Shown here piece by piece: positions 1 through 64,000 of a stretch of DNA of 64,000 nt. The notes beneath the pieces were generated by a model. It was not told where the DNA came from. It saw only the letters and a program-made list of their open reading frames with translations, and did no database searches. Position 1 is the first letter of the stretch. Each line of letters begins with the position of its first letter. Made by a program: the position numbers and the translations under genes. Source of the DNA: Lentimicrobium sp. (lineage in GTDB: Bacteria; Bacteroidota; Bacteroidia; Bacteroidales; Lentimicrobiaceae); assembly GCA_024709105.1 (NCBI GenBank), contig JANJXJ010000047.1:62001-126000 (forward strand), given 5' to 3'.

Positions 1-1
1 T

Positions 2-334
2 GAATTGCTGAACAAGAGCATGAAGTTCTTTAAGGAGAATGATAATTTTGTGATGGAAGAATTTGTTAGTGAAGTGTTTCAGCAGCCCGAAGTAGTTGAA
101 ACCTTCAATGATTACCGAAGGGATTTTGAAGCAGAACGGGAAGTGAAAATTCAGGATGATTTTGATATTTCGGGACAGGCAGTGAGAAAACAATCGAAGT
201 TTTACAAAAGTGTAATCAAACTCGACAAAAATTTCCACATCTATGTACATGGAAACCGGGAAAATATAGAGAAAGGTTTTGACGATGCGCGTGGAATGAA
301 CTTCTACCAGCTCTTTTTTAGAGAAGAAGAATAG
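2..334 (+). CDS. Nucleoid-associated protein (NdpA/YejK-like), C-terminal part
   Basis: This is the 3' end of a gene that begins before the window. The frame is open from base 2, so the TTG at 5 is not a real start. The visible 110 residues resemble the C-terminal end of the 37-kDa nucleoid-associated (NdpA/YejK) family as found in Bacteroidota, notably 'KLDKNFHIYVHGNR' followed by 'EKGFDDARGMNFYQLFF'. Family members bind the nucleoid. Their exact role in this phylum is not well defined, and the full protein is usually near 340-350 residues. The stop at 334 lies 9 bases from the stop of the opposing DUF5995 gene, so the two genes converge. Confidence 0.7.
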   Translation, partial: ELLNKSMKFFKENDNFVMEEFVSEVFQQPEVVETFNDYRRDFEAEREVKIQDDFDISGQAVRKQSKFYKSVIKLDKNFHIYVHGNRENIEKGFDDARGMNFYQLFFREEE

Positions 335-343
335 TTTTCACTG

Positions 344-1102
344 TCAACTGGAAATCGCACGCACTACTTTTTCTACATTCTGATTTTCAGCCATTCTGAT
401 TGATTTGATGAGAAACTTAATCAGTTTTCCGGTGGGAAAAGTCAATTGAATTCCCAGGTTTGATATTGTTTTATCTCTGGCAGCCAAAGTCTTAGGTGTG
501 GGGCTATGAGAATATTGGTTGGCAAATTGCCAGGCTCCTTCTCTTGCCAGCTCAATGCTGAAGTTAACAAGCAGAGTATCAGAGTTTCCGCCCAATCTAT
601 CCAAAAGTCCAAGCAAAGGGGAAACACCTGTTATTTTATTTTGAACTTCATCAGACATTTCAGATAACAATCTGTTGATGGCATTAAAGTCGTTATGAAT
701 TGCTGTTAACTCCTTATTCTTCATGGTTTCAGAGGCAGCAATTCCCAGGTCAAGGTTTATATGGGCATTCATGCCCAGCAATAAATGCTGAAGAATCAAC
801 AGAGATTTGTTGCCAGCCTCAAAAGCAACTCTCCAGCTGCTTGTTAGCGGCCTGCCATTTCTGAAAGCGATATATGCATCAATATATCTGTTGGCAAAAA
901 CAACATCCAGAAATTCCATACGCAAATTGTCTTCAAATTCCTGATTAAGAATACCTTGTTTTACTCTGCGCGTTACTTTAAGGTACAATGCCGGAAAATA
1001 TGCGAGTTTACTTTTGCGCCTGATTTCCCCGGCAACTATGGCGTCAAGCACATCAATAACTTCGTCAATACTGTTAGCAGTTTTAATCATAAGCGTTTTC
1101 AT
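344..1102 (-). CDS. DUF5995 family protein
   Basis: A 252-residue cytoplasmic protein with no signal peptide and no membrane segment. The central 'LLLGMNAHINLDLGIA' stretch (about residues 108-123) and the preceding 'EFLDVVFANRYIDAY' are the hallmark blocks of DUF5995, a family of unknown biochemical function. The conserved histidine and asparagine in GMNAHIN suggest a bound ligand or metal, but that is inference. The ATG at 1102 (MKTLMIKT) is the natural start. A second ATG four codons later is possible. It runs convergently to the nucleoid-protein gene and divergently from the membrane-protein gene at 1291. Confidence 0.7.
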   Translation of the reverse strand: MKTLMIKTANSIDEVIDVLDAIVAGEIRRKSKLAYFPALYLKVTRRVKQGILNQEFEDNLRMEFLDVVFANRYIDAYIAFRNGRPLTSSWRVAFEAGNKSLLILQHLLLGMNAHINLDLGIAASETMKNKELTAIHNDFNAINRLLSEMSDEVQNKITGVSPLLGLLDRLGGNSDTLLVNFSIELAREGAWQFANQYSHSPTPKTLAARDKTISNLGIQLTFPTGKLIKFLIKSIRMAENQNVEKVVRAISS

Positions 1103-1141
1103 TTATTTAAATATCAGTCAATTACAACAGACTTAAAAAGT

Positions 1142-1179
1142 TTTTGCGGCAAAACAAAATCCATATCTTTGCCGCAAAA
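1142..1179. promoter_or_regulatory. Inverted repeat overlapping a candidate promoter
   Basis: TTTTGCGGCAAA (1142-1153) and its exact reverse complement TTTGCCGCAAAA (1168-1179) are separated by 14 bases. The right arm overlaps TATCTTTG (1164-1171), a match to the Bacteroidota -7 element TAnnTTTG, and a TTTG at 1143-1146 lies 17 bases upstream of it. This suggests an operator or hairpin controlling the gene at 1291, with a leader of about 110 bases. That role is inferred from position only. Confidence 0.4.
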
Positions 1180-1290
1180 TTGAATTTGCAGGTTTAAATA
1201 TTTGTCCATATGCACATTGTTGATGCCAATTGCATCAAACATTACAGAGCCGGCTTATAAAACTTGTAAAACCACCAATCCAATACACAA

Positions 1291-1977
1291 ATGAAACGCA
1301 TTGACCTCTACTTTGTTTCCGGCCTTATTCTGTTCTTTCTGCCATTTTTTATTTTTGACCAGGTTTATAATGCTTACAACAGCTTCAACAGCGATCACGG
1401 AATGATTATGAGCTTCATAAAATTCGCTGTTTTGGCAACGCTGGGTGAAGTGATAGGATTGCGCATAAAAACCGGCAAATACAATACACCGGGATTTGGA
1501 ATTCTGCCCAGGGCTATTGTATGGGGATTTCTTGGACTAACCATAAAACTTGCATTTGTCATTTTCAGCAGTGGAACAGTTTCATTTCTGGCATACATGG
1601 GTATGGAAAATGCATCAGAGGTCATTCGCGGAGGATTTAGCCTTCAAAAATTATTTGTAGCTTTCTGCATCAGTGTTTTTATGAATTCAATTTACGCTCC
1701 GGTAATGATGACATTACATAAAATTACTGATACACACATACTTAACACCGGTGGTACTGTAAAGGGGTTATTTACTCCCATTGACTTCAGAGGAATAATT
1801 TCACGATTAAATTGGGATGTACAATGGAGTTTTGTATTTAAAAAGACAATTCCTTTTTTCTGGTATCCTGCACATACCATCACATTCCTGTTGCCAACAG
1901 ATTTTCAGGTTCTTTTCGCAGCACTTCTGGGTATTGCTCTGGGTTTGATTCTGGCGTTGGCATCAATGAAAAAGTAG
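1291..1977 (+). CDS. Mpv17/PMP22-like integral membrane protein
   Basis: A 228-residue hydrophobic protein with about five predicted membrane segments: residues 5-25, 38-55, 72-95, 110-130 and 205-225. The C-terminal block with 'NWDVQWSFVFKKTIPFFW' and 'PAHTITFLLP', then a final membrane helix, recalls the C-terminal signature of the Mpv17/PMP22 family (W..W..K...W.P....F..P). That family includes peroxisomal and mitochondrial channel-like proteins, and the bacterial members have no assigned function. The start ATG at 1291 gives a membrane-inserting N-terminus. The gene appears monocistronic, with an inverted repeat over its candidate promoter. Confidence 0.5.
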   Translation: MKRIDLYFVSGLILFFLPFFIFDQVYNAYNSFNSDHGMIMSFIKFAVLATLGEVIGLRIKTGKYNTPGFGILPRAIVWGFLGLTIKLAFVIFSSGTVSFLAYMGMENASEVIRGGFSLQKLFVAFCISVFMNSIYAPVMMTLHKITDTHILNTGGTVKGLFTPIDFRGIISRLNWDVQWSFVFKKTIPFFWYPAHTITFLLPTDFQVLFAALLGIALGLILALASMKK

Positions 1978-2173
1978 ATTTTTTTTTGAGAAGTTTCCTT
2001 GCCATGTTGGGGCAATTATATATCTTGCCGCTTTGTTTCTTACTGCAAACGATTGCAGAGAAATTTATTTAAATGCTTGATTAAAAACATCTTAATTTTT
2101 CCTTAGGCATTTAACTTTTGAGTGAACAGTAATTTTTGTTGATATTTCTGCAAAAAACCAACCTAATTATAAA

Positions 2174-3502
2174 ATGAAAGAACAGTTCAGGAACGACACA
2201 CCAATCAGTTATGAGGTTGTGTCAAGGCAAATTGACGAAATGAATCTGGCATGTGTTGGCAGAGCCAGCATAAGGGAAATTAAACGACTTGTTGATCAGA
2301 TTGAGCGTGCGTCGGGGCAAAAATACATCAGGATGGAGATGGGTATTCCAGGTTTAAGTCCATCATCAATAGGTACTGAAGCTGAAATTGAAGCCCTTCG
2401 TAATGGAGTAGCAGCAATTTATCCGGATATTGATGGCATTCCCGAATTGAAAAAAGAAATATCCCGGTTTGTTAAGAACTTTATGGATATTGAGGTAAAA
2501 CCAGAGGCCTGTATTCCAACCGTTGGTTCCATGCAGGGGAGTTTTGCAGCATTTTTAACTCTTTCGAGAATGTATCCCGAAAAGGACACAACCCTTTTTA
2601 TTGACCCGGGATTTCCTGTTCACAAGCAGCAGCACAAAGTATTGGGACTCAAATTCGAAAGTTTTGATGTATACTCCTACCGGGGAGAAAAACTCAGAGA
2701 AAAATTAGAGTCCTATTTCAAAAAAGGAAATATACATTCGGTGTTATATTCCAATCCGAATAATCCTTCGTGGATTTGTTTTACTGATGAAGAACTGAAG
2801 ATTATCGGGGAGCTGGCAAACCAATACAATGTGGTGATTTGTGAAGATCTGGCCTATTTTGGAATGGATTTCCGCAAAGATTATTCCAGGCCTGGTGTTC
2901 CTCCTTTTCAACCTACGGTTTCGAAATACACCGATAATTATATTCTGTTTATTTCCAGTTCAAAAGCCTTCAGTTATGCCGGGCAGCGAATTGGTATGAT
3001 GGTGATTTCAAACAAGTTGTTCATACGCAGGGCGCCTGGATTGCCACAATACTACAACTGTGATAATTTTGGGCGGGCCATGATTTTCGGAACAGTATAC
3101 TCACTCAGTTCAGGAACCGCTCATTCTGCACAATATGCCCTGGCTGCCATGCTTAAAGCAGCAAACGACGGACGTTTTAACTTTGTTGAGGATGTTAAGA
3201 TTTACGGCGAAAAAGCACGGGTAATGAAAAAACTGTTCACAGATGCGGGATTTCATATTGTTTATGATACCGATGGTGATGAGCCGATTGCAGACGGGTT
3301 TTATTTCACGATTTCATGGCCGGGACTAACCGGTGAAGAGCTCATAGAAGAGCTTATTTTTTACGGAATCAGTGCAATTTCGCTCGCTATTACAGGAAGT
3401 GAGCGCACCGAAGGACTAAGAGCCTGTGTTTCGCTGGTACATCCTTCACAGTTCCCTGAACTTGAAGCAAGATTAGAGAAATTCAGGTTGCACCACAGCT
3501 GA
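2174..3502 (+). CDS. PLP-dependent class I/II aminotransferase
   Basis: A 442-residue fold-type I aminotransferase. Visible elements are the substrate-loop region near 'MEMGIPGLSPSS', the 'YSNPNNPSW' block, 'VICEDLAYFGMD' carrying the PLP-contacting Asp and Tyr, and 'ISSSKAFSYAGQRIG' with the Schiff-base lysine near residue 263. The N-terminal extension of about 40 residues and overall length fit a Bacteroidota subgroup annotated only as pyridoxal phosphate-dependent aminotransferase. The substrate cannot be read from sequence. The vor operon starts about 250 bases downstream, so a role in converting amino acids to 2-oxoacids for that enzyme is an attractive inference. No terminator was seen between them. 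Confidence 0.85.
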   Translation: MKEQFRNDTPISYEVVSRQIDEMNLACVGRASIREIKRLVDQIERASGQKYIRMEMGIPGLSPSSIGTEAEIEALRNGVAAIYPDIDGIPELKKEISRFVKNFMDIEVKPEACIPTVGSMQGSFAAFLTLSRMYPEKDTTLFIDPGFPVHKQQHKVLGLKFESFDVYSYRGEKLREKLESYFKKGNIHSVLYSNPNNPSWICFTDEELKIIGELANQYNVVICEDLAYFGMDFRKDYSRPGVPPFQPTVSKYTDNYILFISSSKAFSYAGQRIGMMVISNKLFIRRAPGLPQYYNCDNFGRAMIFGTVYSLSSGTAHSAQYALAAMLKAANDGRFNFVEDVKIYGEKARVMKKLFTDAGFHIVYDTDGDEPIADGFYFTISWPGLTGEELIEELIFYGISAISLAITGSERTEGLRACVSLVHPSQFPELEARLEKFRLHHS

Positions 3503-3640
3503 TCTGACTTGTTACAAATCGAACCTGCTGTTGAAACAATTATTAACTTAATTGCATCAGAAATTACTGTTGAATAAGTTGCCTGGTGGATGGGAAAATC
3601 AGAAGTTTGCAAAAACAGGCTTTAAAAAGTCATGCACTGT

Positions 3641-3689
3641 TTAAAACGTTTATAAATTGCGGTTTCAACAGTATTTTGCAAACGTTTGC
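3641..3689. promoter_or_regulatory. Paired LacI/PurR-like palindromes upstream of the vor operon
   Basis: GCAAACGTTTGC at 3678-3689 is a perfect 12-base palindrome with the central CpG typical of LacI-family operators, and it resembles the E. coli PurR box core. A weaker relative, TTAAAACGTTTATAA (3641-3655), shares the AAACGTTT core and is centred 36 bases upstream. Both lie 70-115 bases before the ferredoxin-subunit start. A TAATTTCG at 3715-3722 is a one-mismatch -7 element. No LacI-type regulator gene is in this window. Confidence 0.4.
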
Positions 3690-3758
3690 GAACTTCTTAT
3701 TGATAAAAAATACATAATTTCGCCCCACCATTTGCAAGAAACTAAACTCTTATATATC

Positions 3759-3983
3759 ATGGCAAAAGTAAAAGGTGACATTGTAATTGACATCGAAAAG
3801 TGCAAAGGCTGTGAGGTTTGTATCCCTGCCTGCCCCAATGATGTAATTGCATTGTCGAAAAACGTGAACGGCAAAGGATACAACTATGCCGAAACCATTA
3901 ACGATGAGTGCATTGGCTGTGCCAATTGTGCCATAGTTTGTCCTGATGGTGTGATCACCGTTTACAGGAAAAAAGTGGAGTAA
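3759..3983 (+). CDS. 2-oxoacid:ferredoxin oxidoreductase, delta (ferredoxin) subunit
   Basis: A 74-residue protein with two classical [4Fe-4S] motifs, CKGCEVCIPACP near residue 14 and CIGCANCAIVCP near residue 52. This is the 2x[4Fe-4S] ferredoxin-type subunit that passes electrons from the thiamine-dependent catalytic core to ferredoxin. The frame is open further upstream to 3657, but the ATG at 3759 (MAKVKGDIVIDIEKC) fits the size and N-terminus of homologous VorD/KorD subunits. The longer form would add 34 residues with no homology. It is the first gene of a four-gene operon, 22 bases before the alpha subunit. Confidence 0.88.
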   Translation: MAKVKGDIVIDIEKCKGCEVCIPACPNDVIALSKNVNGKGYNYAETINDECIGCANCAIVCPDGVITVYRKKVE

Positions 3984-4005
3984 GAAATTAAATTACTGAA
4001 AGTTT

Positions 4006-5088
4006 ATGAAAGAACTCAGATTAATGAAAGGCAATGAAGCCTTTGCTGAAGCAGCCATACGTGCCGGAGCCGATGGATACTTTGGTTACCCGATCACACC
4101 ACAGTCGGAAGTTATGGAATACCTCATGGCCGAAAAACCCGAAGATCGTACAGGAATGGTGGTACTTCAGGCCGAAAGTGAAGTAGCTGCAATAAACATG
4201 GTGTATGGCGGAGCCGCTTGCGGAAAACGCGTGCTTACCTCATCTTCAAGCCCCGGTATCAGCCTTAAACAGGAAGGTATATCATATATTGCCGGAGCTG
4301 AACTCCCCTGTGTGATACTGAATGTTGTGCGTGGAGGTCCAGGACTTGGAACCATTCAGCCTTCACAGTCAGATTATTTTCAGGCTACAAAAGGTGGCGG
4401 ACATGGTGATTATAAGCTGATAGTGCTTGCTCCTTCATCGGTACAGGAAATGGCTGATTTTGCAGGACTTGGATTCGATTTGGCCTTTAAATACCGCAAT
4501 CCTGTAATGATTTTATCAGATGGTGCCATTGGACAAATGATGGAAAAGGTAATGCTTGATGAACAGCGTCCACGCTTAACCGAAGAAGAAATCGTTAAAA
4601 ATACGCCCTGGGCTACTACCGGAAAAACAAAAGACCGTGAACGCAACATTGTTACTTCGCTGGATCTTGACTCTGCCAAACAGGAGTTGCATAATCATGC
4701 CCTGCAAGCCAAATACCGCGAGATTGAAAAGAATGAAACCCGGTACGAAGCAATACAGTGCGAAGATGCTGAATATCTGATAGTTGCTTATGGTACTAGT
4801 GCACGTATCAGCCAAAAGGCGGTTGATATCTTAAGGGCAAAGGGAATAAAAGCCGGGCTTTTGCGACTCATTACCCTGTTCCCCTTCCCTACCGAAGTAA
4901 TTTCTAAACTGGCCGACCAGGTTAAAGGCATCCTGACCGTGGAAATGAGCGCCGGACAAATGATTGAAGATGTTAAACTTTCTGTTGGATGCAGAGTAAA
5001 AGTTGAGCATTTTGGCCGCATGGGAGGAATTATTCCCTCGCCGGCAGAAGTAGTGGATGCTATGCACAATAAAATAATCGGAGGATAA
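4006..5088 (+). CDS. vorB: 2-oxoacid (3-methyl-2-oxobutanoate type) ferredoxin oxidoreductase, alpha subunit VorB
   Basis: A 360-residue alpha subunit of a pyruvate/2-ketoisovalerate/2-oxoglutarate ferredoxin oxidoreductase. The N-terminus 'MKGNEAFAEAAIRAGADGYF' and 'GYPITPQSEVMEYL' form the pyrimidine-binding (PYR) domain. 'SSSSPGISLKQEGISYIAGA' and 'VVRGGPGLGTIQPSQSDYFQ' are strongly conserved in VorB/KorA proteins. The C-terminal third is the transketolase-C-like domain. The complex decarboxylates 2-oxoacids to acyl-CoA with reduction of ferredoxin. Choice of branched-chain versus 2-oxoglutarate substrate is not certain from sequence. The gene lies between the delta subunit (22-base gap) and the beta subunit (5-base gap). 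Confidence 0.88.
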   Translation: MKELRLMKGNEAFAEAAIRAGADGYFGYPITPQSEVMEYLMAEKPEDRTGMVVLQAESEVAAINMVYGGAACGKRVLTSSSSPGISLKQEGISYIAGAELPCVILNVVRGGPGLGTIQPSQSDYFQATKGGGHGDYKLIVLAPSSVQEMADFAGLGFDLAFKYRNPVMILSDGAIGQMMEKVMLDEQRPRLTEEEIVKNTPWATTGKTKDRERNIVTSLDLDSAKQELHNHALQAKYREIEKNETRYEAIQCEDAEYLIVAYGTSARISQKAVDILRAKGIKAGLLRLITLFPFPTEVISKLADQVKGILTVEMSAGQMIEDVKLSVGCRVKVEHFGRMGGIIPSPAEVVDAMHNKIIGG

Positions 5089-5093
5089 TCATC

Positions 5094-5867
5094 ATGGCTG
5101 AAATAACCAAAGAGGAAATCCGGCAACCGGAAAATCTCATATACAAAAAAACCGACCTGCTCACCGACAAAGCCCTGAGTTATTGTCCGGGTTGCGGCCA
5201 CGGTACAGCTCACCGTATAGTTATGGAAGTGCTCGAAGAAATGGGCATTCAGGATAAAACCATCGGAATTGCTCCGGTTGGTTGCTCGGTGCTTGCATAT
5301 GAATTTATGAATATTGATATGCAGCAGGCAGCACATGGCCGTGCGCCGGCTGTTGCAACTGCAGTTAAACGCCTGAATCCCGACAAGTTTGTTTTTACTT
5401 ATCAGGGCGACGGCGACCTTGCGGCAATCGGAACCGCAGAAACCATTCACGCCTGCAACAGAGGCGAGAATATAGTCATTATTTTTGTTAACAATGGTAT
5501 TTATGGTATGACTGGTGGACAAATGGCGCCCACTACTCTTCCCGGAATGAAGTCCTCTACATCACCCTATGGACGGGATGTTCATACTATGGGTAATCCT
5601 TTAAAAATCACCGAGCTGATTGCACAATTACCGGGAACCATTTACGTAACCCGACAGGCTGTTCATACTCCTGCCAATGTGCGTAAAACTAAAAAAGCCG
5701 TCAGAAAAGCTTTTGAAAACCAAAAACTTAAAAAGGGGCTTTCTTTTGTTGAAATTGTATCTAACTGTAACTCAGGATGGAAAATGACTCCCAGGCAAGC
5801 CAATGAATGGATGGTGGAGCATATGTTCCCATTCTATCCGCTGGGAGATATTAAAGTGAATGATTAA
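5094..5867 (+). CDS. 2-oxoacid:ferredoxin oxidoreductase, beta (TPP-binding) subunit
   Basis: A 257-residue subunit that binds thiamine pyrophosphate. The TPP signature runs from 'GDGDLAAIGTAE' to 'IIFVNN' (about residues 105-132), with the CPGCGHG block near residue 30 conserved in this family. It pairs with the alpha subunit to form the active site. The ATG at 5094 follows the alpha stop by 5 bases, which suggests translational coupling. The gene ends 42 bases before the gamma subunit. By family nomenclature this would be VorA or KorB. Confidence 0.88.
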   Translation: MAEITKEEIRQPENLIYKKTDLLTDKALSYCPGCGHGTAHRIVMEVLEEMGIQDKTIGIAPVGCSVLAYEFMNIDMQQAAHGRAPAVATAVKRLNPDKFVFTYQGDGDLAAIGTAETIHACNRGENIVIIFVNNGIYGMTGGQMAPTTLPGMKSSTSPYGRDVHTMGNPLKITELIAQLPGTIYVTRQAVHTPANVRKTKKAVRKAFENQKLKKGLSFVEIVSNCNSGWKMTPRQANEWMVEHMFPFYPLGDIKVND

Positions 5868-5909
5868 TAAAAATTCACGAAGACCGTTCTCAAACAAAAA
5901 TCAAAAGAA

Positions 5910-6464
5910 ATGACAGAAGAAATCATCATAGCAGGATTTGGAGGACAAGGAGTTCTCTCTATGGGAAAAATTCTGGCTTATTCCGGTGTTATGGAAAACA
6001 AGGAAGTAAGCTGGATGCCCTCTTATGGCCCGGAAATGCGCGGAGGTACAGCCAATGTTATCGTTATCATCAGCGATGAACGCATCAGCTCACCTATTGT
6101 CAGCGTTTATGATACAGCTATTATTCTGAATCAGCAATCGCTTGACAAATTCGAAAAGGCTGTAAAACCAGGAGGTTTGCTTATTTACGATCCTAATGGA
6201 ATCACCCGTCATCCTGAGCGCCGCGACATTAACATCTATACCATTGAAGCAGCTGACGAAGCTTCAAGGCTTGGATTGTCTAAGGTATTCAATATGGTAG
6301 TTCTGGGGGGCTTCCTGAAACTCAAGCCTATTGTACAACCTGAATATATTCATAAAGGACTTGAAAAATCTCTGCCCAAACGTCATCATAGCCTGATTCC
6401 TGAAAACGAAAAAGCCATCGAAAAGGGTAAAGAGATAATTAAAGCCATCCACCTTTTGAATTAA
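5910..6464 (+). CDS. 2-oxoacid:acceptor oxidoreductase, gamma subunit
   Basis: A 184-residue protein of the pyruvate ferredoxin/flavodoxin oxidoreductase gamma-subunit family. The N-terminus 'IIIAGFGGQGVLSMGKILAY' and the block 'WMPSYGPEMRGGTANVIVII' are typical. This subunit packs against the catalytic core and contributes to CoA binding in the family. It is the last gene of the operon, and a strong hairpin plus T-run follows 35 bases after the stop. With it the operon order is delta-alpha-beta-gamma, as in other Bacteroidota vor/kor loci. Confidence 0.88.
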   Translation: MTEEIIIAGFGGQGVLSMGKILAYSGVMENKEVSWMPSYGPEMRGGTANVIVIISDERISSPIVSVYDTAIILNQQSLDKFEKAVKPGGLLIYDPNGITRHPERRDINIYTIEAADEASRLGLSKVFNMVVLGGFLKLKPIVQPEYIHKGLEKSLPKRHHSLIPENEKAIEKGKEIIKAIHLLN

Positions 6465-6499
6465 CACCCGGTTCACACACACACACCAACCACCGAGTG

Positions 6500-6530
6500 A
6501 CTCCCTGCCTTAAAACAGGGAGTTTTTTTT
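6500..6530 (+). terminator. Rho-independent terminator of the vor operon
   Basis: A perfect 8-bp stem ACTCCCTG / CAGGGAGT (6500-6507 / 6516-6523) with an 8-base loop is followed by an unbroken run of eight T (6523-6530). Confidence 0.85.
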
Positions 6531-6591
6531 GAAATTAATCATGCAGATATCGAAGGTATCATTGCAGTCCCCAAGTTTTAAAATGCATAAA

Positions 6592-6621
6592 AAGAGCCAC
6601 TATTCTGAAATAGTGGCTCTT
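6592..6621 (-). terminator. Terminator of the leftward FKBP operon
   Basis: A 12-bp perfect stem, AAGAGCCACTAT (6592-6603) paired with ATAGTGGCTCTT (6610-6621), lies 19 bases beyond the stop of the FKBP gene at 6641. On the minus strand it is followed by TTTTTATG. Together with the vor terminator it insulates two converging operons. Confidence 0.8.
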
Positions 6622-6640
6622 AAAATTTTAGTGAAGTTAC

Positions 6641-7969
6641 TTATTGAAAATCAATAAGTTCAACTTCAAATATCAGAGTTGCGCTGGGTGGAATTGTTGG
6701 CATGCGGCCATCGGGGCCGTAAGCTATGGAAGAAGGGATAATTAATCTGGCTTTTCCACCCTTTTTCATAAGAGCAATACCTTCATCCCATCCTTTGATC
6801 ACCTGACCCTGACCCAAAACAAATTCGAAAGGTTGGCCGCGGTCAACTGAAGAATCAAATTTGGTTCCATCAAGCAAAGTGCCGGTATAATGAACTTTTA
6901 CTTTGCTTCCGGCAACCGGATTATTTCCTTTGCCTGCAAGAGTTTCAATATAATACAATCCACTGGCAGTAGGTTTAACTTTAACGCCATTGTTTTTAAC
7001 GTAATTCAGAAGCTTTCCGGCTTCTTCGGCTTTGGCTTGCTCTTTTTCAGCTTCGGCTTTGCGCTGAGCATCTTTCTGCTCTTTTTCAAATTGAGCCTTG
7101 GTCTGGAAACTGATCATCTCAAATTCATAGAGCAAAGTAGTATAGGGAGGCACCATTTGACCTCTTCCCTGTTCACCAAATGCCAATGATGAAGGCACAA
7201 TTGCAGTGGCTTTAGAACCAACTGTCATGAGAGTAAGCGCTTCAGTAGCTCCTTTGTTGTCAAACTCCTTTCCTGCCTCGTAGCGCATGGGTTCACCCTG
7301 TTCAAAAGAATTGAAGAAAACCCTGCCATTAAGGTCAGAAACTTTAAAATGAATCCGGCCAATATCACCCTGAGCTGGTTTCCTGCCATTGCCTTTTACC
7401 TGTTCAATAAAATAAAGTCCTGATTCGAGAGGAGCAACAGTTATGTTATTATTGGTGATATAAGATTTGAGCAGGTCCAGTTCCTCATTGCGCAATTTTT
7501 CCATTTCAATCTGCTGTTTTGCCTGCATTTGCTCATTGGTCATCGCAGAGATTAGCTTTATATGGAAATAAATGTTTTGTCCTATGTATGATGAATCGGG
7601 AACTTCAGGCAAACGAACAGTTTTGAGGAAGAAAGAATCAGCGCTTGAGATAAATGTGGCGCTATCTCCTGGTTTCATCATAGCCATTGCAGCATAAATG
7701 TCACCTTTGTAGGAAGGAATTTCAAGTGGCAGCATAAATTCCTCGCCCATATCATCAGAATTATAGAGAACAGAATCGTTGATTTCGTACTTTAGTTTTA
7801 AAGTAAGAATCATTCCTGTGCTCAAAGTTGTGGTATCATCACCTTTAACGTGAAATTTGTAGTACAAGCCATCGCTGGTTTTCTTAAAACCCGGATATTT
7901 CGAACAGGCTGCGAAAAAAATTACCATCCCCAGGGACAGCAAAACCAAAAGTTGCTTTTTGTTAATCAT
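6641..7969 (-). CDS. Lipoprotein with three FKBP-type peptidyl-prolyl isomerase domains
   Basis: A 442-residue protein with a lipoprotein signal (hydrophobic residues 7-19, lipobox ending at Cys22 in 'FFAACSK'), so it is probably membrane-anchored outside the cytoplasm. Three FKBP-like modules follow, at about residues 40-145, 185-290 and 335-442. The last is the most canonical ('VHYTGTLLDGTKFDSS', 'GQVIKGWDEGIALMKKG', 'IPPSATLIFEVELI'). The first is diverged and may be inactive. Lys/Glu/Gln-rich linkers separate them (about 145-165 and 292-320). FKBPs catalyse prolyl cis-trans isomerisation and act as chaperones, here likely during envelope protein folding. It is the last gene of an operon, 30 bases after the smaller FKBP gene. 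Confidence 0.85.
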   Translation of the reverse strand: MINKKQLLVLLSLGMVIFFAACSKYPGFKKTSDGLYYKFHVKGDDTTTLSTGMILTLKLKYEINDSVLYNSDDMGEEFMLPLEIPSYKGDIYAAMAMMKPGDSATFISSADSFFLKTVRLPEVPDSSYIGQNIYFHIKLISAMTNEQMQAKQQIEMEKLRNEELDLLKSYITNNNITVAPLESGLYFIEQVKGNGRKPAQGDIGRIHFKVSDLNGRVFFNSFEQGEPMRYEAGKEFDNKGATEALTLMTVGSKATAIVPSSLAFGEQGRGQMVPPYTTLLYEFEMISFQTKAQFEKEQKDAQRKAEAEKEQAKAEEAGKLLNYVKNNGVKVKPTASGLYYIETLAGKGNNPVAGSKVKVHYTGTLLDGTKFDSSVDRGQPFEFVLGQGQVIKGWDEGIALMKKGGKARLIIPSSIAYGPDGRMPTIPPSATLIFEVELIDFQ

Positions 7970-7999
7970 GTTGGGTATTGTTTGTTAATTTATTGGTTA

Positions 8000-8539
8000 T
8001 CAATTTAGTGAAATCAGTTTTAAGTCGTAAATCAGGGTTGATTTTGGAGGCACCTTATCCTGGTCTCCAAGTAATCCAAAACCGAGGTGCGAAGGTATGA
8101 TAAATTTTGCCCTGTCGCCTACTCTGAGTAATAATATTCCTTCTTCGAGACCGCTTTCAACACCTCCCTGTCCAATTTTAAACTGCTTCAGCCCGTCTTT
8201 ATCTGATGAATAAATTACATCACCGGTAATCAGTCGGCAGGTGTATTCAAGAACAGCAGTTTTACCAAATGCAGCTTTTTCGCCGTTACCTCTTTCATAT
8301 ATAGCGTATCTCAGGCCGCTTCCGGTTTCTTCCATTGTCCAGTTACGTCTTCTAAGGAAGTCCTCAATATGCTCATTTTCAGTTTTTACAGCAACTTTAT
8401 TGGCTTCGAGCAATGACTTTTCGAGTAATGCGGGATCTTCTTTCTCAGCTTTTTCAGAATCTGATCTGTTTTGGCAGCCAACAGAAAAAATCAACAGTAG
8501 AAAACATGACAGATACAGCGGGAAATTACAACTCTTCAT
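8000..8539 (-). CDS. FKBP-type peptidyl-prolyl isomerase lipoprotein
   Basis: The ATG at 8539 begins 'MKSCNFPLYLSCFLLLIF' followed by the lipobox 'SVGCQ', giving a 179-residue lipoprotein. The frame stays open to 8716, but the extra 59 residues overlap the upstream DHH gene and lack homology, so the internal start is preferred. One FKBP domain occupies the C-terminal two thirds ('GKTAVLEYTCRLITGDVIY', 'GVESGLEEGILLLRVGD', 'IPSHLGFGL', 'PPKSTLIYDLKLI'). The gene sits 10 bases after the DHH phosphoesterase stop and 30 bases before the three-domain FKBP, so the two isomerases are probably co-expressed. Confidence 0.82.
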   Translation of the reverse strand: MKSCNFPLYLSCFLLLIFSVGCQNRSDSEKAEKEDPALLEKSLLEANKVAVKTENEHIEDFLRRRNWTMEETGSGLRYAIYERGNGEKAAFGKTAVLEYTCRLITGDVIYSSDKDGLKQFKIGQGGVESGLEEGILLLRVGDRAKFIIPSHLGFGLLGDQDKVPPKSTLIYDLKLISLN

Positions 8540-8549
8540 AGCAAAAAGA

Positions 8550-9602
8550 TTAAAGTTGAAATCTTGAACTTTCATCAGCTGCAGCAACAATATCAGTTTT
8601 GTAAGCGGGTAAAGTATCCTTAAAACGCTGAAGTGTATTTTCCATGGATTGGAATGAATCGCCTCCTGCAGCATTGCGATGTCCACCGCCATTAAAGTTG
8701 TCGCGAGCAAAAGCATTCACAGAAAATGAACCTTTAGACCTGAATGAGATTCGTATACGGTCAGGTTTTTCAGTAAAGAAAGCAGCAAAACTAATACCTT
8801 TAATTGAAAGTGCATAATTTACAATTCCCTCGGTATCACCTGATTGCACATTATATTTATGCATATCGCCGGCTGTTAACCAAATAAATGCCGTAGCATA
8901 TTCCTTAAGTACAGTTAACTTTTCGCTCAGGCAATAACCCAGCAGTTTCATTCTGTTTTCTGACCAGGTATCGTAAACAAGTCTGTGCACTTGTTCAGTA
9001 TCAACACCCTTTCTAACGAGATCTGCTACCACCTCGTATGTGCGGGGCAGATTACATGCAAAGCTGAAAGAGCCTGTGTCAGTCATTATTCCAACATAAA
9101 GACAAGTGGCAGACTCTTTATCAATTAATTCTATCTTCCCAAGTGCATCAATCAAATCATACACAAGCTCAGATGTAGATGACGTTTCAATAACTGAAAA
9201 TGCCAAATCAAAAGTGTTTTCCGGCTGCAGATGGTGATCCAGCAGAATCTTAATGCCATTGGCAGCTACTAGTTTATCAGCAAAGAGGTTTACTCTGTTA
9301 AAACCGTTATAATCAAGGCAAAAAATAATACTTGCTGAGTTAAGCAATAATTCTGCATTTTGCTGATCTTTTGAATAAACCAAAGCGGATTTCAGGTCAG
9401 GCATCCAGTTTAAAAACCCAGGATATTCATTAGGTATCAGTACACTGACATTTTGTCCGGAGGATTTAAGAAACCGGTAAAGTGCCAATGAAGATCCCAG
9501 TGCATCTCCGTCAGGATTATAATGTGTTGTAATAACAATGTTTTGTGGAGTAGCCAGTAACAGCTTTAAGCGGTCAACAGTAGCCTGTTCAAACTTATGC
9601 AA
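8550..9602 (-). CDS. DHH-family phosphoesterase (NrnA-like oligoribonuclease/pAp phosphatase)
   Basis: A DHH-DHHA1 phosphoesterase. The metal-binding motifs are visible: 'THYNPDGDALGSS', 'CLDYN', 'LLDHH' and, in the DHHA1 domain, 'FNGGGHRNAAGG'. NrnA-type enzymes degrade short RNA oligonucleotides and dephosphorylate 3'-phosphoadenosine 5'-phosphate in the cytoplasm. The frame is open to a TTG at 9701, but only 11 bases would then remain before the divergent ndk start. The TTG at 9602 (350 residues, with AGGA about 9 bases upstream) places the start close to the domain and leaves room for promoters. No in-frame ATG exists before the first motif, so the start is uncertain. First gene of the FKBP operon. 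Confidence 0.82.
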   Translation of the reverse strand: MHKFEQATVDRLKLLLATPQNIVITTHYNPDGDALGSSLALYRFLKSSGQNVSVLIPNEYPGFLNWMPDLKSALVYSKDQQNAELLLNSASIIFCLDYNGFNRVNLFADKLVAANGIKILLDHHLQPENTFDLAFSVIETSSTSELVYDLIDALGKIELIDKESATCLYVGIMTDTGSFSFACNLPRTYEVVADLVRKGVDTEQVHRLVYDTWSENRMKLLGYCLSEKLTVLKEYATAFIWLTAGDMHKYNVQSGDTEGIVNYALSIKGISFAAFFTEKPDRIRISFRSKGSFSVNAFARDNFNGGGHRNAAGGDSFQSMENTLQRFKDTLPAYKTDIVAAADESSRFQL

Positions 9603-9712
9603 GGTTAATTCCTGGTTTTTTGGATTAAAATCGAACACAAAGGTATGAAGTTTGTTAATAGGCCTGACATCAAAAAATATTGTAACTTTACTTTTCAACA
9701 AATCTGATTAAA

Positions 9713-10132
9713 ATGGCAGGTAATTTCACATTTACCATGATCAAACCCGCAGCTTACGAAGCTAAATTTGCCGGGAAAATTCTAGATATGATCCTTCAGG
9801 CAGGCTTTCGTATCCAGGCTGTAAAAATTGTTAAACTATCTAAAGATCAGGCCAGTGCGTTTTACAGCGTACATAAAGAACGTCCTTTCTTTAATGATCT
9901 GGTGGAATTTATGACCTCTGGTCCTGTACTGGCAGCTGTACTTGAAAAAGAAAATGCAGTTGAAGATTACCGCAAACTGATTGGTTCAACCAATCCTGCT
10001 GATGCTGCCGATGGAACCATCAGGAAACTATTTGGAATTTCTGTGCAAAAAAATGCTGTTCATGGTTCCGACAGTGATGAAAATGCCGAAAAAGAAATCA
10101 ACTTCTTTTTCTCTTCACTTGAAAGAATTTAA
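9713..10132 (+). CDS. ndk: Nucleoside diphosphate kinase
   Basis: A 139-residue NDK. It transfers the gamma-phosphate from ATP to NDPs through a phospho-histidine. The catalytic His lies in 'NAVHGSDS' near residue 114. The N-terminal '[10 protein letters not shown]' and '[17 protein letters not shown]' are family signatures, and length is normal. 'TAACTTTA' (9684-9691) just upstream is one mismatch from the -7 promoter element. The stop codon abuts directly the stop of the opposing regulator gene (10133), with no terminator visible between them. Confidence 0.95.
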
Positions 10133-10804
10133 TCAGTCTTCCTCACCTCCGGGTTTATATTCCACAAAAGTGTGGTCTGAATAAAAAATCACAATCTTCC
10201 TTACAGTCCGGCAATTGTTCTGCAATACTGCCGGGCTTTTTTTATTTTCTGGCGATGTTGTAGTGTTTTCAGATAATGGTTCCTGAACATAGGTTTCAGC
10301 AGAGGGTAAGTTATTCACATTTTCCGCCTTTTTGGGGGCTTCAGTGTTTGTTAATTTTTCTGAAGCAAAAATGTGTTCTTGAAATGATTGCTTATTTTCA
10401 TCAATATTATCTTCATTATCAAGTAAATGAGCAGGATTTTTACCAGTTGATTCCTCTTTTTCCTTCAAGTATTCGTTTGCTTCCTGATCATCGGGTGGAA
10501 ATAATTCCATGATTCCGGGTTGTTGTAATGGTTTCTGAATTTTTGTTTCATAAACTGATGGTTCTATTACTACCTGCTTTTCAACAGCTGGGTAAGGATT
10601 CATCATTGGGCCTTCACCGAACAAAAGCCAGTTCGTACTCAGATCAGGATACTTCTTCAGCAATTTCTGAATAAACTCCAGACTGGGTTTATTTCTGTTA
10701 TTCAAAATGTGTGATAATCCAGACCTCTGGATACCCAATTCATCAGCAAGCTGCGAAGGGGTGATATTTTTGGCTTTAATTACCAATGCTATACGAGTAT
10801 TCAT
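10133..10804 (-). CDS. XRE-type helix-turn-helix transcriptional regulator
   Basis: A 223-residue protein. Residues 3-60 form a lambda-repressor-like HTH ('ITPSQLADELGIQRSGLSHI', then 'LNNRNKPSLEFIQKLLKKYP'), followed by the 'STNWLLFGEGPM' tail common in Bacteroidota XRE proteins. Residues 75-195 are rich in Asn, Glu, Lys and Pro and look disordered. A short conserved C-terminal motif ('RKIVIFYSDHTFVEY') ends the protein. It probably binds a DNA dyad as a dimer. Its promoter region begins a 1-kb gene-free stretch full of repeated dyads, which are candidates for its own operators. It converges on ndk with abutting stop codons. Confidence 0.85.
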   Translation of the reverse strand: MNTRIALVIKAKNITPSQLADELGIQRSGLSHILNNRNKPSLEFIQKLLKKYPDLSTNWLLFGEGPMMNPYPAVEKQVVIEPSVYETKIQKPLQQPGIMELFPPDDQEANEYLKEKEESTGKNPAHLLDNEDNIDENKQSFQEHIFASEKLTNTEAPKKAENVNNLPSAETYVQEPLSENTTTSPENKKSPAVLQNNCRTVRKIVIFYSDHTFVEYKPGGEED

Positions 10805-11746
10805 AACTAAATAATTAGATTACAAAGGTAATATGATTTGCGGACTATTGCAATTAAAACAAGTTTAATTATGTAACATCCTAAAAGCTTATAGTTATCT
10901 AATATATAACTTCAGTACAACACGATATTAAGTTGAAAACAAGTAGTATAAAGATTTTTAACTTATATACAGTAGGTATGTTGTTCAGGTCTAAATAATC
11001 TAAAGTAAACATTTATATAAATATCTTTAAATACTGAAATACAGTATTATAAAGACATATTTAAGCTATTTTTAATACATTATATTGCGTATACAAATGT
11101 ATACTCTAAAATTTACAAATTACCGGACAATACAATTGTAAATATTACATAATTAAAATGGGTTATTACATTTGTAAGCGTGTTTAATTTACATTTGTAA
11201 CAAACCAAAGAAGATACAGTTGTAATCTTCTGTTTAAATATTTGCTATCTCCTTTTAATATCTACTAATCTAAACTTAAATATTATTCACTGGAAAAATA
11301 TACTTATGTACTGATATACAGCAGTATATACAGTTGTTAATTAACTTATCCTTAATATGTATGCTGCAATTTTAACGTAAACAGCCGAGTTTACAGATGT
11401 AATTTCGGGCTAGTATACTTAAAATCAGAAAGCGCCAAATAAATTGTATTCAAGAGTTGCCATAGTTGAATGATATTATACTTGCAGTACTTGAGCTTTA
11501 AAAGTTAAATCAATATTTTTGTCAACATCCGGATCGAATATTTACGAAAAACCATATACTATCCTTCCATCTTATCAAAGTGGTAATTTCAAATCATCTG
11601 TGCTTTGTTTCTACTTATGGACACTTGATTGTGCAACTTTACCCCTACAGAATCAAATATTCCCGGGCACAAGCTAAGAATAAACCAAATAATTGAAGTA
11701 ATCGGGGGAATAAAGGCACGAAATGTTGCCTAATCTATTGAATATC
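10805..11746. other. Gene-free AT-rich region with an array of short dyads
   Basis: No plausible coding frame on either strand in about 940 bases. The left part holds at least eight copies or near copies of the 11-mer TACAnwTGTAA at 10821, 11092, 11131, 11167, 11190, 11215, 11329 and 11392. Two larger related dyads of the form TACTG-(ATATA/AAATA)-CAG lie at 11030-11048 and 11308-11327, and the string ATACAG recurs about five times. The right part (about 11410-11740) shows no such pattern. The array lies upstream of the XRE regulator and downstream of the subtilase gene, so it most likely serves regulation of the former. Confidence 0.6.
10823..10854 (-). promoter_or_regulatory. Candidate promoter of the XRE regulator gene
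   Basis: On the minus strand TACCTTTG (10823-10830) matches the Bacteroidota -7 element TAnnTTTG, and ATTG (10851-10854) lies 20 bases upstream. The -7 box sits inside TTACAAAGGTAA, a member of the dyad family found further upstream, so the regulator could bind over its own promoter. Confidence 0.5.
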
Positions 11747-11773
11747 AAAAAAAAATCCTGCTCTTGCAGGATT
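11747..11773 (-). terminator. Terminator of the subtilase gene
   Basis: An 8-bp stem AATCCTGC (11754-11761) / GCAGGATT (11766-11773) with a 4-base loop is followed on the minus strand by a run of eight T (11747-11754). It lies 22 bases beyond the subtilase stop. Confidence 0.85.
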
Positions 11774-11795
11774 CAGAAAAATAATTCAGAAAAAT

Positions 11796-13487
11796 TTATC
11801 TGATAACTTTTTCACCAATGATGGTATTTCCATCAAAAACCTGTAGCATGTACATCCCAGGTGAAAGCTTTCCAAGGTTCTTTAGTTCCAGTTTGTTTTT
11901 ACCTGCCTCCAAAGTAATCTGCTTAAGAGTGGCAGATACAACTCCGCTTGAGCTAATCAATTGAATATCTACTTTCAGACTTCTGTCAGCATTGAGTTCA
12001 ATATTCAACTGATTGGTAAAAGGATTCGGATAAACCCTAAGTTCACTGATGGCAGATGAATAACGAATCAAATTCGTTGACAGAATATTGTTTGCCTGAT
12101 TAAAATCAGGTATACCCCATCCCAGGAAATTGTCAGGATTTCCGGATTTGGTGGCGGATCCTTTAATAGCAGCCATCAGTTCCATATTACTGAGGGTTGG
12201 GTTTGCCTGCCATAAACATGCTGAGGCTCCGGCGATAAGAGGTGAAGAAAACGAAGTTCCATTACCTCCGGCTATTCCGGTTGGAACAGTTGCAACTATT
12301 GTACTTATGCCCTGTGCTGAAACATCGGGTTTGGTGCGGCCGTCTGATGTGGGTCCCTGAGATGAAAAATAGGCATATAATCCAGCAGGATCAACAGCTC
12401 CTATGGTAAAAACACTATCTCCATCTGCTGGTGCAGTTATGTATTGCCATGCATTACCTCCGGAATTTCCGGCACTGTTTACAACCAGAATCCCTTTTGC
12501 TGCAGCCATATCTGCACCAATGGTAACAACAGTTGTATTCCCATCCATATCTGCATAGGAATGATTTTCAGCAGGATTGTCAAACAAGCTGTAACCAAGA
12601 GATGAATTAATAATATCCACCCCGACTGAGTCGGCAAACTCGGCAGCATTAACCCAGTAATATTCTTCCAGAAGATACTCGGCTGTAGCATCTTCTGACC
12701 GAAGCAACCAGTAAGAAGCTTTGGGAGCTGTTCCGATCAACTGCCCGGGCAAGTTTCCTCCCATTGTGGATAACACCATGGTGCCATGCGAGTTAATTGA
12801 AGTGCTGTATACATCATTTCCGGGCTGCACAAAATCTCTGGTTCCAAGTATCTGACCGTTAAGCCTTAAACTATCAAAAGCCGGATGAGTATTCACAGAA
12901 TTATATCCTGCATCAATCACACCAATCATGATTCCTTGTCCATTAAAACCCATTTCATGCAGATGATGGATTCCAATCATCTCCACCTGGTTGGCTGAAG
13001 CTCCATAATTGTATGATCCTGATAATGTTTTATGCGATGCTCTTAATGCTCTGGCAGAGAGTTTTTCTATCATCTCCTTGTCGAAATGAGACTTTGATTT
13101 CGACAAACTTCTTTGAGTAAACAAATGATCCGCTGATTGGTATTTCTTGACGAAAGAAAACCGGCTGATTTTATTATTAAAAGTTTGAGCATCAGTTTTA
13201 ACTATGGCCATATTCAACCATTTGGAGATGTAAACTACTTCAGCTCCAGAGTTTTTAATTTCAGAAATGAATGCACGATTAACAGGAAGATCAGATTCCA
13301 CCACTGGAATTTGCTGAATCAATCGCCTCTCGAGTGCTTTGGATGATAAAAACTCGGACGGTCTGCTTACATCGTACGATGAATCCTTGCCTGAGAACCA
13401 AAGTTTATAATATTTATACTGACTGTATCCGCTTGAACTAAGCAGAAATAAAATCAATGTGGACAGGAAGAGTCGATATTTTGACAT
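11796..13487 (-). CDS. Secreted S8 (subtilisin-like) serine peptidase with T9SS sorting domain
   Basis: The ATG at 13487 starts a Sec signal peptide ('MSKYRLFLSTLILFLLSSSG', then YSQ). The frame extends upstream to 13583 without supporting homology, so 563 residues are preferred. The catalytic triad is visible: Asp in 'VIDAGYN' (about 190), His in 'NSHGTMV' (about 233) and Ser in 'GTSFSSPL' (about 410). The final 75 residues ('LRVYPNPFTNQLNIEL' to 'GMYMLQVFDGNTIIGEKVI') form a type A sorting domain of the type IX secretion system, so the protease is probably exported through the outer membrane and anchored or released. Monocistronic, ending in a strong terminator. Confidence 0.9.
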   Translation of the reverse strand: MSKYRLFLSTLILFLLSSSGYSQYKYYKLWFSGKDSSYDVSRPSEFLSSKALERRLIQQIPVVESDLPVNRAFISEIKNSGAEVVYISKWLNMAIVKTDAQTFNNKISRFSFVKKYQSADHLFTQRSLSKSKSHFDKEMIEKLSARALRASHKTLSGSYNYGASANQVEMIGIHHLHEMGFNGQGIMIGVIDAGYNSVNTHPAFDSLRLNGQILGTRDFVQPGNDVYSTSINSHGTMVLSTMGGNLPGQLIGTAPKASYWLLRSEDATAEYLLEEYYWVNAAEFADSVGVDIINSSLGYSLFDNPAENHSYADMDGNTTVVTIGADMAAAKGILVVNSAGNSGGNAWQYITAPADGDSVFTIGAVDPAGLYAYFSSQGPTSDGRTKPDVSAQGISTIVATVPTGIAGGNGTSFSSPLIAGASACLWQANPTLSNMELMAAIKGSATKSGNPDNFLGWGIPDFNQANNILSTNLIRYSSAISELRVYPNPFTNQLNIELNADRSLKVDIQLISSSGVVSATLKQITLEAGKNKLELKNLGKLSPGMYMLQVFDGNTIIGEKVIR

Positions 13488-13672
13488 AGTGGTTATTTCA
13501 AATTTAAGGGTAATAAACAAGAAATCAGGCAGTTTGTTGAGTCCTGCAAAACTATTGCCGGCAAATATCGGTATTTTCAGCAATATTTAATCGGTTTTGA
13601 AATATTTTTACTAAGCCTGGCTAAAAAAAACAATACTAATCAACTATTGCATACTTTCTAAATCTCATACAA

Positions 13673-14527
13673 TCAATATTTTATACAAGATACAAACCTG
13701 TTTTTACCTTTAAAATCTTTGTGTATCTCAACATTATTATAACCATTCACTCTACACAATGTGGCAACCGCCTCGCCTTCCCCTTCATTGATCTCAAACC
13801 ACAAACTTCCTCCTGACTTAAGATTATTATAAGCATATTCTACAATCGAAATATAGAAAATCAAAGGGTTGTCATCCGGTACGAATAACGCAATAGAAGG
13901 TTCATAATCAAGTACATTGCTGAACATCAACTCTTTTTCAGTTTCCTTTACATAAGGTGGGTTGCTCACAATAATATCAAAATCTGATCCAATTGAAACG
14001 TTTGCAGGATCAAGTATGTTAGCCTGAAACAGATTGAGCTTTACTCCTGATAATCTGGCATTTTCCCTAGTGAAATCAAGAGCTGTCTCACTTATATCAC
14101 AAGCTGAGACCGAGGCTTGATTCATGAATTTTGAAAGTGAAACAGATATTGCTCCGCTACCACAACCGATGTCCAGAATTTTTAATCCGGTTTTTGATTT
14201 ATTCTCATTTATAATCTTCGTAACAAGTTCCTCGGTTTCAGGCCGGGGTATAAGAACTCCTGGTCCAACGCGAAACTGAAGATTCATAAACCATACACTG
14301 CCTGTTATATATTGTATTGGTTTGAATACCAGTAAATCTTTTAAAGCCTGTTCTGCTTTGGCAATGATGGCTTCATCAGCAGATTCAATTCTCTTTGTCA
14401 GCCATATTTGGTCATTCCAACCATAAAGTGCCGAAAAGAAATATCGTTTTATTGAAGCTGCTTCCTCTGCTCCATAAACAGGCTGCAGGGTTTCAAAGAA
14501 TTTTTTTTCAAGATCGGCGTTAGTCAT
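13673..14527 (-). CDS. prmC: Peptide chain release factor N5-glutamine methyltransferase
   Basis: A SAM-dependent methyltransferase that modifies the GGQ glutamine of release factors RF1/RF2. Motifs are the SAM-binding 'KILDIGCGSGAISVSLS' and the catalytic 'IIVSNPPYVKETEKEL', with the PrmC N-terminal helical domain in front. The frame is open to 14569, but a -7 promoter box (14567-14574) overlaps that position. The ATG at 14527 (MTNADLEKKFFE, 284 residues) or at 14533 (two codons longer) is therefore more likely. It is divergent from the unknown gene at 14606, and their promoter boxes are only 9 bases apart. Confidence 0.9.
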   Translation of the reverse strand: MTNADLEKKFFETLQPVYGAEEAASIKRYFFSALYGWNDQIWLTKRIESADEAIIAKAEQALKDLLVFKPIQYITGSVWFMNLQFRVGPGVLIPRPETEELVTKIINENKSKTGLKILDIGCGSGAISVSLSKFMNQASVSACDISETALDFTRENARLSGVKLNLFQANILDPANVSIGSDFDIIVSNPPYVKETEKELMFSNVLDYEPSIALFVPDDNPLIFYISIVEYAYNNLKSGGSLWFEINEGEGEAVATLCRVNGYNNVEIHKDFKGKNRFVSCIKY

Positions 14528-14566
14528 CGGCATTCGGATGAATTGCAATGTAATTATCTCAGTCTG

Positions 14567-14591
14567 CAAAGGTAATGATTTGGTATCTTTG
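14567..14591. promoter_or_regulatory. Divergent -7 promoter boxes for prmC and the unknown gene at 14606
   Basis: TACCTTTG on the minus strand (14567-14574) points to prmC. TATCTTTG on the plus strand (14584-14591) points to the gene at 14606. Both match TAnnTTTG. No good -33 element is visible for either. The two sites are 9 bases apart, so simultaneous polymerase binding is unlikely. Confidence 0.5.
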
Positions 14592-14605
14592 CCCGAAAAG
14601 TTACC

Positions 14606-15607
14606 ATGGAGTCATTTTTTCGTTTGGATGGGAAAGAAATTAAATTTAATCTGCCATTTGCTGATTTCTTGCACAATTACCCTGATGATTTTCGTTGTCA
14701 ATTGCTCTATGTAATTGATTATTATGATGAAACTACACAGGTTTATCTGTCACGGTTTTCGGAGGTTGCCCCCACTTTTTTATTAAACAAAGAATTGTTT
14801 ACATCTGCTTATCTTTTCAGGTTTCTTGAAGAACGGGACCTTTATTCGGGACTACACCAATTAATTATGCATTTAGAATCCACCGAAGATATTAAAAATG
14901 AAGTAATTCCGCTTATTTTTTACTTTCTTACTACTGATGACCGGATTTCTGTTGATTTGTTGGCTGCTATGTTTACTGATTCCGGAATTAAATATGAATC
15001 AGCTTTCGAGTTGGCCAATGCTGTTTATTTTCAAGGAGTTGATATACCTGAAGGAGAAATAACCGAAGCTTTAAGAACAGGAAGTCAATTCGCTGAAACA
15101 GAAGAAACTAATGATGCAACCGGAATCTTCAAACTCGGAGAAGTTACTGCTATTTTGCAAAATAAAAGTTCAGTTAATTTTATATACGATAATTATATTT
15201 TCCATCGAAATGAATTTGGATTCTTGATTGAATGTTATGAAGCTGTAAACGTTGCTCATGTTAAAGAAGCCGCTTATCTGGTTGAAGACCATGAAAGATT
15301 AATTCTTGGTTTTGGTTGCCGGCTGATGAATGTTCTGAGCTTATGCATGCTTTCCTCTCCCCTGCTTTATAATTTTATTGTCAGCAAAACCAGCCTTACT
15401 GAGCGTTCGTGTTTAAGTTTGGGTAGTTTTATCAGGTTAAATATCAATGATATAATTACTTTTGAAAAAAGTAATGATCAAAATTTATCAGTCGGTTCAT
15501 TTATCACGGAAAATCAACTCATCATAAGCAACCTTGAATCCATATTGAATCAACAAGAAGGCAAAAATTATTTTCCGGTTTTTTTAGATGTTAGTAAGGG
15601 CGATTAA
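14606..15607 (+). CDS. Hypothetical protein, 333 residues
   Basis: A soluble protein of 333 residues that I do not recognise. It has no signal peptide, membrane segment or familiar nucleotide-binding motif. It is acidic and rich in Leu, Phe and Glu, with predicted mostly alpha-helical character in the first half ('FRCQLLYVIDYYDETTQ', 'LFTSAYLFRFLEERDLYSG', 'HLESTEDIKNEVIPLIFYF'). Codon use and composition match its neighbours. The ATG at 14606 lies 15 bases after a TATCTTTG -7 box, which implies a very short leader. The next gene's promoter overlaps the region just past its stop. The context (prmC divergent, EamA transporter downstream) gives no functional hint. Confidence 0.7.
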   Translation: MESFFRLDGKEIKFNLPFADFLHNYPDDFRCQLLYVIDYYDETTQVYLSRFSEVAPTFLLNKELFTSAYLFRFLEERDLYSGLHQLIMHLESTEDIKNEVIPLIFYFLTTDDRISVDLLAAMFTDSGIKYESAFELANAVYFQGVDIPEGEITEALRTGSQFAETEETNDATGIFKLGEVTAILQNKSSVNFIYDNYIFHRNEFGFLIECYEAVNVAHVKEAAYLVEDHERLILGFGCRLMNVLSLCMLSSPLLYNFIVSKTSLTERSCLSLGSFIRLNINDIITFEKSNDQNLSVGSFITENQLIISNLESILNQQEGKNYFPVFLDVSKGD

Positions 15608-15612
15608 TCCTG

Positions 15613-15643
15613 TTTGGAAATCTTTTGTATTGGCCTATTTTTG
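15613..15643 (+). promoter_or_regulatory. Bacteroidota-type promoter for the EamA transporter
   Basis: TTTG (15613-15616), exactly 19 bases, then TATTTTTG (15636-15643) matches the -33/-7 consensus. It lies 15 bases upstream of the ATG at 15658, which supports that start over the upstream in-frame ATG at 15625. Confidence 0.7.
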
Positions 15644-15657
15644 CAAAAAAACTCAAC

Positions 15658-16521
15658 ATGATCTACCTTCTGCTTGCCATCACTGTAAGTACTCTGATAC
15701 TCATTTGCTTTAAACTTTTTGAAAAATTCAGGATAGATGATTTTACAGCCATTAGTATCAATTATCTGGTAGGAGCTGTATTAGGATTTAATTTCATCAG
15801 TTGGGATCAAAGTGCAGACAGAATAATGGTATCTCCCTGGTTTATGATGTCTTTATTAACCGGAGTATTACTAATCAGTGGTTTTGTTTTCTTTTCAATA
15901 TCTGCACGCAGGGCGGGTGTAGCCCTTACTGCGATCAGCAGCAGAATGTCTGTTGTTATTCCGGTTTTACTGGGTTTATTGTTCCTGAATGATAAAGCCG
16001 GGATTGTTAAAATTGCAGGTATTTTGCTTGCACTTGTATCTTTATACCTTACACTAAAAAAGGACAAGCAGGAAAAATTTTCCTGGAAAGTTATATGGAT
16101 TCCACTTGCGGTTTTTCTATTTACAGGATTTAATGATTCAACTGTAAAACTTACTCAGCATTTTTTCCTTGCTGGCAAAGGAAACCACGATTACATCAGT
16201 TATGCTGCCACTTCGTTCCTGGTAGCTTTCATAATTGGTTTGATTGTTTCGTTGGTTAGGTTAAGCAGAGGAGCAAAGATTCTGAATCTGAGAAATCTGC
16301 TTGCGGGTTCTGTATTGGGTATTATAAATTGGTTTTCAATTTATTACCTGCTTAAAGGTTTTGAAGTTATGCAAGTTTCGGTTTTTATTCCCATTATGAA
16401 TATCAGTGTGGTGGGATTGTCTTCAATTATCGGGTTTCTTGTTTTTAAAGAAAAATTGCGCAGAATAAACTGGATAGGTATTTTTCTTGCTTTTATAGCA
16501 ATTCTGTTTATTGCATTGTAA
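15658..16521 (+). CDS. EamA/DMT-family transporter
   Basis: A 287-residue inner-membrane protein with about ten hydrophobic segments arranged as two EamA-like halves ('MIYLLLAITVSTLILICFKL' at the start, 'VSVFIPIMNISVVGLSSIIG' and 'INWIGIFLAFIAILFIAL' at the end). DMT-family carriers export or import metabolites such as amino acids and nucleotide sugars, and the substrate is unknown here. A start at 15625 would include the promoter's own -7 box, so 15658 is preferred. It stands alone downstream of the unknown protein gene. A second, unrelated-looking EamA carrier is encoded at 20541-21488. Confidence 0.8.
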   Translation: MIYLLLAITVSTLILICFKLFEKFRIDDFTAISINYLVGAVLGFNFISWDQSADRIMVSPWFMMSLLTGVLLISGFVFFSISARRAGVALTAISSRMSVVIPVLLGLLFLNDKAGIVKIAGILLALVSLYLTLKKDKQEKFSWKVIWIPLAVFLFTGFNDSTVKLTQHFFLAGKGNHDYISYAATSFLVAFIIGLIVSLVRLSRGAKILNLRNLLAGSVLGIINWFSIYYLLKGFEVMQVSVFIPIMNISVVGLSSIIGFLVFKEKLRRINWIGIFLAFIAILFIAL

Positions 16522-16702
16522 TATGGTTGAAAATCAGGCAAACTGAATTTCAAATCATCTGTTTCTAGTCAATTTCTCATCTCTGACTTTTTAATTTTTT
16601 CAGGGATCAATAAACTTTATCATTTCTTCAAAAAAAACAAAGCAAATCAGTGTAATAAGGATTATTTTTTATACTTTTCATAATGTAAAAATCTCCAACC
16701 TT

Positions 16703-19066
16703 ATGAAAACAACCTCTACACTTAAATGGCTGTCAATCTGTATCTTGCTTCTGTTTTTCAGCAACAGGTTTTTATCAGCCCAGGCATTTATGCCATTTGC
16801 ACAGAGTAATTATGCCGGAGTAAGCGGCATCTTTTTGCAGCCCGCTTCCATTGCAGACAGCCGGTATAAGACAGATTTGCTTTTATTTGGTGCAGAGTCA
16901 GGGTTCAACAACAACTACATTTCAGTAAGCAGGGATGCTTTTTTTAAGAGATCTCTTTGGGAAGATGAGGATTTTGTTGACAAATATCTGGTAAGAGATA
17001 TTAACGGTAATGACAAAAGTATCTTTATGGGCGGATCTGTTGTTTTCCCATCTTTTATGGTAAATCTTGGAAAAAACTCTGCTCTGGCCTTCTCATCACG
17101 AGTCCGGGTAATATCCAACCTTGATAACATTACCGAAGACCTTGCCCAATTGGCATGGGAAGGTTTTGACTATGAACCTTTGCTATACAAAACTCTTGAA
17201 AATGCCAATTTTAGTATGCAGTCAAACGCATGGTTAGAATTTGGAATAACTTATGCGGGAGTTTTGCTCAACCGCGACAAACATTTTCTTAAAGCCGGAG
17301 GTACTCTGAAATATCTTCAGGGAGCTGCATCAGGATATGCATTTGTGAGAGATCTAACTTACAGACTTGATAGTCCCGACACACTTTCATTGTTTCAGTC
17401 GAAAGTAAATTATGGCATCTCCAATTCATTTGATAGTGATGGATTTCCAGAAATCAGGGCTATTTCTGAGCCAGGCATTGGCTTTGATGTTGGAATAGTT
17501 TATGAGTACAGACGTGATATTGATAAATACACCTACTCAATGGACGGAAAAGATGGCTTACAGAGGGAAGATAAGGACAAGTATCTTTTCAGGGTTGGTA
17601 TTTCATTGATTGATTTTGGCCACATCAAATATCAAAAAGGTTATTACAGCCAGGATTTTGTTGCAGATGTGAGGGACTGGAGAATAGAAGGCATGGAGAT
17701 AAATTCAATCAGAGATTTCAACGACACCCTCAGAAATCGGTTTAATTTCAGCGACAATACTAATGAAAGTTTCAAAATGGGCTTGCCAACAGCCTTAAGT
17801 CTGCAACTCGACTATAATATTGGAGCAGGTTTCTATGTAAACCTTATGCCCTACTTTGCATTGCGCAAGGGCACGAATATGATTGCAAAAACGCACTACT
17901 ATACGTCATACAGCCTCACTCCCCGATACGATCATAAGTGGTTTGGGGTGGCAGTGCCTATTAATATAGACCAGTTTAACCGATTTAATGCAGGCTTGAG
18001 TTTGCGACTTGGGCCTATCTGGGTGGGGTCTAATTCCATTATCAGCAATGCTGCTGGAAAAGAAGTTCGAGGGTTCGATGCATATGCTATGCTAAAAATA
18101 CCCATTTTCAAAAAAGGTCCGAGGGATAAAGACAACGATGCAGTTAGTGATAAACTGGATAAATGTCCTGAGATTCCGGGCGTATTGTCATTACTGGGAT
18201 GTCCTGATACCGATGGAGATGGCATTACCGATGCTGAAGACGAGTGTCCTTACGACAAGGGGCCTGCTGAGCTTAAAGGATGTCCCGACAGAGATGGAGA
18301 TGGCATTGCCGATAAAAATGATTTGTGCCCTGATCATCCTGGCTTGCCCCAGTTCTCAGGTTGTCCTGATACTGATGGAGATGGCATAGTAGATCACTTG
18401 GATGAATGTCCTGATCAGGCCGGGCTTGCTGAATTCAATGGCTGCCCCGACCGCGATGGTGACGGGATTCCTGATAAAAGCGATCTTTGCCCAGATGTTC
18501 CGGGAAAACCGGAATTTGGTGGTTGTCCATTTGCTGACAGCGATAAAGACGGTGTTCCCGATGAAGAAGATGAATGCCCAACCATTCCCGGACAGGCAGC
18601 AATGAAAGGTTGTCCGGATACTGATGGCGATGGCATCTCAGACAAACATGATTTATGCCCAACAGTGCCAGGAGTTCCGGAAAACAAGGGGTGCCCTGTA
18701 ATCGAGAAAAAAGAGCAGGAAATTCTTGACAGAGCTTTTGCAAATCTTGAATTTGAATCAGGCAAGTCCATTATAAAAACTGTTTCCTATTCATCGCTGA
18801 ATGAACTGGCCGCACTGCTTATTGATAAAAAGGCATGGAAAGTCCAGCTTTCCGGGCATACTGACAATACCGGAAAGCCGGAAAACAACATGACCTTATC
18901 AAAGAACCGTACACAGGCAGTTAAGGATTATCTGATTAAGGAAGGTGTTGAAGAATTCCGCATCCGCACAGAATGGTTTGGCCAGGAAAAACCAATCGCA
19001 GACAATAAAACTCCTGCCGGCCGGCAGAAGAACCGCAGGGTAGAAATGAAAATCGTTTTTGAATAA
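16703..19066 (+). CDS. Outer-membrane protein with DUF5723-like barrel, seven TSP3 repeats and OmpA domain
   Basis: A 787-residue exported protein. A signal peptide (about 1-26, cleavage near 'LSAQA') is followed by a region of about 440 residues that looks like a DUF5723-type beta-barrel ('AQSNYAGVSGIFLQPASIAD'). Seven thrombospondin type 3 calcium-binding repeats of about 27 residues follow (about 474-664), each with a DxDGDGI...D..CP core. The C-terminal OmpA domain (about 690-787, 'VQLSGHTDNTG', 'LSKNRTQAVKDYL', 'GRQKNRRVEMKI') should bind peptidoglycan. It likely links the outer membrane to the wall. It heads a tight operon, 6 bases before the next gene. The repeats make the DNA locally repetitive. 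Confidence 0.85.
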   Translation: MKTTSTLKWLSICILLLFFSNRFLSAQAFMPFAQSNYAGVSGIFLQPASIADSRYKTDLLLFGAESGFNNNYISVSRDAFFKRSLWEDEDFVDKYLVRDINGNDKSIFMGGSVVFPSFMVNLGKNSALAFSSRVRVISNLDNITEDLAQLAWEGFDYEPLLYKTLENANFSMQSNAWLEFGITYAGVLLNRDKHFLKAGGTLKYLQGAASGYAFVRDLTYRLDSPDTLSLFQSKVNYGISNSFDSDGFPEIRAISEPGIGFDVGIVYEYRRDIDKYTYSMDGKDGLQREDKDKYLFRVGISLIDFGHIKYQKGYYSQDFVADVRDWRIEGMEINSIRDFNDTLRNRFNFSDNTNESFKMGLPTALSLQLDYNIGAGFYVNLMPYFALRKGTNMIAKTHYYTSYSLTPRYDHKWFGVAVPINIDQFNRFNAGLSLRLGPIWVGSNSIISNAAGKEVRGFDAYAMLKIPIFKKGPRDKDNDAVSDKLDKCPEIPGVLSLLGCPDTDGDGITDAEDECPYDKGPAELKGCPDRDGDGIADKNDLCPDHPGLPQFSGCPDTDGDGIVDHLDECPDQAGLAEFNGCPDRDGDGIPDKSDLCPDVPGKPEFGGCPFADSDKDGVPDEEDECPTIPGQAAMKGCPDTDGDGISDKHDLCPTVPGVPENKGCPVIEKKEQEILDRAFANLEFESGKSIIKTVSYSSLNELAALLIDKKAWKVQLSGHTDNTGKPENNMTLSKNRTQAVKDYLIKEGVEEFRIRTEWFGQEKPIADNKTPAGRQKNRRVEMKIVFE

Positions 19067-19072
19067 AGTGGT

Positions 19073-20068
19073 ATGGTTGGTGTTAATTCAGATTTGTGTA
19101 AGTCTGTTGGGTTGATTATCAAGGAATTGAGAATCAAAGACACTTTCAGGCAACGCCCGTTTTTAACAGCCGGTCACAATGATGAAACCAGGCTCAATAT
19201 GCTTTTTAATGCTGTGGCCATTTGCCATCAAACCCGTAACCTGTATAGTCCCGGCCATCAATTGTATGGCTGGGACTATATTGAATTTGTTTTTTCTGAA
19301 CTGGCAAACAACAAATCTCCGCTGCTAATTCCTGAATTTGTTTCTGAACTAAGTTTACAGGAACTTCAGGAATTATTGCTGAGTGCATTTTCTGATAACG
19401 GCAATCCGGCAGAAAGTACGCTTGATACCATTGAGGAACGTGCTGGTTTGTATTCAAATCTTAGTAAACATATTTTAAAGTTTCATTTTGGCTCCTGCAG
19501 AAATTTACTTACTCAGAGTAAAAATCTGTTATTTAATTCCGGAGCCGGGTTTTATGAGTTATTACAGAATACTGAAGCCTTTGGTGATCCCATGCGCAAA
19601 AAGTCATCATTTCTGGCTAAATTGCTGTTTGATGCAAACCTGTACTCTGTTGAAGATGAAGCGAATTATGTACCTATTGTAGATTACCATATGCAAAGGG
19701 TATTGCTGCGCCTTGGATGTATACAAGTAAATGATCCTGAACTGGACTTCAAACTAAAAAACAAGAAATTACTTGATTCAGATCAACCTGTAAGAGAAGC
19801 ATCTATTGATGCGTTCAGAATAATCTCAGAAGTTTCAGGCCATAAACTCTGGGTCATGAATGATTTTTTCTGGCCGATGGGAAGGTCATGTTGCAATGAA
19901 ACAACCTTGTGCGAAAGTAAAGTCTGTATTAAAAATCCGTGTACTTTTCATCTTATGATTGAATCCGGAATGCATAATCGTTGTATTTTTGACAAAGTTT
20001 GTTGTGGTTTCCTTTCCGGAACACCGGCAGCATATTTTGAACCGATGGTTAAAACACATTATTACTGA
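19073..20068 (+). CDS. HhH-GPD/endonuclease III-like protein with a C-terminal cysteine cluster
   Basis: A 331-residue protein with no export signal. The segment 'PIVDYHMQRVLLRLGCI' (about residues 201-217) resembles the catalytic-Asp block of HhH-GPD DNA glycosylases ('AVDTH..R...RL'). The preceding 'FGDPMRKKSSFLAKLLFDA' sits where the helix-hairpin-helix would be, but is degenerate. Near residues 272-289 a cluster reads C-x6-C-x4-C-x4-C, close to the C-x6-C-x2-C-x5-C iron-sulfur loop of endonuclease III but with altered spacing. A nucleic acid base or nucleoside hydrolase role, possibly a queuosine-salvage-like fold, is inference. It lies 6 bases after the OmpA gene and 5 before the HIT gene. 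Confidence 0.45.
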   Translation: MVGVNSDLCKSVGLIIKELRIKDTFRQRPFLTAGHNDETRLNMLFNAVAICHQTRNLYSPGHQLYGWDYIEFVFSELANNKSPLLIPEFVSELSLQELQELLLSAFSDNGNPAESTLDTIEERAGLYSNLSKHILKFHFGSCRNLLTQSKNLLFNSGAGFYELLQNTEAFGDPMRKKSSFLAKLLFDANLYSVEDEANYVPIVDYHMQRVLLRLGCIQVNDPELDFKLKNKKLLDSDQPVREASIDAFRIISEVSGHKLWVMNDFFWPMGRSCCNETTLCESKVCIKNPCTFHLMIESGMHNRCIFDKVCCGFLSGTPAAYFEPMVKTHYY

Positions 20069-20073
20069 TAGTT

Positions 20074-20544
20074 ATGAACAATTGCCCCTTTTGCAGCCAA
20101 CAGGTCCAGGGTTCTGCTTTTGCATCTGAAGCCGGTTTTCTGGCTGTATACAATCATTCACCCATTTTGCCGGGACACAGCCTGGTAATACCAGACAGGC
20201 ATATCAAAAGCCTTTTTGAATTGACTGAGGATGAAATATCATCTTTTTTTAGTTTTGCCCGCAAAATAACAGCCTTTCTATCAGAATACTACAAATCAGA
20301 AGCATATGACTGGTCATTACAGGAAGGAGAATCTGCCGGGCAAAGTGTTGAGCATCTGCATCTGCATATAATTCCACGCAAAGCAGGAGACTTACCCGAA
20401 GGAGAAGACTGGTATATAAAACTGCAGGAACAACAAAATCTTCCGATTGATCATTCTGATAGAAAGGTTCTGAATGAATGGGAATATAATTCTGTAAGCC
20501 AGTCACTTAAGGAGAAATGGCAAATACTTAATAAGCTACACTAA
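20074..20544 (+). CDS. HIT-family protein (Ap4A hydrolase-like)
   Basis: A 156-residue histidine-triad protein. The catalytic motif is 'SVEHLHLHIIP' (H-x-H-x-H) near residue 95, with the family N-terminus 'CPFCSQQ' and 'ILPGHSLVIPDRHI'. HIT enzymes hydrolyse or transfer nucleoside phosphates such as diadenosine polyphosphates and AMP-lysine conjugates. The gene is third in an operon with the OmpA protein and the HhH-like protein. Its stop codon overlaps by 3 bases the region of the opposing transporter stop, and no terminator is visible at the junction. Confidence 0.88.
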   Translation: MNNCPFCSQQVQGSAFASEAGFLAVYNHSPILPGHSLVIPDRHIKSLFELTEDEISSFFSFARKITAFLSEYYKSEAYDWSLQEGESAGQSVEHLHLHIIPRKAGDLPEGEDWYIKLQEQQNLPIDHSDRKVLNEWEYNSVSQSLKEKWQILNKLH

Positions 20545-21488
20545 ATAAAAAACAAGCTAACTCCCGCTACAGCCAGCAAGGCACCAATAACTTCCTTAAG
20601 AGTAACTTTTTCCTTATTGATTAGAACAGCCGGTACAATTATGAGAACCGGAACAATGGACATGATGGTTGATGCGATTCCCGAGGAAGTATGTTTTACC
20701 GCAAGCAGTGAAAAAGAAACACCCAGAAACGGGCCAAAGAAAGCCCCGAGACTAAGTCTTTTCATTGCTGAAACGTTTTTAACAGCTATAAAAACTTTGG
20801 CAAGGGAGCCGGTAAACAGAATAATGAGAAAGAAGCCTGCAATTCCGGTAATTACTCTTATTTGTGTAGATGCAAATACATCATAATCACCCATACCATA
20901 CTTACTCAGCACTAATCCTATTCCTTGTCCGGCGGCACCACCAAAAGCCAATAGCAGCCCTTTTACAGGATATTTGATCCCTATCCTGTTTTTGGGTGCA
21001 ATTGTCTCATTTAATTCGGGGTCGCTGATTTTCCGGCCTAAAATAGCAAGGCTGATTCCAAAAAAAGTTAATAACATCCCTATAATACTGTGAAAAGACA
21101 TCTTTTCATCCATAATCATCCAGCCGGTAATCGCTGCTATAGGTGGAGCCAGAGCCATAATCAGCATAGAAATGCGAGCTCCTATCACAACATATGACTG
21201 AAAAAGAAACAGATCGCCTAATACAAATCCAATCAGGCCCGATACCGATAACCATATCCACTCATGAGCTCCGGCATTCGTTGGTAGCAAATCTCCCCCG
21301 ATAAAATACCTGTAAACAGAAAGAAAAATCAGAGCCATGCAAAGTCTGATAAGATTCACCGACAGAGAGCCTACTTTTTTACTGGCCGATTCAAAAGCCA
21401 GAGCAGTAATTGTCCAGAAAACAGCAGTAAGCAGAGCCGCCAATTCTCCCTGATATGCAGAAACTGAAATATTCAAGGTAGTAAACAT
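20541..21488 (-). CDS. EamA/DMT-family transporter
   Basis: A 315-residue inner-membrane protein with about ten hydrophobic segments in two EamA repeats ('GELAALLTAVFWTITALAFE' at the N-terminus, 'VIGALLAVAGVSLFFI' at the end). The substrate is unknown. The frame is open to 21530, but the ATG at 21488 (MFTTLNISVSAYQGE) follows a minus-strand TACTTTTG -7 box (21514-21521), so the shorter form is preferred. It converges with the HIT gene, and their ends overlap by 4 bases (20541-20544). Confidence 0.8.
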   Translation of the reverse strand: MFTTLNISVSAYQGELAALLTAVFWTITALAFESASKKVGSLSVNLIRLCMALIFLSVYRYFIGGDLLPTNAGAHEWIWLSVSGLIGFVLGDLFLFQSYVVIGARISMLIMALAPPIAAITGWMIMDEKMSFHSIIGMLLTFFGISLAILGRKISDPELNETIAPKNRIGIKYPVKGLLLAFGGAAGQGIGLVLSKYGMGDYDVFASTQIRVITGIAGFFLIILFTGSLAKVFIAVKNVSAMKRLSLGAFFGPFLGVSFSLLAVKHTSSGIASTIMSIVPVLIIVPAVLINKEKVTLKEVIGALLAVAGVSLFFI

Positions 21489-21513
21489 TAATATCCGGGA
21501 TTTTTTTGATGTG

Positions 21514-21521
21514 CAAAAGTA
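21514..21521 (-). promoter_or_regulatory. -7 promoter box of the EamA transporter
   Basis: TACTTTTG on the minus strand matches TAnnTTTG, 25 bases before the chosen ATG at 21488. No clear -33 element. Confidence 0.4.
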
Positions 21522-21640
21522 ACAATACACAATAACCCTGTACCATAATATATAAGAAAATTAGAAAATATTTTTAATCTGCTTACAATCAAGAACATAG
21601 CACCAAATCGAAATTTGCTTTAGCATTTTGTATAACTTAA

Positions 21641-21671
21641 CTTGCCAATAAAGATTTGAGAGTTACCTTTG
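21641..21671 (+). promoter_or_regulatory. Bacteroidota-type promoter of the YigZ-family gene
   Basis: CTTG (21641-21644), 19 bases, then TACCTTTG (21664-21671). It lies inside the extended open frame, which supports the internal ATG at 21707 as the true start. Confidence 0.65.
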
Positions 21672-21706
21672 CAGGAATTAGAAACAGTTGCAGAAAGAAG
21701 AAGGCC

Positions 21707-22321
21707 ATGCTTTTTGAGGATACATACAAAACTCTGGAAGAAAGGTGTACAGGGCTATTTAAGGAAAAGGGCAGTAAGTTTATTGCCTGGGCTGTTCCTG
21801 TAAAGACTGAAGAAGAAGTTAAATTGATACTTGAGAATTTTCGTAAAGAGTATTATGATGCCCGTCACCATTGTTATGCCTACATTCTCGGTCCGGATAA
21901 ATCAGCATGGCGTGCCAACGACGACGGCGAGCCATCAGGAACGGCCGGGAAACCAATTCATGGTCAATTGTTGTCTTTTGATCTGACAAATGTACTGATT
22001 GTTGTAATCAGATATTTTGGAGGCACCAAGCTGGGTGTAAGCGGACTCATTAATGCATATAAGACAGCTGCAAGGGAAGCGATTATAAGTGGAAAAATAA
22101 TTGAATTAACAGTAAATGAAGTTTACAAAATAGAATTTCCGTACGAATCTATGAACGAAATAATGCGGATAATCAAAGAAGAATCTGCACAAATAATTGA
22201 TAATCAATTTATTAATAATTGTATAATAACATACACTATAAGAAAACGTGATGCTGATAAGGTGAATTCAAGACTCAGGAAAACATATGCAGCTAAGATC
22301 ACATATTTAAAAAATACATAA
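21707..22321 (+). CDS. YigZ/IMPACT family protein
   Basis: A 204-residue protein of the UPF0029/IMPACT family. The signature 'DDGEPSGTAGKPIHGQL' and 'RYFGGTKLGVSGLINAYKTA' are clear (about residues 68-125), followed by a C-terminal DUF1949-like ferredoxin-fold region. Eukaryotic IMPACT regulates GCN2. The bacterial function is unsettled, with a translation-factor-like fold and suggested nucleic acid binding. The frame extends to a TTG at 21656, but that would include the promoter -7 box, so the ATG at 21707 is used. It stands alone before dnaA. Confidence 0.88.
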   Translation: MLFEDTYKTLEERCTGLFKEKGSKFIAWAVPVKTEEEVKLILENFRKEYYDARHHCYAYILGPDKSAWRANDDGEPSGTAGKPIHGQLLSFDLTNVLIVVIRYFGGTKLGVSGLINAYKTAAREAIISGKIIELTVNEVYKIEFPYESMNEIMRIIKEESAQIIDNQFINNCIITYTIRKRDADKVNSRLRKTYAAKITYLKNT

Positions 22322-22450
22322 GTTCACAATACGAGGCTATTCCGGATTTTAACCAAAAAACGTTTAGTACATTTTTTTTGAATATGCAAGACGTTTTTCA
22401 TTTTTTTTCCAACTTTTTTATTAGGATTTTTGTTAAAAAATAAATCAAGC

Positions 22451-22459
22451 TGTTGATAA
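22451..22459. promoter_or_regulatory. Single DnaA-box-like 9-mer upstream of dnaA
   Basis: TGTTGATAA differs by one base from the reverse complement of the consensus DnaA box (TGTGGATAA), 108 bases before the dnaA ATG. It lies in an AT-rich 245-base gap containing T-runs and TTGAAAGTTTTCAA (22461-22474). One site is compatible with dnaA autoregulation but is not enough to call an origin. Confidence 0.25.
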
Positions 22460-22566
22460 GTTGAAAGTTTTCAACCATTCCTTTGAATCAGATTGAGTTA
22501 GCAGCAAAATTTATTTTTTCACAAGGCCAAGTCTTCAGTTATTAATGAAACTACACAATTTGGAGA

Positions 22567-24003
22567 ATGAAAAGAGATCATGAGGGAGTCTGGGAGAATT
22601 GCCTGAATGTTATTAAAGACAACATCAACTACCAAAGCTACAAAACCTGGTTTTCGCCAATAAAGCCGGTTAAACTCGAAGATAACGTATTGACCATTCA
22701 GGTTCCCAGTCAGTTTTTTTATGAGTGGCTCGAAGAGCACTATATCAATTTGCTGAAGAAAACCATTAAGTCAGAATTGGGACCATTGGGAAGGCTTGAG
22801 TATTCCATAATTATGGAAAGTTCCAATGATTCCAGAAACCCTTACACCATTCAGGTTCCGGCAACCAAAAATGGTTCATTAGGAAATCCGTCAGTTAACA
22901 TGCCCATCGACCTGAACAAAGGATCATCAAAGGAGATACCCAACCCTTTTGTGATTCCCGGGCTGCGAAAGATAAAAGTTCACTCGCAGCTTAACGAAGC
23001 GTATTCTTTCGACAATTTTGTTGAAGGCGACTGCAACAGACTGGCCCGGTCAGCAGGTTATGCTGTTGCCACAAACCCGGGAAAAACAGCTTTTAACCCC
23101 ATTTTCATATACAGCGCTACAGGTTTAGGAAAAACTCATCTGGCACATGCTATCGGAATTCAGGTTAAAAATAATTTTCCTGACAAAACTGTACTTTATG
23201 TATCTTCTGAGCAGTTTATTCAACAGTTTATTGATGCCGTAAGAAATAACAATCAGAATGATTTTGTGCATTTCTATCAGATGATTGATGTTCTTCTGAT
23301 GGACGACATTCAGTTTCTTTCGGGCAAAGAAAAAACTCAGGATGTTTTCTTCCATATTTTTAATCATCTGCATCAGAACGGCAAGCAATTGGTGCTTACC
23401 AGCGACAAGGCTCCGGTAGAGATGAAAGGCATTGAACCCAGACTACTTTCCAGGTTTAAATGGGGTCTGGCTGCCGATCTTCAAATTCCGGATCTGGAAA
23501 CACGCATTGCTATTCTCCAGAAAAGATTGTACAAAGATGGCATCGAAATGCCTAACGATGTTATTGAATATCTGGCTTACAGCATCACAACAAATGTCAG
23601 GGAACTTGAAGGCGCGCTCATTTCGTTGATGGCTCATTCTTCGCTCAACAAAAAAGCCATTACCCTTGAGCTTGCCAGACAAATGATTGACAAGTTTGTA
23701 AAAAACACCTCAAAGGAAATCTCGATTGACTACATTCAGAAAGTAGTTTGCGATTTCTTTAATATACATGTTGATCACCTCAACTCAAAAACAAGGAAAA
23801 GAGAAATAGTGCAAGCCAGGCAATTGGCAATGTTTTTTTCGAAGAAACATACCAAATCTTCGCTTGCAACCATCGGTCTGCATTGCGGAAACAAGGACCA
23901 TGCAACTGTACTTCATGCATGCCGCACTGTAAATAACCTTATTGAAACTGACAAGCAGTTCAGGTTGTATGTTGAAGAAATTGAAAAGAAAATCAAGATT
24001 TAA
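22567..24003 (+). CDS. dnaA: Chromosomal replication initiator protein DnaA
   Basis: A 478-residue AAA+ initiator that binds DnaA boxes at oriC and opens the duplex. Domain I is at the N-terminus ('VWENCLNVIKDNINYQSYKT', then WF), followed by a linker rich in Asn/Ser/Pro (about 80-135). Walker A 'SATGLGKTHLAHAIG' lies near 182-196 and Walker B 'VLLMDDIQFLSGKEKTQ' near 240. Domain IV carries the DNA-binding signature 'KDHATVLHACRTVNN' near the C-terminus. Length and start are normal for Bacteroidota. A hairpin follows the stop, then the phosphatase gene. No oriC-like cluster of boxes was seen on either side. Confidence 0.97.
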   Translation: MKRDHEGVWENCLNVIKDNINYQSYKTWFSPIKPVKLEDNVLTIQVPSQFFYEWLEEHYINLLKKTIKSELGPLGRLEYSIIMESSNDSRNPYTIQVPATKNGSLGNPSVNMPIDLNKGSSKEIPNPFVIPGLRKIKVHSQLNEAYSFDNFVEGDCNRLARSAGYAVATNPGKTAFNPIFIYSATGLGKTHLAHAIGIQVKNNFPDKTVLYVSSEQFIQQFIDAVRNNNQNDFVHFYQMIDVLLMDDIQFLSGKEKTQDVFFHIFNHLHQNGKQLVLTSDKAPVEMKGIEPRLLSRFKWGLAADLQIPDLETRIAILQKRLYKDGIEMPNDVIEYLAYSITTNVRELEGALISLMAHSSLNKKAITLELARQMIDKFVKNTSKEISIDYIQKVVCDFFNIHVDHLNSKTRKREIVQARQLAMFFSKKHTKSSLATIGLHCGNKDHATVLHACRTVNNLIETDKQFRLYVEEIEKKIKI

Positions 24004-24024
24004 TTAATTTAAATTTAATAATTT

Positions 24025-24056
24025 ACAACCTCATCTCTCCATAGTGATGGGGTTGT
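24025..24056 (+). terminator. Hairpin downstream of dnaA
   Basis: ACAACCTCATC (24025-24035) pairs with GATGGGGTTGT (24046-24056), 11 bp with one G-T wobble and a 10-base loop. Only a weak T-rich tail follows, so termination may be partial. It lies 18 bases before the next ATG. Confidence 0.5.
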
Positions 24057-24074
24057 TTGTTAAATAGACTTAAC

Positions 24075-24554
24075 ATGGTGAAAATATTAATGGTTTGTTT
24101 GGGCAATATCTGTCGCTCACCACTGGCAGAAGGCATAATGCGTAAAAAACTGGAGATCAACCACATTGATGGCATGGTTGATTCCTGCGGATTTGAATCA
24201 TTTCACCGTGGAGATCCTCCTGACAGCAGAAGTATTGATACTGCACTCAAAAATGGTGTGGATATCAGGCAACAAAGAGCAAGACTCTTCAGAGCAGAAG
24301 ATTTTGATAAATTTGATCTGATCTACGTAATGGATCATAACAATTACAGAGATGTAGCTGATGTGGCCCGAACTCCTGAAGATCTCGCCAAGGTTGATCT
24401 TATTATGAATGCAGCATTTCCGGGGGCAAATCTTCCAGTCCCCGATCCCTATTATGGAGGCAAACAAGGCTTTGACAAAACATGGGAACTGCTTGATAAA
24501 GCTACGGATGCTATTGTTGAGAAGATAAAAGGTGAAAGAAAAGATAAAAGATAA
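24075..24554 (+). CDS. Low-molecular-weight protein-tyrosine phosphatase
   Basis: A 159-residue cytoplasmic phosphatase. The P-loop 'VCLGNICRSPLAEG' places the nucleophile Cys8 and Arg14 in C-x5-R-S form, and the general-acid Asp lies in 'VPDPYYGG' near residue 122. The frame opens at a TTG (24057), but the ATG at 24075 fits the family N-terminus. Such enzymes dephosphorylate tyrosine kinases or arginine-phosphorylated proteins. The last eight codons run into an A/G-only tract, so the C-terminal 'KGERKDKR' may be variable between strains. It follows dnaA by 71 bases. Confidence 0.92.
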   Translation: MVKILMVCLGNICRSPLAEGIMRKKLEINHIDGMVDSCGFESFHRGDPPDSRSIDTALKNGVDIRQQRARLFRAEDFDKFDLIYVMDHNNYRDVADVARTPEDLAKVDLIMNAAFPGANLPVPDPYYGGKQGFDKTWELLDKATDAIVEKIKGERKDKR

Positions 24555-24636
24555 AAGACAAAAGTAAAAAGTAAAAAGTGAAAAGAAAAAAGTAGAAAGA
24601 AAAAGTAGAAAGAAAAAAGAAAAAGAAACAAAAACA
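24520..24636. repeat. Purine-rich low-complexity tract with short tandem repeats
   Basis: About 117 bases are almost entirely A and G on the plus strand, made of AAAAG-type units. It includes three copies of a 7-mer like GTAAAAA (24564-24584) and two of AGTAGAAAGAAAA (about 24591-24616). It covers the last codons of the phosphatase gene and reaches to within 7 bases of the threonine dehydratase start. Length may vary by slippage. No promoter box is visible in it. Confidence 0.8.
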
Positions 24637-24642
24637 GCTGTC

Positions 24643-25584
24643 ATGTTTCCTGATAAAAACACAATTTTTGAAACCGCCAAAAGGATCGCTCCATACTTGC
24701 ACAGAACACCGGTACTCAGCAGTTCTGAAATAAACAACCTGACAGGTGGTGAACTATATTTTAAATGCGAGAATTTTCAGAAAGCAGGGGCTTTTAAATC
24801 AAGAGGGGCAACCAATGCTGTATTTCAACTTACAGATCAGGAACTTAAAGCAGGAGTTGCAACACATTCATCAGGAAACCATGCTGCAGCTTTGGCTTTA
24901 GCGGCAAAACGCCGGGGAATCAAGGCTTACATTGTTATGCCAGAAAATTCCAATAAAGTAAAAGTTAAGGCTGTAGAGCATTATGGTGGAATAATAACTT
25001 TTTGCAAACCAACGCTACAAGCTCGTGAAGACACATTAATTCAGGTGATTGAACAATCAGGAGCCATTGAAATACATCCGTATAACGATTACCGCATCAT
25101 TGCAGGGCAAGCAACAGCTGCTTTTGAGCTGATTGAAGATGCAGGTAATCCTGAAATAATCATTGCGCCGGTAGGGGGTGGAGGATTGTTAAGCGGCACC
25201 GCACTGGCCTGCCATTACTTTGGCAAAGGAATACGAGTAATCGCAGCTGAACCTGAAGGAGCCGATGATGCTTTTAAAAGCTTTTATTCGGGAAGTTTTG
25301 TACCATCAGTTCATCCACAAACCATTGCCGATGGACTCAGAACCTCACTGGGTACCCTCACCTACCCTATTATTAAAGACTATGTTCATGAAATAGTGAC
25401 AGTTTCAGAAACAAAAATCATTGAAGCCATGCGGTTAATCTGGGAAAGAATGAAAATCATTGTGGAACCTTCATCAGCTGTGCCTCTTGCTGCTATACTT
25501 GAAAATAAAATTGATGTCAGGGGAAAAAGATGCGGAATTATAATTTCAGGAGGAAATGTTGATTTTAACGAACTTCCTTTTTAG
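24643..25584 (+). CDS. Threonine/serine dehydratase (PLP-dependent)
   Basis: A 313-residue fold-type II PLP enzyme that deaminates threonine to 2-oxobutanoate, or serine to pyruvate. The PLP lysine lies in 'KAGAFKSRGATNA' near residue 53. 'SSGNHAAALA' binds substrate and the glycine loop 'APVGGGGLLSG' holds the cofactor phosphate. There is no C-terminal ACT domain, so it resembles catabolic TdcB or serine racemase rather than full-length biosynthetic IlvA. The 2-oxoacid product could feed the vor enzyme, though that is speculation. It begins right after the purine-rich tract, 24 bases upstream of the methylase gene. Confidence 0.88.
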   Translation: MFPDKNTIFETAKRIAPYLHRTPVLSSSEINNLTGGELYFKCENFQKAGAFKSRGATNAVFQLTDQELKAGVATHSSGNHAAALALAAKRRGIKAYIVMPENSNKVKVKAVEHYGGIITFCKPTLQAREDTLIQVIEQSGAIEIHPYNDYRIIAGQATAAFELIEDAGNPEIIIAPVGGGGLLSGTALACHYFGKGIRVIAAEPEGADDAFKSFYSGSFVPSVHPQTIADGLRTSLGTLTYPIIKDYVHEIVTVSETKIIEAMRLIWERMKIIVEPSSAVPLAAILENKIDVRGKRCGIIISGGNVDFNELPF

Positions 25585-25608
25585 TCTCATTTACTTTTTT
25601 GTAAGATT

Positions 25609-26325
25609 ATGAAGAAAACTAACCTGGGTAAATTATATCTTTTGCCGGGAACCCTGGGAGATTCAGCTCCTGATTTGGTTCTTCCTGAGCACAACCTGCA
25701 AATTATACGAAGATTAAACTGCTTTGTTGTTGAGGAGTTAAAGACTGCCAGAAGATTTTTAAGAAAATGTGGATTTACAACTGATTTTGAAGAAGTTACA
25801 TTTAACATTCTGAATGAACATACTTCGCCTGAAGAGGTTCCGGAATTCTTATCCGGTGCTTTTGAAGGCACAGACATCGGATTATTATCAGAGGCAGGTT
25901 GTCCGGCAGTAGCTGATCCCGGCTCAGGACTGGTACGTGCAGCGCATGAAAAGGGAATTCGGGTTATTCCGCTCTCCGGGCCGTCTTCGATTATTCTTGC
26001 ACTTATGGCTTCTGGTTTTAATGGCCAGCAATTTGCATTTCACGGATATCTGCCTGTAAAAGAACCAGAAAGAATCAAAAAAATCAGGGATATTGAGCGT
26101 GAAGTATATAAATGCGGTCAAACACAAATCTTTATTGAAGCACCTTATCGCAACAGACAAATGATTGACTCAATCATAAAGACATGTTCTGCTGGCACCA
26201 TGCTAAGCATTGCTGTAAATCTAACTCAAGAGGATGAAGAAATTATAACTGATTCTGTTGTAAACTGGAAAAAGCGGAATTACGATCCCGGTAAACGACC
26301 AGCAGTTTTCATTATATCCAAATAA
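25609..26325 (+). CDS. RsmI-like SAM-dependent methyltransferase (tetrapyrrole methylase fold)
   Basis: A 238-residue protein of the tetrapyrrole/diphthine methylase superfamily. It shows 'YLLPGTLGD' at the N-terminus, 'GLLSEAGCPAVADPGSGLVR' and 'VIPLSGPSSIILALMASGFN', which are RsmI signatures. RsmI 2'-O-methylates C1402 of 16S rRNA. This shorter form (238 against about 280 residues, lacking the C-terminal HTH-like part) is common in Bacteroidota, and its exact target is inferred. Last gene before a bidirectional terminator. Confidence 0.82.
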   Translation: MKKTNLGKLYLLPGTLGDSAPDLVLPEHNLQIIRRLNCFVVEELKTARRFLRKCGFTTDFEEVTFNILNEHTSPEEVPEFLSGAFEGTDIGLLSEAGCPAVADPGSGLVRAAHEKGIRVIPLSGPSSIILALMASGFNGQQFAFHGYLPVKEPERIKKIRDIEREVYKCGQTQIFIEAPYRNRQMIDSIIKTCSAGTMLSIAVNLTQEDEEIITDSVVNWKKRNYDPGKRPAVFIISK

Positions 26326-26349
26326 AAAGGCTCCGAAAGGAGCCTTTTT
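26324..26349. terminator. Bidirectional terminator between the RsmI-like and SlyD-like genes
   Basis: A perfect 11-bp stem AAAAAGGCTCC (26324-26334) / GGAGCCTTTTT (26339-26349) with a GAAA tetraloop. A-run and T-run flank it, so it can serve both converging genes. Confidence 0.88.
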
Positions 26350-26373
26350 ATTTCTGATATTGTGATAATAATA

Positions 26374-26880
26374 TCAATGATGGTGTCCGTGAGGCCCGTG
26401 AACATGTCCGTGGCTGATTTCTTCGGCAGATGCTTCACGAAGTTCAATAATTTTTCCAGTAAAATGTAAACCTTTACCAGCCATAGGGTGGTTAAAATCC
26501 ATTTTTACAAATTCTTCTGTAACAGAAACAACCCGTCCTTCCAGTGGGTTTCCCTGATTGTCCTGCATAGGAATGATATTACCAATTCTCAGCATTTCAG
26601 GTTCAATTTTACCTTCCACCATAAACACCTCGAGAGGAAGATCAATAACAGCTTCATTGATATAGCTACCATATGCATCATCGGCTGATAATGCAAATTC
26701 AAAATTATCATTTACATTCAGATTCAGGAGATTTTCTTCAAACTTGGGCAACATATTGCCTGCGCCATAAAGAAATACGAGGGGTGAATTCTCATCGGTA
26801 ACTTCGATAATCTCTCCCTGTGCGTTGTCAAGTTTCAGCTCATAGGTTAGCGAAACTACCTTGTTTTTTGAAATGGTCAT
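26374..26880 (-). CDS. SlyD-like FKBP peptidyl-prolyl isomerase
   Basis: A 168-residue cytoplasmic FKBP with the inserted-flap (IF) chaperone domain typical of SlyD ('LVFLYGAGNMLPKFEENLL', 'DDAYGSYINEAVIDLPLEVF', 'DFNHPMAGKGLHFTGKIIEL'). The C-terminus 'HGHVHGPHGHHH' is histidine-rich and should bind Ni or other metals, as in SlyD, which delivers nickel to hydrogenases and assists folding. Monocistronic. The candidate -7 box TACCTTTG on the minus strand lies at 26943-26950, 63 bases upstream of the ATG. Confidence 0.9.
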   Translation of the reverse strand: MTISKNKVVSLTYELKLDNAQGEIIEVTDENSPLVFLYGAGNMLPKFEENLLNLNVNDNFEFALSADDAYGSYINEAVIDLPLEVFMVEGKIEPEMLRIGNIIPMQDNQGNPLEGRVVSVTEEFVKMDFNHPMAGKGLHFTGKIIELREASAEEISHGHVHGPHGHHH

Positions 26881-26942
26881 AATATTGGGTTTAAATTTGT
26901 TACGGATTGCAACAGAGAGGCTGGCTACAATGTTGATGTTGG

Positions 26943-26950
26943 CAAAGGTA
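26943..26950 (-). promoter_or_regulatory. -7 promoter box of the SlyD-like gene
   Basis: TACCTTTG on the minus strand matches TAnnTTTG. A TTTG-type box lies 12 bases upstream, closer than the usual 19, so the assignment is tentative. Confidence 0.35.
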
Positions 26951-27148
26951 AAGATTTTAAGCCAAATGGCATCATTATCCGGTCAATTTTTGTAAATTCC
27001 GAAACTTTTGGAGATGCAGATCCCTGGACATAAACTAATGAGAATCAGACTATTTTATGATTTTTAGAAGTGGGTGAGGATTTTGTAATCCTCCACAAAC
27101 AACAAGATTACTTAAGAGAAGTAGTTTAAATTCAAAAAAGAGGAAAAA

Positions 27149-28060
27149 TTGGAAGAAATACTCAATATCAACGGACTCAGTAAAAAATACGGGAGAATTC
27201 AGGCCCTTAACAATTTTTCGCTCACAGTTAAACGAGGCGAAGTATGGGGAATTCTGGGTCCCAATGGCAGCGGTAAAACAACTACACTTGGCATTATTCT
27301 GGGTGCCATTAATTGCGACCAAGGCAATTTTACCTGGTTTGGCCAGCCAATTTCTCCTGTAAACCTGAAAAGAACTGGTGCGTTGCTGGAGCATCCAAAT
27401 TTTTACCCTTACCTGTCAGCTGAAAAAAACCTTGAACTCATAGCCATTCTGCGTAATGTTGACAGCCTTGAGATTGAACGGGTACTGAGGTTTGTAAATT
27501 TATATGAACGCCGGAAGCACAGGTTCCAGACCTTTTCGCTTGGTATGAAACAACGGCTGGCCATCGCTTCAGCTATGCTGGGCAGTCCGGAGGTGCTGAT
27601 ACTCGATGAGCCCACCAATGGCCTGGACCCAACCGGAATAGCTGAAATCAGAGCGTTGATTTCTAAACTTGCAGCTGAAGGAACAACCATAATTCTGGCA
27701 TCACATTTACTTGATGAAGTACAAAAGGTATGTTCTCATGCAGCGGTTTTGTCAAAAGGCAATAATCTTTTTTCCGGAAATGTTTCCGAAGTGCTTAACC
27801 AACAGGATATTATTGAGGTAGCATCAGAAAATTTGACAAAACTCACTGAAGCCATAAGTCTTTATCCCGGTTTCAGTTCATGCAGGACACTACCCTCACA
27901 TATAGAAGTAGTTTTTACTGAAAAGACAGATCCAGCGTTGATTAACACGTTCCTTTTTGAACAGGGAATTGTTTGTTCCCACCTTGCTTTAAGGAAAAAG
28001 TCGCTGGAAAAATACTATCTGGAGTTACTTAATTCAAAAATTGCTCAAAAGGTTAAATAG
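27149..28060 (+). CDS. ABC transporter ATP-binding protein
   Basis: A 303-residue ABC ATPase. It shows Walker A 'GPNGSGKTTTLG' near residue 40, signature 'FSLGMKQRLAIASAML' near 130, Walker B 'VLILDEPTNGLDPTG' near 150 and the H-loop 'ILASHLLDE'. It resembles the NatA/BcrA type used for drug, bacteriocin or sodium export, paired with a six-helix permease. The start is a TTG at 27149 preceded by a good AGGA ribosome-binding site 6-7 bases away, as no ATG precedes the Walker region. The permease gene follows after 5 bases. Substrate unknown. Confidence 0.9.
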   Translation: MEEILNINGLSKKYGRIQALNNFSLTVKRGEVWGILGPNGSGKTTTLGIILGAINCDQGNFTWFGQPISPVNLKRTGALLEHPNFYPYLSAEKNLELIAILRNVDSLEIERVLRFVNLYERRKHRFQTFSLGMKQRLAIASAMLGSPEVLILDEPTNGLDPTGIAEIRALISKLAAEGTTIILASHLLDEVQKVCSHAAVLSKGNNLFSGNVSEVLNQQDIIEVASENLTKLTEAISLYPGFSSCRTLPSHIEVVFTEKTDPALINTFLFEQGIVCSHLALRKKSLEKYYLELLNSKIAQKVK

Positions 28061-28065
28061 TCAGG

Positions 28066-28881
28066 ATGGAAACAACATTTAAACAGATTCTAAAATTAGA
28101 ATCAATAAAACTCATCAATTACAAGACATTTGTAATATTAGTTCTGGTTTTTGCCGCAATACTGCTTCTTGCCTTTCTGAGCCTGCAAAGTTTTGTCAGC
28201 AATATTACTGTAAACCAAAACAATAGCAATGTTCCTCCCCTTGAATTGTTCAAGGTATATCGTTTCCCTGATATTTGGCAAAATTTCACTTATTTTGCCG
28301 GACACCTCAAAATTTTTCCGGCGTTTATCATAATCATTATTATTACCAATGAGTTCACATTTAACACTCAGCGTCAGTTAATTATATCAGGGCTAAGCAG
28401 AAATAAGTATGTTCTGGGGAAGATTTCAGTAGTTTTTATGCTCTCAGCATTGATTACAATTTTTGTTGCTCTTTCTGCGCTAATACTCGGACTGTTTCAT
28501 AATACAGGAGACTATTCTCAAATATTCAGCCGGAAACTGCTTTTTATACCAGTTTTTCTGCTGGAGTTGTTCACCTATTTGAATCTGGCAGCTTTGTTTG
28601 CCAGTATTTTCAGAAAAACAGGCCTGGCGCTGATGGCGTTTTTGTTATATATGATAATGATTGAGCGCATTATAGCCTTTTATCTTCCTGAAAAAATTGA
28701 AACTTTTCTTCCATTAAAGGCGATTGCCAATCTGATTCCGTTGCCAAACAGTCCGCTTTTTCAGCTTTTTGGTGTAAGTTTCGCTGAGCATACTGCAGTG
28801 CAGGATGTTATTACCTGCCTGGTATATAATGCCATCTTTATTACCGCAATACTGTTTATCAGCCACAAACGGAATCTTTAA
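28066..28881 (+). CDS. ABC transporter permease
   Basis: A 271-residue membrane protein with six predicted helices (about 22-45, 85-105, 125-150, 160-185, 190-210, 245-268). It resembles ABC-2-type permeases of the NatB/BcrB group ('ITNEFTFNTQRQLIISGLSR' is the typical cytoplasmic motif). It should form the channel for the ATPase encoded 5 bases upstream. An AGGA precedes its ATG. The cargo cannot be predicted from sequence. Confidence 0.85.
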   Translation: METTFKQILKLESIKLINYKTFVILVLVFAAILLLAFLSLQSFVSNITVNQNNSNVPPLELFKVYRFPDIWQNFTYFAGHLKIFPAFIIIIIITNEFTFNTQRQLIISGLSRNKYVLGKISVVFMLSALITIFVALSALILGLFHNTGDYSQIFSRKLLFIPVFLLELFTYLNLAALFASIFRKTGLALMAFLLYMIMIERIIAFYLPEKIETFLPLKAIANLIPLPNSPLFQLFGVSFAEHTAVQDVITCLVYNAIFITAILFISHKRNL

Positions 28882-28977
28882 TTAATCTCATTTGCTTAAA
28901 TTATGATGAGAAATTGAAGTGAATAACACTTCCATTATTTTTAACTGTAGTTGTAACTTTAATCCCTTAAAAACGTT

Positions 28978-29010
28978 AAATCTCTGTTCAAGTTTTCATT
29001 TCAGAGATTT
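28978..29010 (+). promoter_or_regulatory. Leader hairpin before the TPR gene
   Basis: AAATCTCTG (28978-28986) pairs with CAGAGATTT (29002-29010), 9 bp with a 15-base loop, 23 bases before the ATG at 29034. A TAACTTTA box (28953-28960) upstream is one mismatch from the -7 element, so the hairpin would lie in the 5' leader. Role unknown. Confidence 0.3.
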
Positions 29011-29033
29011 ATAAAAACCAAAGAAGGAGAAGT

Positions 29034-29465
29034 ATGAGGGTGGTTAAGAAATACTTTGTATTATTTTTCTGTATTATGCTTGCAGTGAATGCTTCTGCCC
29101 AGGCAAAATCGACAGATTATCTGAAAGCAGCTCTTGAAGCAACCAACCAAAAGCAATACAGCAGAGCCGTGGCACTCTGTGATGCAGCTATTTTATTAAA
29201 TAATACCAACAGTGTTGCTTATTTTCACCGGGGTTACAATAAAATCCTGATGAAAGATTACCAGGGTGCAATTACCGATTTCACTGTTTGTCTGGATCTT
29301 AGCCCTGATAACATCAGAGCATATCTTTATCGGGCCTATTCCAACCAAAAAGCAGGGAACAGCTGGTCTGCCACACAAGATTACAATAGTGCAAGAAGAA
29401 TTGATGCTCTCGAAACTTTTGCCTTTATGGCTGGCAACATTTTCAGGTCATCGCTGGGTAATTAA
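29034..29465 (+). CDS. Small exported tetratricopeptide-repeat protein
   Basis: A 143-residue protein with a signal peptide (about 1-22, 'YFVLFFCIMLAVNASAQA') and roughly three TPR helices pairs (about 28-130; 'AYFHRGYNKILMKDYQGAIT', 'AYLYRAYSNQKAGNSWSAT'). TPRs mediate protein contacts, here in the periplasm or envelope. GGAG lies 5 bases before the ATG. It does not carry a sorting domain. The stop codon overlaps the stop of the opposing M48 protease by 3 bases. Partner unknown. Confidence 0.75.
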   Translation: MRVVKKYFVLFFCIMLAVNASAQAKSTDYLKAALEATNQKQYSRAVALCDAAILLNNTNSVAYFHRGYNKILMKDYQGAITDFTVCLDLSPDNIRAYLYRAYSNQKAGNSWSATQDYNSARRIDALETFAFMAGNIFRSSLGN

Positions 29466-30688
29466 TACTTTACACTTAAAATTCTGTCCATACGCTGCTT
29501 TAAGGTAGGATGCGCATGGTGAAAAAGGACATAGAGCTGATGCGGAGTCAGATTTGAAAGATTTGCGGCTGATAACTTTTTAAGTCCTGATATAAGGTTT
29601 ATTCCGGGAACCAATCTTGCCGAAAATTCATCTGCCTCATATTCAAATTTTTGCGACAACATGTTCATCAGTACTGATAATATAGCTGAAACCGGATTAT
29701 ATAAAATAGCATAAACAATCAGTGCGATGTGAAGGTTACCTTCTGCAGACCCAAAAACATTATATATCAATGAATTATCCAAAACCAGCGAAAAAATAAA
29801 AAGTAATAAGGCGGTTTGAATGCTCCCTGCCACAATACCAAATTGTATGTGCTTTAACTTGTAATGACCGATTTCATGCGCCAGAACAGACGCAATTTCA
29901 TCCGTGTTAAGTTGATTTAAAAGAGTATCGTACAGTACTATCCGGCGTTTTCTTCCAAAACCAGAAAAATAGGCATTAGCGCGGGTAGAACGTTTTGAGC
30001 CATCAATAATAAATATATCATTAAGCGGGAAATCAGCAGTCTTTGACAATGAAGTAAGTTTATCATGCAGGGATCCCGGCCCAAGAGGTGTCTGCTTGTT
30101 GAATATGGGAACTATCAGTGAGGAATAAAAATATGCAAAAAACAGCGAAAATGAAGTAATTCCCAGCCAGGCTAACCACCAGAAATTCTTTTCAAGCGAT
30201 AAAATCAGCCAGAAAAGAAAAATCAGCAATCCACCTCCTAGAAAAGCAGCGAGAAAATATGATTTTAATTTATCACTAAGGTATGTTTTCCAGGTTGTTG
30301 TGTTAAATCCATATTTTTGTTCCAGGACAAATGTTTCGTAAATATCAAAGGGCATGGTAACAATTTCAGATGAGGCAGCAAGGATTCCAAAAAAAAGCAA
30401 ACCTCTTATTATCTGACTATCAGTAATTTCGTTAACCCATGCATCCAGCAACCCGAAGCCTATCCATAGCAGAAAGAGGGTTAAAATCAATGAAAACACT
30501 GTTGTAACGAGGTTGAATCTGTAGGCAGATGATTTATAACTGATAAATTCTGAATACTTATCAGCTTGATATACATCTGCAAGATCATCAGGCAAAGGAC
30601 CCTTAGAAGACCTGTAGTTAATATACTCCAGAACCTGGTTAAATACAAAACCAAGTATCGTTAAAATGATGAGCAGATTAAGTATCAT
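29462..30688 (-). CDS. M48-family membrane metallopeptidase (Ste24/CAAX protease-like)
   Basis: A 408-residue integral membrane protease. The zinc site is 'LAHEIGHYKLKH' (HExxH) near residue 275 and the third ligand is in 'YEADEFSARL' near 355. Several membrane helices flank it, and the N-terminal half matches the Ste24 (CAAX prenyl protease 1) M48_N domain ('MPFDIYETFVLEQKYGFN'). Bacterial members take part in membrane protein quality control. It may form an operon with the VWA protein gene 27 bases upstream. The end overlaps the TPR gene end. Confidence 0.9.
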   Translation of the reverse strand: MILNLLIILTILGFVFNQVLEYINYRSSKGPLPDDLADVYQADKYSEFISYKSSAYRFNLVTTVFSLILTLFLLWIGFGLLDAWVNEITDSQIIRGLLFFGILAASSEIVTMPFDIYETFVLEQKYGFNTTTWKTYLSDKLKSYFLAAFLGGGLLIFLFWLILSLEKNFWWLAWLGITSFSLFFAYFYSSLIVPIFNKQTPLGPGSLHDKLTSLSKTADFPLNDIFIIDGSKRSTRANAYFSGFGRKRRIVLYDTLLNQLNTDEIASVLAHEIGHYKLKHIQFGIVAGSIQTALLLFIFSLVLDNSLIYNVFGSAEGNLHIALIVYAILYNPVSAILSVLMNMLSQKFEYEADEFSARLVPGINLISGLKKLSAANLSNLTPHQLYVLFHHAHPTLKQRMDRILSVKY

Positions 30689-30715
30689 AAGAAAAAAGTT
30701 ATACTTCTCACTTAA

Positions 30716-32806
30716 TCAATAACTTCCAAGATATTTTCTGATAAACCATTCTAACCCAAGCAAAATAAAAAGGATAAGCAACAGTCCAAACAGGTCAGTG
30801 AGTTCAGTGTATCTTTTGCGTTCATAAACCACAGGTTTTATATCATCAGCAGCTTTAATAACTGCCACCAAATCATTAATCTGACTGGCAAAGAATGATT
30901 TACCATTGCTGCTTTCAGCAATCACATTCAATGTATTATGATCAGCAACAGTATTAACATCTTCGAGGCTGAGGGCATTTACAACAAAACTTCCTGTTTT
31001 AGTGAGTTTCCCTGTCCCCGGATCTGTAGTTGCAGAAAAACTGTAAAGTCCGGGTAAAAGTGCACCAATTTTGAGCAGATATGAATCATCCAAAGGTAAA
31101 AAGCTGAATTTAAACTCTTTACCTGATTCATTAGTCAGTGTCAATTCTATTTCAGGGGTTGTAATTGGCTCATCTGCTTCATTAAAAAGTCTGGCTGAAA
31201 ATTCCACCGGTTCATTTTCAGTGTAATAATTATTCCAATAAATTCTAAATTTCCCTTTTTCTGCATCCTGTGCAAGATACTGAACCGATTTGGAAACCAA
31301 TTCGTCAAACGCATCGTGATTTCCATTTACCAGATAATCTGTCATTCTCCATTTCCAGAGGCCTTCGCCTGCAACAAATGCGTAACGGTTAGAAGCAGTT
31401 TGACTGTAAGCAACAAGGGGCATATTTGTAGTTAGTTGACCGATGCCCTGAAAGGCCATAGTATAAGTAGAATTTGAAACCTGATAATTGGCAAAAGGCA
31501 CCGACAGCGGCGGCAATTCCTGAAATAACTTTTGCAATTGTGAGGAAGCGAGAAATAGTGGAAATGAATTATTCAAAACCGGTAAAGCTTCATTTATGGC
31601 TGCGGTTTGTCCTGTGATACTGATGCCTGTAGACAAACGGTTAAATGCTGCAATATCAGACTGAGGCCCAAGCACAAACATGGCAGGCACATTGAGCCTG
31701 ATTACTTCTTCAGGAAGATTTTTTTTGGAAGTCAGGTTTGATGAAGGCAGCTGATGAAAGATCACAGCACTGTAATCTTCTGATTTTCCGGCAAAATCGT
31801 TGATCATAAAAAGAGATGCTTCAAAGTTATTGCTTTTGTTCAAAGCTCTCATAAAAGCAGCCAGATCGGGATGCGGAGCAGCAGCAATAATTGCAATCTT
31901 TTGTCGCATTTCACGGACTTCGATATAGATGTCCCTTACATTATTCTCTGTATTTATTTCGCCGCCAACAACATCGGCAGCAATTCTGAATTTTTTAAGT
32001 CCGGTTTCATCAGCTTCAATAAAAAGAGGAAAAGTAATGACCTGGTTTGCAGAACTTACAACGAATTCCTTTTCAATCAATAACTTACCCTCATGACTAA
32101 TGCTGAGTTTTGACTTTTCCCCGGGCAGTTCCCTGGCGTGTACCATAATTTCGATCGGGAAACGGTTGCCCTTGTATGCAAACCGATTATGATTTATCCG
32201 GCTGATGATAAGGTCGCGGCTCACAGCAGTATCGCCCATTTTAACAGTGAAGACCGGGGCTTCAGCATTTCTTGCTGTATAAACAGGGTTCTCGCCACTA
32301 TTAAAAATTCCATCTGAAATAAGAACTACAGCACCCAGATTTCGGTTAAAATACCTGGAATCAGCCTGTTTCAGAAATGCAGCAATGTCAGTTTTACTCT
32401 CGCTAAAAGAAAGCTTCAGAGAATCATCAACTTGAGTTCCAAACGAAACAACATCCAGCATATAATCATCACCCAATTGATTCTTAAGTATACTGATCAT
32501 ATTTTTAACTTCCGCTGCAAGTGTTGCCGAATCTGTTTTGTGCAACATAGAAGCGGAATTATCAATACCTGCAATTATGGTGGGTTTGATTACATCACGG
32601 CCGGTTATTCTTACCATTGGTGATAAGAGCAGAAAAGCAGCAATCGAAAATGCGGCAAACCGAAGCAATGCAAGAATAATAACGGCATTTCGGGAGAAAG
32701 CCGAATCATGGTTTCTGAAATACAAAATAGCAGAAACAGCAGCACCTGCCAACAGGCAAAGTACAGTAAACCAGACCGGTGCTGCAGTTATTATCTGAAG
32801 ATTCAA
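30716..32806 (-). CDS. VWA-domain membrane protein (BatA/glutamine-amidotransferase-like)
   Basis: A 696-residue protein. Two N-terminal membrane helices (about 8-28 and 38-62) precede a von Willebrand A-like domain with the MIDAS motif 'IAGIDNSASM' (D-x-S-x-S) near residue 81. A large extracytoplasmic region follows, with a class I glutamine amidotransferase-like fold ('IAIIAAAPHPDLAAF', 'AMFVLGPQSD') and beta-sandwich segments. A C-terminal membrane helix (about 670-688) ends it. Related proteins of the Bat/aerotolerance type occur in many Bacteroidota, and the role is unknown. The start codon is TTG, with no nearby ATG. It lies upstream of the M48 gene in the same direction. Confidence 0.75.
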   Translation of the reverse strand: MNLQIITAAPVWFTVLCLLAGAAVSAILYFRNHDSAFSRNAVIILALLRFAAFSIAAFLLLSPMVRITGRDVIKPTIIAGIDNSASMLHKTDSATLAAEVKNMISILKNQLGDDYMLDVVSFGTQVDDSLKLSFSESKTDIAAFLKQADSRYFNRNLGAVVLISDGIFNSGENPVYTARNAEAPVFTVKMGDTAVSRDLIISRINHNRFAYKGNRFPIEIMVHARELPGEKSKLSISHEGKLLIEKEFVVSSANQVITFPLFIEADETGLKKFRIAADVVGGEINTENNVRDIYIEVREMRQKIAIIAAAPHPDLAAFMRALNKSNNFEASLFMINDFAGKSEDYSAVIFHQLPSSNLTSKKNLPEEVIRLNVPAMFVLGPQSDIAAFNRLSTGISITGQTAAINEALPVLNNSFPLFLASSQLQKLFQELPPLSVPFANYQVSNSTYTMAFQGIGQLTTNMPLVAYSQTASNRYAFVAGEGLWKWRMTDYLVNGNHDAFDELVSKSVQYLAQDAEKGKFRIYWNNYYTENEPVEFSARLFNEADEPITTPEIELTLTNESGKEFKFSFLPLDDSYLLKIGALLPGLYSFSATTDPGTGKLTKTGSFVVNALSLEDVNTVADHNTLNVIAESSNGKSFFASQINDLVAVIKAADDIKPVVYERKRYTELTDLFGLLLILFILLGLEWFIRKYLGSY

Positions 32807-32854
32807 GATAGTGAGATTAGTTTATAAAGTCAGATTGCAGGCATCAAAGGCAAA

Positions 32855-33541
32855 CTATTTCACCAATGCGCTCATTACAGTGTAACCAGTAAGTTTTCCG
32901 TTTTTATCATAAGATTCCGATCTGACTACACCAATGTTTTTGGCTACCCATTCAACTCCTTTTACAGTCATCTTTAGACCTGCTTTTATTTCGGAGTCGT
33001 AGCTTATTTTAAAGCAATCAAAAGTTCCTGCCGGGGTTGTAATACTCTCGTAAGCTTCGACCTTACGATTAAAAATCCTGACTTCCAGATTCATAATTTT
33101 CATTCCAGATGATGAAACCCCAACAACAACATTGCCATCATTAAGTGTTGATCCCACCTGCATGATACCCGGAAACTCGAGGTCTTCGGCATCAACAGAT
33201 ACCTCCATATTTTCAAAACCGCTCATGGTTTTAGGGTCAAGCATTTTTTTCATGTCCATATAAAAGACATTGTTTTCACAGCGCATCACCAATTCCTGAT
33301 CAAAAATCGGTTTATTTTTATCATCAAATTGTTCGCTTCTCACTTTTAATGCTACTCCATTGGGCAAAGATTCAACATCCAGGATAGTCTGCCGGCTGCT
33401 TCCCTGTAATTTATCTTTTTGATTGAATGTTTGCATTTCCATAACGGCGCCTTTATTCAGCGGATAAAAGCCTTCGCAGTTCTGTGCAATAACCGGACCC
33501 ATTATAATAGCCGCGGCAATGAGAATAAAAAACTTTTTCAT
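32855..33541 (-). CDS. TapB-like exported protein (DUF3108-related)
   Basis: A 228-residue exported protein beginning 'MKKFFILIAAAIIMGPVIAQ' with cleavage after Ala-Gln. An upstream in-frame start at 33595 would hide the signal peptide and is rejected. The rest is beta-rich ('GVALKVRSEQFDDKNKP', 'TTPAGTFDCFKISYDSEIKA', 'WVAKNIGVVRSESYDKNG'), which is the pattern of the DUF3108/TapB group in Bacteroidota. These are predicted periplasmic or outer-membrane lipocalin-like proteins of unknown function. Monocistronic, with 48 bases to the VWA gene downstream. Confidence 0.65.
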   Translation of the reverse strand: MKKFFILIAAAIIMGPVIAQNCEGFYPLNKGAVMEMQTFNQKDKLQGSSRQTILDVESLPNGVALKVRSEQFDDKNKPIFDQELVMRCENNVFYMDMKKMLDPKTMSGFENMEVSVDAEDLEFPGIMQVGSTLNDGNVVVGVSSSGMKIMNLEVRIFNRKVEAYESITTPAGTFDCFKISYDSEIKAGLKMTVKGVEWVAKNIGVVRSESYDKNGKLTGYTVMSALVK

Positions 33542-33729
33542 GTTTGATTTTTTTAGGGGGATATGTGGTACAAATTTACATATTTTTTTGCGCACTGTGG
33601 TTGATATAATTCATGAAGATTGTTTATCATTCAGAAAGAATCCGGAATTTAACTGATACAATAATAATCTTCAGAAAGCTCTGCAATGCAGGCTGACAAC
33701 TGAAGGCCAGCAAACACTTTTTTAATACA

Positions 33730-33756
33730 AAAAAGGCTGCATAAAGCAGCCTTTTT
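33730..33756 (-). terminator. Terminator downstream of fabG
   Basis: An 11-bp stem AAAAAGGCTGC (33730-33740) / GCAGCCTTTTT (33746-33756) with a 5-base loop, 20 bases past the fabG stop. On the minus strand it ends in a T-run. Confidence 0.85.
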
Positions 33757-33775
33757 CATAAATTTTACAGTGCAA

Positions 33776-34522
33776 TTACATGTGCATACCACCACATACG
33801 CTAATAACCTGGCCAGTAACATATGAAGACAAATCTGAGCCAAGAAACAGGGCTACATCTGCTACATCTTCGGGTTTGCCTCCACGTTTGAGAGGAATAC
33901 CTTCTATCCAGTTTTTGCGTACGTCTTCAGGAAGTTTCGCTGTCATATCGGTTTCGATGAAACCAGGAGCTATGGCATTGCAACGAATGCTGCGCGATCC
34001 CAGTTCCTGAGCCATTGACTTTGTAAACCCGATCAATCCAGCTTTGGAGGCTGAATAGTTTGATTGTCCGGCATTTCCGGATAATCCAACCACAGAGCTC
34101 ATATTGATAATGGAACCGCTTCTTTGTTTGAGCATTACTTTCTGCACGGCTTTGGTCATATTGAAGATAGACTTCAGGTTAACCTTGATAACCAAATCCC
34201 AGTCAGCTTCGGTCATGCGCATAAGCAAATTGTCGCGGGTGATTCCGGCATTGTTTACCAGCACATCAATTCGTCCAAAATCGGCAACCACATCATTGAT
34301 CAGCTTTTCGCTTCCGTCAAAAGAACTCGCATCAGAAGCATAGCCTTTACCCTTAACGCCCATTGCTTCAATTTCTTTTTCAAGTGCAGCAGCGTTATCG
34401 TCGTAATTCAAATCAGAGAACGCTACATTGGCACCTTCAGCTGCAAATTTTAAAGCTATTGCTTTGCCAATACCTCTGGCACCTCCGGTAACCAAGGCTG
34501 TTTTTCCTTCGAGTAACTTCAT
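33776..34522 (-). CDS. fabG: 3-oxoacyl-[acyl-carrier-protein] reductase
   Basis: A 248-residue short-chain dehydrogenase that reduces 3-oxoacyl-ACP with NADPH in fatty acid elongation. It shows the NADP loop 'TGGARGIGKAIA' near 12, 'NNAGITRD' near 90, and the catalytic Ser-Tyr-Lys set in 'MSSVVGLSGNAGQSNYSASK' (about 137-156). The C-terminus 'SSYVTGQVISVCGGMHM' is typical FabG. It is the last gene of the leftward run that begins with the glycogen cluster, 48 bases after the phosphorylase fusion, and may have its own promoter. A strong terminator follows. Confidence 0.95.
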   Translation of the reverse strand: MKLLEGKTALVTGGARGIGKAIALKFAAEGANVAFSDLNYDDNAAALEKEIEAMGVKGKGYASDASSFDGSEKLINDVVADFGRIDVLVNNAGITRDNLLMRMTEADWDLVIKVNLKSIFNMTKAVQKVMLKQRSGSIINMSSVVGLSGNAGQSNYSASKAGLIGFTKSMAQELGSRSIRCNAIAPGFIETDMTAKLPEDVRKNWIEGIPLKRGGKPEDVADVALFLGSDLSSYVTGQVISVCGGMHM

Positions 34523-34570
34523 GTTTGTGTGTTTGGTTTTACAGTTTAATTTAACTCAAAACTGACTATC

Positions 34571-37500
34571 TCAGTCATTCAGAGCCGAAATCCATTTTAC
34601 CAGGTTAAAATCCTGACGATGAGGCAACAGCGGATGCCTTGGACTCAACCTGAAAGCATAATCTATTACTCCTGCCTGCAGGGTAGGAATTTCGATAAAG
34701 AAGGTTACAATATTCCCGTTGACACCGGCAACAGTCATTTCCTCAACAAAAGAGATCTTTTTAACTTCATCGTTGATTTTATGCCCGAATATAACTTCCA
34801 GGCCAATATCATTGGCGGATAGTTCATTCACATTCAGTACAATCTCAGCCATAAAATTTTCGCCCAGTCTCAGGGGTTTACGGGTTGAATCGGGCACTTT
34901 AACCGATAAAACCTCAATACTTTCCCAGCCTCGGATCATTCTTCTTTTCCAGGAAGTCAGTGTCCTGATGTTTTCATACTCATTGGCAAACAGTATGGAT
35001 GATCTTGAAATAAGCTTGTTATAGAATTGCTTATAATAATCATCGAGCATACGTTTCATGGTAAACTCAGGCGATATGAGTGCAATGGTATTTTTGATGT
35101 AGGACACCCATTTTTCAGGAATCCCCTTTTTATTTCTGTTATAGAAATCGGGAATTATTTCCTCTTCAAAAATGTTATAAATATTTTCGGCATCCAGTTC
35201 ATCCTGAAAGGCCTGATTTTCGTAGGTACGTTCTTCCTGAAGTGCCCATCCGGCGCCTGGCTTGTAACCTTCGGCCCACCAGCCATCCAATACACTAAAG
35301 TTTACAACTCCATTCATTACCGCTTTTTCGCCACTTGTGCCTGATGCTTCGAGGGGGCGTGTAGGTGTATTCAGCCAAACATCCACTCCCTGCACCAATT
35401 TGGCACCCAGCTTCATATCGTAGTTCTCAACAAATATGATCTTGCCAAAAAAATCAGGCATTTTTGAGAACTCAATAATCCTTTTGATCAGATCCTGTCC
35501 TGCTTTGTCGGCAGGATGTGCTTTTCCGGCAAATACGAATTGCACAGGCCTTTCTTTGTTATTTACAAGCTGCGAAAGACGCTCGGGATTTGCAAACAGC
35601 AGATGTGCCCGTTTATAGGTAGCAAATCTGCGTGCAAAACCAATGGTAAGGGTTTTGTCGTTCAAAGCCTCCAGAGTTTTCATAATAAACTTAGGATTCT
35701 CCTGACGGCGTCTGAGATCATCTCCTACCCTTTTGCGAAGATAATTTATAAGAATTTTGCGGTGATTTTCACGCAATGACCAGATTTCTTCATCAGGCAC
35801 CTCTCGTATTCTCGACCAGGCTGCTCTGTCTGTTTGATTAAGTATGTGCTCCTCGTTAAACAGTTTTACATAGAGTTTCTGCCATTCAGGAGAAGTCCAG
35901 GATGGCATGTGTACTCCATTGGTAACGTGGCTGATATACAATTCTTCAGAGAAATAACCCGGATATAAACCCTGGAACATTTCGCGGCTTACTCTACCGT
36001 GAATGCGGCTAACACCATTCATCTCCTGCGAAAGTTTGGCAGCCAGGACACTCATTGAGAACTTCTCATCCAATTTATCTTCAACATAGCGTCCAAGATT
36101 CATGAATGTATTCCAGCTGATGTTGAGGCGGTCGGCATAATGCGGAATATAAGCCCTGAGTACATCTTCGCTGAATGCATCGTGACCTGCAGGTACAGGT
36201 GTGTGTGTGGTAAAGAGCTGTGTTGATCTTACTATTTCAAGAGCCTGATCAAACTGGAATTTTTGTTCCTGAACAAGCAATCGCAGGCGTTCAATGCCTA
36301 TAAAAGCTGCATGTCCTTCGTTGCAATGATAAACAGCAGGATCCATTCCCAAAGCATTAAGCATTCTGATACCACCAACACCAAGGAGCAACTCTTGTTT
36401 AAAACGGTTATCCCAATCGCCGCCATACAACTGATGAGTTATAAAACGATCGGCGTCGTTGTTTTCATCAATATCGGCATCAAGCAAATACAGGGGAACG
36501 CGGCCCACATCCAGTTTCCATACTTTGGCGTAAAGGTTGCGACCCGGCAGCGCAATAGAAACCTTCATCCATTCTCCGTTGGTATTTCTCACAGGCTTAA
36601 GGGGCATATGAGTAAACTTCTGCGGATTGTAGGTATCTATCTGATCTCCTGATAGGGAAAGGTTCTGTTTAAAATAACCATAGCGGTACAAAAGTCCGAC
36701 ACCAACCATGTTTACATTAGAATCGCTGGCTTCTTTAAGATAATCGCCGGCAAGCATTCCCAATCCACCCGAAAAAATCTGCACAGTATCATGCAAGCCA
36801 TATTCCATGCTGAAATAAGCAATCTGATTTTTTGGCTTTTCTGAAGCCTGTTTCATATATTGCTCAAATGCAGCATACACCGAATCTAATTTATCAAGAA
36901 ACTCCTGATTGCGTTCAAGTTGCAACATTTGTTTGATGGTAAGCGATTCTAGCAAAGCTATGGGATTGTGATTAAAATTCTCCCATTGAACCGGGTCAAT
37001 CATTCTGAATAGATCTTCAGCTTCAGGATGCCAGCACCACCAAAGGTTGCGCGAGAGGCGTTTCAATCCGTTAAAGCGTTCCGGAATACCAGGTTTTACG
37101 AGCACTTTGTGCCAAACGGGAGTACTATGTTGCTTCAAAGGAAACGACATCAGAACATCGGGCTGCCGCTTGTCGCGGAAGAGTTCTTCGCGGCCGGCAA
37201 CTTTTTCCAAAGCCAGAGCAAAGGCTTTGCGATAGTTGTCTGTAAGTTCATCCCAAAGCGCAATACGCGATATCTCAAAAGCTTTACTTCTTGCTTCTTT
37301 AACCGATTCTTCCGAAAAAGCTGCAAATTCGTTTAAAATTCTTGCAATGCCGGTGGTAACGCCTTCTGCATTGTTGTCATCGCGATCAAGCACCCAGGCT
37401 CCCGGTTCACTTTCTGAGATTTTTTCGCGAATCCATAAACCAAACCCTGCCAGCGAGGTGGTGATGGTTGGAATATGAAATGCAAGACTCTCCAGCGGAG

Positions 37501-38833
37501 TATAGCCCCATGGCTCATAGTATGACGGAAAAACTGAAATATCAAAACCTATCAGCAGTTCATAATAATCAAGATTAAAAATTCCATCAAAACCACTGAG
37601 ATAGGATGGAACAAAGATCAATTTAACTTTGTCCTCTTTTTTATTTAAAAGTCCGGCCGATTTGGCACGATTGATAACGTTATCGTACTCATAATCATGT
37701 AGTCCATGCGTAAGGTATACGCCTTCATGAGGATGATTAAAATCGCAATCGTTTAATCTTGACACCAGTTCGGGTGAAGGACCGGTATGATTGGCCGGAA
37801 CTGTAATAAACGCAATTACATTTCTTTTTAACCCCGGATTTTTATTCAGCCGGGCCAGGGCGTCAATATAAAGATCAATGCCTTTGTTCCTGAATTCGTA
37901 TCTTCCGCTATTGATTACCAGCATGCTATCGTCGGGCAGATCGGTATTAAAAAGTGCTCTGGAAACCTGCATCAGTTTAATACGGGCAATTTCGCGGCGA
38001 TTGGCGAACTCTGCAGCCGGGGGTACAAAACCATCGTCGAAACCGTTGGGAGTAACCACATCAACAGCTCGACCCAGAAAATGGCGGCATTCCTGAGCTG
38101 TAATTTCACTTACTGTAGTAAAAACATCGCTTACACGAGCTGCAGCGCGTTCAAGTGAAAATTTGGAAACCACATCGAAACGGCGGGCTGTGGTATCGCC
38201 GGGGTAATTGGCAAATTCACCATATAAAGGCAGATTATTCCCTGCAACTGACCGGCCAAGAACTGTAGCATGGGTCGTAAACAAACAGCCCACCTGTGGT
38301 ACACGCTCTCTCAGGTATAAAACACCAGTACCAGTCATCCATTCATGGAAGAGAGCCACCAGTTTATCATGCGCAGAATTGTTGAATTCGTAGAAATTCT
38401 CAATTACTTTGGCTGCAGCATATCCAAAAAGAGCGGGCTCAACATAATCCCATTGTCCTGAAATGGAGTCGAGCTGATAGGTTTCCCAGAATCTGGCAAA
38501 TATTTTATCTTTCTGATGGAAGTAAGGAGTAAAGTCAACCAGAACTACAATTGGTCTGCTTTTAATGTTCCATCTGCCTATGCGTATGTGCAATCCCCGG
38601 CTTTCGGCAAACTCGCGCCATGATTTGTAAATGAAGCGGTCTTCAATAAAGTCGGGATTCTGATTGGTTTCCTTCCATACATCGGGCCCGATCAGTATGT
38701 AATTGTCATCATAATCTTTTTGAATTCCGGGGGCTTTGGTTGAAACCACGGTATAAATCCCTCCTACTTTGTTGCAGATTTCCCAGCTGGTTTCGAAAAT
38801 ATAGTCAGGTTTCAGGTTTTTCTTTTCAGTCAT
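34571..38833 (-). CDS. Glycogen synthase (GT3)-alpha-glucan phosphorylase (GT35) fusion
   Basis: A 1420-residue two-enzyme protein. Residues 1 to about 545 match the GT3 glycogen synthase family ('FETSWEICNKVGGIYTVVST', 'LFHEWMTGTGVLY', 'SYYEPWGYTPLESLAFHIPT'), which adds glucose from a sugar nucleotide. A DUF3417 module (about 575-680, 'LWWCWHPEAEDLF') leads into a GlgP-type GT35 phosphorylase (about 680-1320) with the PLP-lysine block 'EASGTSGEKAVMNGVVNF'. The final 100 residues look like a beta domain. Synthesis and phosphorolysis of the same polymer in one chain is striking, though similar fusions are known in Bacteroidota. It is the last glycogen gene, 114 bases after the GH57 gene. Confidence 0.9.
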   Translation of the reverse strand: MTEKKNLKPDYIFETSWEICNKVGGIYTVVSTKAPGIQKDYDDNYILIGPDVWKETNQNPDFIEDRFIYKSWREFAESRGLHIRIGRWNIKSRPIVVLVDFTPYFHQKDKIFARFWETYQLDSISGQWDYVEPALFGYAAAKVIENFYEFNNSAHDKLVALFHEWMTGTGVLYLRERVPQVGCLFTTHATVLGRSVAGNNLPLYGEFANYPGDTTARRFDVVSKFSLERAAARVSDVFTTVSEITAQECRHFLGRAVDVVTPNGFDDGFVPPAAEFANRREIARIKLMQVSRALFNTDLPDDSMLVINSGRYEFRNKGIDLYIDALARLNKNPGLKRNVIAFITVPANHTGPSPELVSRLNDCDFNHPHEGVYLTHGLHDYEYDNVINRAKSAGLLNKKEDKVKLIFVPSYLSGFDGIFNLDYYELLIGFDISVFPSYYEPWGYTPLESLAFHIPTITTSLAGFGLWIREKISESEPGAWVLDRDDNNAEGVTTGIARILNEFAAFSEESVKEARSKAFEISRIALWDELTDNYRKAFALALEKVAGREELFRDKRQPDVLMSFPLKQHSTPVWHKVLVKPGIPERFNGLKRLSRNLWWCWHPEAEDLFRMIDPVQWENFNHNPIALLESLTIKQMLQLERNQEFLDKLDSVYAAFEQYMKQASEKPKNQIAYFSMEYGLHDTVQIFSGGLGMLAGDYLKEASDSNVNMVGVGLLYRYGYFKQNLSLSGDQIDTYNPQKFTHMPLKPVRNTNGEWMKVSIALPGRNLYAKVWKLDVGRVPLYLLDADIDENNDADRFITHQLYGGDWDNRFKQELLLGVGGIRMLNALGMDPAVYHCNEGHAAFIGIERLRLLVQEQKFQFDQALEIVRSTQLFTTHTPVPAGHDAFSEDVLRAYIPHYADRLNISWNTFMNLGRYVEDKLDEKFSMSVLAAKLSQEMNGVSRIHGRVSREMFQGLYPGYFSEELYISHVTNGVHMPSWTSPEWQKLYVKLFNEEHILNQTDRAAWSRIREVPDEEIWSLRENHRKILINYLRKRVGDDLRRRQENPKFIMKTLEALNDKTLTIGFARRFATYKRAHLLFANPERLSQLVNNKERPVQFVFAGKAHPADKAGQDLIKRIIEFSKMPDFFGKIIFVENYDMKLGAKLVQGVDVWLNTPTRPLEASGTSGEKAVMNGVVNFSVLDGWWAEGYKPGAGWALQEERTYENQAFQDELDAENIYNIFEEEIIPDFYNRNKKGIPEKWVSYIKNTIALISPEFTMKRMLDDYYKQFYNKLISRSSILFANEYENIRTLTSWKRRMIRGWESIEVLSVKVPDSTRKPLRLGENFMAEIVLNVNELSANDIGLEVIFGHKINDEVKKISFVEEMTVAGVNGNIVTFFIEIPTLQAGVIDYAFRLSPRHPLLPHRQDFNLVKWISALND

Positions 38834-38947
38834 CGTTTGTGTTATAGGTTAATGATCCCCAAAGGGAATGGCATAACAAAATCAGGTTGCTCGAAGCAGC
38901 CGGGTTCTTTAATACCATTTTCAACTTAGGCGGTGCAAAAATACGGA

Positions 38948-40477
38948 TTAAAACAGCGACTTCAGCAAGTCTGAAACCTTGTTTTTATAAGAATCCAGGG
39001 TTTCCTTACGTGGCTTTTTTATCTGGGCTCTTACAGTTTCAAGCTCTTCACGAAAATTTTCAGGCAATTTTTTTAATAGTTTTTTAATATCCTCTTCCGA
39101 TTTTCCGATCAGAGAATAAGCCAGAGTTTTGGTATCGAGTGAATCAATTACTGACTTGATTTTGGCCTTTGACAAAGTAAAAAGCACATCAATATCAGCA
39201 GAAGCAGCTTCGGGTTGAACTACAGTGTTTTTTGAAGTTGTTTTTGCTTTCGGGTCAGGAACAGAAAATTCCACAGGCTTTTCAATACTTACTTCAGGGC
39301 TGTCGAGCCGGCTGATAAAATCTGACAAAGCATTCATGTAATTGATGAATGCCTCATAGGGAGTGCTGTAGGGGTTAAAATACTTGTGCACTGCACCGTC
39401 GGAGAACCATTTGGTACACATGTAGTAGAAATGGTCTGAGGTCTGAAGATAAAGCCAGTCGCGGTAAACATCAGGATTTACACAATTGCGCATTTTGGGA
39501 AGAAGGTTGTATAGTGCTTCAAAAGCCTCGTCCTGCATTTCATTTCCCAGCCAGGCGGTAAGGTCGCGCTCTTCATCGGCCCATGATATGGGAGTTGGCA
39601 CCGATACAGCAGCAACCGGCTGAATTTTTTGTGCAATTTCGGCGGGTGTGTCAAAGGTGTAATTCGTCATGGACAAAACCTGTTTGGGCAAGGCTCTCAC
39701 AAAGTCGAAAATACCTGTTTCTGCCCACTGATGTTCCCCAAAAGTTTCATAATCCAGGAAAATATTCAGCACCTGCTGGTTTTTGTCAAATGCATTGATC
39801 CAGCCTGCAAATTTTTCGGCAGTAAGTGGCCACTCAATCCAGTTTTGATTAGAGAATCTGAATCCGATATCATCGCTTAACTGGTAATTGCGCAGCAAAA
39901 GTTTCAGGCGAGGATTTGCAGCGTTGCAATACATAAAATTGGGGCTTTTCCAACCCAGAATATGCTTTGCACCTTCGGTGAGCATAATGTTGTAGCCCAT
40001 ATCAAGCACTTGCTCGCCAACATAATCGGAATAGATGAGCTCAGTATTTCTGAAAGATGTGGGACGCTGACCAAAAAGTTCTTCAATGCGGTCAGAATGT
40101 TTTTTTACCTGCGACCTGAATTCTTCATTATCGCGCAGAGAAACCAGGGAATGAGCATAAGTTTCGGCCAGAAACTCAACATTTCCGGTATCGGCCAGCT
40201 GCCTGAAGCTGTGAATCACATCCGGAGCATATTGCGAAAACTGATCTAAAGCAATACCAGAAATTGAAAAGCTCACTTTAAACTTAGCACCATATTCCTT
40301 TATCAGGCCAAGCAACAGTTTATTCATCGGCAGATACGACTTTTCAGCAATCCTTCGCACAATGGATCTGTTCTGAAAATCGTCATAATAATGGTGGTTT
40401 GCTCCGATATCGAAAAACCTGTAAGTTCTGAGCCTGTATGGCTGGTGAACCTGAAAATATAAACAAATTGACCTCAT
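38948..40477 (-). CDS. Glycoside hydrolase family 57 (alpha-amylase/branching type)
   Basis: A 509-residue GH57 enzyme. Motif 1 is 'YFQVHQPYRL', the likely nucleophile Glu lies in 'SFRNTELIYSDYVG' (about residue 145), and the acid/base Asp lies in 'FLDYETFGEHQW' (about 240). GH57 enzymes cleave or transfer alpha-1,4/1,6-glucans in the cytoplasm. The catalytic part ends near residue 400. A Pro/Lys/Thr linker then leads to a helical tail (about 430-509) that recalls the FliG C-terminal domain ('AYSLIGKSEEDIKKLLKKLP'), an unusual addition. It is 31 bases after the GT4 gene. Confidence 0.88.
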   Translation of the reverse strand: MRSICLYFQVHQPYRLRTYRFFDIGANHHYYDDFQNRSIVRRIAEKSYLPMNKLLLGLIKEYGAKFKVSFSISGIALDQFSQYAPDVIHSFRQLADTGNVEFLAETYAHSLVSLRDNEEFRSQVKKHSDRIEELFGQRPTSFRNTELIYSDYVGEQVLDMGYNIMLTEGAKHILGWKSPNFMYCNAANPRLKLLLRNYQLSDDIGFRFSNQNWIEWPLTAEKFAGWINAFDKNQQVLNIFLDYETFGEHQWAETGIFDFVRALPKQVLSMTNYTFDTPAEIAQKIQPVAAVSVPTPISWADEERDLTAWLGNEMQDEAFEALYNLLPKMRNCVNPDVYRDWLYLQTSDHFYYMCTKWFSDGAVHKYFNPYSTPYEAFINYMNALSDFISRLDSPEVSIEKPVEFSVPDPKAKTTSKNTVVQPEAASADIDVLFTLSKAKIKSVIDSLDTKTLAYSLIGKSEEDIKKLLKKLPENFREELETVRAQIKKPRKETLDSYKNKVSDLLKSLF

Positions 40478-40508
40478 AATAAAAGGAGTTTAATCATTAA
40501 AAAAATTA

Positions 40509-41792
40509 TTACTGATAGACTTGTTCGTAAACAGCCTTGATATGCGTGGCAGCATTTTCCCATTTAAGGTTTTCAACTTCAATAGCACCATGTTTTGAGA
40601 ACATGGCAGGAAGGCTTTTATACTGAAGCAATCCGTAAATGGCATCGGCCATGGCATCTATATCCCAGAAATCAACTTTAAGGGCATGCTGAAGCACTTC
40701 GGCTACTCCGGATTGTTTTGAAATTACCACCGGCACATTGGAGCGCATTGCTTCCAAAGGCGAGATACCGAATGGCTCTGACACTGAAGGCATTACATAA
40801 ACATCGCTCATGGCGAACATTTTATCTACATTATCGCCTCTGAGAAATCCGGTAAAATGAAAACGGGTTGACATTTTCAGCTGAGCCACACGACGAATCA
40901 TTTTTTCAAGAAGATCACCAGTACCCGCCATAACAAAACGTACATTAGGGTCGCGTTGCAATACCTTATGTGCTGCTTCAATAAAATATTCGGGGCCTTT
41001 CTGGAAAGTAACCCTGCCTAAGAAAGTAACCACCTTTTCGCGCACATGTTTCTCAACCTTAATGGCATCGGGACGGTCAACCGGTTCAACTGCATTATGC
41101 ACGGTTATTACTTTGGCAGGATCAATGCCGTAGCGGTCAATTACAATGTTCCGGGTGAGGTTACTTACAGTTATCACCCTGTCGGCAGCTTCCATACCGG
41201 CACGTTCAATGTCATAAACACGCTGATTTACATTTTCGCCGGAGCGATCGAATTCGGTGGCGTGCATATGAACCACCAAAGGTTTTCCGGTAGCTTCCTT
41301 TGCTGCGATACCAGCCGGGTAAGTCAGCCAGTCGTGAGCATGAATCAGGTCGAAGTCAGAATCCCTTGCAATCTGAGCACCCACCAGCGCATACCTGGCT
41401 ACTTCTTCGAGCAGGTTCTCACCATATTTGCCCGAGAAAGTATACCGCGCATTAAAAACAGATTCTTCGTTGAGCGAAGTTGTTTTTTCGGCAGACTCCA
41501 TCAGATTATCAAAAGCTTCTGGACCCACATAAGGCACCAGGCTTGAGTTGACTTCGAGATAGGTAATGTTTTTCCAGAATTCGTTTTGTTCGATTTTTCG
41601 GATGTCGATGCTTACATCGCTGGCATTAACGAGTCGCACAGCCTCCTGACTCTCATCTCCGTAGGCTTTGGGAACAACGAAAATTACTTCAACGTTGTTT
41701 TTCAGAAGGCCCTTGGTCATGCCAAAACAGGCGGTACCGAGGCCTCCGGTGATATGCGGCGGAAACTCCCAACCAAACATCAGAACTCTCAT
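40509..41792 (-). CDS. GT4-family glycosyltransferase (glycogen synthase-like)
   Basis: A 427-residue GT-B glycosyltransferase. It shows the N-terminal 'VLMFGWEFPPHITGGLGTAC' glycine loop, 'LIHAHDWLTYPAG', 'VTFLGRVTFQKGPEYFIEAA' and the donor-binding 'MPSVSEPFGISPLEAMRSNV'. It is close to starch/glycogen-synthase-like GT4 enzymes commonly found beside GH57 and debranching genes in Bacteroidota, so it likely builds or primes alpha-glucan. An in-frame TTG at 41801 is three codons upstream, but the ATG at 41792 is preferred. It sits 34 bases after the debranching gene. Confidence 0.9.
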   Translation of the reverse strand: MRVLMFGWEFPPHITGGLGTACFGMTKGLLKNNVEVIFVVPKAYGDESQEAVRLVNASDVSIDIRKIEQNEFWKNITYLEVNSSLVPYVGPEAFDNLMESAEKTTSLNEESVFNARYTFSGKYGENLLEEVARYALVGAQIARDSDFDLIHAHDWLTYPAGIAAKEATGKPLVVHMHATEFDRSGENVNQRVYDIERAGMEAADRVITVSNLTRNIVIDRYGIDPAKVITVHNAVEPVDRPDAIKVEKHVREKVVTFLGRVTFQKGPEYFIEAAHKVLQRDPNVRFVMAGTGDLLEKMIRRVAQLKMSTRFHFTGFLRGDNVDKMFAMSDVYVMPSVSEPFGISPLEAMRSNVPVVISKQSGVAEVLQHALKVDFWDIDAMADAIYGLLQYKSLPAMFSKHGAIEVENLKWENAATHIKAVYEQVYQ

Positions 41793-41826
41793 ACTTTGCA
41801 ATTATTGTTAGTGATTTACTTGTTTT

Positions 41827-43773
41827 TTATTTTGAATAGCTTCTGATAAGCCAGTTTATTCTGAGCAATTCGGCAACATTCCATGCCTGTGAGATTGCAC
41901 CACCAGGTTTATGAGGAGGGTCTCCATCATAAACTTCAGAAATGGTTCCAATACCATGTTCATGCATTACTTCCTCAAAGCCTTTGTAAAGAGATGTTAT
42001 AAGGCCTAATCCCGATTTGCCGTGTATTTTCAGATAACCTTCAGCAAAATGGCCCAGCAACCATGGATAAACTGTACCCTGATGATATGCCAGATCTCTT
42101 TCCGTTTGGTTTCCGGCATAAACTCCTTTATACAGCGGGTTTTTGGGAGCCAGCGAACGCAATCCGCGGGACGTAAGCAATTCAGATTTAATTCTTTCGA
42201 GAACAAGGTTACGTTTTTCTTCGCCGAGAGGAACATAAGGTAAAGAGGTGGCAAACACCTGATTTGGCCTCATGGACAAGTCTCTGTAATCACCGTTGGT
42301 ATAATCGGCCAGGTGTTTCTTTTTAGCATCCCAGAAGTTGGCTTCAAAAACAGCCGGAAAACTTTCGGCAATTGGTTTCCATTCTTCAACAAATTCAGTA
42401 TCACCTGCTTCTGAAGCCAGTTCAATGGCGAACATAACTGCGTTGTACCAAAGTGCATTTATCTCAACTGCAAAACCGGTGCGCGGGGTTACAGGTTTTC
42501 CTTCAACCACGGCATCCATCCAGGTAAGTGGAATGCCAGCTTCTCCGGCATAAATCAGGCCGTTGTCGTGCATTTTTATATTGTAGGCACAGCCTTCCTT
42601 GTAACCGTACAATATGGTTTTAAGCCTTTTGCCATATTCTTTCCAGAGATTCAGCTTTTCGGGGCTAAAAAGCCTGAGTTGCTGAAGAGTCCAGAAAAAC
42701 CAAAGTGGTGTATCGGCAGAGTTGTAATAAGTATCTTCGCCCATGCCCTTGTTGGGGAAGAGTGGACCTTTCATTTCAGGAAGCAGGCTATCAATTGCCG
42801 ATTTTGCCGATTTGGTTTCACCGGTAACCATAGCGAGGCCTGGCAAAGAAATAAATGTATCCCGGCCCCATCTTCCAAACCAGGGATAACCAGCGATCAC
42901 CTCAACCCTTTTACCAAGCTTTACAATAAATTGCTGAGCTGCATTCATGAGGCAATGCTCAAAACTGTCACGGGGAATTCTTCTGCTAATTTCGTTGTCG
43001 AACAACTTTTTAAGTGAAGCAGTATTTACAGGCTCGATACCTGCCGAGAAATAAATACTTTCTCCTTTGGCTATGGGCATTTCAAAATAACCGGGTACAT
43101 AAAGATCCTCATGGCAGTCGTAACCGCGCGCTTTTTCGCGAATGTACTCCACATTGTAATACCAGTCGGGTACGTGAACATATTCAGGCTTACGCGAAAA
43201 CTGAAGGTTAAGGTACGAATACCCTTTATACATTCTCACTCTTATGCCATTTTCAATTTCTTCGTAGCTTTTGTCAACATCGTAGTTGGCTTTGCAGAGT
43301 GCATGAATGTTTCTGAATGCCAAAAACGGCCTGAACCTGATGGTTGTGGGAGAATTTGCACTAACCAGGGTATATTTTATAATCGTACGCCCATCCTTAT
43401 GCGAAAAAAGCATCTCTTTCGTAAATACTATTCCGCCAACAGCATAAGTAAGCCGGGGAATTGGCTCATTTACCAGATCGGTAAGGTATTTATGCCCTTT
43501 GGGTTGATAGGTTTCTCCTTTGTATTTCCGAATGGCGAGATTAAACTCTGCGTTGTGCTGAATAAGCGTTTCATCAAAAGCAGACAGCAGCACATGGTTG
43601 CCATTGTCCATTGCCGGTTGCGGAACAACCAGCAATCCATGGTATTTTCGGGTGTTGCAGTTAATAAGCGTTGTGCTGGCGTATGCGCCTTCGCGACTCG
43701 TACGCAAAAGTTCTTTGGGTAAACTGTATTCAAGGTTTACCAGCTGACTTTTTTCAAAGGATATATAACTCAT
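41827..43773 (-). CDS. Amylo-alpha-1,6-glucosidase (glycogen debranching enzyme)
   Basis: A 648-residue protein with an N-terminal GDE-type domain (about 15-230, 'SREGAYASTTLINCNTRKYH', 'GLLVVPQP') and a C-terminal (alpha/alpha)6 catalytic domain (about 290-640, 'VIAGYPWFGRWGRDTFISLP', 'NQTERDLAYHQGTVYPWLLG', 'GTISEVYDGDPPHKPGG'). It hydrolyses alpha-1,6 branch points of glycogen, GH133 type. It is the first gene of the glycogen operon, with a well-formed minus-strand promoter at 43809-43839 and a 35-base leader. Confidence 0.93.
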   Translation of the reverse strand: MSYISFEKSQLVNLEYSLPKELLRTSREGAYASTTLINCNTRKYHGLLVVPQPAMDNGNHVLLSAFDETLIQHNAEFNLAIRKYKGETYQPKGHKYLTDLVNEPIPRLTYAVGGIVFTKEMLFSHKDGRTIIKYTLVSANSPTTIRFRPFLAFRNIHALCKANYDVDKSYEEIENGIRVRMYKGYSYLNLQFSRKPEYVHVPDWYYNVEYIREKARGYDCHEDLYVPGYFEMPIAKGESIYFSAGIEPVNTASLKKLFDNEISRRIPRDSFEHCLMNAAQQFIVKLGKRVEVIAGYPWFGRWGRDTFISLPGLAMVTGETKSAKSAIDSLLPEMKGPLFPNKGMGEDTYYNSADTPLWFFWTLQQLRLFSPEKLNLWKEYGKRLKTILYGYKEGCAYNIKMHDNGLIYAGEAGIPLTWMDAVVEGKPVTPRTGFAVEINALWYNAVMFAIELASEAGDTEFVEEWKPIAESFPAVFEANFWDAKKKHLADYTNGDYRDLSMRPNQVFATSLPYVPLGEEKRNLVLERIKSELLTSRGLRSLAPKNPLYKGVYAGNQTERDLAYHQGTVYPWLLGHFAEGYLKIHGKSGLGLITSLYKGFEEVMHEHGIGTISEVYDGDPPHKPGGAISQAWNVAELLRINWLIRSYSK

Positions 43774-43808
43774 AAATCCGGAATTATCTTTATGTTAACA
43801 TTCGGCTG

Positions 43809-43839
43809 CAAAGTTACAACCTAAACAAAGATCAACAAA
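43809..43839 (-). promoter_or_regulatory. Bacteroidota-type promoter of the glycogen operon
   Basis: On the minus strand TTTG (43836-43839), exactly 19 bases, then TAACTTTG (43809-43816), a full match to the consensus, 35 bases before the debranching-enzyme ATG. A second TTTG at 43826-43829 could give an alternative spacing. Confidence 0.75.
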
Positions 43840-44052
43840 GATTTAATTTAAACCAAATAAAAATCTGCTTTTCTTTGAATTCTGCCATGAAACAAGACAT
43901 AACCGCATTTGTTCAAGCTTTTGAGGCAATAAGCCAACTTTTTTAAGTTTTTAACACGATGCTAAAAATCAATGGATTAATGTATGCAGTTTTGGCCTTT
44001 CAACCAATTCCTTTCTGAAAATATTTTTGCATTACTTTAGCGAAAAAAAACT

Positions 44053-46836
44053 ATGAAGAACTTCTATTGCTTGTATGCTTTTCTAATTCTTACGTTTTTA
44101 CCAGGAGGCTATACCACAGCTCAGGAAAGAATCCCGCTGCATTCAGGTGTTTATGACACATGGAAAGCAATTCATCAACCCATGCTTTCAAATAACGGAA
44201 CTTATACTGCTTTTGCCATAAACCCGCAATATGGTGACGGATTGCTAATCATATATAACAATAAAACCAATACCACAGATACAATTTACAGGGGTTATGA
44301 TGCCGCATTTGCTGCTGATGATAGTTTTGCTGCATTCAAAATAAAACCCCTGCTCAGGCAGACCCGGAAAGCAAAACTTGATGGCAAGAAAAAAGAAGAT
44401 ATGCCGCAGGATTCACTTGGAATCTGGACAGCCGAAGAAGGCCAGATTAAATTCCCTTTGCTGAAGTCATTTGAAATGGCTGCAGAAGGCCAGGCCAATA
44501 TGATTGCACTTTTAAAACCTTTTCCAACGGCCGCTGACTCAGCAAAAAAGAACGACAGCACAGAAAAGAAGGAAGCACCGGCAAAAAAAGCAGGCAAAAA
44601 GGAAAAACCTAAAGAGCTTTACGATTTGCTGCTGATTAGTAGTGGTAAAATTTCCGGGAAAATAGAAAATGTTTCCAAAGCAGTAATTTCAGAAAACGGA
44701 GCATACTGTGCATACATTCAGCAAAATACAGACAGCCTGAAGAAATCAGTGCTTAGAATAAAAAACACAAACGATGGCAATACCTTCGATATTTTGGAGG
44801 AAGAAGGTACATTTGGAAAAATTGCCATTGACCGGGAGGGGGAACAACTCGCATTTTTATTGAGCACCGACACTACAGAACACAAACGATACCGGTTGTA
44901 TTATTTCAGAAATAAGGTGTTACAGTTGCTTGCAGACACTTCAGATCTAGCATTGGGCAAATTAAAAAGTGTAAGTGATAACGGGAGTTTATACTTTTCA
45001 GGCGATGGCAGCAAACTTTATTTCGGCATTGCCCCTACTCCCAGAGCGAAAGTTGCTGACTCACTTACCGAGGATGAAAAAGCCAAGGTTGATGTGTGGC
45101 ATTACCTGGATGCGAGGCTGCAGCCAGAGCAACTCAAACAGTTGGATGCTGATAGAAAAAGGACTCAGTTGTCGGTGTTTCATACCCGCAAAAACCGTTT
45201 AGTCGTCCTTGAGGATGATACCATTCAGCAGGTAAGTCCGGGGTTTAAAGGCAACGGAGATTATGCACTGGGTTTTGAAAACGAAAAGTACAGGCTTCAG
45301 GCTTCCTGGTCAGGAGAAAGGTACCGTGATGTATTTTTGATTCATAATCTTACTGGTAAAAAAGATTTGTTGCTTAAAAAGCAAAACGGGCCTGTTCAGC
45401 TGAGCGAAAGCGGCAAATACCTGGCATGGTATTCATCAGCAGACAGTTCGTGGAGGACAATGGAGGTTTCAACCCGAAAAGCTACCAGGCATAAACCTGA
45501 AAATACAGCATTTTATGACGAAGAACATGATGTTCCGGGAACGCCAGGGGCATATGGTTCAGCCGGATTTACTGCCGATGAACGATTTTTTATAGTTTAC
45601 GACTATTTTGATCTTTGGGCTTTACCACTATCTGATAAACAGCAGGCCGTTAATCTTACATCGGGAAAGGGCAGGAAAGAGAAAATAAGGTTCCGAAATG
45701 TTAAACTGAATCAGTACGTGCCATATGCAGGTGATAAAAACTATAGTTTCCTTCTTTCTTCTTTTGAAAAAGAAAGTAAAAAAGCTGGATTCTACTCAGT
45801 TTCGATGAATAAGGAACCTGTTAAGCTGATAGATGGAGAATACAAATTTGGCACTCCTGTCAAAGCCAGAAACAGCGAAATGCTGCTTTGGACAAAAGGA
45901 AACTTCAACATCTTCCCCGACCTTTACTTAAGTGACAGTCAGTTTTCTAACACTTTACGCCTGAGCTATGCCAATCCGCAGCAGTCAGATTATAAATGGG
46001 GAAATGTAGAATTGCACAGCTGGCTTTCATCGGCAGGGGAAACGCTGCAAGGGTTAATTTACAAACCAGAGAATTTTGATGTTTCAAAAAAGTATCCCAT
46101 GCTGGTTTATTTTTACGAAAAAAGTTCCGACAATCTTTACCAGCATTACACACCACGTCCGTCAAGGAGTATCATAAACCCGGCATACTGCGTCAGTAAT
46201 GATTATGTGGTTTTTGTACCCGACATCAATTACACAGATGGTTACCCGGGTCAAAGCGCCTACGAGTCGGTGATTAGCGGAACACTTTCAGTCATAAATC
46301 AAGGTTATATTGACGAAACTAAAATCGGCCTTCAGGGACAGAGCTGGGGAGGATATCAGGTAGCATGGCTGATAACACGCACACCTATGTTTAAAGCAGC
46401 AATGGCCGGAGCGCCAGTGAGCAATATGACAAGTGCTTATGGTGGAATAAGGTGGGAATCGGGAATGGTACGACAATTTCAGTATGAAGCGGGGCAAAGC
46501 AGAATAGGTGCTGATTTATGGAGCAGGCCTGATCTGTATATTGAAAACTCTCCGCTTTTCAGGGCTGATAAAATTGAAACCCCTCTGCTCATTATGTCAA
46601 ACGACGGGGATGGCGCTGTTCCATGGTATCAGGGTATTGAACTGTTTACAGCTATGAGGCGACTTGGCAAGCCGGCATGGCTGCTGAATTACAACGGAGA
46701 TGAACATAACCTCACAAAAAGAGGAAATATGAAAGACCTTGATCGCCGCATGATGGAGTTTTTTGATCACTATCTGAAAAATGCTCCTGCTCCGAAATGG
46801 ATGACAGAAGGCGTTCCGGCAACGGAAAAACAATGA
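44053..46836 (+). CDS. Exported S9-family (prolyl oligopeptidase) serine peptidase
   Basis: A 927-residue exported peptidase. The signal peptide covers about 1-23 ('FLILTFLPGGYTTAQ'). A long beta-propeller-like region precedes the C-terminal alpha/beta-hydrolase. The nucleophile Ser lies in 'GLQGQSWGGYQVAWL' (about 763), Asp in 'MSNDGDGAVPWYQG' (about 852) and His in 'NGDEHNLTKR' (about 882). Such enzymes cleave oligopeptides, often after proline, in the periplasm. A Lys/Glu-rich insert (about 165-195) lies within the propeller. It runs rightward, divergent from the glycogen operon, and ends 13 bases from the opposing kinase gene. No sorting domain is visible. Confidence 0.9.
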   Translation: MKNFYCLYAFLILTFLPGGYTTAQERIPLHSGVYDTWKAIHQPMLSNNGTYTAFAINPQYGDGLLIIYNNKTNTTDTIYRGYDAAFAADDSFAAFKIKPLLRQTRKAKLDGKKKEDMPQDSLGIWTAEEGQIKFPLLKSFEMAAEGQANMIALLKPFPTAADSAKKNDSTEKKEAPAKKAGKKEKPKELYDLLLISSGKISGKIENVSKAVISENGAYCAYIQQNTDSLKKSVLRIKNTNDGNTFDILEEEGTFGKIAIDREGEQLAFLLSTDTTEHKRYRLYYFRNKVLQLLADTSDLALGKLKSVSDNGSLYFSGDGSKLYFGIAPTPRAKVADSLTEDEKAKVDVWHYLDARLQPEQLKQLDADRKRTQLSVFHTRKNRLVVLEDDTIQQVSPGFKGNGDYALGFENEKYRLQASWSGERYRDVFLIHNLTGKKDLLLKKQNGPVQLSESGKYLAWYSSADSSWRTMEVSTRKATRHKPENTAFYDEEHDVPGTPGAYGSAGFTADERFFIVYDYFDLWALPLSDKQQAVNLTSGKGRKEKIRFRNVKLNQYVPYAGDKNYSFLLSSFEKESKKAGFYSVSMNKEPVKLIDGEYKFGTPVKARNSEMLLWTKGNFNIFPDLYLSDSQFSNTLRLSYANPQQSDYKWGNVELHSWLSSAGETLQGLIYKPENFDVSKKYPMLVYFYEKSSDNLYQHYTPRPSRSIINPAYCVSNDYVVFVPDINYTDGYPGQSAYESVISGTLSVINQGYIDETKIGLQGQSWGGYQVAWLITRTPMFKAAMAGAPVSNMTSAYGGIRWESGMVRQFQYEAGQSRIGADLWSRPDLYIENSPLFRADKIETPLLIMSNDGDGAVPWYQGIELFTAMRRLGKPAWLLNYNGDEHNLTKRGNMKDLDRRMMEFFDHYLKNAPAPKWMTEGVPATEKQ

Positions 46837-46849
46837 GGATATAAAAAAG

Positions 46850-48715
46850 CTAAACAGGAAGAATAACCCTGAAAGTGCTGCCTGATCCAGGTTTACTTTG
46901 TATAGTGATGCGACCGTTATGTTTGGCGACAAACTCCTTGCAAAGTAATAATCCAAGCCCGGTGCCTGTTTCTCCTTCGGTACCGGGTTTGCTTTTCACA
47001 CGCAAACGATTATCAAAAATCATATTTGTTTGCTCTTCTGTCATTCCTACTCCCTCATCAGCAATTGAAATCAAAACCTCATTGCGATTGAGTTCGGATG
47101 AGATAATTATTTCTCCGCCCGATTGAGAATATTTTATAGCATTGGAAAGCAAATTTCTGATGACCGTATTCAAAAGTTCCTGATCGAAAGTAAAATTAAA
47201 ATCGGGGTGAACATTATTTCTTACTTCAATTCTCTTATTAAAGAGGTAAGTAGACTGCACTTCAATATTTTGCTGAACCAAATGAAAAAGGTTGTTCATC
47301 TGTGGCTGAAACCTTATTTCACCTCTCTGGGTTTGAGCCCATGAGAGCAGATCAAGCAGCAACTCATAAACTTTGGAAGATGTTTTTTTAAGCATTTGCA
47401 AATATTCTTTCATCATTCCAACATCCCAGTCGGTTTTTATAAGAATATCCAGAAAGCTATCCATAGATCCAACCGGACCCTTTAAATCATGCGCTATTAC
47501 CGAGAAAAATTTGTCTCTGATATCCAGATTGCTAATCAGTTGTTTTTCAAGATTTTTTCGTTCAGTAATATCAAATGCAGAACCGATATTTGAAGGCTGG
47601 CCTTCAAATATTATGCGGCCAGAATTCACAGCTACCCATTTTTCGGAGCCATTTCTGGCAATAATTTTTGCTTCAAACGCAAAAGGTGCTGTTTCCCCTT
47701 TCTGGCGTTTGAAAGACATTGAAATAAGATCTTTATAATTTTCAGGATGCAACAGTTGCTTTAATTCCATATTCAGAAGTTCGCACCTTGAATAACCTGT
47801 AATGGTTGTGATGGCCGGATTAACTTCAACAAAACGCCCGTCGCGGACTATATATATGCCTGCAGCGGCTGTATCAAACAATGTTCGGAATCTTTCTTCA
47901 CTTTCGCGCAATGCCTGTTCGGCAAGTTTGCGTTGCGTTATATCTCTGATGGCAAATAAAAACAGCTCATTGATGTTTTCGGTTTCTATAATTTTTCTGC
48001 CGGAAACCTCGCAAAAAAATTCACTTCCATCGGAACGAACCATACGATATTCTACCCGGCTATATTCAATGCCCTGCTTCAACTCATCCAGAAAGAAAAG
48101 TGTCTTGCCGTGTTCTTCGGGATGCACAAAATCAACGATATTTCTACCGGCTACTTCGCTAAAATCGCTGTAATTCCACAAATGCACGGCAGCGTCAGAT
48201 GCATTCAGTATTGCGCCTGAAGAATTGCTGATAACCAGTCCATCGGGCGAGGCATCAAATACAGCCTGAAGCTGCTTTTTGCTATTGATCAGCCTGGCTT
48301 CGGCCTGCTTTTTCTCACGTAAAACTTCTATCAGCTTGTTAAAGGAATTGGAAAAATCGCCAAGAAAGTCAATTTGCTGATTCAAATCGCCTTTTACCAG
48401 CTGATGGGTGTGCCAGTTGAGATGTTTTAAACTGGCATGAATATTTTTTACCGGAGATGCCAGATTGTTATCGCGGGGAGGAGATATTTCAAGTTTTCCT
48501 TCGGATAATACATTGGCAAACTGACTGGCTTCTGCGAATTTATCCCTGAGTTGAAAAATATTACGGATAAGTTGTTGTTCAGCATCCGACAAACCACTGC
48601 TGTCAATTTCAGAATAACCGGGGAGTGGATATCCGCTGTTTTCACCGGATATCATCTCCTTAACTATATTGTTTACAACATTCAACCAATCCGACTTCGA
48701 CATATAAACAGCCAT
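46850..48715 (-). CDS. Soluble PAS-domain histidine kinase
   Basis: A 621-residue kinase with no membrane helix. A HAMP-like helical stretch (about 70-145) is followed by two PAS domains (about 150-270 and 275-390; 'FDASPDGLVISNSSGAILNA', 'FDTAAAGIYIVRDGRFVEVN'). Then come HisKA with the phospho-His in 'FSVIAHDLKGPVGSMD' and HATPase_c with 'NLLSNAIKYS', 'DEGVGM' and 'GTGLGLLLCKEF'. The ATG at 48715 shares an A with the stop of the V4R gene (TAATG), which indicates coupling. Another ATG at 48703 is possible. No response regulator gene is adjacent, so its partner is elsewhere. Confidence 0.9.
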   Translation of the reverse strand: MAVYMSKSDWLNVVNNIVKEMISGENSGYPLPGYSEIDSSGLSDAEQQLIRNIFQLRDKFAEASQFANVLSEGKLEISPPRDNNLASPVKNIHASLKHLNWHTHQLVKGDLNQQIDFLGDFSNSFNKLIEVLREKKQAEARLINSKKQLQAVFDASPDGLVISNSSGAILNASDAAVHLWNYSDFSEVAGRNIVDFVHPEEHGKTLFFLDELKQGIEYSRVEYRMVRSDGSEFFCEVSGRKIIETENINELFLFAIRDITQRKLAEQALRESEERFRTLFDTAAAGIYIVRDGRFVEVNPAITTITGYSRCELLNMELKQLLHPENYKDLISMSFKRQKGETAPFAFEAKIIARNGSEKWVAVNSGRIIFEGQPSNIGSAFDITERKNLEKQLISNLDIRDKFFSVIAHDLKGPVGSMDSFLDILIKTDWDVGMMKEYLQMLKKTSSKVYELLLDLLSWAQTQRGEIRFQPQMNNLFHLVQQNIEVQSTYLFNKRIEVRNNVHPDFNFTFDQELLNTVIRNLLSNAIKYSQSGGEIIISSELNRNEVLISIADEGVGMTEEQTNMIFDNRLRVKSKPGTEGETGTGLGLLLCKEFVAKHNGRITIQSKPGSGSTFRVILPV

Positions 48716-49212
48716 TAAGTTAACCTGAACCGGCACACCCTGTCGCCTTTTGCCCAGCAATCAATTTCTTTGGCCACAACCTTTCTGTTCAGGTAGGTAC
48801 TCATAACACCAGCAAGAAAACCTTCATCATACTCACAAACGGTTTCGCCAGTTGGAGGTAAACCCGAGCAATCAAGATCTTCGGCAATAACAAGCACAAA
48901 ATTGCTTCCATCCACACCAGTTTCTTCTACCCTTAAAATTCCTATTTCAAACTCTTTCATACATCTTTGAAGATCAGCCAGAAAGGCATCAATTCCGAGC
49001 GAAGTATCAAGCAGATTTTTACAAAATTCAACACCTGCCAACTCGCCGGCTTTGTAAAACAGCTGGCTTGCCTCTACGGGCCCAAACTGCTCAAAAAGCA
49101 CACTGCGCATGGTATATTGCATCAGGCGATAAACAGCTACAGGGGTATTCTTTCCCAAATTAGGCCGGCCGTTTTCAATATTTCCCAGATCCTGCCATTT
49201 AAACCGGTACAT
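48715..49212 (-). CDS. V4R (4-vinyl reductase-type) sensor domain protein
   Basis: A 165-residue stand-alone V4R domain. The start is ATG at 49212 (MYRFKWQDLGNI), preferred over a GTG three codons upstream. The family cysteines appear in 'EDLDCSGLPPTGETVCEYD' and 'KEIDCWAKGDRVCRF'. V4R domains bind small hydrophobic ligands or metals and act as sensors. It is coupled by TAATG to the PAS kinase gene, so it probably supplies the input signal or a scaffold for that kinase. The ligand is unknown. Confidence 0.85.
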   Translation of the reverse strand: MYRFKWQDLGNIENGRPNLGKNTPVAVYRLMQYTMRSVLFEQFGPVEASQLFYKAGELAGVEFCKNLLDTSLGIDAFLADLQRCMKEFEIGILRVEETGVDGSNFVLVIAEDLDCSGLPPTGETVCEYDEGFLAGVMSTYLNRKVVAKEIDCWAKGDRVCRFRLT

Positions 49213-49221
49213 GTCGGTCAC

Positions 49222-49736
49222 AATTAAAGTAAATATTTTTACTTCTGATGTTTTAATAAAACAAATCTACAAAAATTTGGCTACAAAGACGCCTTTACTA
49301 AATTTATTTACTAAAATCTGACAAATTATATTCATCATTTAGGTAAAAATATCCTGGTATAGTTTAAATGGAGTATTTTTCTGCTTATATCCCACTTATT
49401 AACTGAATATTAAAAGTTTAAAAAGTCCATTAACATGACAGGTTAAACCTTTGTCATGAAACATGCTTAATCAATTTTAACTTTTTTAATCGCTTCTGTG
49501 GCTTAATAAACTACTGAACTGTACTTTTTCACAGCGAATGAGATGTAGTGACAATAAATGATTTTTTTGAATTTTGCAGTTCGCTTCGTTGCTTTTTCTA
49601 ATTTTGCCCATTCATTAATGAATAATTACATTTTCCAAAGTCATGCAATAACAGGGAAATGAGAATTTAATTTGCACTCTGATGGTTATTCTCAGATTTT
49701 AAGTTTAGAAAAGAAGGTTTCACTTAACAAGCAAGA
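49222..49736. other. Gene-free intergenic region
   Basis: About 515 bases of AT-rich DNA between the V4R gene and the GNAT gene with no plausible coding frame. Notable items are a TAATTTTG box at 49599-49606, a -7 match without a good -33 partner, and a perfect 14-base palindrome ATTCATTAATGAAT at 49610-49623. No hairpin terminator or RNA gene was seen. Confidence 0.6.
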
Positions 49737-50288
49737 ATGAAGATTGACATCAATAATGGATTCATCAGCCTGAAAACCATTGAAACTGCTGATTATCCTG
49801 GTTTCGCTGAGCTTAAACTACTTTATACCCGTGCTTTTCCTCCTGATGAAAGAAGAGACAGCTACGAATTGGATAAAATGCTGAACAATGACTCATTCAG
49901 CTTTCTGATGATTAGCCACTATGATAAACCTGCCGGGCTGATAACCTTTTGGCTGATAGAAGATTATGCTTTTATTGAGCATTTGGTGGTAACCGAACAA
50001 TTCAGAAACCGTAAAATAGGCGAAACTGCTGTTCATCTGCTAAATGAGGCATTACAACTGCCATTGCTGCTGGAAACCGAACATCCAACAGAAGAAATAT
50101 CAAAAAGCAGGGTTGGGTTTTACGAAAGGCAGGGTTTTATGATTGTGGATGCTGATTACATACAGCCAGCATATCACCCTGAAAAGAAACCCGTTGAAAT
50201 GTTGTTGCTGAGTAACCAGACAATTGAAAAGGAAAAACTAATTTCGTTGGTTAAATCCATACATAAACAGGTATACGGAGTCATATAG
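49737..50288 (+). CDS. GNAT-family N-acetyltransferase
   Basis: A 183-residue acetyltransferase. The core GNAT fold is visible in 'YAFIEHLVVTEQFRNRKIGE' (motif A, acetyl-CoA binding R-x-x-x-I-G) and 'VGFYERQGFMIVDADYIQPA' (motif B). The substrate cannot be predicted. The final 30 residues after the fold ('KEKLISLVKSIHKQVYGVI') form an extra helix. Monocistronic between two gene-free stretches. Confidence 0.85.
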   Translation: MKIDINNGFISLKTIETADYPGFAELKLLYTRAFPPDERRDSYELDKMLNNDSFSFLMISHYDKPAGLITFWLIEDYAFIEHLVVTEQFRNRKIGETAVHLLNEALQLPLLLETEHPTEEISKSRVGFYERQGFMIVDADYIQPAYHPEKKPVEMLLLSNQTIEKEKLISLVKSIHKQVYGVI

Positions 50289-50419
50289 ACTGTGGTAATA
50301 AATATTTATTCGAATTTATATCAGCATGAAAAACAGCTGAAAAAACATACTCCTCAATGGATTAACAACTTGCCAAAGCTTTTAATAGCTTTTCTACTGA
50401 TGTTAATTTTAACGAAAAA

Positions 50420-50454
50420 TGCCTGAATTTTGTTTGAATACTGTATTTCAGGCA
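50420..50454. repeat. Inverted repeat with long loop between the GNAT gene and the lipoprotein gene
   Basis: TGCCTGAA (50420-50427) and TTCAGGCA (50447-50454) can form an 8-bp stem with a 19-base loop. No T-run follows on the plus strand, though A-rich DNA follows. It may be a weak terminator of the GNAT gene. Confidence 0.35.
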
Positions 50455-50493
50455 ATAAAAAACGCTGCAAACCGTAATTAGCATAAGTTTAGT

Positions 50494-50501
50494 TAACTTT
50501 G
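50494..50501 (+). promoter_or_regulatory. -7 promoter box of the beta-helix lipoprotein gene
   Basis: TAACTTTG matches TAnnTTTG and lies 19 bases before the ATG at 50521. No clear -33 element. Confidence 0.5.
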
Positions 50502-50520
50502 CAACATCCAAAATACAGGT

Positions 50521-51975
50521 ATGAACCGATTTCTTGTTTTTCTTGCTTTTACACTTCTATCAATAGTTTTGTTTATGTCCGGTGCTTGCCGGAAGGAGGA
50601 AAACTTTGATACCAGCCCCGACCTTAAGCTTGGTTTTTCTACCGATACGGTATTCTTTGATACGGTGTTTGCAACCATTGGATCATCCTCCAGAGTATTT
50701 ATGATTTACAATCCTTCGAAAGAAAGAGTGAATATAAGTTCGGTTCGTCTTGCCCGGGGGAACAACTCTCCTTTCAGGCTGAATGTGGATGGTATTGCAG
50801 GCACAGAAATAAAAGACCTTGAAATAGCCGGTAAAGATTCGGCTTTTGTGTTTGTTAAGGTTACCATTGACCCCAATAATGCCAATAATCCGCTTATTCA
50901 GCAGGATAGTATAGTTTTCTCTGTGAATGGCAATTTGCAGGACGTTAAACTTCTGGCCTGGGGGCAGGATGCCTATTTTTACCGCAATACAATTGTGGAC
51001 AGCGATTATACATTTACAGCCGACAAACCGCATGTGATTTATGGGTTCCTGGCTGTAGATTCTTTATATACGCTCACCATTGAAGCCGGAAGCAGAATAC
51101 ATCTGCACAAAGATGCTTTTTTGCTGGTTTACCGTGATGCCACACTAAAAGTTAACGGCACAAAAGAACAACCGGTGATTTTTCAGGGCGACAGGCTTGA
51201 ACCAGACTACCAGGATATAGCCGGACAGTGGGGCCGGATATGGCTGTATGCAGGCAGCATAAACAATGAAATAAATTATGCCATTATTAAAAACGGAGAA
51301 GTAGGCATTCATGCCGATACTACCGGTAACTCGCCCAACCCCACCCTGCGCCTGAACAATTCGTTAATCTATAATATGAGTTTTACTGGAATTCTCGGAC
51401 AGGGAACTTATATTGAAGCTGCCAACAGTGTGATCGGGAACTGCGGAAACCGTTCTGTAGCCCTCACCCTTGGTGGTAAGTACGATTTCAGGCACTGTAC
51501 CATAGGAAACTTCTGGAATAAGTCTTTCAGGCGCGAAGCTGCTTTGGTGCTCAACAACTACTATTTTGATGTAAACAATAATGTTCAGCTCCGGCCTCTT
51601 GAAAAAGCGTATTTTGGCAACTGCATTATTTATGGCGACAAGGACGACGAAATAAATTTTGATCAGCACAGTTCTGGCGGAGTGTTTAACTACACTTTCG
51701 AAAACTGTCTGCTGAAAACCAAAGCCGATTTAAGTGATGAAAGTAAGTTTATTGCATCCTTCAAAAATGAAAATCCATGGTTCCGGGATCCCTATAAAGG
51801 TGAATTTCAACCCGATACTTTGATTTCACCTGTAATAGACAAGGGTAACCTACTTATTCTCAACGGATTCTTTACAGATTTATCACTGGATCAGGCAGGC
51901 AACAGCCGCATTGGCGATGCTGCACCAGATTTGGGCGCTTACGAGTTTCTGCTGCCTGAAAGGAGAAAAAGATAG
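50521..51975 (+). CDS. Lipoprotein with a predicted right-handed beta-helix domain
   Basis: A 484-residue lipoprotein. The lipobox ends in Cys23 ('FMSGACRK'). The first 150 residues form a beta-sandwich-like part ('STDTVFFDTVFATIGSSS'). From about residue 170 onward short repeated strands with Asn/Gly turns ('LTIEAGSRIHLHKDAFLLVY', 'NSLIYNMSFTGILGQGTY', 'NCIIYGDK') suggest a parallel beta-helix. The end 'DAAPDLGAYEF' is a motif shared with many choice-of-anchor beta-helix proteins. Predicted to lie on the outer membrane, binding or degrading a polysaccharide. Substrate unknown. A family without assigned function is conserved in Bacteroidota, though I cannot confirm that here. Confidence 0.7.
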   Translation: MNRFLVFLAFTLLSIVLFMSGACRKEENFDTSPDLKLGFSTDTVFFDTVFATIGSSSRVFMIYNPSKERVNISSVRLARGNNSPFRLNVDGIAGTEIKDLEIAGKDSAFVFVKVTIDPNNANNPLIQQDSIVFSVNGNLQDVKLLAWGQDAYFYRNTIVDSDYTFTADKPHVIYGFLAVDSLYTLTIEAGSRIHLHKDAFLLVYRDATLKVNGTKEQPVIFQGDRLEPDYQDIAGQWGRIWLYAGSINNEINYAIIKNGEVGIHADTTGNSPNPTLRLNNSLIYNMSFTGILGQGTYIEAANSVIGNCGNRSVALTLGGKYDFRHCTIGNFWNKSFRREAALVLNNYYFDVNNNVQLRPLEKAYFGNCIIYGDKDDEINFDQHSSGGVFNYTFENCLLKTKADLSDESKFIASFKNENPWFRDPYKGEFQPDTLISPVIDKGNLLILNGFFTDLSLDQAGNSRIGDAAPDLGAYEFLLPERRKR

Positions 51976-52028
51976 TTCATCCTCCTGTTAATCAAATCAA
52001 TAAATTAACAGCACAGATAAATTTCACA

Positions 52029-52063
52029 AAAAAGCCGGTACTGAAAATCAGAACCGGCTTTTT
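52029..52063. terminator. Bidirectional terminator between the lipoprotein gene and sucD
   Basis: An 11-bp perfect stem AAAAAGCCGGT (52029-52039) / ACCGGCTTTTT (52053-52063) with a 13-base loop. A-run and T-run flank it, serving both converging genes. Confidence 0.85.
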
Positions 52064-52081
52064 CATTGCATTTTCAGCTAT

Positions 52082-52954
52082 TTATTTTTTCAGTAGCTCA
52101 AGCATTGTTGCCCCCAGGTCGGCCGGAGAATCAACTACATGCACACCACATTCGCGGAGAATGGCTTTTTTGGCTTCAGCGGTATCGTCTTTACCGCCAA
52201 CAATGGCACCGGCATGACCCATAGTGCGGCCTTTGGGAGCTGTGGCACCAGCAATAAAACTTACCACAGGTTTGGTTCCATGTTCTTTTATCCAGTAAGC
52301 AGCTTCTGCTTCCATGCCGCCGCCGATTTCACCAATCATTACAATACCTTTGGTTTCAGGATCGTTCATAAACAGTTCTACAGCATCGCGGGTGGTTGTA
52401 CCGTTGATCGGGTCACCTCCAATACCAATTGCAGTAGTTTGCCCCAAACCGGCTTTGGTAAGCTGATCAACGGCCTCGTAAGTTAAGGTGCCTGAACGGC
52501 TTACAATACCTACAACACCTTTCTGGTGAATGAAACCCGGCATGATTCCGATTTTGGCTTCTCCCGGAGTAATTATGCCCGGACAATTCGGGCCAATCAA
52601 TCTGCAATCCCGGCCTTTGATATATTCTTTGGCCAGCATCATGTCTTTAACAGGAATACCTTCCGTAATGCAAACAATCACTTTAATACCACCTTCGGCA
52701 GCTTCCATTATGGCATCTGCTGCAAACGCAGGAGGCACAAAAATAAGGGAAACATCTGCAGAAGTAGCTGCAACAGCTTCTGAAACTGTATTAAAAACCG
52801 GTTTCCCGAGATGAAAACGTCCGCCTTTGCCGGGTGTTACACCACCCACCACATTGGTACCGTATTCTATCATTTGTGTTGCATGGAATGTGCCTTCAGT
52901 GCCGGTAAAGCCCTGAACGATTACTTTGGAATCTTTGTTGACCAGGATACTCAT
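52082..52954 (-). CDS. sucD: Succinyl-CoA synthetase alpha subunit
   Basis: A 290-residue CoA ligase subunit. It shows the CoA-binding N-terminal Rossmann part ('[18 protein letters not shown]', 'GGVTPGKGG') and the phosphohistidine in '[10 protein letters not shown]' near residue 246. It makes ATP or GTP from succinyl-CoA in the TCA cycle or in fermentative succinate/propionate metabolism. The beta subunit (sucC) is not in this window. Transcribed leftward toward a shared terminator and divergent from mnmE. Confidence 0.95.
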
Positions 52955-53092
52955 AAATGCTTGTTTGCTGGGTTTAAAAAGAAAATTATCACTCCTAAGA
53001 ATGATTTTTACCTAATTTTGTTCAATGGTAGCGAGAAAATGCTTATATTCATGCCTCGAAACACGCCTTAAAAGTACAAAAAATATTATACC

Positions 53093-54496
53093 ATGAACCT
53101 CGATTTTCTTTCATCTTCAGATACCATTTGTGCGCTGTCAACTCCCGCCGGACACGGAGCCATTGCAATTGTCAGATTATCAGGCAGTGAGGCTGTTTCT
53201 TTGCTGACTCAGGTTTTTCGTCAGAAAGGCCGCAAAACAAATCCTGAGGATTTAATTTCGCACAAAGCGGTCTTCGGAACCATTGAAACCAACGGAGAAA
53301 TACTAGATGAGGTGCTCGCCACCGTTTTTAAAGGTCCGCATTCATACACCGGCGAAGATGTGGTAGAGATATCCTGTCACGGTTCGGTATATATTCAGCA
53401 AAAACTGCTTGAATTGATTCTTTCACTTGGGGCAAGGCTTGCTGAGCCCGGCGAATTCACACTCAGGGCTTTTATGAACGGCAAGTTCGATCTTTCGCAA
53501 GCCGAGGCTGTTGCCGATCTGATTGCTTCGAACTCCGAAGCATCGCACAAACTAGCCATGAAACAGATGCGGGGCGGCTTTTCACTGAAAATCGGCGAAC
53601 TAAGGGCCAGACTCGTAGATTTTGCTTCGTTGATTGAACTTGAACTCGATTTCAGCGAAGAAGATGTTGAATTTGCCGACCGTACTGAATTATTTCAACT
53701 GCTCGAAAAGATAAAATCAGAAATCGGGAACCTGAAATCCTCATTTACATTAGGCAATGTTATGAAACATGGTATTCCGGTTGCTATAGCCGGAAAGCCC
53801 AATGTGGGGAAGTCTACTCTGCTGAATGCGCTGCTGAACGAAGAAAGGGCGCTGGTTTCCGAAATACCTGGCACCACCCGCGACGCCATAGAGGACACCA
53901 TCAATATAAGTGGTGTAACCTTTAGATTTATTGATACTGCCGGCCTGAGGCATACCGAAGATGTTGTTGAAAACATGGGCATTGAACGTACTTTTGAGAA
54001 GATGAATCAGGCTTCGGTTGTCCTGTATGTTTTCGACATCACTTCCACCTCCGAAACCGAGATTGATGAAGCCATTGCCGACATCAGAGTGCAGCTCGAA
54101 GACAGCAGCAAAGCCATTATTCCGGTTGCCAATAAAACCGATATGCTCACAGAGGCGCCGCATTCTTTTAAAAAACTGGTTGAACTCGAAACACTTTTTG
54201 TATCGGCCAAGCGCAACGAAAACATCAACCTGATTGTAGAACGTCTGCTGCAGGCCGCACATCCGGGCGACACAGGCGATCAAACCATAGTCTATAACCT
54301 GCGTCATTTCGAAGCCCTCAGCCGTGCAGCCCAAAGCATAGAAAGTATTGAAAAAGGCTTTGCCGAAGGAGTACCATCAGATCTGGTTGCCATAGATATT
54401 CGACAAGCACTGCATCATCTGGGCAGTATCACAGGCGAAGTCACAACAGATGAATTACTGGGTAATATTTTTGGGAAGTTTTGTATTGGGAAGTGA
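53093..54496 (+). CDS. mnmE: tRNA uridine-5-carboxymethylaminomethyl(34) synthesis GTPase
   Basis: A 467-residue GTPase that with MnmG modifies the wobble uridine of several tRNAs. The N-terminal tetrahydrofolate-binding domain ('STPAGHGAIAIVRLSG', 'GEFTLRAFMNGKFDLSQAEA') is followed by a helical domain with the inserted G domain: 'AGKPNVGKSTLLNAL' near 230, 'GTTRDAIED', 'DTAGLR', 'NKTD'. It ends in the catalytic C-terminal 'FCIGK'. Length is normal. A TAATTTTG box (53013-53020) upstream is a possible promoter element with a leader of about 70 bases. Gene-free DNA follows. Confidence 0.96.
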   Translation: MNLDFLSSSDTICALSTPAGHGAIAIVRLSGSEAVSLLTQVFRQKGRKTNPEDLISHKAVFGTIETNGEILDEVLATVFKGPHSYTGEDVVEISCHGSVYIQQKLLELILSLGARLAEPGEFTLRAFMNGKFDLSQAEAVADLIASNSEASHKLAMKQMRGGFSLKIGELRARLVDFASLIELELDFSEEDVEFADRTELFQLLEKIKSEIGNLKSSFTLGNVMKHGIPVAIAGKPNVGKSTLLNALLNEERALVSEIPGTTRDAIEDTINISGVTFRFIDTAGLRHTEDVVENMGIERTFEKMNQASVVLYVFDITSTSETEIDEAIADIRVQLEDSSKAIIPVANKTDMLTEAPHSFKKLVELETLFVSAKRNENINLIVERLLQAAHPGDTGDQTIVYNLRHFEALSRAAQSIESIEKGFAEGVPSDLVAIDIRQALHHLGSITGEVTTDELLGNIFGKFCIGK

Positions 54497-54877
54497 TGAG
54501 TGAAAGAGCCTTTGCTATTCCTGTTCAAACAGCTTAGTCCTATCCTGACAGAAAGTCAAAATCCGATATCTTAAGTATCTGGCAAGAAATGTCTTTTGCG
54601 TTGAAAAGTCAAAGGCTTTTCCGTGATTAATATTGAAAGGTTATTTTTCTTCTATACCAGATCAATTTTTACTTCCGGGAAAGCAGAATTTGCCTGTGAG
54701 AATGATTGATCTGACATTTCCTTTACACCTCCATTAAGCTGTAAATAGAATTGCCATGAAAAAGAGAACACTGTCTTTCACATGTATGTTGAGGTCAGTT
54801 TGATGTCTTTAAATACCATGTACAATGTTGTGAATAATACAACGTTATAGGTAAGACCGATAAAAATAAGCCTCAAT
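54497..54877. other. Gene-free intergenic region
   Basis: About 380 bases between mnmE and the alpha/beta hydrolase gene. Stops occur in all frames and no hairpin terminator, RNA gene or repeat was recognised. Composition is close to the neighbourhood average. Confidence 0.5.
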
Positions 54878-55918
54878 ATGATAAGGCTCAAGGAAGCAGG
54901 AAGAGTTATCAGATGGGCAATTTTGATTTTGTTCCTGGTTTTATTGTATAAAATATTCGTCCCGGTGAATTACAGATTACAATCAGATGACCCGGAAATG
55001 AATTACTCATTCTGGCAATTGTCAACAGGATCAGTAATTTGTTATACACATTTACCATCATCATTAAAAAACAAGCAAGCTTGCCCGGTCATATACCTGC
55101 ATGGTGGCCCGGGTGGTGCAATCAGCCAGCGGGTTTTTAATGACCTTAAACCATTATGCAACGATGGCTTTGATTTATATTTTTATGATCAGGTGGGTAG
55201 TGGAAGATCGGGCAGATTAAGCAATATTTCGGAATATACTGTACAAAGACACGTTAATGACCTGGATGAGATTATTAATACAATCGGCAAAGAAAAAGTT
55301 ATCCTTATCGGACAATCATGGGGTGCTTTGCTGGCTGCATCCTATCTATCAGAACATCACGAAAAAATTGAAAAAGTAATTTTCACAAGTCCCGGCCCGA
55401 TTTACCCGAGAAATAAAACGCAAATCAGCATTACTGCACCAGACAGTCTGCAGCTCAGAGCTCCGCTTAATACTAATAAACAAGCCAATGAATCTGCTAC
55501 CAATCTAAGGATCAAAGCAATTACCTTTTTCGCAACCCGTTTCGGAATTAAAATTGCGAAAGATGAAGAAGCGGATCAATATGCAACATTTGTTGATTCC
55601 AAAACTTATAAATCGGCATTATGCGACACATCAATAACTCTGGCAAACAGAGGTCAAAGTGGATTTTTTGCCGGAGTTATGACATATAGGAGTCTTTTTG
55701 AAACAGAAGATTACAGAGGGGCCATCAAAGGGCTTAAAATACCGGTACTCATAATGAAGGGTCAATGTGATAATCAGCCATGGGGAGCCACCGAAGAATA
55801 TCTGAAACTTTTCCCTGTACATAAATTTGTGTACGTTAGAGAAGCCGGCCACTTTATCAATGCAGAACAATATGATTCCTATATCAGTGAGATAAGAAAC
55901 TTTTTACTGAAACAGTAG
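54878..55918 (+). CDS. Membrane-anchored alpha/beta hydrolase (proline iminopeptidase-like)
   Basis: A 346-residue protein with an N-terminal membrane helix (about 12-32, 'WAILILFLVLLYKIFV') and no lipobox. The oxyanion motif 'YLHGGPGGAISQ' and nucleophile 'LIGQSWGALLAAS' are typical of S33 prolyl aminopeptidase-like hydrolases. The acid is probably in 'KGQCDNQPWG' and the His in 'REAGHFINAEQ'. It probably acts at the outer face of the inner membrane on a peptide or ester. Substrate not predictable. Single gene in an accessory-looking region. Confidence 0.82.
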   Translation: MIRLKEAGRVIRWAILILFLVLLYKIFVPVNYRLQSDDPEMNYSFWQLSTGSVICYTHLPSSLKNKQACPVIYLHGGPGGAISQRVFNDLKPLCNDGFDLYFYDQVGSGRSGRLSNISEYTVQRHVNDLDEIINTIGKEKVILIGQSWGALLAASYLSEHHEKIEKVIFTSPGPIYPRNKTQISITAPDSLQLRAPLNTNKQANESATNLRIKAITFFATRFGIKIAKDEEADQYATFVDSKTYKSALCDTSITLANRGQSGFFAGVMTYRSLFETEDYRGAIKGLKIPVLIMKGQCDNQPWGATEEYLKLFPVHKFVYVREAGHFINAEQYDSYISEIRNFLLKQ

Positions 55919-56053
55919 GTATTACAAAGTTTTAATTATATATTTGCGTCAGAATATTATTGAAGCCAATAAGTCTGAAGCTGAATTGCCTGTATTTTTC
56001 AGTGGATTTATATAATTTCAGGAAATGATAAGTTCTTTCGCCGGTGGATTATC

Positions 56054-56073
56054 TATCCTGATGACTCAGGATA
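56054..56073. repeat. Short perfect hairpin upstream of the Ig-repeat gene
   Basis: TATCCTGA (56054-56061) and TCAGGATA (56066-56073) form an 8-bp stem with a 4-base loop, about 120 bases before the ATG at 56194. No T-run follows. Possibly a leader or terminator-like element for the hydrolase gene. Confidence 0.3.
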
Positions 56074-56193
56074 AGAAAGGCAGAAGCAGGTTGGTTAAAG
56101 TCAGCATAAAGTAAGTTCGGGAATAATCTAAAAGGAGAATTAGTTCATTTTCAAATACTTCTGATCTGTTGTTCACTCAAATAATACAAATCT

Positions 56194-59100
56194 ATGAAAT
56201 TGTTTTTTCTCATTCTTTTCGTAAGCGCCATATTCAGCATGGCCGGCACAGCGCAAAACAATCCTCCGGTGGCTACACCCGACACCGTTTCTGTAATGAG
56301 ACAGGTTCAAGTACTTATTGACGTAAAAGCCAATGATTACGATCCGGATGGTGATCAGATTGTGATCCATAATGTTGTTCCTCATTATGGCAATGCAGCA
56401 ATCGTTGATGAAAAAATCAGTTACCGATCCAACCCGGAATATAACGCTACCGATTACTTCAGGTATTCGGTTAAAGACAACGGAACTCCTGTTTTGATTT
56501 CAAACACCACTATAGTTAACATAAAATTACTGCCTAACCCCGATTTGCCAGTAGCAAATGCCGACACTTTTGAGTTGATGAGACTAATACCTCAAACCCT
56601 CAGTATACTGGCCAATGATTACGACCCCAATGGAGATTCCTTCAAAATAAACAGCGTCCGGATGCCGCAAAATTGTACTGTTCAGATTGATGAAGATTCA
56701 CTTTCGGTAACAGTAATACCCGGCCATCTACCGCTATGTTCTTTCCAGTATAACATACGCGAATTCAATACCGAAACCGCTTTCATCTCAACTTACGTTA
56801 CAGTAAGTATATTGAGTACATATAACCCGGACGTACCTGTAATAATGCCGGACACCGCTTACGCTACCGGAGGAATTCCAGTGCTTATTCCAGTACTTGA
56901 AAACGATTACGATCCTCAGGGTGAGGAGATTGAAATTCATTCAGTAAGTTATCCTGGTCAGGGGAGTGCTGTTATATCGGGCGATTTTATAGAGTTCACT
57001 CCTCCCCTTTCATTTGCCGGAAATGTACAATTTTACTATACCATTAATGAGAAGGATGATCCGGCTATCTATACTGAAAAAGCTTCAGTAACTGTATATG
57101 TAGCCAAGAACCCTGACTGCCCGGTGGGTGTGGATGATTTCGTATCAGGAACTGCTGCCTTGCCCATGACCATTGATGTGCTCGCCAATGATTATGATCC
57201 AGGCAACGGGGCTTTGATCATTAAAGATGTGAGTATTGGAAGTATTACCGCAGACAATAAGATTCTTTATCAGCCGCATCCGCTTACCCAGGGACAGGAT
57301 TCAATTTTTTACAGGGCGCAGAAAGCAAACCATGCTGCTTCATATTCAGAATGGACAAAAGTTTACATTCAGCTTGCTGTAAATCCTGCACTTCCGGTAG
57401 CCGTGAATGATTATGCAAATGCACATGCAGGTATTCCCATCGAAATCAGGCCACTGCTTAACGACATCAAAAATGCTGAAGACACTATATACCTATCGAA
57501 TCAAACAAATAGTTATAAAACTGACAAAGGCTTAGTTACGATTTTGGGCGATGTAATGACCTACACCTCCGCATTTCAGGCCAAAGGAACAGACCGGATT
57601 ACTTATTTTCTCAGAGGGAAAAACAATACAATATTAGCCAGGGGCTATGTTTATGTTGACATTACATCGCAAAGATTTTATGATTCGCTGATGATCAACA
57701 ACATAAATGCAGGTGTTAATGCGCATGGTGCTTTGTTTTACAGAGCATTTGATATTAAAGGCCAACAGGCAAAAGGGCTGATATCTGATGCTCATTTCAC
57801 AGTACCAGCCGGAGGTATGGCCAACACCATCTTTGCAAGTCAGTTGGTGATTGGTGGTTACAATGATAGCGATATGCTTCATCTTTCAACGCCTGTTTAT
57901 TCTTCTCTTGCTCTGGTTTTTCAGGCAGGGCCTGTTTCTGCTATATATGATACCAATCATTATCTCAGATATGGCAGAACCTGGAAAATCAACAAAAGCG
58001 ACATAGATTTTCACCGGCAGAACTACTGGAAAACTGGTTATGAGCCAATTGAAGTAATACAATCCTGGCCTGGAAACGGGAACCCGGCTTTGGGGCAGGC
58101 CGAAAAACTGGCTCCTTTTGCCGATTTGAACAACGATGGTTTATACGATTGTATGCAGGGTGATTATCCGTTAATCAGAGGTGATCAAACCATTTTTATT
58201 ATGTATAATGATGATGTTCAGCGACCCGGTACTGCAGTTCAGCCCATGAAAGTTGAAATTCATGCCATGATTTACGGTTTTGATGCACCTCAGGATACTG
58301 CTTTGTTTAACACTGTTTTTGTGCATTACGATCTGTTCAACCGGTCTGCGCAGCAATATCATGACTGCTACGTGGGAGTTTTATCTGACCTTGATATTGG
58401 ACATAACACAGATGACTTTTTGGCTTCTGACGTTAGCCGGAGCTCATTTTATGCCTATAACGGAAAAGCCATTGATGGGAATGGGCAATTCTTTGCCTAT
58501 GGCGAAAACCCGCCGGCACAATCAGTTACAGTGCTGGGAGGTCCGTTTATGAAGCCTGATGGACTTGACAATCCGGCAGGCGGATGCAACGAAAGTGTAA
58601 ACGGCACCAACTTCGGAAACAGCATTGCTGATGATGAAAGGCTGGGTTTAACTACTTTTTTCGACTACCAGCTATATGATACCATAATCCATATCGGGAA
58701 CCCTCCAAATCATTTTGATTTTTTCAATACTATGAAAGGATTCTGGCACGATGGTACACCTTTCTCTTACGGAGGCAAAGGCCGTCCTGAGTTAGGATCA
58801 ACCGGTTCCGCTTGCCGGTTTATGTATCCGGGCAACACCGATCCGCTCAACTGGGGCACCAATTGCGAGTTCCCTGAAGGAGGTTTTAATCAGGGAGATA
58901 AATTCTGGACTGAAGAACAGGCAGGCAATCTGCCAACTGACAAAAGAGGCCTGGGGTCAATGGGGCCATTTGATTTTGCACCGGGACAGGTTCACGAGGT
59001 AGATATTGCTTACTGCACAGGTTTTGGAAATTCAGGTCCGGCTTCATCAGTAAACCAGCTCTTAAGTAATATTGACAGCCTGTTTTATAAAATGCAACAT

Positions 59101-59388
59101 CAAAACCTTATAGTACCTAACAAGGCACTTGGCCTAACTGAAACAGATAAAGTTGCATTGATCAACCTGTACCCGAATCCTGCCGGTAATTTTATCTCTA
59201 TACAAGGCTTACCTGAAGGAGATGCAGAGTATGCAATTTTTAATCTTATGGGGCACAAAGTATCCGAAGGACGCTTGTTGCATAACCATGCCTCCGGGCT
59301 TAATATTACGAATCTCTCAAAAGGCATGTACCTGATTACACTCAAATCAGGAAATATGGTTTTTAATGGTAAGTTTATAAAACAATAG
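56194..59388 (+). CDS. Large T9SS-exported protein with five Ig/cadherin-like repeats
   Basis: A 1064-residue secreted protein with a signal peptide (about 1-20, 'FLILFVSAIFSMAGTAQ'). Five tandem modules of about 90-100 residues follow (about 22-500), each opening with a 'NPDxPV..D' type junction and a 'NDYDPDGD' or 'NDYDP' motif (for example 'VKANDYDPDGDQ', 'LANDYDPNGDSF', 'LENDYDPQGEEI'). These look like Ca-binding Ig-like/cadherin-like repeats. A unique region of about 450 residues follows, then a type A C-terminal sorting domain ('LINLYPNPAGNFISIQGL' to 'KGMYLITLKSG'). Likely a cell-surface adhesin or structural protein. A 14-bp hairpin follows the stop. Confidence 0.85.
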   Translation: MKLFFLILFVSAIFSMAGTAQNNPPVATPDTVSVMRQVQVLIDVKANDYDPDGDQIVIHNVVPHYGNAAIVDEKISYRSNPEYNATDYFRYSVKDNGTPVLISNTTIVNIKLLPNPDLPVANADTFELMRLIPQTLSILANDYDPNGDSFKINSVRMPQNCTVQIDEDSLSVTVIPGHLPLCSFQYNIREFNTETAFISTYVTVSILSTYNPDVPVIMPDTAYATGGIPVLIPVLENDYDPQGEEIEIHSVSYPGQGSAVISGDFIEFTPPLSFAGNVQFYYTINEKDDPAIYTEKASVTVYVAKNPDCPVGVDDFVSGTAALPMTIDVLANDYDPGNGALIIKDVSIGSITADNKILYQPHPLTQGQDSIFYRAQKANHAASYSEWTKVYIQLAVNPALPVAVNDYANAHAGIPIEIRPLLNDIKNAEDTIYLSNQTNSYKTDKGLVTILGDVMTYTSAFQAKGTDRITYFLRGKNNTILARGYVYVDITSQRFYDSLMINNINAGVNAHGALFYRAFDIKGQQAKGLISDAHFTVPAGGMANTIFASQLVIGGYNDSDMLHLSTPVYSSLALVFQAGPVSAIYDTNHYLRYGRTWKINKSDIDFHRQNYWKTGYEPIEVIQSWPGNGNPALGQAEKLAPFADLNNDGLYDCMQGDYPLIRGDQTIFIMYNDDVQRPGTAVQPMKVEIHAMIYGFDAPQDTALFNTVFVHYDLFNRSAQQYHDCYVGVLSDLDIGHNTDDFLASDVSRSSFYAYNGKAIDGNGQFFAYGENPPAQSVTVLGGPFMKPDGLDNPAGGCNESVNGTNFGNSIADDERLGLTTFFDYQLYDTIIHIGNPPNHFDFFNTMKGFWHDGTPFSYGGKGRPELGSTGSACRFMYPGNTDPLNWGTNCEFPEGGFNQGDKFWTEEQAGNLPTDKRGLGSMGPFDFAPGQVHEVDIAYCTGFGNSGPASSVNQLLSNIDSLFYKMQHQNLIVPNKALGLTETDKVALINLYPNPAGNFISIQGLPEGDAEYAIFNLMGHKVSEGRLLHNHASGLNITNLSKGMYLITLKSGNMVFNGKFIKQ

Positions 59389-59412
59389 CCAGGCGAGAAT
59401 TACTTAAAATGT

Positions 59413-59448
59413 AATCAGGTTTGAAGAACAGAAACTTCAAACCTGATT
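59413..59448 (+). terminator. Hairpin terminator of the Ig-repeat gene
   Basis: A perfect 14-bp stem AATCAGGTTTGAAG (59413-59426) / CTTCAAACCTGATT (59435-59448) with an 8-base loop, 24 bases after the stop. Only TTTA follows, so it is not a strict rho-independent type. Confidence 0.65.
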
Positions 59449-59573
59449 TATATAAGTAACTGGTTTACTTTTGATTGAATTATGAAACAAGAGAATTCAT
59501 GCTTGTATTCCTTAACATGAAGGTATCAGATGCATGAATTTTACTTCAAACACCCAAAATTACACCCAACAAC

Positions 59574-60008
59574 ATGAAAACCAATCTTTTAATTACGATT
59601 TTAATCCTCACGCTTTCCTGTAAAAAGGACAATAAGCAGGAAACTCAAGGTCATCCAGAAGTGAACATTACCAAAGCGGAATGGATTGCCGAGGTAATTG
59701 ATAACGGATTTGGAGAAGTGAGACTAAAAATAGAAGGAAATACTAATGGCGAGCTGCTAACCATTGATACTTATGGTGATGGACTTAGCGGGTGTACCGA
59801 AATTCAATTGGATAACAATGGTTACTTTGATGCAGAAATCCTGATTTTATTCATACCAGGTTCTGACACAATGCCCCGCAAATACTCGACCTATATCAAT
59901 GTTTACGAAAAATCAGAATCACCGGAAATAGTTTTCTGCAGAACCGGCACAGGAGAAACAAAAAGGCAACTTATTGAAAGTGATTATCTGGCATTCAGTA
60001 AGAAGTAG
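59574..60008 (+). CDS. Small lipoprotein of unknown function
   Basis: A 144-residue lipoprotein. The signal 'LLITILILTLSCKKD' ends in a lipobox with the Cys near residue 16. The mature part is beta-rich and acidic, with a single disulfide-capable pair in 'SGCTEIQLD' and 'VFCRTGTG'. I do not recognise a family. It sits alone, upstream of a long gap. Confidence 0.6.
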   Translation: MKTNLLITILILTLSCKKDNKQETQGHPEVNITKAEWIAEVIDNGFGEVRLKIEGNTNGELLTIDTYGDGLSGCTEIQLDNNGYFDAEILILFIPGSDTMPRKYSTYINVYEKSESPEIVFCRTGTGETKRQLIESDYLAFSKK

Positions 60009-60476
60009 TGACTCATAAAAATATTTTATAATGATTCTATTGATTGAAAAGTTTGTAATTGCCATGAAAGTCATTCAGAAAATTTTTACGAATTGTTTGA
60101 TTAATCATTCCTTTTGCCTGTTTAAACAGAAATGACAAATTGAGAACTAATTGACTATTAAAAAAAGTTTTAAAATCCTCCTGCAATAAAAAAAATCTTT
60201 AGAAGGTATTATCTTAACCAATATCAATGCTAACATAATAATTCATCTAATGCCCGGAACAGATGTAACATCAAGGAAATAAATTATATTTGTGGTTGCT
60301 TTTACAGCTTTGTTTTATTGGTTTGTGTAAGTGAAAATTAAGATAGTTTACTTACTTTTGGAGTTAAACGAATAAAAAGCCAACACAAACGAAAACAATT
60401 GCTTTGGAAACTTAATTTTATAGCCGAAGTAACTCAGCAGTCCGGCAGAATAATTAACAATGAATGTTTTTTCAAC
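60009..60476. other. Gene-free region upstream of the HepT-MntA pair
   Basis: About 470 bases with no convincing coding frame. Two -7 candidates point rightward: TATATTTG (60285-60292) and TACTTTTG (60353-60360). Neither has a good -33 element. An in-frame upstream extension of the HepT gene to 60399 exists, but its residues are not HepT-like. Confidence 0.5.
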
Positions 60477-60893
60477 ATGGATAGTTTGGACATCAGATGG
60501 CAGCAACGATTTCAGAATTACCTGAAAGCTTTTGAATTGCTCGAGAGTGCTGTTGTGCAGTTTCGTGAAAAAGGCTTGTCTGAACTCGAGGAGCAGGGCC
60601 TTATTCAGAGGTTTGAGTTTACACATGAACTTGCATGGAATGTTCTTAAAGATTTCTTTGAATATCAGGGAAATACTGATATTACAGGATCAAGAGATGC
60701 TACAAGAGAAGCATTTAACAAAGGTCTGATTTCAGATGGGGAAGGCTGGATGGAAATGATCAAAAGCCGCAATAAATCATCACATACTTACAATGAAGAA
60801 ATTGCCAGAGACATTCTCATTAATGTGGTGAATTGGTATTACCGGTTGTTTTTGGAATTCAAAGATAAGATGGACACTTTACAAGAAAAGTAA
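60477..60893 (+). CDS. HepT-like HEPN-domain toxin (HI0074 family)
   Basis: A 138-residue all-helical protein of the HI0074/HepT family. The 'SRNKSSHTYNEE' stretch near residues 99-110 fits exactly the HEPN R-x4-H-x-Y motif. In characterised HepT toxins the Arg and His are the RNase site and the Tyr is the target of AMPylation by the antitoxin. The start at the ATG at 60477 (MDSLDIRWQQRF) gives the normal length. The open frame to 60399 adds 26 unrelated residues. It precedes the MntA gene by 2 bases, the standard order of a type VII toxin-antitoxin operon. Confidence 0.85.
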   Translation: MDSLDIRWQQRFQNYLKAFELLESAVVQFREKGLSELEEQGLIQRFEFTHELAWNVLKDFFEYQGNTDITGSRDATREAFNKGLISDGEGWMEMIKSRNKSSHTYNEEIARDILINVVNWYYRLFLEFKDKMDTLQEK

Positions 60894-60895
60894 CC

Positions 60896-61204
60896 ATGTT
60901 TGGATTAAAACAGAACGACATCACATTAATTAATCATTGCTTTTCTCAATTCTCAGAGATAGAACAAGTAATTATTTATGGTTCCAGAGCCAAAGGCAAT
61001 TTTAAAAATGGCTCAGATATTGACCTGACTATTATTGGTGATCTTGATTACAAAGCCATGCTCAAACTTGAAAATCTGTTGGATGATTTACTATTACCAT
61101 ATAAAATTGACCTTTCGCTACATAGGCAAATCAGTAATTCCGATCTGTTAAATCATATTCAAAGAGTTGGGAAAGTGTTTTACAGAAAAGTAATGACAGT
61201 ATAA
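60896..61204 (+). CDS. MntA-like minimal nucleotidyltransferase antitoxin
   Basis: A 102-residue minimal nucleotidyltransferase. 'YGSRAKGNFKNGSDIDLTII' carries the exact G-S-x10-D-x-D motif of MntA antitoxins, which neutralise HepT by adding AMP to its conserved tyrosine. The start is 2 bases after the toxin stop, so translation is coupled. Both genes have ordinary composition for the region. A general nucleotidyltransferase/substrate-binding pair (HI0073/HI0074) is the same family under an older name. Confidence 0.87.
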   Translation: MFGLKQNDITLINHCFSQFSEIEQVIIYGSRAKGNFKNGSDIDLTIIGDLDYKAMLKLENLLDDLLLPYKIDLSLHRQISNSDLLNHIQRVGKVFYRKVMTV

Positions 61205-61297
61205 AATAGCACAAATAATAATAGGTTCTTTGCTTGTGCATCAGCTTCAACATTTCTGATTTAAATAATCCCCTCCTTTTGAAGAAAATTGAAGCAT

Positions 61298-61522
61298 ATG
61301 ACAACAATTTTAATAACCTGTAACACTTCCTATGAAGCGTATCTCATTATAGGCATATTCGAAATCAATGAAAATCAATGCTTTCTGGCAAAAGTAAATT
61401 TCACCAACCTTATGCCTAATTATAACGGGATAATGGAAGCCGGGGATTAGGTAATTATTGATGAATAAGATTTAGTCAAAACCAATAATTTAGTGACTGA
61501 ATTTTCAAAATTTTCAAAATGA
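61298..61522 (+). pseudogene. Probable decayed DUF2007-type gene with two in-frame stops
   Basis: From ATG at 61298 the frame encodes 'SYEAYLIIGIFEINENQCF' and 'GIMEAGD', then TAG (61448). The same frame goes on as 'VIIDE', TAA (61466), then 'DLVKTNNLV' and a final TGA (61520). Joined across the stops, the 70-odd residues resemble the short DUF2007 (putative signal-transducing) proteins of Bacteroidota. These have an N-terminal 'A.I....LE..GI.CF' part and a C-terminal 'V..ED...A' part. The identification is from pattern memory only. The rest of the 61205-61725 gap shows nothing else except a TAATTTTG box at 61562-61569. Confidence 0.35.
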
Positions 61523-61725
61523 GCATGAAATTACATCTATAATTTTTGTACGATTCTTACTTAATTTTGTAAGAGTTTTAAAAGTATTGTTAAATTTGGC
61601 ACTGGTTTTAAAATCCTGAAAACAATAGCTATTTTTGAAAACAAGGTAGAAGCTAAAGCAGCAGCAAGACTATCATCTATCTATTGTTCAATGATTTAAT
61701 AAAATTTAACCCAAACACAAAAAAG

Positions 61726-62913
61726 ATGAAGACATTTATGTTGGCAACTATTTTTACCCTTTCAAGCTTTGTTGTTGCCGGTCAGAAAACTAAAACAAAG
61801 GAATATGCGGCTGTTGACAAATTAGCATTATCACTTCCCGACTCACTTACAAATACAACTGATGAGATAGCCGCATTTATTGCTGCAAACTTCACATCAG
61901 AAAGTGATAAGGCCAGGGCGATTTTTATTTGGGTTGCATCAAATATACAATACGACATTGATAATATGTTTGCATTCAATTTTAATGAAACTTCTGAAGA
62001 TAAAATTGTTAAAACTCTTAAAACCAAAAAAGGAGTTTGCGATGATTATGCTTTATTATTTACTGAAATAAGCAAAAAAACAGGCATTAAATCCTTTGTA
62101 ATTGAGGGATATACGAAACAGACCGGATTTTCTGATTATCTGGCGCATGCCTGGAGTGCCTCATTTATTGACAGCAGTTGGTATTTATTTGATCCGACAT
62201 GGGGGTCGGGATATATCAATGGAGAAAAATTCGTAAGATTAATCAATAATGACTACTACAAAGTCAGCCCTGCATCACTGATTACAACACATATTCCTTT
62301 TGATTATCTATGGCAATTTCTCAACTACCCAATTACTAATCAGGAATTCTACGAAGGAAAAACACAAACTAACACATCGAAGCCATACTTCAACTACATT
62401 GATTCTCTTGCCTCTTACGAAAACATGGATGATATTGAAAAGGCCATCGCCTCGGCATATCGAATTGAAAAGAATGGTGTAAGAAATTCATTAGTATTTG
62501 AAAAATTGCATCGGTTAAAATTAGAAATTGAGAATGACAGGCAAAACAAAGCAGTAAACCTCTATAATTCTGCAATAAATGATTACAATGCAGGAATAAA
62601 CAAGTTTAATGATTTTATTTATTACAGAAATAAACAGTTTACCCCAGCTAAATCCGATCCTGAAATTCAAAAAATGCTTGATGAACCTGAAGAAAAAATG
62701 AAACAGGCCAGCCAAAAGTTGGGTCAAATAGAAAATCCTGACTCAAATATGCAGGAAATGATCCAGGAAATATCTCAATCAATTAACGAGGCAAATCAAT
62801 ATATCAATGAACAACAAAAGTGGCTGAAGGAATATTTCAGCAAAAGTAAATTCATGCGCAAATCAATGTTCTATGACACAAAGGTGACATGGTTCGGAAT
62901 TCCACTAAATTAA
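61726..62913 (+). CDS. Exported transglutaminase-like protein
   Basis: A 395-residue exported protein (signal peptide about 1-19, 'TFMLATIFTLSSFVVAGQ'). A transglutaminase/protease-like core carries the Cys in 'KKGVCDDYALLF' (about 107), His in 'YLAHAWSASFI' and Asp in 'LFDPTWGSG', the classical Cys-His-Asp triad. The C-terminal 150 residues are helical and charged, with coiled-coil character ('EEKMKQASQKLGQIE'). An in-frame ATG at 61684 would bury the signal peptide, so 61726 is chosen. Substrate unknown. Similar proteins in Bacteroidota are thought to act on peptides or cell-wall material. Confidence 0.78.
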   Translation: MKTFMLATIFTLSSFVVAGQKTKTKEYAAVDKLALSLPDSLTNTTDEIAAFIAANFTSESDKARAIFIWVASNIQYDIDNMFAFNFNETSEDKIVKTLKTKKGVCDDYALLFTEISKKTGIKSFVIEGYTKQTGFSDYLAHAWSASFIDSSWYLFDPTWGSGYINGEKFVRLINNDYYKVSPASLITTHIPFDYLWQFLNYPITNQEFYEGKTQTNTSKPYFNYIDSLASYENMDDIEKAIASAYRIEKNGVRNSLVFEKLHRLKLEIENDRQNKAVNLYNSAINDYNAGINKFNDFIYYRNKQFTPAKSDPEIQKMLDEPEEKMKQASQKLGQIENPDSNMQEMIQEISQSINEANQYINEQQKWLKEYFSKSKFMRKSMFYDTKVTWFGIPLN

Positions 62914-63262
62914 AAGTGTATCAAATAGAAAAATTTCAAAAAAAAGAAGGGTTGTATCTTTTCGGTTCCAGCTTCAATTTGTTTTAGGCACCTGACTTTC
63001 CCTTCTTTAATATATTGGATTCTGTATTTTTATCAAAACTCCGATTAACTTCATTTTAAAGGTTTGGCCGGAGAATTGCTCAAAAAAAAATCACTGAACG
63101 AAAACGATATTTAATCTCCCTAAGTTATGAATTGGGATACAACTTGCTACCCCAGTGCCGGAATAAGGCATTGAGTAGAAAAGGAAATGACTCACTTAAT
63201 TGAACATTCATGAAGAAATAATGATTCCGGGAAAGTAAAATTTTATCCCAAGGATAAATGAA
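62914..63262. other. Gene-free intergenic region
   Basis: About 350 bases between the transglutaminase gene and the opposing small membrane-protein gene. I see no coding frame, hairpin terminator or RNA gene here. Confidence 0.5.
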
Positions 63263-63637
63263 TCATGACAACTTCCTGATTATCAGCACCGCAATACCTA
63301 CTTCAAGAATACTCAAAGGAACAGCATAAAACAATATATCATAAGGCAGTACGCCCATATTTCCAACGACCAGCCACATCAGCACAAAACCAACAAACCA
63401 CATTAAAGCTATAGTTTGCCACAAGCCGAACTTTTTAGAAACGATAAAAATGGCTATTGCTAGAAAAAGGGACCATATACCCCACACCGCACCATTAACA
63501 GGCTCAGAAGGAAAAACCAATTCCAGGGATTCATAATGTTCTGTCCAGTATTGCTTAAACATAAATTCATTGCGTACAAATTCAGACAGGCTGATCCATA
63601 CAGTAGCCAGTAAAACTGGTAAAATTGTCTTTTTCAT
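63263..63637 (-). CDS. Small four-helix membrane protein of unknown function
   Basis: A 124-residue hydrophobic protein with four predicted membrane helices (about 5-20, 48-66, 72-92, 98-118) and a short loop rich in aromatic residues ('FKQYWTEHYESLELVFP') after the first. No known motif was recognised. The ATG at 63637 (MKKTILPVLLATVWIS) is a natural start. Function unknown. Confidence 0.65.
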   Translation of the reverse strand: MKKTILPVLLATVWISLSEFVRNEFMFKQYWTEHYESLELVFPSEPVNGAVWGIWSLFLAIAIFIVSKKFGLWQTIALMWFVGFVLMWLVVGNMGVLPYDILFYAVPLSILEVGIAVLIIRKLS

Positions 63638-63823
63638 AACAGTATAATGTGAGAACTAATTAGAAATGAACTGAATAATAAACGATTGTACCTAAAAGTT
63701 GTTTAGCTGCCAGCATGCATTTCATTTAAAATCGTTAAACATTATTATCCCTGAAAATTTATAAGTTTTCTGACCAGATTGGAGGAAAGTAGTTTGAGAA
63801 CTATTGAATCGCTTCAAAAGTCT

Positions 63824-64000
63824 TTATTGCTTTTGCAAAAGTTCTTTAAGCTGCACAGGCAGGGAGCCCTCTGTAAGAATAAGGCTAAGATCGTTAATGG
63901 CAAAAACCGTAAATACCTTATTGTTTATTGTTTTCGAATGCCCTACGGGATGCTGCAGCTGATTTTTCTGCAAAAACGATTGCATTTCAGCTTTATCAGA
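63824..64000 (-). CDS. Partial gene at the right edge, C-terminal 58 codons
   Basis: A minus-strand frame is open from the window edge to the TAA at 63824-63826. It encodes 58 residues ending in 'LPVQLKELLQKQ', with 'HSKTINNKVFTVFAINDLSL' before. There is no ATG that would make it a complete gene of this size, and amino acid content is coding-like. It is too short to assign, and no family was recognised. Confidence 0.55.
   Translation of the reverse strand, partial: SDKAEMQSFLQKNQLQHPVGHSKTINNKVFTVFAINDLSLILTEGSLPVQLKELLQKQ

Follow-up and report, generated by a model that had tools for sequence, protein, structure and literature searches.

The window, i.e., the whole 64-kb stretch of Lentimicrobium DNA that was analysed, carries on its minus strand (10133..10804) a gene, here termed xre, for a 223-residue XRE protein with an N-terminal HTH_3 domain, a variable linker and a C-terminal beta-hairpin (KIVIFYSDHTFVEYKP). 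The HTH_3 assignment relies on a Pfam match with an E value of 7.4e-10 and 39.2 bits against a curated cut-off of 23; no Pfam domain other than those of HTH families was matched, NCBIfam matches fell far under the cut-off, and the sequences of solved structures matched the HTH part only. A fold search placed SinR, P2 C and C-proteins among its top-ranked hits, none of them at an E value of 0.001 or below. In an AlphaFold2 model the pLDDT blocks reached 93-97 for residues 1-70 and 88-91 for residues 201-220 (70.4 overall), and this model, together with an alignment of 27 homologues, describes a variable and poorly predicted linker in which an LF pair is conserved, followed at the C-terminus by a beta-hairpin whose motif is KIVxFYSDxTFxEYxP. 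The LF pair (residues 101-102) is almost invariant across the family though the linker varies, and it may represent a short partner-binding motif, e.g., a sliding-clamp or divisome contact.

The DNA upstream of xre had been predicted to be gene-free and to contain eight 11-mers of the form TACA-n3-GTAA, the first of them covering the -7 promoter box of the regulator itself. The open-reading-frame list indeed holds no frame of at least 50 aa between 10804 and 11519, and all eight 11-mers are present (at 10821, 11092, 11131, 11167, 11190, 11215, 11329 and 11392); six are perfect, while the copies at 10821 (TACAAAGGTAA) and 11329 (TACAGTTGTTA) are one step off. The array of dyads thus stands, but its spacing is better described as TACA-NN-TGTA, a palindromic unit that in the window sequence often extends to the 12-mer TTACA-NN-TGTAA. 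This n2 spacing had been overlooked in the original prediction, as had the arrangement in two clusters, an oriented element in the gap between them and the closeness of the locus to a dif-like site.

The candidate promoter-proximal operator, TTACAAAGGTAA (10820..10831), is one step off and overlaps, as claimed, the -7 box TACCTTTG of xre (10823-10830, minus strand), which conforms to the Bacteroidetes -7 consensus TAnnTTTG. A second proximal dyad (10865..10876), degenerate and conserved, reads TTACATAATTAA on the minus strand and aligns with TTACAnnnnTAAc upstream of the gene in the same genus. The distal cluster comprises the perfect predicted operators TACAAATGTA (11092..11101), TACAATTGTAA (11131..11141) and TACAGTTGTAA (11215..11225), as well as two copies of the perfect 12-mer TTACATTTGTAA (11166..11177 and, 23 bp beyond, 11189..11200), the perfect TTACAGATGTAA (11391..11402) and the weaker, one-step-off copy at 11329..11339.

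Six perfect TACA-NN-TGTA sites fall within 310 bp of gene-free DNA (11092 to 11401), and the whole window contains seven, against a mean of 0.72 and a largest value of 4 in 100 dinucleotide shuffles. Similarly, TACANNTGTAA has eight strand matches at five places in the window, where 0.57 would be expected on average and none of 100 shuffles reached eight. A genome-wide count, which had been proposed together with the original prediction, returned 34 plus 32 strand matches of TACANNTGTAA across the 4.47-Mb genome compared to 36 plus 34 for the reversed control, and no second cluster was found in the list of matches from this genome. Because the motif is thus no commoner than its reversed control, the array in the window is a local concentration rather than a reflection of a generally common motif. 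Equal density of the motif in other AT-rich DNA, which had been named as counting against the array, was likewise not observed: six sites were found in 182,500 bp of overlapping windows. Rfam returned no match anywhere in the 64-kb window.

The gene and its array were subsequently followed in relatives, where homologues at an E value of 0.001 were detected in 51 of the 60 genomes searched, the present genome counted. Among 18 other genomes of the genus, 14 carry a clear orthologue, two a weak match and two none. The array, whose absence beside orthologues had also been named as counting against it, is present with at least two perfect sites at 13 of 15 same-genus loci (the present one included), the exceptions being L016 and L005, both of which have none, the upstream DNA of L005 including unread bases; in other families of the same order, at least one upstream site was found at 11 of 15 loci. 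The best 80 of 578 further candidates contain 207 sites in 72.8 kb of 1-kb upstream regions and 22 sites in the remaining 1.16 Mb of these loci, i.e., the upstream regions are ~149-fold denser, and of the 75 loci among them with at least 300 upstream bases, 72 have a site and 57 have two or more. Across all loci with at least 350 upstream bases, at least one, two and three sites were present at 121, 99 and 68 of 135, respectively, and in a less redundant set at least one site was present at 99, and at least two at 79, of 113 loci, duplicates between collections having been removed solely by the 9-mer filter that defines this set. Depending on the analysis, a locus was required to have at least 300, 350 or 420 bases of upstream DNA. 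L032 and L033, whose contigs are the same as those of L014 and L013, were dropped from the 135-locus, gap-element, recognition-helix and orientation counts and retained in the 149-fold density, the neighbour comparison and the inter-cluster phasing, while L211-L216 were included in the recognition-helix, 135-locus and orientation counts. The window neighbours ndk, DHH, FKBP and S8 are common to only part of the best 80 of 578 loci; the array, as judged from these sequence comparisons, travels with homologues of xre across several orders while the neighbours differ.

This association has its boundaries. In a survey of 296 genomes of the phylum, matches at an E value of 1e-16 or better were obtained in 41, all of the same class as the present genome, and no homologue at 0.001 was found in 195, the family being absent or diverged past detection in most of the surveyed genomes. 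No perfect TACA-NN-TGTA occurs in the 1 kb upstream of the G314 gene, and Hymenobacter loci have few sites (a single perfect one in G061). The gut Bacteroidales homologues L280-L282, from Parabacteroides, Bacteroides and Phocaeicola, have 0, 1 and 0 sites within 1 kb, respectively; their upstream region is still AT-rich, with the TACA-NN-TGTA array missing, and their operator may therefore have changed. At L280 and L281 the xre gene comes after holA, from which it is separated by a gap of 840-1150 bp. The two annotated records among these homologues are filed as plasmids, though they contain housekeeping genes. At the loci of family f47 (L218-L239), the distal cluster adjoins an apparent divergent start codon, read by eye, and may there control a second gene as well. 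A second array was considered at L242, where six TACANNTGTA sites occur, and was discarded as these are scattered inside one ORF of 5899 aa. Genome-wide counts of TTACANNTGTAA are above the control in certain genomes (19 vs 11, 15 vs 6 and 21 vs 12) and below it in others (1 vs 11 and 2 vs 10); the XRE protein may, given the former, have a small regulon besides the array.

The positions of the sites across the loci are bimodal, with groups at about -200 to 0 and -450 to -300 and few sites at -300 to -200, the distal cluster extending to about -730 in the genus of the window. The sites at -60..-10 are predominantly TT-centred (63 of 81, with 8 AA-centred) and read TACATTTG on the coding strand, which we take to be the Bacteroidetes -7 element; among more distant sites the TT/AA ratios were 29/16, 23/43 and 11/14. 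The predicted proximal site thus overlaps the -7 box and is oriented as it is, an arrangement that supports autorepression. Neighbouring sites are often 13, 24, 34-36 or 46-47 bp apart, which corresponds to a lattice of ~11 bp (Rayleigh z 27.0; 99 spacings at the 113 non-redundant loci), as expected of protein on one face of the helix. Phasing of the distal relative to the proximal cluster was weak, with Rayleigh z values of 0.6-2.4 at 10-11 bp and of 10.1 at a period of 12, and clear helical phasing is limited to neighbouring sites. The multi-site autoregulatory nucleoprotein array that had been proposed is therefore well supported by its conservation with the gene, by the -7-oriented proximal site and by the phasing, the XRE protein being its presumed binder.

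The gap between the clusters contains an oriented AT-rich element of 48 bp, which in the window lies at 10996..11043 on the minus strand and scores 24.6 bits against an EM-derived profile. At 12 bits or more, the element was present on the gene strand at 77 of 111 loci, on the other strand at two and in no shuffled sequence, the contrast between strands being the fairer control since the profile was trained on the same loci. Its best columns read A[TC]CA[GA]....TTA, from which the window copy deviates at two core positions and which presumably represents the IHF consensus WATCARNNNNTTR. Across 109 loci, the latter occurs 34 times on the gene strand and 11 times on the opposite strand, compared to 5.5 in Markov shuffles and 10.1 expected from AT-rich DNA elsewhere. 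Of the two TACTG..CAG dyads, at 11030-11048 and 11308-11327, the former overlaps this conserved element. Based on these sequence features we propose that a bend protein of the HU/IHF family may act at the gap element.

That the adjacent XRE protein itself binds the array sites is an assumption drawn from the sequences, for which the presumed recognition helix provides a supportive indication only. Where this helix starts with QR, QP, QA or QK, 7 of 113 loci lack sites, compared to 7 of 22 loci with other starts (Fisher p 0.002, or 0.005 with QQ moved into the first group), a grouping that was made after the data had been seen and is confounded by GC content and phylogeny; helix residues and array presence would accordingly appear to vary together. 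Ten loci with few sites or with a divergent recognition helix were also searched for alternative repeated dyads, which yielded nothing convincing.

A scan with known dif sites exposed a dif-like site. In the present genome this site, TATAATTTATATTATGTCAA (G000:C183:37188-37207), lies on the same contig as the gene at a distance of 35 kb, and 24.8 kb beyond the window, within which matches to the generic dif pattern are at chance level. The pattern TATAATTNATATTATGTNAA, searched in 16 genomes with up to two mismatches, has exactly one perfect match in each of 12, and a match with one mismatch in three more (G199, G094 and G060); in G183 the best match has two mismatches, which is chance level, a reversed control matching as often. 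Sites with at most one mismatch were accordingly present in 15 of 16 genomes of this first set, and in 25 of 30 of a second. In all genomes dif is a prediction from sequence, and the genomes examined for dif and skew were those with contiguous assemblies among the genomes with hits.

Fourteen chromosome-scale records, of which 12 are single-contig genomes, one is the Hymenobacter chromosome and one the G060 scaffold, were used to determine the distance between xre and dif, which ranges from 0.95 kb (G314) to 478 kb (Hymenobacter G061) with a median of 90 kb. The gene lies within 5% of chromosome length from dif in 12 of the 14 records, in 10 of 12 without G183 and G060, and in 9 of the 10 with a perfect dif, the lengths of eight chromosomes in these tests being rounded values. 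Taking genomes as independent, the corresponding Fisher p value is 6e-10 (1e-7 when only the 10 records with perfect dif matches are used), and with one genome per family it is 7e-5; as the genomes are related, these probabilities overstate independence. Among control genes, ndk was within 5% in 2 of 14 records (p 0.15), one of them being G060, where ndk adjoins the XRE gene, and dnaA likewise in 2 of 14 (p 0.23). In the present genome dnaA (a Bac_DnaA match at window positions 22990-23475, i.e., G000:C183:84990-85475) is separated from the array by ~12 kb and from the dif-like site by 48 kb, and is thus near the terminus and not the origin; elsewhere its distance from dif varies, with a median of 575 kb in the 14 records.

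The proximity of xre to dif is also apparent in draft genomes. Among 25 drafts of the order, which were taken from 59 relatives and are not a random draw, 20 have a dif-like site when no more than one mismatch is allowed, and it shares a contig with the best XRE match in 11 of these (G005, G006, G009, G013, G018, G020, G025, G035, G038, G048 and G054), at distances of 3-78 kb, and is on another contig in the remaining 9. This count leaves out G063, G065, G064, G062 and G361; the XRE match of G029 is weak, and a weaker XRE match on the dif contig of G045 was not counted. For the 13 drafts of known contig size, a shared contig was observed in 7 and expected in 0.49.

GC skew and rRNA genes provide further positional data. 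On contig C2 of G001, the skew turns from positive to negative between about 408 and 418 kb, and the gene, at 448 kb, is 30-40 kb away. Four single-contig genomes were sampled at ten points, and the gene is in or beside such a switch in G235 and G291 and, less clearly, in G160 and G275, whereas it is 0.33-0.54 Mb away in Hymenobacter G061; in the scaffolded record G060 the skew is noisy but compatible, the sampling being coarse and the signal weak or noisy in G160, G275 and G060. The dif-like site is at or near the switch, within sampling, in the seven genomes with skew data, being ~40 kb off in G001. The latter genome has two switches from positive to negative. The one on C1 falls on an rRNA operon (at 1112761), and C2 starts with another such operon; the C1 switch looks like a repeat-mediated misjoin in the assembly, and the C2 switch was used instead. 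In G235, G160, G061, G271 and G199 the terminus is flanked by 16S rRNA genes on either side, with xre inside the arc each time, and a one-sided 16S constraint is compatible in eight further genomes; G314 gave no 16S match, and G001, whose rRNA copy at C2:246 is on the strand opposite the local skew, is uninformative for this test. A replication- or segregation-related role, which had been a guess, has consequently gained support from position data as far as a link with the replication terminus is concerned.

Several known systems resemble the XRE-array locus in part. In Bacillus subtilis the rtp gene adjoins TerI/II and encodes a winged-helix protein, RTP. Like rtp, the present gene is near the terminus (12 of 14 records within 5% of predicted dif; 35 kb in the present genome). 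Its predicted proximal sites overlap the -7 box and share its orientation, and may act as binding sites in its own promoter. Unlike RTP, the protein is of the HTH_3 type, with no homology to RTP encountered, and the sites are symmetric 12-bp palindromes (TTACA-NN-TGTAA) in one cluster with an IHF-like element, no polar sites being encountered. MatP-matS combines a terminus-specific DNA-binding protein with palindromic matS sites dispersed over the terminus region; palindromic sites and a terminus-linked DNA-binding protein are shared features, whereas the present motif is packed into less than 1 kb and is near control level elsewhere. Looped operators of the phage Mu or lambda type with IHF have two clusters, a bend site between them and a repressor acting on its own promoter, to which the two predicted clusters with an IHF-like element between them may be likened, although the present array is chromosomal and kept beside its gene in several bacterial orders. 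In PMC10331603, both RTP and Tus are described as controlling their own promoters by way of a ter site located there, RTP being a dimer whose polarity results from unequal A/B half-sites and Tus a polar monomer. Tus-Ter of Escherichia coli is thus likewise an autoregulated protein-site pair linked to the terminus, but its sites flank dif on both sides, while the present system involves an unrelated protein and a single cluster of palindromic sites. PMC8565304 describes non-canonical Bacteroidetes LexA proteins with a CI-type N-terminal HTH, an S24 peptidase domain and control of SOS genes, one of which binds TTAC-AAATT-GTAA in its own promoter; in contrast, Pfam found no S24 peptidase domain in the XRE protein, and the spacer is N4 here and N5 for LexA. 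RTP of Bacillus subtilis may thus be considered the nearest functional analogue, protein and sites both being non-homologous. No description of such an XRE-array unit was found in the open-licence literature searched.

The layout is best explained by autoregulation through a complex that spans multiple sites and is probably looped. Dimers of the XRE protein would bind the TTACA-NN-TGTAA palindromes of the adjacent array as their dedicated target, the protein seeming to be devoted mainly to this one place since the rest of the genome shows hardly any enrichment of the motif. The proximal cluster would cover the xre promoter and repress xre, and the distal cluster, mostly 300-600 bp upstream, would join it in one complex by virtue of helically phased spacing and, probably, a bend at the IHF/HU-like gap element. 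Array, conservation, layout, phasing and proximity to a dif-like site are features of the sequences themselves; we infer binding, repression, looping and the bend protein. Gene and array would accordingly form a single autoregulated nucleoprotein locus, held near the terminus in many Bacteroidia chromosomes, whose complex, given the nearness to dif, most likely serves the terminus, hypothetically in fork arrest or fusion, in anchoring or segregation, or in sensing that the terminus has been copied. We lean towards this reading, with guarded confidence. Against a terminus function are the lack of polarity, since the operators are palindromic, unlike known fork-arrest sites, and the location of the array on one side of dif and 1-478 kb from it rather than on it.

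An ordinary autoregulatory operator region of unusual size, belonging to an XRE regulator whose true regulon is small or employs weaker sites and whose proximity to dif is passively inherited, represents a possible though less probable explanation. The proximity could be passive, since an inversion that is symmetric about the ori-ter axis leaves the distance from dif unchanged, and gene orientation fits inversions spanning dif: the gene points away from dif, on either side, in all 11 genomes of families f46 and f47, which resemble Flavobacteriales and were treated as such, and toward it in 10 of the 11 drafts with dif on the same contig. The overlap and shared orientation of proximal operators and -7 box, and the excess of TTACANNTGTAA in some genomes, are likewise in agreement with this explanation. 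Simple autorepression, however, needs no two clusters 300 bp apart that are conserved over several orders, and proximity to dif has stayed while neighbours were reshuffled, which was not the case for ndk and dnaA, few as two controls are.

Two further explanations appear very improbable. A chromosomal replication origin or origin-control site, with two iteron clusters round an AT-rich stretch with an IHF-like site, was first suspected from the iteron-like, phased layout and from dnaA 12 kb away in the present genome; it was rejected as skew near the locus switches from positive to negative and not the reverse, as the gene is in the arc of convergence in the five genomes where 16S genes bracket both sides, and as DnaA-box-like 9-mers are hardly above control (10 vs 5 in 87.8 kb), with dnaA itself a median of 575 kb from dif. 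There is equally little to be said for a plasmid or prophage remnant with its own immunity or partition array, even though the HTH resembles phage-type repressors such as P2 C and SinR-like domains and a weak Phage_CI_repr match was obtained. Only records of one phage and three plasmids were matched, in each case by an N-terminal portion that makes up 29-38% of the query, and the two plasmid records with annotation look like chromosomal pieces, having holA, AMP nucleosidase and dihydroorotate dehydrogenase; moreover, homologues are found in the 51 of 60 genomes mentioned above, and a scan of three neighbouring genes identified NDK, a DHH protein and a secreted subtilase.

Returning to the autoregulated locus serving the terminus, a bolder and rather unlikely extension would be that many Bacteroidia possess a third independent terminus system, convergent with Tus-Ter and RTP-Ter, in which one phased array near dif and an XRE protein devoted to it halt or fuse forks, or anchor the terminus for segregation and XerCD resolution. 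If true, the conserved protein-array pair near dif would constitute a concrete, deletable candidate for terminus handling in these bacteria; if autoregulation is its only function, the locus would still stand out as an operator architecture that is unusually large and conserved, and would lend itself well to studies of looping.
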